In this document: positions 1-64,000 of the stretch, piece after piece
Layout: each line of letters starts with the position of its first letter
Position numbering within the stretch: position 1 is the stretch's first letter
Source: Amia ocellicauda
Taxonomy: Eukaryota > Chordata > Actinopteri > Amiiformes > Amiidae
Assembly: GCF_036373705.1 (NCBI RefSeq)
Contig: NC_089853.1
Location: forward strand, 34,252,568-34,316,567
DNA: 64,000 nucleotides
Direction of reading: 5' to 3'
The notes under the pieces: model-generated
What the model saw: only the letters and a program-made list of their open reading frames with translations
The model's database searches: none
Told to the model about the DNA's origin: nothing
Program-made: the position numbers and the translations under genes

Positions 1-1917
1 GAATGACTGAATAAAACACACTCGACAAAGACAAATGTGATGTGGAAGTTTGGAAAGACAACAACACGGTAATATGATCATAAAAAGCTATATTTTCAGG
101 ACATCTTTTTTGTAAACTCCTTATATCTTATTGACAAAACTGGGCATCTACTATAAACCTGTAAACAGTTAAACCTAAGAAATACAAAGAGAGAAGCAAA
201 AGGGAGGACTATTCCTCTCCTTATAAAAATAGAATAGAGGTTCATAGTAAGGTTTTTAAAATCCTGACAGAATTGGTGGAGGTGGAGATCTGCGGTAGTA
301 TAAAGAGTATGGTTTCCGTTAAAAATAAAAACATTACATTTCAAATGGTTTACACTACTCTACTGAAGCAGTAAATATTAAGCTCAGACCTCCATATCTA
401 TTTTATTATTCATGCAAAATGCCAAGAATATCTCTTAGTCCAATTTATCATCTTCTGTTAGGAGCTGATGAGAGAAGCTGCTTTCATTTTCATGGGTAAA
501 TGTCATTTAGAAAAAGCCCATGCATATCAACATTTCAATCTGTGAACCTCATGAATAATGGCATCTATCCTGCTCTCCCTTTCTTTCAAAAGATGTATGA
601 GTGAGCCCCCTGGTGTCTAAACACTCAAACTACAGAAAACAAATGCACCAGACAATTTGGCAAGTTCCCAACATCATATAATGGAATTGATTATTGATCT
701 TCTTGCAGTAGCAGACAATCCAATAATATTGTACTTCAAAATAACATGTGTTTTCCCTTTTAGTCTGGATTAAAATGAAAAAGATACCTTCTATTATTTT
801 GGATGAGAGTTTATAATGACCAATTTTCTATAATAGGCAGTGATTCATTATCATTTTGTTTTGTATGACTGTGGAAGTGTGGAATGTTTCTAAGATCCCT
901 ATTCTTGAACCATTGTGCCTCTTTTTTCTTTACATAGTGCCTTAATCTATTAACAACCCTGTACTGTACAGAGTTTGCCATTAGAATGGGGAAAAAACAG
1001 AAAATGTTTTACTTGACATATAGAGAAGGCTTTGTGGAACAGCCTGGATTCGCTGTGCACATTATTTATGCTGGTGATAAAGAATGCAGAGATACATATA
1101 TGTTAGAAGTACATTTAATGTTTGCCCTCTCCAAGGACTGTAACAAAAACTTAGGAGAGCATGTAAAATAAACCATTTCCTTTCAATCCATAAATTCCCT
1201 TTTTAAATATAAAAAACAATATATTAAAAATTATATGATGATGCATGAGTATCATGACATTTTATTCCAAGTTAACAATGAGACACTGTGAGACACTGCA
1301 ACATTTGACTGTGATTTGTTTATCACAGGAAAGACAATATATCAGTGGGCACTGGATAGGCTTCAACAGAGTTCAGAGATTACGGGTTTGAATTGGTCAT
1401 CAAAATGTGAATGGGATCTCCCAGGACACATCCCCCAATTGGCCTCAGAACCATAAGACTAGAATTAAGATAAGGTCTCCCCTGCTTGCTACCAACGAAA
1501 CATCTGTGTGCTTGCAATGTTTCCAATAAGAGCTGTGTGACGTCCACTGTCTGAGGCCATAGCTCTGTTGTTTGCACTGCAGGTTTACAGGTTACAGGTG
1601 TGCATGTTCTTGTTCTACCTCCCATGCGGGTATGGGAGTTTTAGCGATGAGCAAAGATGATTATTAGGAAATTAAATCTGGGGGTTTAAAGGAAAGGATA
1701 ACTGACTAGCAAATTTCACGAACATTAGTCCACTGGAAACATTAGAAACACTGGATAACACGACTGATATCGTTTTGTAACACATAGAATAAATGGCAAT
1801 TAAAAAAATTATAATAACATGATCTCCTTTATCTATATTCCTGCATGAGCAATTTAAGTGATACATAATAATCTGGGTTTCTGTAGACAGCTGATTGGAG
1901 TTTGTCTTTGTTTGCAG
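1..1917 (+). other. SV2B intron (partial), no other gene seen
   Basis: This stretch precedes the first visible SV2B exon, whose 5' edge has a good acceptor (polypyrimidine then tttgcag ending at 1917). It is AT-rich and holds no recognisable coding exon. Short open frames at 986-1171 (+) and 1380-1625 (-) show no family resemblance. Confidence 0.6.
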
Positions 1918-10531
<8,614 letters not shown>

Positions 10532-12694
10532 GCCGGCACAAAGTCAAAGGTCAGACCGAGGAGCAACTAACTGGCAGAGTCGGGGGAAAGACTGATACAT
10601 GCAAGAGAAGCTGAATAGCTAGCGGGTGGACTTTATCATATCTATTTAGAGATACCTGACCATCAATTATTTCTTTCCTTTAACTTCCAATCAGTTGGTT
10701 TTATTTAATTTCTGTTTAGCGCATATGTTAAAACAACACACAAAATAATAGTAAGATTGAACAAGGCATTTTCTCTCTCATCACTTCTTTGTCAGTTTGA
10801 TTGCTTTTTCATGTTTAGTTTTAAAAAATATACAACAAATATGTAAGAATGTAAGGGAAGAGGAAACTGATAACAATTAAATATGTATTTGCTTTTGGAG
10901 AAAGGCAGAGTGTAAATTAAGTTTTCCACTTTCAAATGCAAACTTTAGTCTACTACCTTTCAAGAAACAGTGAAATATAATAAAGTATAGTAGAGGAGAC
11001 GTTTTCTAGGCCATTATGTCCAATGCAGTGTAACACTTTGTATTATTTGTATCAGTCTATCCTTACGTGATGGGTGATTCTAACTGTTGTTCTAATAACC
11101 TGGAGTCTGTGCCATCCAACAACTGGCCATAGGAGAGGCCTCATTTTCCACAGTGCTGTTTCATGGTTTGGTGTTTGGTTTGGTTAATGCGTTACGTGAA
11201 ATTCTGCTTCAAGTTTGAAAATCACACCTCATCAGTTCTTTGAACAGAAACTCGTCTGTGAGCTGTGTGTGAATCTAAAGTAGTCCCAAACTAATAGCTT
11301 ACGCGTTTAGTCTAGGAAAGCATGACCCCTGGTGATTAATTTTTGTAATTGTATTTTCAAGTTTATATATCCTCATGTACTGTATGTTGTCTTTCCTTTT
11401 GGTATGAAGACAACACCTGGATAAGTGTAATGTTTTCTTTCAGGATATTATTTTGCTTAAGCAGAGGGAGAAACCCTTTTTAACTGATGTGCACTTGTGC
11501 AGCATTAAATATACTCTCAGCACCCCTTAGGTCTTTAGCAGAGTTGTAGTACAAGCTGGTATAGCTTTGGAAGTTGCCTGTAGTAATTAATAGGCCAGGA
11601 TGCTAACAACATTTTAAAGCAAGTCACATGTTCCCATAGCTCCATTTCCATAGAACAACAGTTAGATTAGTTGTAAGCAGGGATGTATATGCTTACATTC
11701 TATTGGTCTGAACTAAAAACACTATACTTTTATTTTCTCAATCAAAGGCAATAATTTGTATCAAACTTCCTGCAATGAAAAGCTATATCTGTTAGTGTTT
11801 TAATGTCTTCTGTGTGCTTGTACATATGTTATGCCACAGCTTCCCTTGCATTGAATAGGTATCTGTTTCTTCCTGCAGTATTCCTATATTGAGACACTTA
11901 CACCGCTTTTAATTTAGTATTTGTCCAGATGTTTTCATTTAACCCTGCCACAGCAATGTTTTAGTTTAATAAAGTGATACCAACAACTGTGCATCCTAAT
12001 CCTAAGAAATGTAAACCAAATAAAAAATAATGATAAGTAAACAGATAAGTTGTTTAAAAAAACCATTTGATGTTAATAATCAGCTTTGTAAAACTAACCA
12101 GAAGTTTACTTGAGGGCAAAGAGGGAACGCCAGCTGCTTAAAATGAAAAGGAGCACTGTCCATACCTTTAAAGAGATATCAGGTGAGATGCATGTTATTT
12201 CCAGCTAGTATCACTTGAAAATGAAGTATAAATGTCCTTTTAAATGTCTGTAATTAAAGAAAAGAAAAAAGTAGTCTGAACTATTTTAATCATATGTCTC
12301 ACTGTAAATAAAAGCAAGTCCACATGTAAAAGATTAGCCATCGCTGAGTTTACCGTCTGATCATTTAATTTAGAGATGCATTCATAAACTGCTTCTCACT
12401 TACAGCAGTTGCCAGTCAAAGCATGTTATCACTGGTTTCAGGCTTTAATAAAAAAAGTTAAGAACTACTCAGCTTTGATTTCACAAATGTAAACAAGATC
12501 ATTACCCAATTATATCATATCTAATTAATACGTAATATACTAATCCAAACAGTACGTGATGCATTGCTTTGCATTTAATGTGACAAATGCAGGTACATTA
12601 TTCAGATTTCTATTTCTTATCTTAAAAAGACAGTGAAGGAAACTCAACTGTTTAGGGTGGAAAACATATTTTATTGCTGTATGACTAACAATGA

Positions 12695-12762
<68 letters not shown>

Positions 12763-13570
12763 ATTGTGAATACATTTAAAGTTTTCCAACCAAAAACAAA
12801 TGTTTGTAAGATCTAATGAGAAATTATGAATGAATTCTGGGAGATCCTCAGTTTTAATCATAGACATATTGTAGAATTAGATTTTGCCTCACTTCATATA
12901 AACCTGTCAAAACTATGATTTTATGTCTTACTATGTCCAATATTTAAACCATTTGCAAAGCATGCAGCAGTAACTGTAGCCCTTCAGAGCATAGCTACAC
13001 CTAAATGTGTGCTGAGACTCGGGAAACTCATCCTACCTGAATGCAGTTTATCTTACAGACAGTATACATTCCCAACCAAGCCAATCCATGTGTTTTCTCA
13101 GGCATCTGTGTTTACTGTAATATCAAGGAATGGGCTTATGAATACAAGTGATAAATGTTTTATTTTAAAGTTAGTTCGTCAGTCTGTATGTCATGGTGTA
13201 TGGAAAGCCATAATATGTTCTTGTTTTTATATGTTAATTTTAAAAAGTGTGTCTGATTGTTATTGGAAAACGGAGACGTGTGCTGACAATCTTTGATTTT
13301 CTTTATTTTTTTTTGGTTCTGTTTTGTGTCAGTCCAAATAAAAATATATAAATATATTCACTTGCTCGAGTGTCATAAATGGGTAATGTTATTTCAGGTG
13401 ATACCGATGGCAAACAAGCTAAGCTTACATTTAAAATATGTTTATATTGGTTTTCAATATGAAAAAATAGTTAAAAGATCCTACTTATTGTTAGGTTGAC
13501 CTTTTATATTTTGATCAAACAGTGGGTCCATTAATAGTTTCCCATCTCCACACTTCTCTTGCTGACAGAG
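10532..13570 (+). other. Probable SV2B 3' UTR and flank
   Basis: AT-rich DNA after the SV2B stop with no coding signal. AATAAA occurs at 10979-10984 and 11968-11973 among others; either could be a polyadenylation signal. The true 3' end cannot be fixed from sequence alone. An (ATA)n tract lies at ~12695-12760. Confidence 0.45.
12695..12760. repeat. (AAT)n microsatellite
   Basis: About 66 bp of trinucleotide repeat. The poly-Tyr and poly-Leu open frames here are artefacts. Confidence 0.95.
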
Positions 13571-13640
13571 CAGTGTGGCACTTGTCTAAACAAGTCTGCA
13601 CTGAAGTGTGAGGTTATGACACCTAGTAGGAGGTGCTGTT
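13571..13640. promoter_or_regulatory. Candidate mesp-type distal module (copy 1)
   Basis: Contains GGCACTTGTCTAAACA (13577-13592), then GCACTGAAGTGTGAGG, a T-box half-site-like motif. The same 16-mer followed at similar distance by GCA..GTGTGA recurs at 27214-27229, ~1 kb before mesp copy 2. Enhancer function is inferred only from the duplication and the motif content. Confidence 0.3.
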
Positions 13641-15527
13641 TGCTCTGGCCAGAGTGTGAAGAAATCTAAATAATAGTTTTAACATGATAGCAGAAAGGGG
13701 CTGCTACTATACACTATATTACTTGATAATGTAGAGGAATAAATAATTACATAAATATATACACACACAAGCTTCAGATCATAAATTTGGAAGAGATGGT
13801 AATATATATGCTAAATGGGGGATGGTAAAGTTGCGGATTCTATTTTTCTCAACTAACTAGTATACTGATATATTTTGTGACCGAAAAGATAACTGAAAAA
13901 TATGCCAGACACACTGCTAAAAAAGCTGTCCTAGAATTGTAATGCCATTCTAATAAGTCTTCCTTTTTCTAAGAAACATGGGCAACTACAGAGGCTTGTC
14001 TGATTAAGTAATTAGGGGTGCATACATTTTAAATAGCATACATGAGATTCCTATCTAGCACAGGTCACAAATATGTATTATTAGTCATTTAGGTTTTTTT
14101 GATAAAAATAAACATTTCCATGTAGATTGTTAAATTTGGTTGAAGTAACTGAATCTAAGAAGAATCTTCTGACAATTATAAATGATTTATAAGCAACCCA
14201 AACGTGGATCTGACTGTGTCTCCGACAATGCACTTTTTTGTTTTCTTTAACACTGTGGGTGAAAAAAACACTTCACTTCAACCAAAATTACCATGGAAAG
14301 TCAGTCGTAGTGCAAGTAATACAGCCAAGAAAGGGCTTTTTCCTGATGACAACCTACCTTAAATGACAAGTTTAAAACTTAATTAAATTTGATTATATTG
14401 ATTTGGTTTTGCTAATTAGTAAACACTTTCTCTTTTTTTTTTATACAATATTAACAGTACAAATGCATTTTTTATACATATACATATTTTTAAGCATATA
14501 CAAAGCAGAAAGGAAGAATCAGTCTGTGATCTCTCCCTAGAGTCATTTCTAAGTATTCCCCATCTCTTTTCATTGCTAGTGTCTTTTGACCTCTGATTGC
14601 CTTCTTTTGACCATCGCTTCTCGGATTGCCCTCTACTGACTTGTTTGCAGGATCGCCTGACTTCCTGCCTGCCCCCTTGACCATTCTTCTTGCCTTGCCC
14701 TGTGGATTCCGTTTGCTGGCCCTCAACCCACACCTGTATGACTACTCTGTGCACTACTACTTCTCCGCACCTGGGTTCTACCCTTCTGCCCCTCACCAGG
14801 TATTACACAGTCTGAGTTGACTGAACTTGAAAACCAGTTAATAGTTTCTCATCAAAATAGCCCCCTATATTTTTTAAGCATAGAATTTACTGAGCATACA
14901 TTTTTAGCTTTGTATCAGTGAATTTAGTATTTAGTTTACTTGAATTTACACAATTTTTGAAAGCAGAGAGCACTGGGTGGTTAACTTAGTGGTTTTAAAA
15001 ATGGTGTTTCTAGGATTTCCCAACTTATAATAACATTTTATAAACAAATTTTTAAGTTTACAAAGAAGTCAGCAGTTGAAACCTCAGCACTCCAGAAGGT
15101 ATTCCACAAGTGATATGAATGGATACATTTGTAATCAGATATACTATTACCAAAAAAAGTGAAGAAAGGGTATTTTTAAGAATAATTTGATAATTATTCT
15201 TAAAAGCTATACATTGTTTAGAAACAAGTATAAAGGATTGCTTGACATTATACACATTGCTCTATATCTTTTTTAGTTATATTACACTGTCCTCACAACC
15301 AAGTGCATTACAAATGTTGTGTTCACTTCTCTGTATGTAAACTGCCATATTAGTCTCTACAGCTGTTGACATGCCCCCGATCATGACTATCTTGATATCT
15401 GGTAGCGTGAAACTGAGGTGATACCATGACTGCAAGCAGATTCGCTTTTATTTTTCACGTCTCAGTTTCCAACAAATTATACTTTCTGTTAATAACTTTT
15501 GATTGCATTTGCACTTGAAGCCTTATA
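13641..15527. other. Intergenic, unclassified; pyrimidine-rich repeat-like patch
   Basis: No gene is supported. Around 14560-14820 there is a CT-rich, CTTGACC/CTGCCTGCCC-type patch that looks like debris of a dispersed repeat. Its open frames on both strands have no family match that I recognise. Confidence 0.35.
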
Positions 15528-16601
15528 CAGTGAGGGAAAAAAGTATTTGATCCCCTGCTGATTTTGTACGTTTGCCCACTGACAAAGAAATGATCAGTCT
15601 ATAATTTTAATGGTAGGTGTATTTTAACAGTGAGAGACAGAATAACAACAAAAAAAAACAGAAAAACGCATTTCAAAAAAGTTATAAATTGATTTGTATG
15701 TTAATGAGGGAAATAAGTATTTGATCCCCTATCAATCAGCAAGATTTCTGGCTCCCAGGTGTCTTTTATACAGGAAACGAGCTGAGATTAGGAGCACTCT
15801 CTTAAGTTTGCCAATGAACATCTGAATGATTCAGAGGAGAACTGGGTGAAAGTGTTGTGGTCAGATGAGACCAAAATCGAGCTCTTTGGCATCAACTCAA
15901 CTCGCCGTGTTTGGAGGAGGAGGAATGACCCCAAGAACACCATCCCCACCGTCAAACATGGAGGTGGAAACATTATGCTTTGGGGGTGTTTTGGGGGACA
16001 GGACAACTGCACCACATCAAAGGGAGGATGGACGAGGCCATGTACCGTCAAATCTTGGGTGAGAACCTCCTTCCCTCAGCCAGGGCATTGAAAATGGATC
16101 GTGGATGGGTATTCCAGCATGACAATGACCCAAAACACACAGCCAAGGCAACAAAGGAGTGGCTCAAGAAGAAGCACATTAAGGTCCTGGAGTGGCCTAG
16201 CCAGTCTCCAGACCTTAATCCCATAGAAAATCTGTGGAGGGAGCTGAAGGTTCGAGTTGCCAAACGTCAGCCTCGAAACCTTAATGACTTGGAGAGGATC
16301 TGCAAAGAGGAGTGGGACAAAATCCCTCCAGAGATGTGTGCAAACCAGGTGGCCAACTACAAGAAACGTCTGACCTCTGTGATTGCAAGTACTAAGTCGA
16401 AGGGGTCAAATACTTATTTCACTCATTAACATGCAAATCAATTTATAACTTTTTGGAATGCGTTTTTCAGGATTTTTTTGTTGTTATTCTGTCTCTCACT
16501 GTTAAAATACACCTACCATTAAAATTATAGACTGATCATGTCTTTGTCAGTGGGCAAACATACAAAATCAGCAGGGGATCAAACACTTTTTTCCCTCACT
16601 G
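15528..16601 (+). mobile_element. Tc1/mariner element, internally deleted (same family as 43555-45150)
   Basis: TA-flanked inverted ends CAGTGAGGGAAAAAAGTATT and its complement (ending 16601) match the intact copy in the ANPEP intron. The transposase lacks roughly its first third: the 5' hairpin region joins directly to sequence encoding [14 protein letters not shown] (from ~15805). A small deletion near 15990 shifts frame, so the catalytic domain reads in two frames (15846-~15990, then 15980-16429). The DNDPKHTAK and [12 protein letters not shown] motifs remain. Dead, but with both ends it could be moved by an active relative. Confidence 0.9.
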
Positions 16602-16603
16602 TA

Positions 16604-17420
16604 GCAAAGCTGCCGATAGGGATGAAATTGGCCCTTGAGACTTTGAAATTGGTGGAGACTGAATGCTCCCCTGACTCTCCTCTGTGGGAGACTGAGGATG
16701 GCACCCTGAGACACAATTGTAGGCACAGTTTCCACTGATTGAATAGACTCTGTGCCTCAGGGAATAGGGCTGGCAGCACCATCACAGCGGGCTGCTGTAC
16801 CTGATGTGTAGAGAGAACAAGGGCCGACAGCATGTTATCTTGCAACTGCATGAACTCTCCATAAACCCCTGGTGTCCCCGTGGTGGCGAGCCAGGATGTT
16901 AGGGTGCGAGAGCATAAACATGATCGATAATGAGTGCAAAGCCCCTTGTGTGGCTGTGGAGAGCTGCCACGTGGGTCCTCCATAGCCGCAAGTTGTGGAA
17001 ATGAGCCAAGTGTTGGAGAGGTGAAACAAAGGTGCCAGACACAAGGCAGCAGAGGGAACAGAGTCTGTATGGGTCTCCCAGCAGAGAGGGAGCGGTCCCC
17101 AACAGCTCTGTTAGCCCTGTGGTGCAGCATTTACTCCTGAAAACCAGCACAAATATTTTAGATGGATAGGTCTCATAGTGCAGTTGTGTCACTTCTCAGT
17201 GATGAACCCCCAACATTGCTACCTTCAAAAGGGTTCTTAAATGGTCCCTACATTGACGGAAAAGGTTGGACGTCAAGGGGACACGTTGAGGGTCAGCAAA
17301 GTGCACCAAGCCTTGAGGGAACATGTCGAGCATTGACTGAATGCTCCCAGCATCGACACAAAACAAGCCAAGCATCCACTAAATGTGCCAAGCGTCAACA
17401 AACATAGAATGGGAATGTCA
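16604..17420. repeat. Unclassified repeat-like GC-richer block
   Basis: A block clearly richer in G+C than its surroundings abuts the Tc1 end. A 183-codon minus-strand open frame (16579-17130) runs into the transposon terminus and matches no family I recognise. The section 17270-17400 has loosely repeating 'catcgac/cgtcaag' units. It may be old mobile-element debris. Confidence 0.3.
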
Positions 17421-18904
17421 TATTTAGGATTAAAAATGGGCTCCTTGTGTGTATGGAAGTACCCTGCCATATTTTTGAACAGTTTGTACAGCAACTCAAC
17501 CAGCATGATGGGCTGAATGTACCCCTTCTTTTTAACATTCTGTTCTATTACAACTTGCCCAAAATGTCATTTTCAGAGCATTTTTAGATTATGTACTCCA
17601 AATGCCATAAAGTATTCATTAAATAAACAAAAAGCCTCTAAAGCAGCCCTGTGAATTTTCCATCCCCTGGTGTGTTTTATTTCCCTGTTCAATGTCACCC
17701 ATGTAATGCCTCATATTGAAACTGGAAAGATTAACTCAAGAGATCACTATTTTGACCATTGAACAGTAGGGTTAAATAAACTGTTGAGTTCAGTCTACCC
17801 CTTGAAATATTGTATATTCAGAAGTTGACATGAACAGCAAAACTGTATTATTTGTACAGCCAAGTAAAAGAAACGCATAGAGAGGTCCCTGTTCTTAAAA
17901 AAACAATTGCAACAATTTCAGCTTTCTAGATTATACAACAGACAGAAGAAAAGCATTTCCAAAGAAATTAAAATAAAGTTTTATTTGCTAATAACAATAC
18001 TTTGGCTGCTTTTATTGACATGTTTCTTCTACTGTGAAATGAAGTTAAGATTCAAAAATAAATTTACTATAGGAACCTAGTAACAATTACAGATTTCCTG
18101 TATATTTCAAGTACCACTTGTTATATGTATATGTATGTATCTGTGGTATATAATGACACGCATCATAATTTCAAGACAATCAGGTACAATTTGAAATGAC
18201 TGCAGAAAGGTGCCAATATCAGCCCTGAACACCTAACCTCCATGTCTGGTGTTAAGATTCTAGCAGCAAGCTGGTCAATAGGTCAAGCCTGGGCATTGGT
18301 CACCAGTTTCCCATTGGTTTTTTACTAGAATGAGGCCTCACAGTGTGTGCTGTGATGTGGAGCCAGGGCTGCTTTCTCATAGCTAAAGTGTGAATTGTCA
18401 CCTCTAATGGGTTAAATGAGAGAAACACATCCCTGACACCACCATGGCCATACTGGTGTGAAACAATTATTGATCTTCATATAATAAGTGTATTTGGCAT
18501 AGCAGAGATTATTTAACAATAATGTATAAATAATGTAAAAATAATTGGACTGTGCTTGGCACATTCATTCTGAGTCCAATTGGAGACTACCTTGGCCAAT
18601 ATGATTGTTTTAGCTGTAATTACTTTATTTAGTAAAGAATACAGTTGCTCATCTCTCCTTGGTCCATTACACAACATGAAAGTGGCTGCCATTCACTAGT
18701 TATGTTGATTCTAAATATTTTTTACAGTAGTTTCAGTGAAGATTATTTTTATTTGTTACATTACTCATTTATTAATGAATTAATTTATACATTTTTACTC
18801 CAGCCACTGACACAGCATTTCAAACATATCACTGCATTTTAAAATCAAAACTTTTTTTTGGGGTCCATAACTGCCACTATTAAACAAAACATGTATCCAT
18901 TATG

Positions 18905-18951
<47 letters not shown>

Positions 18952-19315
18952 TTTTAATGTATTTAAAATATATTTTCAAACTGCATCATGTAGTATATTA
19001 AAAGTATATTTAAAAAAACATAAATCACAGCCATTTAAAGTATATTGTGTGATGAAGTCTATATGTATATAGAATTTCACAAATAACTGAATTATTGCAT
19101 TGTTGCATTATGATTTACATAAGAGCAAATATACTATATGTTGAGTTAAGAAAGGTAGAAAAGGTGAAAGAGAGCCTAAATAAACTTTTTAAAACACAGC
19201 ATGTGTCAGTGGAAGGCCTTGACAACATACGTGTACAAAACAGACTAGTTTACACAAGAATAGAACAGAAATAGTGAAAACAGAATGAGAAAATGATTAC
19301 TGTTTTGCAGAGGAG
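17421..19315. other. Intergenic DNA upstream of mesp copy 1
   Basis: AT-rich with no coding signal. It contains a (TA)n tract (18907-18949). A T-box-like motif AGTGTGAATTGTCACCTCTAA near 18387-18407 resembles the palindromic site at 27238-27254. Confidence 0.4.
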
Positions 19316-19320
19316 TAAAA

Positions 19321-19516
19321 AGTCACACTTACTTTCCAGGGCTAAGCTTTTCCCAGGGAGCCTGTGGCCTATCTCTGTCCTGTGCTCTGAGACTTTGATG
19401 GCCTGAGAAAGCTTACAGAGGTGTCACTTCACACCTCTAGGTCCTGGATAAAAACAGGGTAGCCAGGCCAGCCTGAATAACCGTCACATTTCTGAGACTG
19501 AAACACAAGAAACAAC
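19321..19516 (+). promoter_or_regulatory. Proximal promoter and 5' UTR of mesp copy 1
   Basis: In order: TCACACTT (19323), TTCCCAGGG (RBPJ-like TGGGAA reversed, ~19350), TCF/LEF-like ACTTTGATG (19392-19400), inverted T-box pair AGGTGT-CACTTC-ACACCT (19419-19436), and TATA-like GGATAAAA (19446-19453). The same order and spacing occur before copies 2 and 3 and at 37460-37520. Mesp genes are known targets of Wnt, Tbx6 and Notch; the site assignments are motif-based. Confidence 0.6.
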
Positions 19517-20263
19517 ATGGATATCTCTGCTGCCCAGCTTAACTACAGCACCCAGTACCAGTGGAACTGCCAGAGTTCTGATTCTGAATTCTACAGCATT
19601 TCCTCTCCTGAGACCATCTCTCCAGCCTCTTCCATGGACTTTTCTCCATCATACCAGCCCTGTGGCTCCACAGTGGGTTCCCACTCTGCATTCCTCAGGG
19701 GAGTTCAGCCTTCAAAGTCCCCTTCTTCTTGTGAGGAAGGGCTGGTCTCCATGCAGCAGTTGAGAAAATCCAGGTCGAAGAATCCCAGCAAGCAAAGGCA
19801 GAGTGCCAGTGAGAAGGAGAAGATGAGAATGAGGGACCTGACCAAAGCCCTTCACCACCTGAGGACCTACCTGCCCCCTTCTGTGGCTCCAGCAGGACAG
19901 ACCCTGACAAAAATTGAGACCCTGCGTCTCACCATCCGCTACATCTCCAACCTCTCCGCACAGCTGGGGCTCAGCGAGGAGGCTCTGTCCCAGAGAAGGG
20001 AGCTGGACATCTTCAGGTGCCACACTTCACCAGAGCAACTGGGGTGTTACCAGTACAACTCCATGCCAGAGTGCTGGGTGCAAGAACAGGCACCAGACCA
20101 GTGTCAGTACACCTCAGCTCCCTGCCCAGTGCAGGATACCAGAATGAGACACTTCCAGTTCAACACTGCACTGGACAACTCTGTGCAAGAAGACATCTTA
20201 AACTCAAGCACAGACTCTTCCTTACAATCACCACATTTTGCAGATACAATACAGTCATGCCAG
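19517..20263 (+). CDS. mesp: mesp copy 1 exon 1
   Basis: 249 codons including the whole bHLH. It ends after CAG at a gtaggt donor (20264). The open frame runs on into the intron, but the downstream acceptor and exon 2 match the Mesp exon structure. Confidence 0.9.
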
Positions 20264-20506
20264 GTAGGTGTGATATTACTCAGATACAGTTTGCAAGTTT
20301 AATTGAGTCTTAAATGACATACAATTATTCATCAACCTAAATATGCATGTATGAAAAGTCTAGTAAGCCATTCACAGATACATTTGTATTTGATTTTGTA
20401 ATCAAATTAGTGAGTGATCATTCTAATCAAACTTTCTTCTTTTTCTTATTTCTAGATGTACAGCGAAGACCTCAGTCAAGTTATTCCACAAGAGTTCTGG
20501 ATTTAA
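19517..20506 (+). CDS. mesp: Mesoderm posterior bHLH factor, mesp copy 1
   Basis: Two-exon gene: 19517-20263 and 20456-20506, giving ~265 aa. Mesp proteins are bHLH transcription factors that set segment boundaries and rostral identity in presomitic mesoderm and act in early cardiac mesoderm. The Ser-rich N-terminus (SPETISPASSMDFSP) precedes a bHLH at about residues 94-148: RQSASEKEKMRMRDLTKALH, then the Mesp-typical loop LPPSVAPAGQTLTKIETL and RYISNLSAQLGLSEE. The C-terminal part has RCHTSPEQLGCYQY and MPECWVQ, shared with copy 2. Exon 2 encodes MYSEDLSQVIPQEFWI and stops. The start ATG follows a short 5' UTR after a TATA-like promoter. AATAAA at 20782-20787 is the likely poly(A) signal. 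Whether it is the mespa- or mespb-type orthologue cannot be settled here. Confidence 0.92.
20456..20506 (+). CDS. mesp: mesp copy 1 exon 2
   Basis: Sixteen codons plus TAA after acceptor ttcttatttctag. It shares the start (M/S)YSE with exon 2 of copies 2 and 3, and an aromatic/acidic EFW near the end comparable with ADYW in copy 3. Confidence 0.8.
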   Translation: MYSEDLSQVIPQEFWI

Positions 20507-20781
20507 GAGCACTCTTCTTTCCATTTGGAAATGAACAGACATTGAAGTGACAGCATCTACATCTTCAAAAAACTGAACAAGAACTGTTTTATTTAACAAA
20601 GATTGGTTTCAATGACACATTTTAAGATGCAAGAGAAAAATATTGATTCAAACCTCTCTCTTAATGGACACTGTTATTTATTTACATTTAAAATAATATA
20701 TTTTGTATCTAATGTTTTCAATGTTTTATAATGTTTTTTGTAAATACTGAAATTCATATATAATTCATATTTATATAGTAC

Positions 20782-20787
20782 AATAAA
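20782..20787 (+). terminator. Poly(A) signal AATAAA, mesp copy 1
   Basis: First canonical AATAAA after the stop codon, ~275 bp downstream in an AT-rich 3' UTR. Confidence 0.6.
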
Positions 20788-20829
20788 TACTGTTAAAATA
20801 TTCTTGCTGGTCTACAAACTATTTTGTTT

Positions 20830-22740
20830 AAACTGCATGTGCATATACAACTTTGGCAAAGGTTTGACAAAACACTACTAGTGATTTAAGTAAGCACAAC
20901 AGCAATGATACTCATGTACTTCTCCAGGAAGTCATGTACTCTAATACTACAGAAATCTTTTCACTATTCAAAGTAGTTAATTATATTATATTATATTAAA
21001 TGTTATTTAATTTCCTATTTACAATATTAATTCCTATGCAATTAGATTTTCAATTCAAGCTACTTTTCAAAGATAGTCCTTGTTATTATATATACACAAA
21101 CTTTTACTTGTATTTGTACTTTTGTTTTACATTATACATCACAATATAATATAATTGATCTTTAATAGTTTTTTAATACATTTACCCAGAGCACATAAAC
21201 TGCATCTCAGTTTCAATTTAATTTTGAAGGCAGTGTGGAAAAACTCCACCCTTTATAATTTTAGGGAATGATTGAACCGCCTGGGTCCACTTTTTATTTA
21301 ATTGTTATCTAAGAGAAATAGCACTGTGGCCAGAGGAGTGCAGATGGATTAAACAGCACACTCTACTGGTCACCAACACCTATGACACCTCAATCAGCAC
21401 AACATGACAGCAACAACTAGTGCCTGCAACTTAAAAGCTGCTCATTTTAGTCATTTGCATTCAATTTGCACTTCTAATCCTTGCTAGATAAGAGCTTATC
21501 ACCAGCATACTAATGTAAGAAGCGGTAGGGAGGTCATATTCTTTTGATCCCCAACCTCTTATTTGCCAAGGAAGCAGCAGACCCATCCAGTAATGAAGCT
21601 GAGATACTAAGATTTCATTTCAAGTAATCTTATCTCAGATGAACATTACTTTATGTTATCAAGTTCTGAAAATAACTATCTTTGTTTTTAAGCATCTGTG
21701 TAGCAGATTTGTCACTTCTTTGGACTTTGCCACTGTGCCTAACAAAGTTGTGAAGTGTCATATAAACTTTTAAAGGATGGGAATTTAAGCTGCTGCTTCG
21801 AATTTCACAACATAAGGAATTGTATGTATAATATATCTATAGTACAGTTGATAAGGTTTTATGAATGTAGCCATAAGGACCCTTTCTATCATACAGAATG
21901 CTTAATAAAGTTTATTGGCCAAAATGTGCAGCATACGTGGAGCAATGTACTGCTAGTGCTAGATACACAAATGGGTCCATGGGGAGCCAACATCATATTT
22001 CTCTTTTAAACACTGTACAGCTTCATGCAGCTGTGGTCATAAATAGATTTGAAAAATACGAATGTCCTTTCACACATGTAAGTTATCATGGACACAGATA
22101 ATAGCCACATTGGGCCTTTTTGTCCCAAGTCTGTGTATGACCATTTCATAAGTAAATATTCAGTAAATAAGACTAAACATTTTCAAATACAGTACAACAT
22201 ATTTTTGTAGGGTATATGATCAATTTGGGAAAGTTAATATAAGTCATGTTGAATTGTAAATTAAATAAACAATATTATTGAATTACATAGGCTTTGTTGC
22301 CTTGTTTCCCTCTGTACAGTTTATATAACATTAATACATTGATAAATACAGCACCCTAGATGTAGTGAAAGGCATGTAATGTCCAATCTTTATGTTTTTA
22401 TTGTTCTGACTGTGCCCCCCCCCAAAAAAGTTAGCTGCATGATGCCTCCTGGCAATTCTGGTGTGTACAGTGCCTCTGCTACACCTCTGGTATGTGAACC
22501 AAATTTCTTTTACATTACTTTTTCACTGTGGTGTTTTTTGCACATATCAACTAAGAACTATATACTATTCACATAAAACACAAGCCATGATTAAGAATAA
22601 GTACAGAGACACTCATGTAGGCAATATTTAAAGGCATACAATCTGTAAGCTAGGAACTTTAGCATCTTAACATCAAAGTAACAGAAATATTGCCTACAAC
22701 ATTGTACCAACACTGAAATATGCTCAATTTGTTTCTGGTG
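20830..22740. other. Intergenic DNA between mesp copies 1 and 2, no gene seen
   Basis: AT-rich. Short open frames at 21755-22009 and 22379-22576 show no domain or codon pattern of a real gene. Confidence 0.5.
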
Positions 22741-22742
22741 AC

Positions 22743-22822
<80 letters not shown>

Positions 22823-22990
22823 TTTTTTTTTTTAATTATTATTATTATTATTTTTTTTTCTTGGCAGACACCCTTATCCAGGGTGACTTAATATAAGTGC
22901 AATACAAAGTGCAAGAATACAGTTCAGTACAAGGCAAACATTACAAATTCAAATTTACATTATACAAAGCAATTCAAAGCATAACACATT
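22743..22990 (-). repeat. (AAT)n/(ATT)n inverted microsatellite with V-SINE-type tail
   Basis: An AAT tract switches to ATT near 22800, making a hairpin-capable inverted repeat. It is followed by gcagacacccttatccaggg, the tail shared with the elements at 25565 and 46898-47071. Read on the minus strand this is a SINE 3' end carrying its simple-repeat tail. Confidence 0.65.
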
Positions 22991-24084
22991 TTACAACTTC
23001 TTAACATAATATGTCCTTCAGTTTCTGGGTTGTAATCATCAATCTCATAGCAGTTATAATTGCCAACCCTGTTCTCTCTCACTGATTTTATTTCTTCCAT
23101 CAGCGAAGGGCCTTTGCAGTTCACTGAGTCTTAATTTTTTAACAGCCCTGTATAAACTCCGTAGAGGTAAACAAAGAAGCTTCGTTAATGATCCCCAGGT
23201 GAATGAAGACGGCTCATTCACACCTAAATGTCTACAGAAAGGGATCCCTTCTAAAGACTGAGCTTAATTGTCTCTTATCTAATAATCCACTAATGTGTGA
23301 GATGGATATGCGTGTCATTACAGACATGCAGTGTTAGAAAGAAAAGGAATTAATCATCAATGCTTGTTTTATCAGGTTGTGGAGTGTATTTGATGTGCAA
23401 ATTAAACTACAATACACAGTTGTAATACTACCTAAGGAAGGGCTTTAGACATTAAGAATTTTATGACGAGGAGTAAAGCAGGTAACATAAATGTGCTAAT
23501 TAAAATGTAATTGACAGGACTGAAATTAAACCATTTTAAGCTCTGCCAAGCAGAGTGTATTTGTATAAGGTTATGTTTTGCATAATAGTAATAATAATAT
23601 TCTAAATATGTTCAAGTTTTTAACAATTCCATGTTTTTAATTAAACTTAACAGAATGGTCATGAACAATATTCTTCTGTAAATAGGTATAAGTAGATACA
23701 TACTGTTCTAACTGCATTGAATATTTCATAATCAAGAACCTAACATGGCACTTTCATGTGAAAATGTCATTAAGTCACTCACCATTTAGCATTCAAGGAG
23801 AAAATGAATGTCCTTCAAGACAGATTTATTGCAGCAAATCGCCCCTCAGAACCATTCACATTTCCTTCAGATCAAGATAAGAGGTCCTTATTATAAATCA
23901 AGCAGATTTTTACTAATTTGGACAATTTAACATTGAGAATTTTTAAAATAACTTATTACAAAAACTTCAAGTTCAAAATCAACTAAATAGTAAGTTTTAA
24001 AAAATGAACATGAAACATTTGTATTTTCCTTAGTTTTTTTTAACAGTTTGGGAATTCCTTTCCATTACCAAATAGTAAAAACGG
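22991..24084. other. Intergenic DNA, nothing recognised
   Basis: AT-rich, no coding exon, no repeat family recognised. Confidence 0.4.
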
Positions 24085-24190
24085 TCCCACTCCTGTATGT
24101 GGGAAAGTTACCTATTGACCCGAAGCCCCCTACATTTAGCAACAACACTTGACTGGACAGCTGAAGTGTCACTTCACACCATACTAGCTG
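24085..24190. promoter_or_regulatory. Candidate mesp-cluster regulatory module M1
   Basis: Contains TGTGGGAAAGTTACCTATTGA (RBPJ-like TGTGGGAA) and, ~65 bp on, AGTGT-CACTTC-ACACC (24165-24180). The core GTGTCACTTCACACC is identical to the T-box pair in the mesp copy 1 promoter. The first part is ~20/23 identical to module M2 at 25249-25271. No mesp coding sequence follows. It may be an enhancer or the remains of a promoter. Confidence 0.4.
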
Positions 24191-25225
24191 AAACAGGATT
24201 TAATTTCTAATAGCAGTGTATTGCTATTTATATAATTGCACAATGTATGTTGTCCAAGTATAGATTTGATGTTTTGATTTTGATTTGATTTTAAAATGTG
24301 TTGACTTTCAATATATTTAATGAAGATCACTCTTAAGAATAGGTTTCTGTAATTGTAACCAATGTGTCTCTAATTTACACACGTTACAAAAAAAAAACAA
24401 CAGGAGAAAATAATTAATTTTTTTGAATGGGTTTTTAGAACACTAAGCTGAAAATGAAAGTTTAGGACTTATATTTGATACAATATATATTTGTGATACT
24501 GCATGGTATCCATTTAGAAATAATATATGTCAGAAGAAAATATTGTTTTTATCTTCAGGCTTTTCAGCAATGTTTCCCTAATTAACTAGTTGAGATTATG
24601 ACTCCTAAACATGATCATTTTGTATACATGTTGTAAACGTTTGCATATCCCCCACACATTTACTGAAAAACAAACTGAATTTCAAAACATTTTTCTCCAG
24701 AGCCCAAAGCAATCCTAGTTTTCTGAAATTAATTGTAAAAGGTGCAACTCTACCACTAGACAGGACAGGTATGGAACATGTTATGGTTTTCTTTAATCTT
24801 AAACAGACATTAAGAAAACTGTGTTTATTAAGTGCAGAATCAGGAGTACAATGTACACTGCTAAAAGCTTTGGAAGCTGAACTATAAATAGTCAGATGTA
24901 TATTCACCAATTTAGAGACCAAGATATTGTATTCACCAAAATAAAAACTAAAAGTTGACAAATAATTAATGAAGTATGGAGTTAAATAACTTCTTATGAT
25001 TTTGTCTAATTTGGGACATTAGATGTTGATAGATTTTTTGGATTATCTGTAGACATTTTGATTTAATTCTGTCCCATTTGTTTTTAAAGGATTGCATTCA
25101 TATCTTCCCTCGAGAAAAATAGGAATCCATGCACTTGGTCAGGCTTTGCAATTACAGATTGAACAACTGCATGTCAAGGTAGGTTAGGTTCAATTACCAT
25201 CAGTCCCCACTGTTCAAAAACAGGA

Positions 25226-25275
25226 GTAAAATATCACACTCTCTCCTGTGGGAACATTACCTAATGACCGACCCC
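25226..25275. promoter_or_regulatory. Candidate mesp-cluster regulatory module M2
   Basis: AAATATCACACT (T-box-like) is followed by CCTGTGGGAACATTACC (RBPJ-like). The AAATATCACACTNTCT start is also seen in the orphan promoter at 37371-37386. Function is inferred. Confidence 0.35.
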
Positions 25276-25488
25276 ACTCTCCCTCTAATCCACAATCTCA
25301 ATGCTTTAGAGTGCCAAGGTGCTATCTAACACTTCCAAGAAGGAAAAAACTTAAGCAGCTAAGACCACAAAGACATGTTTTGACTATTAACAGTAACTTT
25401 AATGAGCAGGGTCTCACAAGAAATACACTGCATCAAGTTTGATATTGGATATAAACTAAGAGTTCCCAGACATGAAGAATTCTCTCCA

Positions 25489-25490
<2 letters not shown>

Positions 25491-25557
<67 letters not shown>

Positions 25558-25720
25558 TTTATTTATTGGCAGATGCCCTTATCCAGGGCGACTTACAACA
25601 TAAGTGCAAAACAAAGTGCAAAAATACAGTTCGGTAAAGGCATCAATCATTACAAATTCAATTTACAATTTACACAGGCAAGTACAGTAAGTGAGGTCCT
25701 ACATCCTGGACAGTAAAAGC
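25491..25720 (-). repeat. (ATT)n with V-SINE-type tail
   Basis: ATT tract (25491-25557), then gcagatgcccttatccaggg and ~130 bp similar to 22861-22990 (acttacaacataagtgcaaaacaaagtgc). Second well-preserved member of the same repeat family. Confidence 0.65.
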
Positions 25721-27205
25721 TAAGTGCTGTCAAGATGTAGGGTCACAGTCAAGGGCTACGGGAAAGGGAGCAAGGAGGAAAACAAATCGAAAACACAAGA
25801 AACATAATTTGTGACCTAAACAGACATTTTCACTGTTATTATTACAAATTAGAGTTAAAACAGTGGGGATTATACATGTATTTACTTGTAGTTTAGAATA
25901 ACAATACAATTTGAAACAATTACATTGTGTGATTAATTTAATTGTAAAATATTTGTCCTAAAGCAAGCAGCAAGGATTCCAGTTTGATTTGAGTTAAGAG
26001 AGGGTGTATAGAAACTCTGGACTTCCACACCTACAAATCAATTGATTGTCAGTCCAAACTTGCACAGCCCCTGTCTTAAAGTAACCCAGCATCTACAGGT
26101 TTCTCCAAGCTGAATCGGCTATAACAAACTTTGAAAAGATAGTACTGGTAATAGTTTTAACAAAATGAATTGCCAAAAAACAGTTTCAGAGGAAAGGTGT
26201 GAATAAGTTTTATATTGTATACAGCCATTTACCTGATTTCTAATCTGATTTTTACGAGATCACCATTAAACTAAAAATATGATATCACATAATAATTAAG
26301 CAAAAAACTAGATGTATATTCTTCTGACCAGTAAGATACAAAGTAGAAGATAAAACTCCTAGCTATACTATTCCACAAATACTTGTACTATCAACATGCT
26401 GTGACATTGGGATTCTCACTGAAGAGTCTACTCTAACACATGAAGCCCATGATATATATTGCTGGTGAAAACATGTCTGCCAACAAGTCAATGTTAACAG
26501 ACAGCTTGGGATACCTTTTCTAATGTGTAGTGAGTCTAGCCCTTGATGTTAACCAAATCTCACTCTTTTGATTACAGTCCCCATAAGCACCTTCTTCCAG
26601 CACAAATAACAGAACAGTTGAGCAGGAAATACAAAATTCACAGTCTGATCTTCCAAACTAATGAGGGTTAGTTTGTGGCATGGTTCAATTGTATGTCTTT
26701 CTAAAATGTCATGTTAGACATACCTGTCTATAATTCCCCAGAATCTTCTCACTGAAACAATAAAAAAATACAGATGACACTGAGATCATGGGAATTGTCA
26801 TTTTAAACCAGTTGCACTATGCTTTTGAGCTGGAGGAAATGCTTGTCAGTTGAAACTTGCTTGCACTGTGATGTCATGTCTAAAAGAGTTACTTGTGTGC
26901 AAGAAACCTTTAATCAATATTAAAGTTGTTTGTAGATTTTTTTAAGCGTTTTAATTTATCCTAATTTGTTTAAACTTGAAAATGACAAAACCAAATTGTC
27001 ATTGCCTGATTCTTAGCTACATATGTATATATTTATATATTTTTTAGTCTCAAGAGGAATTAATTTTCTAGACAGACAGACAGTTACACACACACATATA
27101 GGTTGTCATTTTCATGTACATACCTGTGTTTTCATTTAGTTTTAAGATCCTGAACAGTGTAATGAAGTAACCTGGAGATTCTCCCTTCCTTCCCAAGTCA
27201 ACACT
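25721..27205. other. Intergenic DNA, nothing recognised
   Basis: AT-rich with no coding signal. Confidence 0.4.
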
Positions 27206-27210
27206 AAGGA

Positions 27211-27300
27211 TAAGGCACTTGTCTAAACACCAGCAGAGTGTGAATTCTTCACACCTTAGGGGTGGCACACTTCATTTGCAGAAGTGTGACTGCAAGACTG
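27211..27300. promoter_or_regulatory. Candidate upstream module of mesp copy 2 (T-box palindrome)
   Basis: GGCACTTGTCTAAACA (27214-27229) is shared with 13577-13592. It is followed by the perfect inverted repeat GTGTGAA-TTC-TTCACAC (27238-27254), extended by CT to a T-box half-site TTCACACCT, and by a further AAGTGTGACTG at ~27285. It lies ~0.95 kb before the mesp copy 2 start codon. Candidate Tbx6-type enhancer, by motif only. Confidence 0.4.
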
Positions 27301-28074
27301 CTGTGTTCATCTGTAAAGTATGCAAGACAGAAATATTTAGAGGTTAAAAAAATATTGGTATATTGAAAACCTTTTTTGGGCTTTAGTCAAAATCACCTGA
27401 AATTGTATTTTAATCAGGCTGTAATTAATAGATAAGAACACAGCTCCAATGTTCTTACTGTTTACATTTTGGTTTAGACACAATTTGAAACTTATGATTG
27501 TACTGAATTTCCTGATTGTACAAATACAAGTACACAGTTATTTAATCATAAAATGTATAACCTAAATAGTACTATGCCCTTTATTTCCCACAAACAAACA
27601 TAATGCAGATATGTAAATATCAGATTAAACAGAACACTTTCAAACTAAAATTAGTAGCGTTTGCTCACAGTTCAACTATCCAAAAAAGCAAACATAAAAC
27701 ACAATCACATCATTCCTAAATTAGGCAATAAAGCAGAAAGCTATATCCTCTATTTCAGGGGACAAGAACAAGAACAAGAAAAAATATGTAATATATAAAG
27801 ATTATGTTTGTTCTCATTCTTGTACCTGGTTTATGCCATTTCCTTTAAAAGTTTGTCAAAGTGAAAGTTTCTCTTTAAAAATGTGATGTGTCTGTGGAGT
27901 CTCCTGTTTTCCTTAATATATATTGTGTTAAATAATGTGCTACTATAATAATAAGTATACTTTATAGTAATAGAGATTTACTTTTAAGGACTCTGAGCTC
28001 TCTGAATCTCAACCTTTGGCCTGTGTATTTTTTAGTGGTAGCTGGAATCTCACACGTGGCTTAAGCACTAGTCC

Positions 28075-28253
28075 TTCTCAGGGACCCCCTGCTTCCTCCA
28101 TGCTTTTCCCTCTGAAACTTTGATGTCCTGTTACGGCCAGTGAAGGTGTAACATCACACCTCTCCATCCAGGATATATTTAGGTGCAGCCCAGACTTCCT
28201 CAGCATATTCAGCACCTTGACAGAGATCCTTCTCCTTCAACACAACTGCAGCC
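28075..28253 (+). promoter_or_regulatory. Proximal promoter and 5' UTR of mesp copy 2
   Basis: ACTTTGATG (28117-28125), inverted T-box pair AGGTGT-AACATC-ACACCT (28144-28161) and TATA-like GGATATATTT (28171-28180), with the same spacing as in copy 1. From ~28116 onward it is nearly identical to the copy 3 promoter. Confidence 0.6.
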
Positions 28254-29078
28254 ATGGACAGCGCTCTCTCCCAGTTCCTGCTCCAGGCCGACCAGCCGCT
28301 GTTCGACTGTGACGCTCTGCTGGAGCAAACCTGCACCCGGTCAGACTGCGGCTACTACAGCGCCAGTGGCAGCCTCTCCCCAGCTTCCTCCATTGACTCC
28401 TGCTGCTTCTCTCCCCCACCTCTTCAGTGTGGAGCCAGGCCAGACTGTGCGTTTCTCCTCAGCAGCCCAGCTGTCCCAGAACAGCGGCCCCTTGTCCCAG
28501 CACCGGAGAAGAAGAGAAAGTCCAGGTCAAAGTATCCTGGAATAAAACGTCAGAGCGCCAGCGATAGGGAGAAACTGAGAATGAGGGACCTAACCAAAGC
28601 CCTTCATCACCTGAGGACCTACCTGCCCCCTTCTGTGGCACCAGCAGGGCAGACCCTGACCAAGATAGATACCCTCCGACTCACCATGCGCTACATCTCC
28701 CACCTCTCCGCCCAGCTGGGGCTCAGCGAGGAGGTCCTGTCCCAGAGAAGCCAGAGTGATCCACCTCAGTCTCTCTGCCATCCACAGGAAAACATGCAGA
28801 CGCACTTTCAAGAGACCAGCTTATTTCAGCCAGACCTGCTTAATACAAATGCGACATCTCAAGTGGACAGCTTGAGGTGCCACACTTCGCCAGAGCAGCT
28901 GGGATGCCACCAGTACAGCTCCATGCCAGAGTTCTGGGTGCAAGAAGAGAGGCAGGGGTTCTCTCAGGACAGCACTCAGTATTGCTTCACTGAAGACCCC
29001 ATCCACACTACAGCATTTACCATGGGAGCCGACACACATTTGTCAGCACCATGCTTTCAAGACCTGCAGTCATATCAG
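28254..29078 (+). CDS. mesp: mesp copy 2 exon 1
   Basis: 275 codons ending in SYQ before a gtaaca donor. It includes the full bHLH and the SPEQLGC block. Confidence 0.9.
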
Positions 29079-29421
29079 GTAACATTCAACTTCATGTTTT
29101 CCTTTTAATACTTATTCTGATCATTGCTTTGCTTTATCTTTATATATTTGTTTTATTTTATACAAAATATAATTCACCTTGGAAACAACACAGTTGAGAC
29201 AGTAAAACTGTTTTTAAAGCTGCTGATAATTTAGATTCCATCCTGAAAGTTATACTTGACTGCTGTATAAAGCTACAACCTGCTTAATATTCATTATTTA
29301 GCCAATATGTCAAATGCTAATAATGTAAGTTCTGTGTGCAAATTAATACGAGATTTTAAAATATATTTTTCTGCTCTTTATTTTTCAGATGTACAGTGAA
29401 ATGGTCAACGCAAGGAGCTGA
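28254..29421 (+). CDS. mesp: Mesoderm posterior bHLH factor, mesp copy 2
   Basis: Exons 28254-29078 and 29389-29421, ~285 aa. Residues 1-204 are identical to copy 3, including SLSPASSIDSCCFSPPP, a basic KKRKSRSK stretch and the bHLH at about 100-154 (RQSASDREKLRMRDLTKALH, then LPPSVAPAGQTLTKIDTLRL). After residue 204 it instead carries LRCHTSPEQLGCHQYSSMPE and FWVQEE, the block found in copy 1. Exon 2 is short, MYSEMVNARS, and lacks the aromatic terminal motif of copies 1 and 3. Likely a functional transcription factor of paraxial mesoderm; the mosaic structure points to exchange between copies. AATAAA at 29739-29744. Confidence 0.92.
29389..29421 (+). CDS. mesp: mesp copy 2 exon 2 (short)
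   Basis: Ten codons plus TGA after acceptor ttatttttcag. The MYSE start is conserved; the remainder is unlike copies 1 and 3. Confidence 0.7.
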   Translation: MYSEMVNARS

Positions 29422-29601
29422 CCTGATTCTGATGTCTGTTTATAAATAATGTTTGGATTTTCTTGAACTAATTTAAACTTCAATACAGCATTAATATAAA
29501 ATTCAAATGTATATGTACTACAACATGTATAAATAATATGATATTTATGTATAGAACAATCTAAATAACTTTTCAAAATGTAGGTCTTTGTCTAGTTTGA
29601 T

Positions 29602-29606
<5 letters not shown>

Positions 29607-29664
<58 letters not shown>

Positions 29665-29744
29665 CTTGTTATTTATTATAAATGTTTATTTTTATATTTT
29701 TATATGTATTCATTTATTATATATATAATGTGTTTAATAATAAA
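29607..29744. repeat. (TA)n in mesp copy 2 3' UTR, followed by AATAAA
   Basis: TA repeat (29607-29658) inside the presumed 3' UTR; AATAAA at 29739-29744. Confidence 0.8.
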
Positions 29745-29759
29745 ATGTTTCCTCTGAAT

Positions 29760-30254
29760 TCTTGTTTTGTGTTACTTCAACCACATTTCTACCAGGTAAT
29801 GAAGATGACTTTCATTGAAGGGGTTGTATTCCTATAAAACTTATGAGCCTACTGTATAAATTCATATACACCAATAATTTGATACAGTCATATATGTTCA
29901 AATGCTTAGTTTCACTGCAAAACAAATCTTAAAATGAATTTATCTGGCTTTAATTAAATAATTCAGTATCAAAAACAAGATACATGTTTTCCTCATATCC
30001 CAATACAACCTCTGCAGAATAGAATAGAATCATAAACAATGCATAATGGTTTAATGATTTTAGGAACATTATTTAAATTCAGTTGATAGTTTTAATAATG
30101 TTCAAATATGTTTATGTCATAATTTTCTCACAAGCTACAGGGAACTTTAATCATAGAGCTTTAATATCAGGAATCACTGCCAACAAGGAGTTCTCTAATT
30201 CAGTGACATTACTACACAATCATGTGCTCACAGCATTAGGAAAAACTGAGTTGT

Positions 30255-30295
<41 letters not shown>

Positions 30296-31940
30296 CTGGT
30301 ATACAATATAGGATTGAAAAATGCTATTTTATGCAAATGCTCTTAAAGGTTACTGTGATGACTTTTCTTGCTTTCCATCACCCTCTAATTTTACAGTATC
30401 ATGAAAAACATACCCTATATGTGGGTGCTATGTCCTAGAACATGAATAGAGACCACAAGGCCCTGTATTATTATACATAGAAATAGGTTTTCTTCTATAA
30501 TGAATCCCATATTCCATCTATTTGATCATTTGTGTAGACTCGCCCATCTTGCAAATGACACTACAGTTGTGTTTCTTTGCTATGCATTAGAAAGAGCAGC
30601 CAAGAGTTCAAATCCTGCTCTCAGTTCTGCCTTCACTGGATTTCCTTCCATTCTCCTGGTTTCCACACAACTTATGAAATAAAGTGTATTAAGTCCTGTT
30701 TTTTTTTTTATTCACTAGGAAGCTTTTAATTCAAGTTTATTCAAATGCACATTTAAGCTTGGATTGTATTTATTCTTTTTTTACCAGCCCTGCTGTTGTT
30801 ATCGGGACCCAGCTGGGTGGTAGCAGTCAAATATCTGACCCTAGACAGAGGCGGAATGATCTTTTTGCAGTTTAGATTAGGGGGAAAACGACACTACATG
30901 CTTAAAATAAATGAACAGCGAAATAAAGGGGAATACAGTAGTAATGTATTTTAAAAAGGTTAAAACAATAGTTATCTTAGATATGGGGTGATTTCCGTAT
31001 GCAAATCGAAGACTAGAACATAATTATTCATAATTGTTACTGGATGCACAAAACAAAACCTAGGCAGATGATACACACACCGACCGACCACTTGCCAACC
31101 AAGAAAACCGTAAACCAACGTTGGGTCACCATGTTATCTGGGGAGAAACAACCATTTTCTGACTGTATTGTCAAAGTTCACTGAAAAAGTGAACAAATAT
31201 CGACTTCAAAGCACGAACCTCTTCACATTTCAAATGATAATGAAATGCAGCTTGTTGGTTTCAACACAAATGTGTCCTTATGAACTGATTAACAGCTGCC
31301 CGACACTGCTTAAATGCTGAAAGCAGAAAGTCTATTTTATAATCGTTTTCCAGTGGTTTGATCTAGTGCAACTCTATATTAACGTTTATTTATTTTGTCT
31401 ACACTTTAATTGGTGTTTTCATTGTTATTGTTGTAATTTTCACATTGCCCTTTCTGTGGAAAAGCACGAAGCTCTGTCCCTCTGCTTGACCTGCCCTGCT
31501 CCCCATATCAATTCCCTGCGCAGAATCAGTGGCCTCCCAATTTGCATTTTGCATCTCTCCCCAAACATAACATTGCATTATGAAGACGATAGCTAATTAT
31601 GCAGATACAATCTAAATAGATGAAAGAGATTTTATTATCATTTTCCAGAAATATGCTTAATAAACTTTAAAACGCTGTTAAATGTTGCTTCTATACAATG
31701 AAAGAACACGCATTTAAATCAAGATTACATTGATCAAAGGGCGACGGTCTAATGTCCTATTTGTCACATAGTCACACCGCGTACTTCTAGCCAAACAACA
31801 ACTTCATTATAACTGCTGTGCTAAGACTGATTTAAAAACTGATGTTTTGTTTTTGTGAAGTTCACTGTGTCAATTCCAAGATTTATAGAAATGGTATGGT
31901 ACACGGGATTTTATTATTTTATATTCATGTATAGTCTGAC
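29760..31940. other. Intergenic DNA between mesp copies 2 and 3
   Basis: AT-rich with a (TA)n tract at 30258-30287 and no coding signal. A patch at 30780-31330 is somewhat richer in mixed sequence but shows no exon. Confidence 0.4.
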
Positions 31941-31944
31941 ATTT

Positions 31945-31992
31945 CATCCATTCATCCATCCATCCATTTTCGAAACCGCTTATCCTGGCGAG
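31945..31992. repeat. ATCC-type dispersed repeat fragment
   Basis: catccattcatccatccatc followed by attttcgaaaccgcttatcc, a junction widely seen at the ends of fish dispersed repeats. Confidence 0.5.
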
Positions 31993-32474
31993 TTAAGTTA
32001 AGTAGATGTATGTAATTGAACATATGTATGTGAATTCATAACGTATAGTCAATAATAATAATAATAATAATATGATCCTACTTTACCTATTCTACAAATG
32101 GAGAATTATTATATTTTTAAAATAAATATTATTTATTTTGTATGTGTATCTGTAGTGCATGTAACATATATATGTTAAATAAATCTGTTTACTTTTTAAA
32201 GGATACTAAATGCCACAAAGAATATACATATTACTAAATATTCCATATTTCTGCTTCAAACTGCAACTTAATTAATATTTTAATATTTTAAATTTGGGTT
32301 TGAAAATGACAGGTTACCATTTCCTTTGCTTCAGGGTCATATATGTAATCTGAATATCTGATGAAACTGAAAAATATTTTTGAATGTGGATTGTATTGCC
32401 TGCCATGAGACTTTCATTTTTTACTTGTGTGAGCTGAATTTGGTTCTCTCCATGAATACTGATTCTTCTTGGTA

Positions 32475-32686
32475 GTGAAAAATCACACATTTATTCTGGG
32501 AAACTCAGTCCCAGGGACCCCCTGCCTTCTCCCTCTTCTCCCCTCAGGAACTTTGATGTCCTGCTACGGCCAGTGAAGGTGTAACATCACACCTCTCCAT
32601 CCAGGATATATTTAGGTGCAGCCCAGACTTCCTCAGCATATTCAACACCTTGACAGAGATCCTTCTCCTTCAACACAACTGCAGCC
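32475..32686 (+). promoter_or_regulatory. Proximal promoter and 5' UTR of mesp copy 3
   Basis: AATCACACAT and TTCTGGGAAACTCAG (RBPJ-like, TGGGAA at 32498-32503), then ACTTTGATG (32550-32558), AGGTGT-AACATC-ACACCT (32577-32594) and GGATATATTT. Upstream of ~32549 it diverges from copy 2 but resembles the orphan promoter at 37371-37400. Confidence 0.6.
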
Positions 32687-33337
32687 ATGGACAGCGCTCT
32701 CTCCCAGTTCCTGCTCCAGGCCGACCAGCCGCTGTTCGACTGCGACGCTCTGCTGGAGCAAACCTGCACCCGGTCAGACTGCGGCTACTACAGCGCCAGT
32801 GGCAGCCTCTCCCCAGCTTCCTCCATTGACTCCTGCTGCTTCTCTCCCCCACCTCTTCAGTGTGGAGCCAGGCCAGACTGTGCGTTTCTCCTCAGCAGCC
32901 CAGCTGTCCCAGAACAGCGGCCCCTTGTCCCAGCACCGGAGAAGAAGAGAAAGTCCAGGTCAAAGTATCCTGGAATAAAACGTCAGAGCGCCAGCGATAG
33001 GGAGAAACTGAGAATGAGGGACCTAACCAAAGCCCTTCATCACCTGAGGACCTACCTGCCCCCTTCTGTGGCACCAGCAGGGCAGACCCTGACCAAGATA
33101 GATACCCTCCGACTCACCATGCGCTACATCTCCCACCTCTCCGCCCAGCTGGGGCTCAGCGAGGAGGTCCTGTCCCAGAGAAGCCAGAGTGATCCACCTC
33201 AGTCTCTCTGCCATCCACAGGAAAACATGCAGACGCACTTTCAAGAGACCAGCTTATTTCAGCCAGACCTGCTTAATACAAATGCGACATCTCAAGTGAT
33301 GTCTGGTCAGCTTTCAAACACAATGCAGTCAAATCAG
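32687..33337 (+). CDS. mesp: mesp copy 3 exon 1
   Basis: 217 codons ending SNQ before donor gtatgt. It contains the full bHLH. Confidence 0.9.
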
Positions 33338-33721
33338 GTATGTTAATTCAATATTTATATAAGTACTCTACAATCTCTTCTGTCACTCCCAATTAATTTT
33401 GCAGTAAACTTAAACTTAAAAGTATATCTATATATCAAATGAACAGTAAAATAAAGTATTTAAATTATCTTCTATATATATATAGTTAGGTTTTAGGTGT
33501 ATAGTGTATACAGTAAGAAACAGCAAATAAAGAAAGTTTAGGGAACAACCTTTGTTACATGCATAACCATATGTAAATCATAATTGTGAGACTTGCCATC
33601 CTCTAATGTTGCTTTGTGTCTTTCTTCACAGAGTTACAGTGAACACTACAGCCTCAGCGAGAGCCTGCCAGCAGATTATTGGTTACATCAGCAACAGGAC
33701 ATGCTTTCTGGACTGTGCTGA
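32687..33721 (+). CDS. mesp: Mesoderm posterior bHLH factor, mesp copy 3
   Basis: Exons 32687-33337 and 33632-33721, ~246 aa. The first 204 residues, including the bHLH, equal those of copy 2; only 3 nucleotide differences were found in the ~750-bp shared tract. Thereafter it reads MSGQLSNTMQSNQ and lacks the SPEQLGC block. Exon 2 encodes SYSEHYSLSESLPADYW then LHQQQDMLSGLC and stop. The shared SYSE/MYSE start and aromatic ADYW tie it to copy 1 exon 2. Role as for the other copies. AATAAA at 33911-33916. Confidence 0.92.
33632..33721 (+). CDS. mesp: mesp copy 3 exon 2
   Basis: 29 codons plus TGA after acceptor tttcttcacag. It is the longest second exon of the three copies. Confidence 0.85.
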   Translation, partial: SYSEHYSLSESLPADYWLHQQQDMLSGLC

Positions 33722-33910
33722 CTGCAAGAATAAAAAGACTTCATACTTCCATTGTGAAAGGAACAACTGAATTGTTTTTTTAAAAACATTCCCAATACAG
33801 ACTCTTTGAAGGGCAAGGATATTTTTTAATTGAATTTATTGAGTATTTATTGCTTCATTTTTGTATTTGTAATTAAAAGGTATTTATTTTTTTACTGATG
33901 TTTCTTCAGA

Positions 33911-33916
33911 AATAAA
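33911..33916 (+). terminator. Poly(A) signal AATAAA, mesp copy 3
   Basis: First canonical signal, ~190 bp after the stop codon. Confidence 0.65.
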
Positions 33917-33919
33917 ATA

Positions 33920-36900
33920 TTGAAAAATAATATATGTTGTGTACTGATTTACCTTTTATACATATAAAACATCTGGGGAAAAAGCATACAGGTTTAAATA
34001 TTTTGAATAAACCAAAAAGTGTAAGTAAATTCATGAGAAGATTAAAAAGAAAGGAAAATTCTCCCTCTCTTTCTTTTTTTATTGGAAATAGGTGTGTTTT
34101 AAAATTACACTTCAAGCTATACATTTCCATTGCAGGAATTGCTGTGAATTGCATTAAGTGTTACAATACTGTCCCCCACTATCTTTTTACTGTTGTAGAA
34201 AGTAATCCTCAATTCCATATACATTTAAAATAAGTACCAATTTTGTGTCTAATTTATTTTATTTATATCAGGATCAAAAGTCTTCAGATGTGGCTTAATT
34301 TCAGTTAAATATGTTTACTCTTACTGGTCTGTCAAAATAACAGATCTAGACAATGGGTTCTCATGTTTAAACGAAATAAATAATACAACTGTTGTACATT
34401 AATTCCAAGTTACATACATTTACATTGCCAGCCTATGTATTTGCTCTCGGATAGCCCTGGAAAAATAGCAAAATAGAATTAATTTGGGACAAAGCCAAGC
34501 TGTATTTAGCTGTTCTTAAATCAGTGCATGAGTTCTTCTTTCAAAATGAGAAACAGATGTTCTTTAATAAACAGCCCCACCAGCTTCTAAATTAGTTTAA
34601 CTCAATTATAATTTCTGAGCAATTGTTTTCCCAAGAAAATAACAAGTGTGTCCAATCCATTACTCTTTTTCTATATCTGTGCTCCAGGCCATATGCAGGT
34701 TCAGAAAATACAAAAATACAGTTCAATACAGTTTTAGGTTTAGTAGGTAATAATAAAATAAATATGATTGTTTGCCAAACACAATAGATAAGACTTTATC
34801 TCTAACTCATCCTTATAATCTCTTTAATGTCCACAAATCCCTGGGCCAACAATCACCACAATCAGTAAAGGGAGCTTTCCTTATTTACTAAGAGCAAACT
34901 TAATCACACATAAAAAAAAAAAAAAAAGATTTAATCATTATTACAGGGATGTGTAAATTGGAACCACCATATACCATCCAAAGGTTTCTTGAAATGACCC
35001 CCCGGGTATGTGGGTAGGACCTAAAACTAATTGACACTTAAAGCCCTTTTATTTCAGACTTCAGTAAACAAATGAAGCCTATTAGCTCAGCAAGAGCACT
35101 CCTTAGATATTCATTCACCCCAGACAGCACTAACTCTACACAAATTAGCACTGCTGCTGGTAAACAGGCCAAACGATTGACAGCTAAGACATAATCCTCT
35201 AGATGGCATGCCACATATATATGAACTATTCAAACACACTCACACAGAAACAGAAATGCACCTATTCAACACAATGCACAATAAAATTGTTTGTTGTCTA
35301 CACTGTGATGTTGTGATTTTTGACAGTTATATTTTTAACAAAAAAGGTTAGGGATATCAACCTTAAACAAGTTCATGGACCAAATGAGACTCACACTGAA
35401 TTCACACACACATATGTATGCAAGTGTGGTACATTACTATTATATATATATTAACATTTATAACTGAATACATGCACAGCAGTTTCTGAAAGCTGCTCTT
35501 GATGAGAGTATAACCTGATCATTGTACTGGATTGTAGAGTTCATGTGGTACAGTATGTATTGTACTAAAGTAATTTAAATCAGTTTGCATTCTGTTACAG
35601 CCAGTCCGTGCAGTACAATTTGGAGGTCACGGCATTACAACATGGTATGACAGCATATTGTAATATTACACTTAGAACAATCCTTCGAGATACACCATAT
35701 TTTATACACCTCTATTACACTTAAGGTAACAAAATGAAAGACTTTTCAGTTAATACTTTATTTTATTTTTACAGTTGCAACATCATATTCAGTGAATATT
35801 TATTCAATTAATATAGATATAAAGTACTCTAAAATAAACAGAAACTTAAAACATTCAATTGAGATCAAGGATTCATTTTCAAGGCTCTTTAATGTGAATT
35901 CATGCAGAAACCAGTGAACATGCTCTCACAAGGGCAAAACTCAGAGTGGACTGGCTGGGCAAGCATCAGGCTTCCTACTCAAAGAGAGACAGAACATCTG
36001 GTGATGCTTCAGAAATGTCTTGATTGCTCTGAGATACATTCAAACTATCTAAATTGCTCTGAGTTATACATTTCTCACAAGATAATAAGAAAATTACATT
36101 TTAATTTTGAATTCATTAAAAATGTATACCATTTAAATTCTTAGTCATGTCCTTTGTATTTAGGTCCTGCATTTGTGGCTCCTTGCTGCCCTAAATTCTT
36201 CACTGTTGCTATGTTGGGCAATAATATTATTCATACATTTTAGAAGTCAAAATGTTATATTAAAATGTATTTAATTAACTTAACTCCTTGCATTAATTGT
36301 TAAAATGCATTTATGCACTTTAATTGAAACTAAAGGTTGTCCCAGTAAGTATAAGTATAAGTATACAGTAAGTATAATTTAAAAGGCTTTAGTAAAATAA
36401 TATCTTGTGTTAACGTGAAAATCACCTAGCTCGAATTCACTTATCTACAGGAATTACTGTGTAGTTGTAGATATGTGCATGACTTGCCAGAGTGGATCCC
36501 TGAAAATTAGTGCACATGGCAGTGAAACCTTTGGGATGAGAAACTGGATGTCTGGCCTTAAAGCCCTCACCCAGGATGTCTGCCATGAGACAGGTGTGTC
36601 CCCAAGACTGCCCACTATACAAAGGAAACTCTGTGAGAAAGGGGTTTATGGCAAGGTTGTGATGGTAGAGAGGTGGCTACAGTGGCCCTAAGACCATTGA
36701 AAGTAGGGGCTGTATTGTGTAGTGTGTTGAGTCCATATACAAATTGTTTCTCTCTGATGGGAAAGGCTGGGTTCAGGGGCAGCATAGAAAACTCTTCAAT
36801 CCACAGTCCAATGCCCTGCTTGCTCGGTGTGGAGGGGACTATGTGAAGGTTTGAGCGTGTTGCCTTTGTGATATCATTTTGGCACATAACCTCTGTGGAC

Positions 36901-36948
36901 TATCAAGATAACACATAATTGCTGGAAGTGAGAATAACATTAACAATT

Positions 36949-37004
<56 letters not shown>

Positions 37005-37355
37005 ACTGATTATACTATGGGAAGGACTGAAACAGCAAATTAACAATATGCCGACTTATCTTGCTAGAAAACAGTTTATAAATCTATTAAATACATTCTG
37101 AACATATTCAGTAAAGAGAGAGGGCCAGAGAAAAAGCACACATAATGAGTATGTATATCAATAAACAGTCACTCCTAGACTCCTAGTCAAAACACCAGTG
37201 TACCAACAGTATTAACACCAATGCACCAAATACCCTGTTGAGCTTGGCTGGAATGTGTGAGAGAGTAGCATAATGAGCCTAGAGCAGGGGATCTACCCCA
37301 GAGGTGACAGTAACCCTGCTGTCTCCATAACACCCGCTCTCAGACACGGGGGCCC
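33920..37355. other. Intergenic DNA, no gene seen
   Basis: AT-rich. Open frames at 33934-34233 and 36473-36691 have no recognisable domain. An (ATT)n tract lies at ~36949-36998. Confidence 0.45.
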
Positions 37356-37370
37356 AAAGAAGAGATAGTG

Positions 37371-37580
37371 AAATATCACACTTTCTGGCATGGGAACTCA
37401 GGTACTCTGAAAGGTCAGCTCTTACAGCTGTGCTGTCCTGTCCAGTTCCTCTCCCTCAGACTTTGATGTCTGACTGTGGCCCAGGAGAGTGTTTCTTTCA
37501 CACTCCAGTTACCCATATAAATGTTTAACCTTTTTTTTTAATGAAAACTCAGGATTTGTTTGCATCTCTTAACACAACTT
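37371..37580 (+). promoter_or_regulatory. Orphan mesp-type promoter / relic of a fourth mesp gene
   Basis: AAATATCACACT and CATGGGAACTCAG (TGGGAA 37391-37396), then ACTTTGATG (37460-37468). AGTGT (37488-37492) and ACACT (37500-37504) form an inverted pair starting 28 bp after the TCF-like site, the same distance as in copies 1-3. TATA-like CATATAAATG (37514-37523) follows ~28 bp later, and a 5'-UTR-like TTAACACAACTT near 37569. No bHLH coding sequence follows in any frame. Either a lost mesp copy or a promoter reused as an enhancer. Confidence 0.55.
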
Positions 37581-38900
37581 TACCTCTAGTAGCTCAGAAT
37601 TATATTTTATATTTATTGAGGGAGATTGGCAAATACCTATTGGTGAAAAAAGAGATTACAACCATAGCAATTAAATCATAAACCACTGTGCTCTAAAAGC
37701 AGATATTGTTTTATTTATATAATGCTTTAATGTTTAACTAACATGAGTTGGCACCATAAACTAAGATCAGTCAAATCAGATAGCATTGCTTTATCAAATT
37801 TAATACACTTCTCATAAAGATCTCAAGTTCATATTACATTTTATGATGTTCACAGAAGCCTGCAGATAGTATTATCTACAGAAAATTGCACATCAATGTA
37901 TTTATGTGAAACAGAAATGCTTTGTTCAAGTATTTTCAAGAATTTATGAGACATATAAACATTAAAAGGTCCTTTACTTCAAAACATACCCAGCCGTACA
38001 ACAAACAACACTCGCCTGAAACAACAAACGTTTTTAATCTGATTAAGCTTCAAACCTGGACCTGCGTTAATCTTCTTTACAGAATTGCTCTTTCAAAACT
38101 ACCCATAGGTCATGTTCAGTGTGATAAGCAAATTCTCAAATATACTGCTGAAATGGGAAGCATTTTTTGTGTGGACTGTCTGTCAGTGAGTCTGAATATA
38201 TAACATACCGTTTACTTATTTAAATTTTTCTCGAACACTGTCATAGATAAGTGTAGCTTGTAGGAATTCTACAACATTGAAGGATCTTGCTTTATTTTAT
38301 TTTTAAAAACAAGCATAGTTGCACAGTAGTTGCAATATATTTATGTTAACTTCACTTGGGGCAAATAACATTTTGTTATTTTCTGTGCATTTGTAATATA
38401 TATATATATGTATATATAACAAACAGTACCTTATTCCTTATATTTTAGAATAATCTCTAGCTATAAAAAATTATAAAGAATGATATTTGTTCTCATATTT
38501 ACAATTATTAACATTGTATACAAGAAAGTTCAGTTTCAGAACAAGGATGTTGATTAAAAATAAAATAAATCTACTGCTATAGAAATGTAAATGAAAAACA
38601 ATTAAATTGTTATGGGGAGTCAGCAATTTCATTCTGAGACAATTAAAACACGTAATGATCTTTCTTAAGACTACAACAAAAGAGACATTTAAACCTTAGG
38701 ATGAAAATAGGGGTCTTGGTGGTGGGTTGTGGTTCTTGGTATGTTATGGCTTTCTGGCTGTAGTGACAACTGTCTAACGTATCCCAGTGTCCAGATCACA
38801 GTATTAAAAGGGTTTTCTTCAAGTACAGTCAGTAAGAGCACTAGATGAAGCCACTTTTACCCCTCAACATGCTTGAAATTACTGAAAAAGCACTAAAAAG
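37581..38900. other. AT-rich intergenic DNA and probable ANPEP 3' UTR
   Basis: The tail-to-tail space between the mesp cluster and ANPEP. Minus-strand AATAAA candidates lie at 38291-38301 (TTTATTTTATT on the + strand). No mesp exon is seen after the orphan promoter; the open frame at 37922-38203 is not mesp-like. Confidence 0.4.
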
Positions 38901-38954
38901 ATGTAAAACGCTCAGACTTGCAGATCTTTTATTTACTGAAATCATCTTGTAGGT

Positions 38955-39113
38955 TTAAATGTTTTGAGAAAACGTTTTGAACCAATGCAGTACAGGTGCC
39001 TCGTTTTCCTTTATCCAATTGATGTTGGCTTTTGTCCTCTCCAAAGCCTGCTCCAGAGCGCGTGTGCCTGAGCCAAAGCCCACGTTTTCATTGTCTTTCT
39101 TGAACTGCTCCAG
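38955..39113 (-). CDS. anpep: ANPEP last exon
   Basis: Encodes [40 protein letters not shown] and [12 protein letters not shown], then TAA at 38957-38955. Lies 3.3 kb from the preceding exon, across the intron that carries the DIRS-like element. Confidence 0.94.
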
Positions 39114-42100
39114 CTGTTGAACAACAAGGGGAGGCCATTGAATTCAAGTCATGTGTAACCATCTCAGCCCACCACACAGTTTTCACTTTGCTTATGTTTT
39201 ACGTTTTCCACATTGCACTTCCTAATCTGTGCCCTTCCAATCCGATCCCCGTGCAAAGCAGTTTAATTGAATAATTTAGACTTTTTAATGCCCCAGTGTG
39301 GCCAGTAACGGAGTGGACACTCCCAGAACAGTGCAGGTCAGAGGATGTGTAGAGCCGAGGCTGAGTGGGGTAAATGGGAATTTGTTATAAATCCTCACTG
39401 CCTCCTCTTGCCTGCACTGCTCACTGCTTGTTTATTTGTGTCTGTGTCTCTGTGATTTTATTTATTTCAAACTATTGGCCTTCTTTATGTTGTAATTGAT
39501 TTTAATAACAATAATAAACCAATGTTAAATGTTATCCATGTGGCTGCTCTCTCCCACAAGGCCGCTCCCCTCACTCTCCCCGTAGCCCTCACACCACGAT
39601 TCTGGGTGCTGCTCATGTAATACATTTCAAGATATATTAGGAGCCAATGACCCATTTTCCATGAATGACCTTGAGCACAGGTGAGTCAAGGCAACTGTCA
39701 CTCTTCCTTTTGAATCTAGTGTAGCTGCTTTCAGGACAGTACACACAGCCTTTCCGTCAGTGCAGACTGATCACACAGCCAGCCTCTGATCATAGGCATA
39801 ACCAGGCAGTTGTTAGAGATCACCACACAGGCAATCTTTCAGCAGTGGGAAAATACATTATCGAAAATCAGGGTTATGTGGCTTTGTTTTTGTGGCTGAT
39901 TGGTGGTTTTGTGGCTTTTTAATGATCTATATCGATAAATAAAGTTATACATAAAGTCGGAAGCACTGCCCAATAGGGAGGGGTTTCTGCGCACTTCCGT
40001 AGGAACCCGATCGAAACGTCACTCTATCAAAGCTGCCATTGGCCCCTGAGCACATCACTCAGAACAGGTCCCTTCCCACTTCCTGTTCTATAAAACGTGA
40101 CGTCAGCGCAGGTTTGTCCTCTTTTGCCATTTCACTGGACTCGAGAACATAAGCTCTCTGTGTCTGTGTGTATAAACATTCAAACTGCGTATTTCGGCTG
40201 GCTGGCTCACGTCATAGTGTTGTTCACACATCGTCTTTGTTTAGTGTGTGTTTAGTTATTATTGATAGCTAATCCCGATTCTGTGCCGTCCGCGCACCGG
40301 AGGTGCGGCTACTCTTTCGGTTTCAGTTGCGTTCACAAGAAGAGCCTTTAAAAAATTATAGTTGTGTTTATATAGTGCTCTACATATTCCGACTGCTTGC
40401 TGTGTTGGTTTTTTGTCCACAGGACCTTTTCTTCCACAGCAGGAACGCTAGCAGCGGCAGTAAAATCCGAGGCCCGGCTGCCAGGACGGAGCATCGGTGT
40501 GTCGTAAGAGATCTCGCCCGCGTGAGGTGCTCCTCTGCTGGCTTGCACCCACACATGTGGCCGCGCTGTCTCCTTTAGGCGTTCCCACCGTTTCCCCTTC
40601 TCCCGGTGGTCCTGGAGAAGGTCAGGAGATAACGAGCAACAGTTCTGCCGATAGCCCCTCGGTGGCCTCGCAGATTCTGGTTCCCAGACCTGATTGCCCT
40701 CCTCCACGGAGAGCCTTGGCAGCTCCCAGTGAGAGTGGACTTGTTGTCCCAGGTGCAGGGCACGCTTTGGCACCCCAATCCGGGTCTCCTCCAGCTCTGG
40801 GCCTGGCCCCTGAGCCGGAGCGACTGATTGCCTGGGGTCTAGCCAGCTGTGTGTTATTCAGTGGGTCTGTGGCCCCGCTCCTGCAGGATCAGGGGTTCAT
40901 TGCCACGTTAATGCACGGAAGGCGCACAAGTTGCTTGATTGCCCGCGCCATATTTTGTGCAAGTAGATATACGGCCTCGTTCCTAGATGCACTAGTAGAG
41001 CAGCCGGCCTTGCTATTGTAAGTGGAGGGCGTAAGAGTTGACCTCTATAGCCCCGCTTTGTATATGCTGATTGCAGACAGTCCCCGGTAGAGCGTGACTA
41101 TGGTACTCGCTCCTGGACAGCCCAGCCTGGCCCCAAGGGGCCTCTGTGGCTCCTGTCTGGAGTTGTGTTGCCGAGGCCCCTAGTGGTACACCTCGGGGCA
41201 GGCTCCCTTATCAGCTCGCTGTCTCCTCCCTTGCAATTGCTTGGTTATACAGTAACCGCTCCCCCTTGGGCAGTGCTTCCGATGATAGGTTGCATATGCA
41301 ACCCTAGTTATCTGAAAAAGGAAGCACTGCCCAAGGGTTGCAAGGTCGCACGGGAGTCCTAGCTCCCAGCAAAAGAGGACGAACCTGCACTGACATCACG
41401 TTTTATAGAACAGGAAGTGGGAAGGGACCTGTTCTGAGTGACGAGCGCAGGGGCCAATGGCAGCTTTGATAGAGTGACGTTTCGATCGGGTTCCTATGGA
41501 AGTGCGCAGAAACCCCTCCCCCTTGGGCAGTGCTTCCTTTTTCAGATAACTGGGGTTGCATACGCAACCTATCGATATAGATATATTTCATTTGTGTACT
41601 GTGCTTTAGGTTTTGGAATGAAATGTCTTTTATAAGTACAAATTATAGTAGTAGTGGTGGTAGTTGAGCAAGTATGGCTGTAACTAATGTAGAAACCAGA
41701 GTATATTTCAAAAGAGGCTGTTGGGTGTATATTACAATGATACGTATTACCAAGGCCCTAAGATAGCATAATATGTGTATTAGAATGGTATACCATTGTA
41801 CAATAGGCATCTGTGGTATTGCACTGTACACATAATATTACACCACTGTATCATTATATGGTTCATCAGACATATTTGGTGAGAAAAAATAAATTGCAAC
41901 CTAGACTTCAATATTTTGCAAGTGCTAAACTAAAACCTGAATAAAATAAGGAAATGAGGTGTATGTAACAATGTTAGTTATATATATCTCAGTTACTCTT
42001 TGAAACATACCTGTTTATCCGAATGAGGAAATAAAAGCTAATTTAAGTTGCCAAAAGTATTTTTTAATTTGTTTATTGTACCATTGGGTGTTCTATTCAC

Positions 42101-45100
42101 CTTTTATAAAATAGAGGGAGGAGACTAAATTAACTAAACTTAAATGTTGAAGCAACCATTTCTAATGTAAAACCAAACTAGAACAAATACTAATACTAAA
42201 TACTAATACTTTGATATATTACAAAATATTACAAATTAAATACTGAATACAAAATGAGTTCTGAATGTAGGTGATGTGTACTAAACAAATAAATGGTCTT
42301 TAAAAGGGTTGTCAGAGAGTGAATGCTTTAAGTGAAACTTCCCAAAGCAGAAAATAAACAAGCTTACAGGTTGGGGGATATGGGGAAAGCTTCTGAACGG
42401 CTTACCTGTTGGAGCTCAAACTCAGTTGAAAACCTCCTAGTCACTCCATTTATAAGGTTTGAGAATGAGAAAGAGCCACCTCCATACCTAAAGGTAAGGG
42501 ACAGTGCACATATCACTTTAAAGGTCATTAACTTGTGCTGTTTAAGCACACGGCCACACTATGAAAAGTGTACACATCATCACTTTTGCAAGATTTAAAA
42601 AGGCACTGCAACAGGCCCTGCAGAAACCCACTGAATGTCAACTCTCTTTCCCTCCTTAACTTTTTTTAACTAATTTGTTCAACTTAATTTACAAATGCTT
42701 TACATTTCTGCAAGCAAACAAACCTGGTAAACGTATTCAGCAGTACTGCTTTTGTATATTATGGTTATAATTCACTTAAAAGTGATGCTTCAATTGTTTA
42801 TTTAATGAAAAAGTTGAAGGTTGAAACAGCTGATCAGCACTACTGATTTGATTGGGAGAGATATGGAACTTTATTAATTGACAGGAGATCAACTGTAACT
42901 GCAAACATAATATAAGACAGGTGTAGACAAAAAAGTTACAGCTTGTATTTGTCATTATTATCACCATGAAACGAACCCAATTTAGCAGTGATGTAAATGT
43001 TGAAATGTTTACGTCTTTCTCTTTAAAGGTATGAAACCTATAGTCAAGAGAGGCATAAAGACATGTGTAGAGCAGTGTTCTCTAAAACCTCACAGACCAC
43101 ACTCCATCAGGTTTTATAAGTCTCTTAAAAATCTTCACCTGGAAAAGGTTTAAATTGCTTCATTTTAGTGAAGGAGTAGTTACATTAATTTACTAACTCA
43201 GGTGGAAAACCAGAAGCACTCTGGCCCTAGAGGACAGGATTTTAAATACATTGATCATAAACAGTCTACTCACTGGCCAAAGATCACCTTCCAGTTCGCT
43301 CGTATAAAGTCCCAGGCCAAAGACTGACCCACCACATTGTTGGCAATGCTGATGATAGTTGAAGTGGCATCCTGCTTCCGGATTAAGTTTGGTTTCAGGG
43401 TGTATTGCAGATATCTATATTAACCAAAAGGATATAAATAATCTTAGATCCATCTTTCAGGCATGTACACATCCTATACCTATACTGGTTCATACGTAAG
43501 AGATAGTTTTTTACTGTATTCACTAGTGTATTGTTTCGTTTTGCAATGTAGCTACAGTGAGGGAAAAAAGTATTTGATCCCCTGCTGATTTTGTATGTTT
43601 GCCCACTGACAAAGAAATGATCAGTCTATAATTTTAATGGTAGGTGTATTTTAACAGTGAGAGACAGAATAACAACAAAAAAATCAAGAAAAACGCATTT
43701 CAAAAAAGTTATAAATTGATTTGCATGTTAATGAGGGAAATAAGTATTTGACCCCTTCGACTTAGTACTTGGTGGCAAAACCCTTGTTGGCAATCACAGA
43801 GGTCAGACGTTTCTTGTAGTTGGCCACCAGGTTTGCACACATCTCAGGAGGGATTTTGTCCCACTCCTCTTTGCAGATCCTCTCCAAGTCAATAAGGTTT
43901 CGAGGCTGACATTTGGCAACTCGAACCTTCAGCTCCCTCCACAGATTTTCTGTGGGATTAAGGTCTGGAGACTGGCTAGGCCACTCCAGGACCTTAATGT
44001 GCTTCTTCTTGAGCCACTCCTTTGTTGCCTTGGCTGTGTGTTTTGGGTCATTGTCATGCTGGAATACCCATCCACGACCCATTTTCAATGCCCTGGCTGA
44101 GGGAAGGAGGTTCTCACCCAAGATTTGACGGTACATGGCCCCGTCCATCGTCCCTTTGATGCGGTGCAGTTGTCCTGTCCCCTTAGCAGAAAAACACCCC
44201 CAAAGCATAATGTTTCCACCTCCATGTTTGATGGTGGGGATGGTGTTCTTGGGGTCATTCCTCCTCCTCCAAACACGACGAGTTGAGTTGATGCCAAAGA
44301 GCTTGATTTTAGTCTCATCTGACCATAACACTTTCATCCAGTTCTCCTCTGAATCATTCAGATGTTCATTGGCAAACTTCAGACGGGCCTGTACATGTGC
44401 TTTCTTGAGCAGGGGGACCTTGCGGGAGCTGCAGGATTTCAGTCCTTCACGGTGTACTGTTTTACCAATTGTTTTCTTGGTGACTATGGTCCCAGCTGCC
44501 TTGAGATCATTAACAAGATCCTCCTGTGTAGTTCTGAGCTGATTCCCCACCGTTCTCATGATCATTGAAACTCCACGAGGTGAGATCTTGCATGGAGCCC
44601 CAGACCGAGGGAGACTGACAGTTATTTTGTGTTTCTTCCATTTGCGAATAATCGCACCAACTGTTGTCACCTTCTCACCAAGCTGCTTGGCGATGGTCTT
44701 GTAGCCCATTCCAGCCTTGTGTAGGTCTACAATCTTGTCTCTGACATCCTTGGACAGCTCTTTGGTCTTGGCCATGGTGGAGCGTTTGGAATCTGATTGA
44801 TTGATTGCTTCTGTGGACAGGTGTCTTTTATACAGGTAACGAGCTGAGATTAGGAGCTCTCCCTTTAAGAGAGTGCTCCTAATCTCAGCTCATTACCTGT
44901 ATAAAAGACACCTGGGAGCCAGAAATCTTGTTGATTGATAGGGGATCAAATACTTATTTCCCTCATTAACATGCAAATCAATTTATAATTTTTTTGAAAT
45001 GCGTTTTTCTGGATTTTTTTGTTGTTATTCTGTCTCTCACTGTTAAAATACACCATTAAAATACCATTAAAATTATAGACTGATCATTTATTTTTCAGTG

Positions 45101-48100
45101 GGCAAACGTACAAAATCAGCAGGGGATCAAATACTTTTTTCCCCTCACTGTACATAGTTGCCTAAAATTCACAAGACCTTAAATCAAGAACATTTTGATT
45201 GATTAAGCCAAAATGATCCAAGTATACGTTTACATTTTTTTATTCTTTAAGAATGCAATAGTGAAAACAATCACATTCTTCGCCAAAGCACTACAGTGGG
45301 AGATTGTTAAAGCTGTTAGAGCCAGAGCAACCCCTTCCCCCTCCACACTCTTACATTCTGAATGGATCTGTACAACAGGCATGGGAAAAATGAAAAACTA
45401 GTTCCTGTTTACTCTGAAAATGATATGTGGAGTATATAAGAAATTGTGAAGAAAAAAAGGAAGCAAATTCGGCATTGGAATCAAAGTCATTGAAAGGTGC
45501 TTTTTGGTCAGCATTGATAGTACGGTGCCTGAGTGCTCAAGAAGATTTTGAAGGCCACCAAGTACAGTCTCACCTGTTCAACAGCCAGGGCTCCTTGGTA
45601 CAAGCAAGGGCGGCTCTGAGCTTATCTGCCTCAGCCGCAATGGTGGCATTGTGGAACATCTCCCAGCCAAAATCCCACTCTCTTGCACCTCCTGTGGCTA
45701 TGGCACTGCAGTACACTGAGCTCTTCAAGTTGGTTTTAATCCTAAAAAAAAAAAACAGGTGTGGCATTCAGGTGGATTTAAAAAAAGCTTGTCATGTAGA
45801 ATGTAAGCTCACGATCTCCTAGACATAGGGCATGGAGCAGCAAGACCGTCCTTGAAACTGGACTGAACACGAGACGGCACAGCAGAGAGTACTCACGGGT
45901 TTGCTGTAGGAGTCTCCATCCACTGTGCAAACCATTTGCTGGCCAGCGTGTTGCATTCTGGCAGTCCATTCCTGCAGGCAACACTAACAGCAATCACCTG
46001 GCTATACCTGAGGGTAAGGGAAACATCAGTGAGGACTTAGGACAGCCCATGACCCAGACAGGTATCAGACATTGAATTTGCCTTGCCCCAAATGCAGGTG
46101 TTTTGGTGGGAAATAACATTTAATTCTAAACAGTTCCCGAAAATATTAGATTATGTAATGTAATGTTACATAAAAAAGTTTACACAACCCACTTTTACCT
46201 AATTTCAATCATCTGTAATGTTAACAGGGTTTGCTAAGCTGAATCAGTGTTCCACAAGCTTGGACAAGCGATCGTTGACTTTTCAAAAGAAGACTATCAG
46301 CACCAAATGCATATAAAACAAATTCATATTAAATGGACAAAGCTAGCACACTTCTTTTGATTTGACACTAGTCGCCTACACCCGTTCCTCTACCTGTCTC
46401 TGGAAAAAATATACTCAAAACAGGTGTCAGAGTTGAAAGAATGCCATCGACATCCAACTATATTCTACACATATTAAGGATATTGTCTTAATAGCATTAC
46501 TTCTGTAATGATTTGAATTAAAACAGAAGTGATGAATGACCACAGTCATCATTGAAAATAATATGTTCAGTTCCCCTTGGAACCTATTTCCATCAGCCTG
46601 TATGCAGAGTCACTGCTTAACACTGAGATCATGAATCTGGAACTAGCTTTTGCAGATGTTATCACAATGGCTGGCCATTAACCCTCAGAATCACTTACTG
46701 ATCAGTGTGTCCGTTAGGAACATTTTCCCAGTTGCCAGTGATGTTTGCAAAGTAATTAAACAGAGGTTCAACTTGTTTTCTGAGGTAAGCCTAAAACAGA
46801 AATAATAACAATAAAAAGTATCACAATTTTGTAGAACAAACTGTTGAAATAACACTAGCACTTGGTCATTACATACAGTATATACTACTGCACACTACTG
46901 GAGTAGTGGTTAGGGCTCAATCCCACTGCTGTTGTACCTTTGAGCAAAGTACTCTACTTAGATTGCTCCAATAAATGCCCAGCTGTAAAATGCAAAATAA
47001 TGTAATATTGTAACAATTGTAAGTCACACTTGGATAAGGGTGTCTGCTAAGAAACAAATAATAATAATAAAAGGAATGTTTTTGTTTTTTTTCAAGGTGG
47101 TAAGGCCACCAAATATAAAAACATTCCCAAATGATAACTCATTACTATGCAATCTTCTAGGTAACATTAGTGTTGGCTTATTGTAGCGTGATTAACATAT
47201 TGAATCTGGCCAGTAGAGACAAGCTGAATAGTCATCAACCTTCAGATGAGAGCCTCAACAGTACCTTGTGAAGTCTACTAACCTGCATTGGACCATTCAC
47301 CTCAGTGCGATCAAACATAAGGAAGAGATAATGTAGGTTGTCTATGGCTGACTGCCATGGCATGTACTCTGTCTCCTTGGAGAGATACAGGGTTGTGTTG
47401 AGAGCTAGTACTGTTGTTAGGTGTTTTGCCCTGTATTGGAAAATAAGGAATGAATGTCAGCCAAAGGTTTAACAATTAAAACAGGGATAAGCTGATATAC
47501 TCATGTCTGATTCTATTGCCAAAATAGTCACCTTGCAAGATTAAATGCATCATCCACTAACTGGGCTCTGTTAATGACTGGAATGACCTGCAAATAAAAG
47601 AGAACAGATTTAAAAATTCTTATATATGTTTCTATATATTAAAAACATATATATATATATATATATATATGTATCATCTGTTGTGCCAGCCTTCGCTCCC
47701 TACATGCATCAATGAGCCTTGGTCGCCCATGACCCTGTTGCCAGTTCACTGCTTTTTCTAACTTGGACCACTTTTGATAGGTACTGACCACTGGAGACCA
47801 GGAACACCCCACAAGAGCTGCATGCCCCTAGATAGTCTCCAGATCTCTGATGCTTCTGAGTTCAAGTGAACAAAAAGTATTTTGCTGTCACTTTATGTGA
47901 GTTACAGTGTTAATTTCCAGTATTACTTCTGGTTAATAATGTACTGAAATATTTAGCCTCTCTTTATAACTGAGGACCTTGCTGAAAAATTATTAAAATT
48001 GGTCTCACCTTTGCTCATTTAAAGACATCTTGCTTTTACACTCAGAGACTGTAAAGTGCATTACCAAGTCCAATATGACTTTATACATTTTTAAAACTTT

Positions 48101-49789
48101 TTGTATGCTCTATTTTGTCTAAAATTAGTTTTTGCATGCCTTTTTTTAGTCATAATTATTTTAAAATCTGTGTAACAGGGGGACTGTGAAACAGGCTTGC
48201 CTCCAGTCATTGGAGCTGCAATGAGAAGAAAAGCAGCCTTTCCAGATTTGAGATGAGACTCATTTAAACTCTGATAATTACACATTAATTTATTTTTCCC
48301 TTGAAGTAGCTCCTCTGATGTGTTGTTCAATTATAGTTTTTCTGAGAAGATAGTGATAGCAACAATATAATAGCATTGATCCCACTGTTTAATTTTAAAT
48401 GGTCATCATGGAAAATCATCCATGTTTGTTTGTTTGTTTGTTTGGTTGTTTAATGTATTTAATGTCTAGCTTTCACTGTTGGAATTGCAAGTGCTCTTTG
48501 CTCAAGTTATTTATATTCCCAACATGAACAAATATGTTCTAATGTAATACTTGGCTTTAGTTACATTCCTAATTACATTTGTGGCCAAGTTCTTCAGTAT
48601 ATTTTATTGGAGTCTTCAATCCAATTCATAACCGTTTACTCCTGTGCTGAACCCAGAGAGGTTTGACAAACTGTACATGTGTCCTCCATGCTGGCACCTC
48701 CCTAAATTAAAGCTACACTACTTGAAAACACTATGATTTTATTTTAACTGATTACTTTAAATAATGCATGAGCTTCCCAAATGCAAATGTCACTTCCTGC
48801 AAGTGGACAATGTTTATGGATTGTAGTGGGATTGGGAGAAATAAAAGTTGGATGAGATGGGGGGGACAAATCAATAATAATAATACAAAAAAAACGTTTT
48901 CATCCCCTTTGCTATGACACTCCTAAATCAGCTCAGGTGCAACCAACTGCATTCAGAATTCATACAATCAGTTGAAAGAGTCCATCTGTGTACAATAAAA
49001 GTGGTTAATGTGATTCAATACAGCTGCCTCTGTAAGGTAGGGTTGGGTACATTCAAAGCAAAGATTATACCAAGAGGACCAAGAAGCTTTCAAAACAACT
49101 CCAGGATAAAGTTGTGGAAAGGCAGAGATCAGGGGAAGGGTAGAAAAATATTTCAAAGGCAGGGTATATCCCTTGGATAACAGTCAAGTCAATCATTAAG
49201 AAGTGGAAGGCTTTGTTTTGTGTTTTGTACCAAGCTGTAGTTACTTCAATTTAAACTGTAACATATGCACTCTTGCCCTTTCTTAAAAATGTTTGTCAAT
49301 ATTTTTGGGTGAGGGTGTATGCTTGGAAATAAATCATAATGTTTGAAATCTTGAGAAATATAATTATGGCTTGACCAGGGTTTGCCAACTTTCTAGACAA
49401 CTGCTAATTAATTCTGCACTCATTGAACTGCATTATGTTTGCAGCTGGCTGGTTTTTTCATGTCATTATTTTATGCTGTTCACAATGATGGTTTATTTTT
49501 TGAATGTAAGATTTGCTCAACATTGCCTGCCACATTACATTCTCCTGCCTTTTAAGGACCCTGGTCACATTATGTTACTTTGTAAGAGTGGATTCATGCT
49601 GCATGCCCCTAGATAGTCTCCAGATATCTTGTGAGAAAGGCACACTATATATTATTGTTTCTCTCATCCCCAAACAACAGGTCTCTGGGCCAACTCCTGA
49701 TCACCCCTGATCTCCGAATAAAAAAAAAGGAGGGAGATAGAATAATATGAGTAAAGAGTAATATTAATAATTAAATAGTGGTTCATGAT

Positions 49790-49858
<69 letters not shown>

Positions 49859-52800
49859 GTGCAAAAGGTGTGAAAAAATGCTATAAAGTAAGAATGATTT
49901 CAAAAATGTTAATAGATTATATTTATCAATTAAAGGTAGGGTATGCAATCTTTTCCAGAAACATTTTTTGTTATACTGGTTGAAAGTCTCTTCACATCCT
50001 GATAGCAAATCAATAATTTAATTGGTCTAAATGTAAATATATATATATATATATACCTTCTGTGGAAGGGACAGGACTAAAAAAGGATCGACCAATCATT
50101 ACATTCGGACCGAATGTAATGATAGGATGTCCTTCCTGTGTGTCAATCTATATTTGTATACCGCCCCGCAACTTGTTCGTGCAGATAATCACACGTCATC
50201 AGCGCGGGAACCTTGACGTTGTGCAGAGCGAGCGCGAGAATGGAAGGCGAGCCACAGCTACTATTTTTTAAAACATAATAACCGTATTTAAGTTGTTTAC
50301 ATTTGTTATTATTGTAATGTCTAACCCGTGAATGAGACATGAGGTAATCTGAAAGCGTTGCGATCGATTCCAACAACACGTCTCTCCTCCTGGCACTGAG
50401 ACTCTGCTCTGTGTGTTCATGTGTGATAGAGGTGGCGTGGCATTGGAGACACCTCTGAAGCGAGGGCGGGCTGCAAAGTGAGTGAACAGAAGAAAAATCT
50501 AAATCAAATCAATAGTTGCTGTGACCACCCTTTGCCTTCAAAACAGCATCAATTGTTCTAGGTACACTTGCACAAAGTCAAGGATTTTGTAAACATATAG
50601 TCAGGTGTGTGATTAAACAACTATACCAAACAGGTGCTAGTGATCATCAATTCAATATGTAGGTTGAAACACAATCATTAACTGAAACAGAAACAGCAGT
50701 GTAGGAGGAATAAAACTGGGTGAGGAACAGCCAAACTCAGTCATATACCATGGTAAGACTGAGCATAGAATCAAGACAAAAGGTAATTATATTGCATCAG
50801 CAAGGTCTCTCCCAAGGCAGACAGGGGTTTCCAGATGTGCTGTCCAAGCTCTTTTGAAGAAGCACAAAGAAACAGGCAACGTTGAAGACTGTAGACGCAG
50901 CAGTCGGGCAAGGAAACTTACAGCAGCAGATGAAAGACAAATCATGCTTACTTCCCTTCGCAATTGGAAGATGTCCAGCTGTGCCATCAGCTCAGAATTG
51001 GCAGAAAACAGTGGGACCCTGGTACACCCATCTACTGTCCGGAGAAGTCTGGTCAGAAGTGGCCTTCATGGAAGACTTGCGGCAAAAAAGCCATACCTCT
51101 GACGTGGAAACAAGGCCAAGCGACTCAACTATGCATGAAAACACAGGAACTGGGGTGCAGAAAAATGGCAGAAGATGCTCTGGACTGATAAGTCAAAATT
51201 TGAAATAGTTGGCTTGTTCACCGAAGGGCTGGAGAGTGGTACACGAATGAGTGTATGCAGGCAACAGTGAAGCATGGTGTGGAGGTTGCTTGCAAGTTTG
51301 GGGCTGCATTTCAGTACAGGCAGATACTTATTCCTCATGCAATACCATCAGGAAGGCATCTGATTGGCCCCGAATTTATTCTGCAGCATGACAATGACCC
51401 CAAACATACAGCGACAGTCATTAACAAGTATCTTCAGCGTAAAGAAGAACAAGGAGTCCTGGAAGTGATGGTATGGCCCCCACAGAGCCCTGATCTCAAC
51501 ATAATCGAGTCTGTCTGGGATGACATGAAGAGAGAGAGAACAACTGAGGCAGCCTAAATCCATAATGAACTGTGGTTAGTTCTCCAAGATATTTGGGCCA
51601 ACCTACCTGCTGAGTTCCTTCAAAAACTGTGTCCAAGTGTACCTAAAAGAATTGATGCTGTTTTGAAGGCAAAGGGTTTTCACACCAAATATTGATTTGA
51701 TGTAGATTTTTCTTCTGTTCACTCACTTTGCATTTTGTTAATTGATAAATATAATCCATTAACATGTCTATTTTTGAAAGCATTCTTACTTTACAGCATT
51801 TTTTCACACCAAACTTTTGCACAAAACAGCCCTGACCCATCGAAGCATGGACTCCACTAGACCTCTGAAGGTGTGCTGTGGTATCTGGCACCAAGATGTT
51901 AGCAGCAGATCTTTTAAGTGGGGCCTCCATGGATTGGACTTGTTTGTCCAGCACATCCCACAGATGCTCGATTGGATTGAGATCTGGGGAATTTGGACCA
52001 TGCTTCACTGTTGCCTGCAGACACTCATTCATGTTTTCAACTTTTTGTGCATAATTGAGTCGCTTGGCCTTGTTGCCACGTCGGAGGTATGGCTTTTTGG
52101 CCACAAGTTTTCCATGAAGGCCACTTCTGACCAGACTTCTCCGGACAGTAGATGGGTGTAACAGGGTCTCATTGTTTTCTGCTAATTCTGAGCCTTGGAG
52201 AGACCTTGCTGATGCAGTATAACTACCTTGTGTCTTGTTGCTGTACTCAGTCTTGCCATGGTGTATGACTTTTGGCAGTAAACTGTCTTCAGCAGCCTCA
52301 CCTTGTTAGCTGTTCCTCACCCAGTTTTATTCCTCCTACACAACTGTTTCTGTTTCAGTTAATGATTGTGTTTCAACCTACATATTGAATTGATGATCAT
52401 TAGCACCTGTTTGGTATAATTGTTTAATCACACACCTGACTATATGCCTACAAAATCCCTGACTTTGTGCACGTGTACCTAGAAGAATTGATGCTGTTTT
52501 GAAGGCAAAGGGTGGTCACACCAAATATGGATTTGATTTAGCATTTTCTTTTGTTCACTCACTTTGCATTTAGTTAATTGATAAATATAATCTATTAACA
52601 TGTCTATTTTTGAAAGCATTCTTACTTTACAGCAAACCTGCCTAAACCTTTTGCACAGTACTGTATATATATACATATATGTATTTGTTGCATAGAAGTA
52701 TTAGTACCCATTATTATTTTTTAAAACGATTCACAATACTGGGAGAATTCAACCAAACATCGAACACAAAAAGATAGCAATTTATATATCTCACAATTGT

Positions 52801-55010
52801 ACATTGTAGCATTAACATAATAATAACTCCTTATTATAGGTTAGGATCTCTGGTGTCAAAACAAATAAATGTGGACATGTTTACTTACTAGTCAAATCAC
52901 TCTGTGGTTGAGAAGTACAATTAAATATTTCATCATATTGAATCAAATCAAATCAAATCTTAAAACCTGAACTTTGTAACCTAATGTGGTCCACAAGTAA
53001 ATCATTTACCTTCTCATTGACCAATCACTACCAATCATATGTTTTTACATAAAGCAAATATATAATTTCATATCACTTAAACCAAGGTCATGGGGGGGAT
53101 CCAGGCCCAATATTTGTTAACTGATCAATTACTACACCCATATTCCTATAATATATAAAATACTGTTTTCTGTCAGGTCATAACATCCTATTTTATCCTA
53201 TTTCTCAGGAAACCTCTAACAATTTAATACGACTTGGAAGGATTAAGTGGCAGTCTATTCCGTAATAAGAAATCATCATTAATTAATTTGAAAGTAGTAC
53301 TGCCAGAAATGTGTTGGGATATCCACAGATGGTCTTCCCACAAATAAACTAGTTGCCCAGCTCTAAGCAGTAGAGGAGATACTTACAAGGTGATCTGTTT
53401 GTAGTTGATTGAGGAGCTTGTCCCAATTATTGCTATCATAGTTCACCCTGTAGTATCCAGTGACGTTGACGTTGGCCAGGACCCACTCATTTCCAGTCGT
53501 CTGCATATTGCTTTTTGTATCTGTGTTTTGAACAAAGAAAGTAAGCAATTAACCGGATCATAGATGTACTGAACTTGATTATCATGAAGCACAGTTTATA
53601 TAATTTTGCCAATGCTAGTACAATGTGCAAAACCTATACTATAGGCTAGAATGTATGTATCCTAAACACTAGCTGTTAATGGATTATAGAAACCGCCACA
53701 CCTGGAAGGTATCCTGGCTCCTGGAGCTTATCACCTAAATAAAGGGCCTGGTAGGAGGTCCATTATCATTTCCACAGTTCATGTTTAGGTGCACCATGGC
53801 CTGTCCATTTGATTCAAGGCATTTCCACTGTTGCTCTCCTCTGAACTGCCTCTAGAGCAGCGATATCTTTCTTGAAGTGTGGAGCCTAGAACTGTCCACA
53901 GTATCCAGATGAGCTCTAACTAGTGCATTGTACAGTCTTAACATTACTGCCCTTGTTCTCAATTCTACACTTTTGACAATATACCCTAACATTGTGTTTG
54001 CCTTACAGGTGTCAGCCCACAACTGAATATTATCTAAGTCACTTTCAGTTTGCTTAACTATCCCAGAGTCCAGATCATTAATATAGATTAGAAAAAGCAA
54101 AGGCCCTAGTACTGATCCCTGTGGATCTCCACTAACAACCTCACTCCAGTTAGAAACAACTCCTCTAATCGACACCCTCTGCCTCGTCTAAACCCATGTT
54201 GACTATCTCCAAGAATATGGTTTTCATTAAGATGCTCCTCTATTTTCTGTCTAATCATTTTTTCCAACATTTTACAGGTGATGCAAGTGAGACTGAGTGC
54301 CACACTGGATCAATTGCTTGGAGCAATAAGACATTTAAAAGTGTTTGAAAAGATCACAAAAATCCTGCTGGAGAGAGGACTGCATCGGACTGCTATACAG
54401 TGCCGCAAAATACATTCACTTTTTTCTTGGTATAAATACATGCAAACAAGGAAGACTGTAAGACTATCTGTTAGATTTTGCAAAAACATTTCAGTGCAAA
54501 GTACATTGCATTTTAATGATTAAGGTATTAATAGTTTTCAGCCTCCAGAACACTTCATCCCAGAATGCCAACTGTCCCAGAATGCGTTTTTGACCTTTTG
54601 TATCTCACATTCCCTTCCTGGGGCAGCTGTACCTAACAAAAAAGCAATGGAAACACGTACAGCTTTGATTAGGTGTACGGGTATGGCATAGACATGCCAT
54701 GGTGCACCGAAGCATGAACAGTGGAAACGGGGTATTATACCAGTAATGCCAGATGCAGTTGCTTCAGGAGGTGTGTCTAAATGGCTCCATGCTCTATTCT
54801 GGAGCCCTCAAAGTATACAGGACTCTCCATAAAGCCCTCTGGGGAAAGTGATGGCAGAACATTGTGGAAAGTTATCAAGGTCTCCTGTGTTGAGGTTGTT
54901 TTCAAACTATTTTTGTTTTTATTTATTTTCATTTTGTTTTTGTTTTGTACATACCATAACATTTGGCCATCACATCCTACACTGTCTGCTGCTCTTGGAT
55001 AATACATTTA

Positions 55011-55077
<67 letters not shown>

Positions 55078-58000
55078 TACACACAGTTGTTTATATATAT
55101 CGTCTTGATATTTGACTCATATTTGACTCATTGACTCATAACCGTAGTATGATCTCCATTTGGCACCATGCTACTTGGTTATGAATTTGACTACTCACCA
55201 ATGTGAAAGGTATAGGTCTCCTATATTTTAATTGCCCTTGACAATATATAGCAAGAGAACACAAGACTTGTCTTCTCACCTGAGACTTTGAGCAGCCATT
55301 CTGGATTTTGTTGTACAGTAGACTTCATCCAGTCGATCGGTACAAACCAAGTGTAACTGGGACCACAAAAGAGTTACAGTTAGAATTACCCACTGTGTGT
55401 AACAAACAAATCAATGAATGTCAACACTTTGCAGATTTCGCTGACTATTTGGCCTCATTCCAAGTAGCTTGAATCCTGGCTGACACAGATCACTGTCCTG
55501 CATGTTGTTTCCAACTCAGTGTTACACAGAGTTCTGAATCACATGACCAATATTTCAAAGTTCACTCAAGAGACCACACATTCTGAAATTGAACAATGAA
55601 AACAAATTTGTATAATCTTCATGGTTAAAGCTGCCTTCAAGGGAATTAATCCTTGAGGCACTCTAGAATGTTTTCAAGCCTTTAATTTGTTATAAAGCTC
55701 AGCTCAGACTTGCCTACATGCAGTAGAGCGGGCAACCACAATGATTGCATTGTTTTTTGTTCCTAATTTAGCACTGACTTTAGACTCCAAGTTGAAACAT
55801 GCATGCAGAATGCCATTAGGAATAAGATCATTTTGAACAGACCTAATGTATATCTAAAATACCCCTGCCTTATGTAAACTGTAAAAGACAGTACTCCATA
55901 CTGCAGTCCAAGCTTTAATAGTGGATGACTTACTTGTATATTGACGGCCTGGTGACATTTGAATCAGGGTCCAGCAGAAAGTGTTTTTGTGTGATATGTC
56001 CATCCACCGTGTTGATAGTAACAACTGGAAAGCCCATTTGCAGTACCCAGCGATTCATGATTTCTTTCACAGTGTTTGGCAGGATAACCGTATTATGTTT
56101 GTCCACCGCCTTGCAAATGACAAAACAATATTTAAAAATCTCCAGCTGCTAACTGCATTGGCATTTTGTCAATTCACTGTACATCTGAGAATGTTTTAAT
56201 AAGATACACAATATGCTACTGACTATGAGTAGATGATGAACAAACAACACAATGATTAGAAAGGTCAGTATCTTCAGAGGGAATAAGGAAAGTGAAATCG
56301 TAACCTGTGCCTTCCCAAACACAATCCTTTACGTGTGTTTTCAACAGTGTTCCTGGGGTTCCCTTGTCCTGCTGTTTGTTTTGTTTGTTTGTTTCTCCAT
56401 TACATAACTGAACTTTTAATTAAACTAATAATTCGCCTAATCAGCACTTTTTCATTATTTGAAACAGATGGAGATTTAAAATTCATGATAAAATAATATA
56501 AGGCACTTATACTACAACAATATACTTGTGAAAGACTTGTTAAGTGTGGGACCATGTGGGACCACTCCCGTTCACCACTCAGAACCTGAGAAATGAGGAA
56601 TGAGAAATTTCCAGTTTCTGTCACAAAAAAGGTTTGTTTTGATACCAAGATATTTTGCAGGCCTTTGTATCTTTTGATTTGACACTGGAAGAGCTTTCAT
56701 TCTATATTTGCAGTGAGATAAGTTTTACTCAGTCCACATAAACTACTGTCCACTGAGCAATGCCAAAACAGTGATACAGATTTCTTTATTTGGTTAAAAT
56801 GCAACTTACAGCCTGAAGTTGATCCCAGAGGTCTGTATACACCGTGTTACTGTATGCATACTTATGCAAGTAGGTCTGTAAAGAGAAAATGTTTCATTAC
56901 AGTATTTTATACAAGTATTGATGTCCCTTATTTATATAAAACTCACCCATGTTCCAAATTCTGTTAGCTACATTGGTCCCCTTGAAAAAAGTTACTATTA
57001 CAACACAACTTCCTCTTACCCTACCTTTAAAACAGACAAGTTGCATATCAAATTAAAGGAGAGGCTTGGCCCTATCTAATGGTTACATGTCTATCCCTAG
57101 CTTTCCATTGTTCTGTATGCAGTATGCAGACACAAACATATATTTTTTAATACTTTATGACTACATTGAGTAAAGCAATATGTGAAAGAGAAGTCTAATA
57201 ACTTGGGCTGCAAACTTGAACCACAGAAAGGGCTGATCATTTTGTATGTCTCTGACACAAACATATTTTTAGGACAAGGACACAATTTATATTGTGAGAA
57301 TTAATATACAAGCTTAAACCTTTACCATGGCCTTTAGAAAATAAATATGGTGTTTCAGATTAGGAGTGGGGAACTGTTGTTAATTAAATCAATGGAAACA
57401 AACAAGGTTTCTATGTACTCCACTATCCATGAAGCCTTTTGAAATGATAGAATCCAAAGATGACAAGAAGTGCAATACAGCTCATGTATCATTAAAAACA
57501 TTAGGCCAACACAATACAATAAATTGACAAAGGGAGTGGATGCGTCAGACCAGATTATGTGTATTTTTCTAATAATTGTGACTTTCTGTGTGTGTAAATG
57601 TAAACAAATATTTGTGTTTTGTTGTTCGATTTATTCATTTATTTTCCAGATCTTACTTTGATTTTGGTATTTTGTTGTAAATGCTTAGATTCAAAAAGGC
57701 AGGAGACTCACACTAATTCCTTCGATAAACACTTTTTCAGTCAGGAATGAAGACAGCATCCTCAGCACTGAAGCCCCCTGAATGGAAACAAATACAACAG
57801 AAACATTGTGGATGTACCTAACTGACCTCTCTGGAAATTCTATCTACATTGAATATTTTTTACTGTATGAGGACATTTAATTAACAGATTATAAATCACA
57901 TATGAGAAACCAGCCAATCACAGAGCTTAAATATCCTCTCTCGATGAAATGCCCTTTCATATAAAAAAATCTAAATTACCTGGCATATGTGCTGCAATGT

Positions 58001-61000
58001 TGGTTTCATGTCAGTTTCTGTAGTAAGAGATACCTTTTTCCAATTTAAGCCTGGTGTAGGGTAGGCTTAGAAAATGACTTAAATTTAAGACCAAACAGAT
58101 TTTTTTTTTTTTTTAATTTCAGTCTAAGACCTAAAAAATGGTCTTAAAAGCATTTAAGACCTTTTCTGCAACCGGACCCATATTCCTATACATCTTATCT
58201 TGTGTATACTGTATATATCATCTCATTCATAGAATGAATGAATGAATGAAGGATGTACATTTATTTTTAATAGTTTTGTTATTTTTAACCATCATTAAAA
58301 CACAACACAGATCATCTGCTGTAGGTCAGTTAGCACAGATCCTGAAGGATTATTAGGAACACCATACTAATACTGTTTTTGACCCCCTTTCGCCTTCAGA
58401 ACTGCCATAATTCTACGTGGCATTGATTCAACAAGGTGCTGAAAGCATTCTTTAGAAATGTTGGCCCATATTGATAGGATAGCATCTTGCAGTTGATGGA
58501 GATTTGTGGGATGCACATCCAGGGCACGAAGCTCCCGTTCCACCACATCCCAAAGATGCTCTATTGGGTTGAGATCTGGTGACTGTGGGGGCCAGTTTAG
58601 TACAGTGAACTCATTGTCATGTTCAAGAAACCAATTTGAAATGATTCGACCTTTGTGACATGGTGCATTATCCTGCTGGAAGTAGCCATCAGAGGATGGG
58701 TACATGGTGGTCATAAAGGGATGGACATGGTCAGAAACAATGCTCAGGTAGGCCGTGGCATTTAAACGATGCCCAATTGGCACTAAGGGGCCTAAAGTGT
58801 GCCAAGAAAACATCCCCCACACCATTACACCACCACCACCAGCCTGCACAGTGGTAACAAGGCATGATGGATCCATGTTCTCATTCTGTTTACGCCAAAT
58901 TCTGACTCTACCATCTGAATGTCTCAACAGAAATCGAGACTCATCAGACCAGGCAACATTTTTCCAGTCTTCAATTGTCCAATTTTGGTGAGCTTGTGCA
59001 AATTGTAGCCTCTTTTTCCTATTTGTAGTGGAGATGAGTGGTACCCGGTGGGGTCTTCTGCTGTTGTAGCCCATCCGCCTCAAGGTTGTACGTGTTGTGG
59101 CTTCACAAATGCTTTGCTGCATACCTCGGTTGTAACGAGTGGTTATTTCAGTCAAAGTTGCTCTTCTATCAGCTTGAATCAGTCGGCCCATTCTCCTCTG
59201 ACCTCTAGCATCAACAAGGCATTTTCGCCCACAGGACTGCCGCATACTGGATGTTTTTCCCTTTTCACACCATTCTTTGTAAACCCTAGAAATGGTTGTG
59301 CGTGAAAATCCCAGTAACTGAGCAGATTGTGAAATACTCAGACCGGCCCGTCTGGCACCCACAACCATGCCACGCTCAAAATTGCTTAAATCACCTTTCT
59401 TTCCCATTCAGACATTCAGTTTGGAGTTCAGGAGATTGTCTTGACCAGGACCACACCCCTAAATGCATTGAAGCAACTGCCATGTGATTGGTTGGTTAGA
59501 TAATTAGATAATAATGAGAAATTGAACAGGTGTTCCTAATAATCCTTTAGGTGAGTGTATTTAGCTAATATTAATGTGTTTTTTTTTTCACCATGAAGAT
59601 ATCATGTGTCTAATCCTTAGGTAAGTGATTTATTATAAGTTTGTGTGAAGGTTGAGTGAAGTAGTGTCTCTTATTGTGTAAGAAATGTAATTTTGCAGTT
59701 TGTGCAGACAGAACTTGAATGAGGTGACATCTCTTATACAATAAGTGACAGCTTTCATAAAACTATTACCTTATAAATTTTAAAAAAGTGTCAAAAGGCT
59801 GTTTGTAACATCTAGGCTTGATGTAATAAAGAGCATTTACTAGTTCCTTTGGGTAATGGAGAGGCCTACCTTGCTGTAAGAGATGGAATCAAAGAGCTCG
59901 CTGATCTCTGCAGGTGTATTGATCTCGTCTTCTCTGGAGGAGAGGGGGTGAGAGGTAACCAGAGCATCCACAGCAAACACCCTGTGCACATCATTCAAGA
60001 CCAGGAGGTCTTTCTGTGGAAAGACAGGCAGGAGAGAGGGAAGATCAAATACTGATTGGCTTACAAGTATACCCCGTCTCACTGCACACACACTCAACAG
60101 CCTGTTCCAATCTCTTTCACTATATACTTTCAAATGCACAAATGTACAGCAAGGCATTTTGCAGTACTTGTAAGAAAACAACCATTTATTCTGAGGCTCT
60201 GTTTTGGCCAGAATAAGTAAGCAGGCCAGTGTAAAAAGACAACAAATATTGTAAAAACATTAATAATCATAATCATAATCATCATAATGTATTTATTTAT
60301 TAACATACGTCTTATCCTGGGAGACTTACACTTTAGAGAAGTATTTTAAAGTAGTATAAGAGTGCAGTAAAACAACCAATACTAAAATGTAATTTGAAGT
60401 GCAGTAGTACTATCAGTACAAAATACAACAAGCACACATCCTAGTACTAGTACAATGAGGTACCAAGTGTAGTCACTTAACTACAGTTAAGTCCTAGGTA
60501 TGTGTTAAAGGGTCAGTATTCTTTTACTGCTACTTTTATTATGCCAAACATGAATAAATAAATTAGCACATAATTTATAATGATATGGTTCATGGGACAA
60601 TAAATAGTTTCTGTGTCATCTTTAAAAAACTAAAAATCCATGGAAGCATGGCATAGCAGTACTACAGTATTTAAAGTGTTATTTTCTATCAGAAGTAAGT
60701 GATCAGGCAGATATTTAATTATGAAAAGAAGTGTCCCTGTACTCAAAGCTTATTAATAAATACTTTTGCACTTCAGGAAATTAGGAAAAAAGGGACAGCC
60801 AAAAAAGTGTTGATCATATGAACATCTCGGAGAAGCACGTACAATATTCCATGTAGGTTGTACACTATCAGCCCCAAGGTATTCCACATAGGAAGCAAAG
60901 CCCTCATTCAGCCAAAGATCGTTCCACCATTTAAGGGTCACAAGGTTCCCGAACCACTGCAACAAAACAAAGAGAACATTAACAAGAAATTATCCCAATG

Positions 61001-63600
61001 CCTTATATTGCCACATGGAAATTTCATTGCGAGAAACACAATCTCCGGTCGGTACTGCAGACAGCAGGAGGCCATGGTAGACAATTCTTACCAATATATT
61101 TACCTTAACTACTAATATAAAAACAAGTATTTTGCTCCTGAGTGGCTCACCTAGTAAAAGCCTCTGTTCAAAGTGCAGGCTAGACAGTGCTGGTTCATAT
61201 CTCGACTAGTTCATAACTACGAGCTTGGGTTTTTCATTACTTGTTTTTTTGCATGTGTATAAAATGTAAAGAGAAAGCGATAATAAATAAATGGTTCCAT
61301 AAGAAGCACATATGATTTAATGAAAGAAAAATTGTAGTGCATTATATTATTTTTTTAAGTAAATATAATCAGTTTTTCCTGTTATCAATCTGTCCTGTGA
61401 AAACTTTAGCATATGAAGAAACACATCTTTAAGCACCCATGGAATTGACAGATATACTTTATCCTTTTGTGTTAAACTTGGAAATACGTATTCTGCTTTA
61501 ATCAACATATCATTCAAAGACATTTAACCCTGTTTTCTCTTGAACACCATAGACATTGGTTCTTGTCTGATTTATAGCTCAGGAGTTTCGGCCATACTCT
61601 AATCGTGGGAGTAAAGTGAGAGGATTGTAAAGTGATTTAGATTTGTCTGATACTGAAATTGTAGCAATAAAAATTACATTGGATCTCCACACTTACCATA
61701 TGGGCCAATTCATGAGAAATTACAGTTGCAACCCTCTCTTTGTTTCCATTGGAGGAAAATTTTTCATCATAAAGAAGAGCTGTTTCTCTGTACGTTATTA
61801 GCCCCCAGTTCTCCATAGCACCAGCATTGAAGTCAGGGAGAGCTATCTGGTCTGGGACAGTATAAACATATGGTAATATTATTAAACTGAAGCAAAACAT
61901 GCAGTATTGAAATGATCTAGTTAAACATGACAACATATTCCAGAGTGATATTTACTAAAATAAACTAAAAAACTAAAATAAATGCATATTACACACACAA
62001 ACACATTTTTGTTTCCATGGCTTTGCATTTCTGTAGGTAGATTTTTGTTGGATTTAATTAAAGCAATGTTATAAACTAGAAATAGCAACTATTGTTTTTA
62101 ATTGATAGTTGTATTTATTTTTTAACATTAAGAGGTAAAATAAAAATGCCTATTGGCAACAATACATAACAAGACCCAATTGTCATAATTGTCATAATGT
62201 CCTTTTCTTAATTATCTTAATCATGAATTAGACATATCTTGTTTTCACTATGCAAACTTCATATTTTACATGCCAGAAGTACTTTCTTTAAATACATTTT
62301 AAAAAAATACTAAAAGAAAATAACATAAAAGAAGAAGTTGGGAATGTTATTTGTGTGTTTGTTTTAGTTTTATTTTATTTCTAAGGTAGGTCTCTGCAGC
62401 AGCTGCTTTTCAGTGTTACAGAAAATCATATACATGTTGTTTCTCTGCTAAGAGTTATTAAACATAATAATATTTGGAGAAGGCCTCTTCAAATGTAAAC
62501 AGACTTACCCGATTTTGGCAGAGGATATGATGTATTGTAGTAGTCTTCAAAGAACTTAAGGATTGGTCCTGTAATATTCAGGGCATATTCTCCCTGATTT
62601 GCAGCAATGGCTTTTCTACGAGCCCAGATTCTTATCTAAGAAGGAACGTCAAAATATTCAACACAATATTCAAAAGGGGTAAGATTTGATGTTGGTCACA
62701 AAGCTATTTTCAAAGTGTGATTCATGTTATTAGAATATTTCATGTATATTATTAAAGGGGTTTAAAACAGACACACAATACATTTTATATTAAACTTTTA
62801 TTATTTTATATCAGAAATATAAAATACATGAATGGAAATGTCACAATTTGTATTGAAGAGTTCAGGCTTAGTAAGTGCTGGCTGAGCGATGTGAAACACA
62901 CCAGTATTACAATCAGAGGTAAGGTAAAAGAGAAAAGTAGCACAGGAAATGTTTAAAAAGGTATATAATTACCAAAACATTGTCTTGCATCTTCTCAATA
63001 TATGTGAAGTCACTGACTATAAATGCCAGAATATAGGTTGACATTTTTGGTGTCGATACAAACTTGGTTATGGTTATATTCTGTCCGTTTAGAGTCGTAT
63101 TAATACTTTCTAAAAGTGAACAGATAGAGGAGGATAAGAAATGTCAAAAACATGCTTTGGTTGTAAATAAATGCAGTAAAGTGACAGCAGATACAGTGGA
63201 GCCTTGGGTAAACTGTCCTTTGTTGTTTTCATATTGTTGTTTGCAGATATCCCTTTTTCACAACTAATGTGAAATATTTTCAGAGCATTCATATTATTGT
63301 TTTTACCAATACCATTTCATATTAAGAGTTTTTTTTAATAGTTCTACAACATTAACTGATAGTCCAAATCTGTTATATATGCAAAACTATTCCACAGGTC
63401 AACCACATAACACTGCCTGCTCTGTGATATCTGCTGAGAGCTGTGCTGTATACTCACCATAAACAGGGCTATTGGACAGAGCCACGTATTCTCGAGAGTG
63501 AATGAGAGTGATGTTGAAAATCGCTTTCATGGCTGGTTCATCAAAGCATGGGAATGCTTTCCTAGCATCTGTGGCCTGCATTTGAGTAGTGGCAACAACT
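38955..63600 (-). CDS. anpep: Aminopeptidase N (ANPEP/CD13), 3' nineteen exons
   Basis: ANPEP is a type II membrane M1-family zinc exopeptidase that removes neutral N-terminal residues from peptides at the cell surface. Exons, 5' to 3' on the minus strand: 63458-63600, 62973-63109, 62509-62635, 61697-61851, 60843-60956, 59870-60013, 57712-57777, 56810-56875, 55934-56109, 55280-55356, 53387-53520, 47532-47587, 47283-47430, 46699-46790, 45897-46007, 45574-45741, 43274-43414, 42406-42487, 38955-39113. All junctions are in phase and give ~764 residues, about what the mammalian protein has after its large first exon. Substrate-anchoring GAMEN, zinc-binding HELAH and WLNEGF (third ligand Glu), and the catalytic Tyr of SYSKG are all present. 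The cytoplasmic tail, membrane anchor and first part of the ectodomain lie past 64000. Large introns are full of transposons but no exon is damaged. Confidence 0.96.
39925..41582. mobile_element. DIRS-like (tyrosine-recombinase retrotransposon) non-autonomous element
   Basis: Arms 39959-40127 and 41369-41537 are inverted copies (169 bp each, about nine mismatches by eye). Just inside the right arm is a second inverted structure: gggcagtgcttcc (41268-41280), perfect palindrome GGTTGCATATGCAACC (41288-41303), ggaagcactgccc (41320-41332). The outer edge has GGTTGCATACGCAACC (41554-41569), and atctatatcgata/tatcgatatagat flank the whole unit in inverse orientation. Inverted termini plus an internal complementary region are the DIRS hallmark. 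The GC-rich interior has an open frame (40497-41021, Pro/Ser/Ala-rich, ending [15 protein letters not shown] and onward) that may be a gag remnant. No reverse transcriptase or recombinase is present. Confidence 0.6.
41583..42405. other. ANPEP intron, nothing recognised
   Basis: AT-rich intronic DNA between the DIRS-like element and the next exon. Confidence 0.5.
42406..42487 (-). CDS. anpep: ANPEP exon
   Basis: Encodes [20 protein letters not shown] and TEFELQQ, nearly identical to mammalian ANPEP. Confidence 0.95.
43274..43414 (-). CDS. anpep: ANPEP exon
   Basis: Encodes [40 protein letters not shown] and WKVIFG. Separated from the previous exon by the intact Tc1 at 43555-45150; the element starts 141 bp from this exon's acceptor. 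Confidence 0.93.
43762..44775 (-). CDS. Tc1 transposase, DD34E, intact frame
   Basis: 337 residues from [20 protein letters not shown], without stop or frameshift. The N-terminal paired-like helix-turn-helix region ([20 protein letters not shown]) binds the inverted repeats. The catalytic triad is present: Asp in VLWSDETK, Asp in [11 protein letters not shown], Glu in [10 protein letters not shown], with 34 residues between the last two. The residue before the catalytic Glu is Thr; the relative at 15528-16601 has Ile. It catalyses cut-and-paste transposition into TA. Length is normal for the family, so it may still be functional, though a damaging substitution cannot be excluded. Confidence 0.93.
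44818..44914. repeat. Long hairpin between Tc1 transposase start and right end
   Basis: Arms 44818-44857 and 44875-44914 are complementary with one mismatch and a ~17-nt loop. They begin CAGGTGTCTTTTATACAGG and its complement. The deleted copy at 15528 keeps one arm. Confidence 0.85.
45574..45741 (-). CDS. anpep: ANPEP exon
   Basis: Encodes [38 protein letters not shown] and [16 protein letters not shown]. Acceptor with a poly-T tract. Confidence 0.94.
45897..46007 (-). CDS. anpep: ANPEP exon
   Basis: Encodes [20 protein letters not shown] and [16 protein letters not shown]. The two Cys of ACRNGLPEC match the conserved disulfide pair of the family. Confidence 0.93.
46699..46790 (-). CDS. 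anpep: ANPEP exon
   Basis: Encodes [20 protein letters not shown] and [10 protein letters not shown] of the C-terminal helical domain. Confidence 0.92.
46898..47071 (+). repeat. V-SINE-type element in ANPEP intron
   Basis: Contains gtggttagggctcaatccca (B-box-like remnant), gagcaaagtactctacttag, ataaatgcccagctgtaaaa and the 3' tail ggataagggtgtctgctaag with an (ATA)n end. This tail, inverted, is the shared end of the repeats at 3815, 22861, 25565 and 60300. Confidence 0.7.
47283..47430 (-). CDS. anpep: ANPEP exon
   Basis: Encodes [40 protein letters not shown] and RTEVNGPMQ. Contains EYMPW and an NTT sequon. Confidence 0.93.
47532..47587 (-). CDS. anpep: ANPEP exon (small)
   Basis: Encodes [18 protein letters not shown], the conserved 'NRAQ(I/L)(I/V)DDAF' element at the start of the C-terminal helical domain. 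It is ~5.8 kb from the previous exon, across an intron holding a nest of Tc1 elements. Confidence 0.93.
47649..47880. mobile_element. Tc1-like transposon debris
   Basis: After a (TA)n tract, the sequence gagccttggtcgcccatgac and gaccactggagaccaggaac resembles the non-coding end region of degenerate fish Tc1 copies. No transposase frame remains. Confidence 0.4.
47881..49788. other. ANPEP intron, no exon seen
   Basis: AT-rich intron. A stretch at 48990-49190 (acaataaaagtggttaatgt onward) looks like transposon terminal-repeat debris but is not clear enough to name. Confidence 0.35.
49789..49853. repeat. (GT)n(AT)n microsatellite
   Basis: GT then AT repeats abutting the left end of the Tc1 nest. 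Confidence 0.9.
49936..50469. mobile_element. Unclassified ~530-bp insertion with perfect palindrome
   Basis: Interrupts the Tc1 left end between tcaattaa and gcaaagtgagtgaac, which are adjacent in the family's other ends (see 51697-51745). It is CpG-rich in its second half and contains a 29-bp palindrome (50095-50123: 14-bp arms atcattacattcgg around one A). No coding capacity. Confidence 0.45.
50800..51690 (+). pseudogene. Tc1 transposase pseudogene (DD38E spacing)
   Basis: Pieces in several frames: [20 protein letters not shown] and [18 protein letters not shown] (50854-51102, DNA-binding domain), then after stops and shifts a catalytic part in 51255-51557 with [14 protein letters not shown] and [16 protein letters not shown]. 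38 residues separate the second Asp and the Glu, the spacing reported for the Intruder family. Not functional. Confidence 0.75.
51840..52104 (-). pseudogene. Second, inverted Tc1 transposase fragment
   Basis: Minus strand reads [20 protein letters not shown], then skips to [20 protein letters not shown]. It is a fusion of two different Tc1 fragments with the catalytic middle missing. Confidence 0.6.
53387..53520 (-). CDS. anpep: ANPEP exon
   Basis: Encodes [40 protein letters not shown] and [13 protein letters not shown] is a strongly conserved M1 motif. Confidence 0.95.
53840..54290 (-). pseudogene. Non-LTR retrotransposon reverse-transcriptase fragment
   Basis: Minus-strand pieces [33 protein letters not shown] (RT thumb/finger start) and [20 protein letters not shown] (PQGSxLGPLLF motif), then [14 protein letters not shown] and [14 protein letters not shown], which resemble the CR1/L2-type RT C-terminal part. 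Frameshifted and internally deleted (the YADD catalytic box is gone). In an ANPEP intron. Confidence 0.75.
54278..54523 (+). mobile_element. Possible PIF/Harbinger Myb-like domain fragment
   Basis: Open frame with [20 protein letters not shown] and [13 protein letters not shown], resembling the trihelix/Myb-like accessory protein of PIF/Harbinger transposons (pattern xLxxRGxxRTxxQCR). Only one domain remains; no DDE nuclease is nearby. Confidence 0.35.
55014..55083. repeat. (TA)n(CA)n microsatellite
   Basis: TA repeat with a short CA end in an ANPEP intron. Confidence 0.9.
55280..55356 (-). CDS. anpep: ANPEP exon
   Basis: Encodes [20 protein letters not shown] and LLKVS. A short exon; the frame is completed by both neighbours. 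Confidence 0.9.
55934..56109 (-). CDS. anpep: ANPEP exon
   Basis: Encodes [40 protein letters not shown] and [16 protein letters not shown]. The WVLQMGFPV stretch is the typical M1 transition to the beta-sandwich domain. Confidence 0.94.
56810..56875 (-). CDS. anpep: ANPEP exon
   Basis: A 22-codon exon, [20 protein letters not shown] then QA, matching the end of the catalytic domain. Confidence 0.92.
57505..57565 (+). mobile_element. Tiny piggyBac-like fragment (tentative)
   Basis: The frame reads [14 protein letters not shown], like the 'YNxxxGGVDxxDQ' motif of piggyBac transposases. Only ~20 codons match, so chance cannot be excluded. Confidence 0.2.
57712..57777 (-). CDS. anpep: ANPEP exon
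   Basis: A 22-codon exon, [20 protein letters not shown] then IS, in phase 0 at both ends. Confidence 0.92.
58333..59557 (-). mobile_element. Full-length Tc1/mariner (DD36E) element
   Basis: 1225-bp element between TA dinucleotides (58331-58332, 59558-59559). Inverted ends read cctgaaggattattaggaac at the left and the complement of gttcctaataatcctttagg at the right. It carries one intact minus-strand transposase covering most of its length. In an ANPEP intron. Confidence 0.88.
58367..59407 (-). CDS. Tc1-like transposase, DD36E spacing, intact frame
   Basis: 346 residues starting [20 protein letters not shown]. The DNA-binding region has [20 protein letters not shown] (helix-turn-helix). Catalytic residues: Asp in VAWSDESRF, Asp in [10 protein letters not shown], Glu in [10 protein letters not shown]. 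Thirty-six residues separate the last two, against 34 in the element at 43762. DD36E is the signature of the Incomer group of Tc1/mariner. No stop or frameshift; potentially active. Confidence 0.9.
   Translation of the reverse strand: MGKKGDLSNFERGMVVGARRAGLSISQSAQLLGFSRTTISRVYKEWCEKGKTSSMRQSCGRKCLVDARGQRRMGRLIQADRRATLTEITTRYNRGMQQSICEATTRTTLRRMGYNSRRPHRVPLISTTNRKKRLQFAQAHQNWTIEDWKNVAWSDESRFLLRHSDGRVRIWRKQNENMDPSCLVTTVQAGGGGVMVWGMFSWHTLGPLVPIGHRLNATAYLSIVSDHVHPFMTTMYPSSDGYFQQDNAPCHKGRIISNWFLEHDNEFTVLNWPPQSPDLNPIEHLWDVVERELRALDVHPTNLHQLQDAILSIWANISKECFQHLVESMPRRIMAVLKAKGGQKQY
59870..60013 (-). CDS. anpep: ANPEP exon
   Basis: Encodes [40 protein letters not shown] and FDSISYSK, including the catalytic Tyr that stabilises the transition state in M1 enzymes. 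Confidence 0.95.
60270..60345 (-). repeat. V-SINE-type tail remnant
   Basis: AAT/CATAAT-rich stretch followed by acgtcttatcctgggagact, a degenerate version of the tail at 22861 and 25565. Confidence 0.4.
60843..60956 (-). CDS. anpep: ANPEP exon with third zinc ligand
   Basis: Encodes [20 protein letters not shown], with Glu as third zinc ligand, and [18 protein letters not shown]. Phase 0 at both ends. Confidence 0.95.
61697..61851 (-). CDS. anpep: ANPEP exon with GAMEN and HELAH
   Basis: Encodes [17 protein letters not shown] (GAMEN exopeptidase motif) through [11 protein letters not shown], the first two zinc-binding His residues and the catalytic Glu. The residue after HELAH is Met where mammalian ANPEP has Gln. 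Confidence 0.95.
62509..62635 (-). CDS. anpep: ANPEP exon
   Basis: Encodes [40 protein letters not shown] and KS. It leads into the catalytic domain; the last base starts the Asp of DQIALPDF. Confidence 0.94.
62973..63109 (-). CDS. anpep: ANPEP exon
   Basis: Encodes [17 protein letters not shown], then [17 protein letters not shown] and [19 protein letters not shown]-type sequence is an M1 family hallmark. Ends in phase 0 at a gtaatt donor. Confidence 0.93.
63458..63600 (-). CDS. anpep: ANPEP exon (first in window)
   Basis: Encodes [20 protein letters not shown] and [18 protein letters not shown], the classic M1 '[10 protein letters not shown]' region of the N-terminal beta domain, with an NIT sequon. 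Confidence 0.95.
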
Positions 63601-64000
63601 CTGGGAAAATAATAATAATACAAAAACACATGTAATTATTCCTAAGCAAAGTCTTCACCGTCTGACCTATTGGTCTTCCGCAACATTTATCTGAAAATGT
63701 ATATCCTCTGGTAATTAATAAACATATCTTATTATTTACCTCTCATGCACACGTACAAGAAACTACAATAACATATTTGCAGTTACAAACAGAAAGGTTG
63801 ATTCCTACTGTATGTACAAACTGAAATCTGATTTTCTCTGTTCATTTTCTGTTATTTCGCATGCAGGAAATAATTAACTGGACTTCAGTGGCTATGTGCT
63901 GTGTGTTGTTATACAAACAAGCTTTTTTCAACAATCAACAATGGACTTAAAATGTCTTAGCAAGTTAACATGTTTTAAACAGCTGCGAAATAGTATCAAA
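63601..64000. other. ANPEP intron upstream of first visible exon
   Basis: AT-rich intron; the ANPEP first coding exon is not within the window. Confidence 0.6.

Follow-up and report, generated by a model that had tools for sequence, protein, structure and literature searches.

A mesp-type promoter module without a gene between the mesp cluster and ANPEP of Amia ocellicauda

Mesp enhancers in mouse and the mesp-ANPEP locus of Amia

In the mouse, the T-box sites of the Mesp2 promoter/enhancer (Mesp2-P/E) are located within ~300 bases of the start site (PMC8791502, PMC7473639). When the Mesp2 coding sequence was deleted in vitro and the enhancer was kept, the enhancer acted on Mesp1 and Anpep. 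This effect needs the Tbx6 sites of the enhancer, and its authors caution that matters may be different in mice (PMC8791502). A palindrome of the mouse element, termed site B, deviates from the consensus but still matters for activity (PMC7473639). Four mesp genes are described for zebrafish (PMC6360518). Searches of an open-access library listed nothing pertinent on promoters orphaned by the loss of their gene, or on mesp genes in catfish-like fishes.

The stretch of DNA analyzed here, referred to as the window, comprises 64,000 nt of Amia ocellicauda (GCF_036373705.1, NC_089853.1) with no N, located on a 55.6-Mb contig, and the genome searches covered this single assembly (988 Mb, 385 contigs). 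The + strand carries three bHLH reading frames of mesp type that start at 19517, 28254, and 32687, and a Pfam HLH domain was detected in each. The exon 1 frame of copy 1 spans 19517..20302, open to the first stop, and those of copies 2 and 3 span 28254..29108 and 32687..33346. They are preceded by promoters on the same strand at 19311..19516 (copy 1) and 28040..28253 (copy 2), both recognized by promoter profile and grammar match, and at 32472..32686 (copy 3), recognized by profile searches and module alignments. ANPEP lies on the − strand. Its peptidase motifs are found at ~60.9–63.6 kb, and its last coding exon, at 38955..39116, was identified by translation (stop codon 38957-38955; 5' exon limit not fixed), with 62 residues that align with aminopeptidase N chains (best E = 3e-20). 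The module examined here, called the block, extends on the + strand from a distal T-box core to a TATA box (37365..37527). It sits in the spacer that separates mesp copy 3 from the end of ANPEP, whose stop codon is 1.4 kb away.

Several other features of the locus were observed. The ANPEP span contains long transposase-like reading frames on the − strand at 43762-44889 and 58367-59407, which we take to be of the Tc1/mariner type. Copies 2 and 3 share a tract (28104-28870 and 32536-33300) running from the proximal promoter to exon 1, which is mostly 98–100% identical, 92% identical in its first 60 columns, and flanked by sequence that is 40–50% alike in a gapped alignment; this pattern resembles gene conversion acting on duplicates of greater age. 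The RCHTSPEQLGC-Y segment common to copies 1 and 2 is missing from copy 3, whose exon 1 ends with a short different stretch (33300-33346), which is suggestive of an internal deletion near the C-terminus.

Similarity, order, and spacing of the block

A profile constructed from the three intact promoters matched 37368-37503 (+) with 15.8 bits (E = 2e-4 in the 64-kb window), where the runner-up outside the mesp promoters scored 6.5 bits. This value was not reached when the window was shuffled 200 times with its dinucleotides preserved (top score 11.6), and 30 cruder shuffles gave a top score of 8.7. The block was also detected with a profile of copies 1 and 3 (E = 5.1e-5) and with copy 3 only (E = 0.0037), but it was not among the window matches of a copy 1-only profile and was not found by blastn with 7-base words. 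In pairwise local alignments with lax gap costs, the scores were close to noise, and that of the block against promoter 2 was not clearly above background. Furthermore, the grammar TCACAC-N(50-80)-CTTTGATG-N(22-36)-TCACAC was searched genome-wide and gave seven matches in the 988-Mb genome, versus three for a reversed control; of the seven, three fall on the mesp promoters and one on the block. The other three (two on contig C1, one on contig C28) have no mesp exon in their 3-kb loci, and the promoter profile was silent at the grammar in each, a single 4.0-bit match lying elsewhere on the C28 locus. A DNA search of the genome with the block itself returned the block as its sole match. The profile matches, the shuffles, and the four of seven grammar matches lead us to reject chance resemblance, and the block is regarded as a homolog of the mesp promoters. 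Of four module alignments, three place it nearer to promoter 3 than to promoter 1, and in the fourth the two are equally close. The upstream flanks of the four modules are mutually unmatched (the best cross-match of a flank near another copy has E = 0.29), and the similarity is therefore confined to the module.

A motif scan located the distal TCACAC, a T-box half-site core (37376..37381), CTTTGATG (37461..37468), which we take to be a TCF/LEF-like site, and the proximal TCACAC (37498..37503), all on the + strand. The same strand also has TGGGAA (37391..37396), presumably an RBPJ-like site, and a TATAAA box (37516..37521). Hence the elements that the initial annotation had noted at 37371-37580 are present at the stated place. 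The distance from CTTTGATG to the proximal TCACAC is 36 bases in copies 1, 2, and 3 and 37 in the block, while the distal TCACAC is offset by −70, −68, and −68 in these copies and by −85 in the block. The claim that every element was kept in order and spacing is accordingly nearly but not fully right: the order and the near-identical proximal spacing stand, and the distal half is longer by 15–17 bases. The remaining four of the eight CTTTGATG occurrences in the window have no same-strand TCACAC partner in the range examined. Further downstream, AACACAACT (37571..37579, +) recurs immediately 5' of the ATG in the UTR of copy 2 and in that of copy 3, which is suggestive only, as the local alignment score of the UTR was matched by 211 of 2000 shuffles and is not significant. 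The T-box palindrome AGGTGT...ACACCT of copies 1, 2, and 3 appears in the block as GAGTGT...ACACTC (37487..37505, +). Both arms carry the same change, and the block therefore retains a perfect inverted repeat at this position.

Missing exon, retention, and relaxation

No bHLH exon was detected between the block and ANPEP, as had been stated from the first inspection, and no mesp exon lies directly downstream of the block. A three-exon profile reached a maximum of 0.7 bits between 33.4 and 60 kb, and tblastn with the three mesp proteins gave no significant match in 33.4–64 kb (best E = 0.083, distant at 49.6 kb) or within 37.3–39.0 kb (best E = 3.9). A displaced or decayed mesp exon was likewise sought on both strands of the window, where no significant match was obtained, and no fourth mesp gene was found genome-wide. 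The genome search with mesp copy 3 gave 16 places at E ≤ 0.001 (42 candidates scored), three of which are the exons of the window; the next best is a 43%-identical bHLH on contig C1, presumably mesogenin-like, and the other 12 are weaker. Since the window's three exons are the only mesp exons among these 16 matches, no moved exon or second cluster is seen in the assembly. The orphan mesp promoter without a gene, as first described, is thus supported by the profile, the genome-wide grammar, the three-gene genome search, and the missing exon signal.

Three further candidates were considered and rejected. A second mesp cluster was sought near the ANPEP paralog on contig C19, where 180 kb (2687 N) gave no tblastn match at E ≤ 1, a best promoter match of E = 1.1 with the three-promoter profile, and a 34-base match of E = 0.018 with a four-member profile. 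A second block beside the ANPEP paralog on contig C4 was dismissed, as the matching segment (39003-39116) is the last exon of ANPEP, and 6 kb at this paralog contained no mesp-like promoter. A transposon at the break was also dismissed: the first 1.4 kb 3' of the block is unmatched elsewhere in the genome, and a dispersed repeat begins near 39150. One mesp cluster was found in the assembly; a second may have been lost in this fish or may be absent from the assembly.

The retention of the block was evaluated by simulating neutral decay from promoter 3 under one simple substitution and indel model, with decays ending at a profile score of 10–22 bits. In an earlier version, all three cores considered were kept in 0 of 4838 decays; the simulation was rerun because these cores had been picked after seeing the block, this time scoring the seven invariant runs (5 bases or longer) of promoters 1–3, a set fixed by the intact promoters. 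The block keeps three of the seven runs, one of them being AACACAA, a UTR-like run of no more than suggestive homology (211/2000 shuffles), and at least three were kept in only 3 of 3611 simulated decays; at least 22 bases in intact runs occurred in 0 of 3611. The exon signal was lost in 2–5% of the decays whose promoter scored at least 15.8 bits and in 11–14% of those near the observed score (12–20 bits), so that the absence of the exon alone cannot exclude uniform decay. Retention nevertheless exceeds that of uniform neutral decay since duplication, which is unlikely, and the module has therefore probably been constrained for most of its history; the same retention is also expected with a late loss of the gene.

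Relaxation is indicated by two observations. Using the Tbx6 consensus (C/T)CACACCT or AGGTGTBR, taken from PMC5471307 and PMC7473639, two sites were counted in promoter 1, one in promoter 2, one in promoter 3, and none in the block. A pattern requiring CACACC matched 15 places, including the three mesp promoters and excluding the block. The statement that mutations had not erased the motif cores hence holds for several of them, while the consensus Tbx6 sites are gone. The second observation concerns private changes: with copy 1 as the outgroup, the four module alignments gave 32–33 for the block versus 11–17 for copy 3 (χ2 4.6–11.0), and 41–46 versus 19–24 when the UTR was included (χ2 6.4–11.2), though the near-identical tract of copies 2 and 3 may distort the rate of copy 3. 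The comparison of the block with copy 1, using copy 3 as the outgroup, was weaker and mostly not significant (χ2 2.2–4.6 for the module, 0.65–4.0 with the UTR).

Origin of the block and comparison with known systems

The best explanation of the block is a promoter/enhancer, now partly worn, of a lost fourth mespb-like tandem copy, a reading that we hold to have about an even chance of being correct. It is suggested by the interval between the block and promoter 3, which is like that between promoters 3 and 2 (4.9 and 4.4 kb by coordinates), and by the closer kinship of the block to promoter 3. While the gene existed, the block would have resembled its paralogs, with Tbx6 T-box sites and RBPJ-like and TCF/LEF-like sites beside a TATA box, and by analogy with the mouse Mesp2 promoter, it may have driven presomitic-mesoderm expression. 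The gene body would then have disappeared, probably when a deletion struck the end of the cluster next to ANPEP, after which the constraint would have relaxed, the consensus Tbx6 palindrome disappearing and several cores remaining. A former gene at the block is not demonstrated, because a relict of its coding exon is absent; either a discrete event took the gene body away or the duplication never included it.

The initial annotation had offered a retained enhancer beside a recent gene loss, and both fit the non-neutral retention. That the block lost its own gene and is still an enhancer, lending presomitic-mesoderm activity to mesp copy 3 (~5 kb away), copy 2 (~9 kb), or ANPEP, is possible and clearly less probable than a worn promoter. 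It would be consistent with motif cores kept beyond the neutral expectation, with a similarity limited to a module whose flanks are unlike the other flanks, and with the in vitro activation of Mesp1 and Anpep by a mouse Mesp2 enhancer devoid of its coding sequence (PMC8791502). The mouse effect, however, requires Tbx6 sites according to the same source, whereas the block has no consensus site; it also has an excess of private changes relative to copy 3, and late gene loss accounts for the same retention. As site B is off consensus in mouse and still contributes (PMC7473639), the altered palindrome of the block need not be dead. A live module whose target has shifted to the remaining mesp genes and/or ANPEP, making the promoter of the lost gene a shared cluster enhancer, is rated a little lower again, as rather unlikely. 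Overall, the Tbx6 palindrome with both of its consensus half-sites lost, together with the surplus of private changes, leans towards gene loss with relaxing constraint.

It is doubtful that the block arose by duplication of a promoter only and never had its own coding exon. The absent exon signal agrees with this, as does the end of significant similarity at the proximal T-box site, the 5' UTR match not being significant (211/2000), but the tandem-unit spacing and the TATA box fit a whole unit, and long constraint would then require a function independent of a gene. Transcription of a non-coding RNA from the block, which was also proposed at the outset, is very improbable: TATAAA lies at about the right distance, but nothing tested favors such a promoter, and an Rfam search of 34000-42000 revealed no known family. 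The least credible reading is a chance resemblance or an old relic decayed neutrally since duplication, where the weak single-sequence matches (E = 0.0037 for copy 3, none for copy 1, none by blastn) and the 11–14% of near-score decays that lose the exon too are set against 0 of 200 shuffles and four of seven grammar matches for chance, and 3 of 3611 simulations for uniform decay.

Read as the remnant of a lost gene's promoter, the block points to a former fourth mesp copy in an assembly that shows one three-gene cluster, compared with the four genes given for zebrafish (PMC6360518). The mouse result predicts that the block, if live, should act on its neighbors, including ANPEP (PMC8791502). 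The block is thus a test case in nature for enhancer re-targeting once a segmentation-gene cluster has lost a gene, and if the module is indeed live and re-targeted, it would be a natural parallel to the engineered mouse allele, which carries the Mesp2 enhancer without its coding sequence. The block shares with the three Amia mesp promoters the order of TCACAC, CTTTGATG, and TCACAC, a near-identical spacing, and the profile similarity, and differs from them in its longer distal half, altered palindrome, and absent exon. In fishes, non-coding elements can outlive a lost paralog as a general phenomenon, and the block is like them in being regulatory and without its gene; those elements are distal and follow whole-genome duplication, whereas the block is a core promoter and belongs to a tandem array. 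It is similar to the mouse Mesp2-P/E, or P2-enhancer, in having T-box sites, including a palindrome-like one, and in adjoining a mesp gene and ANPEP (PMC8791502, PMC7473639), but the mouse element keeps its gene and its consensus Tbx6 sites, and the block has neither.
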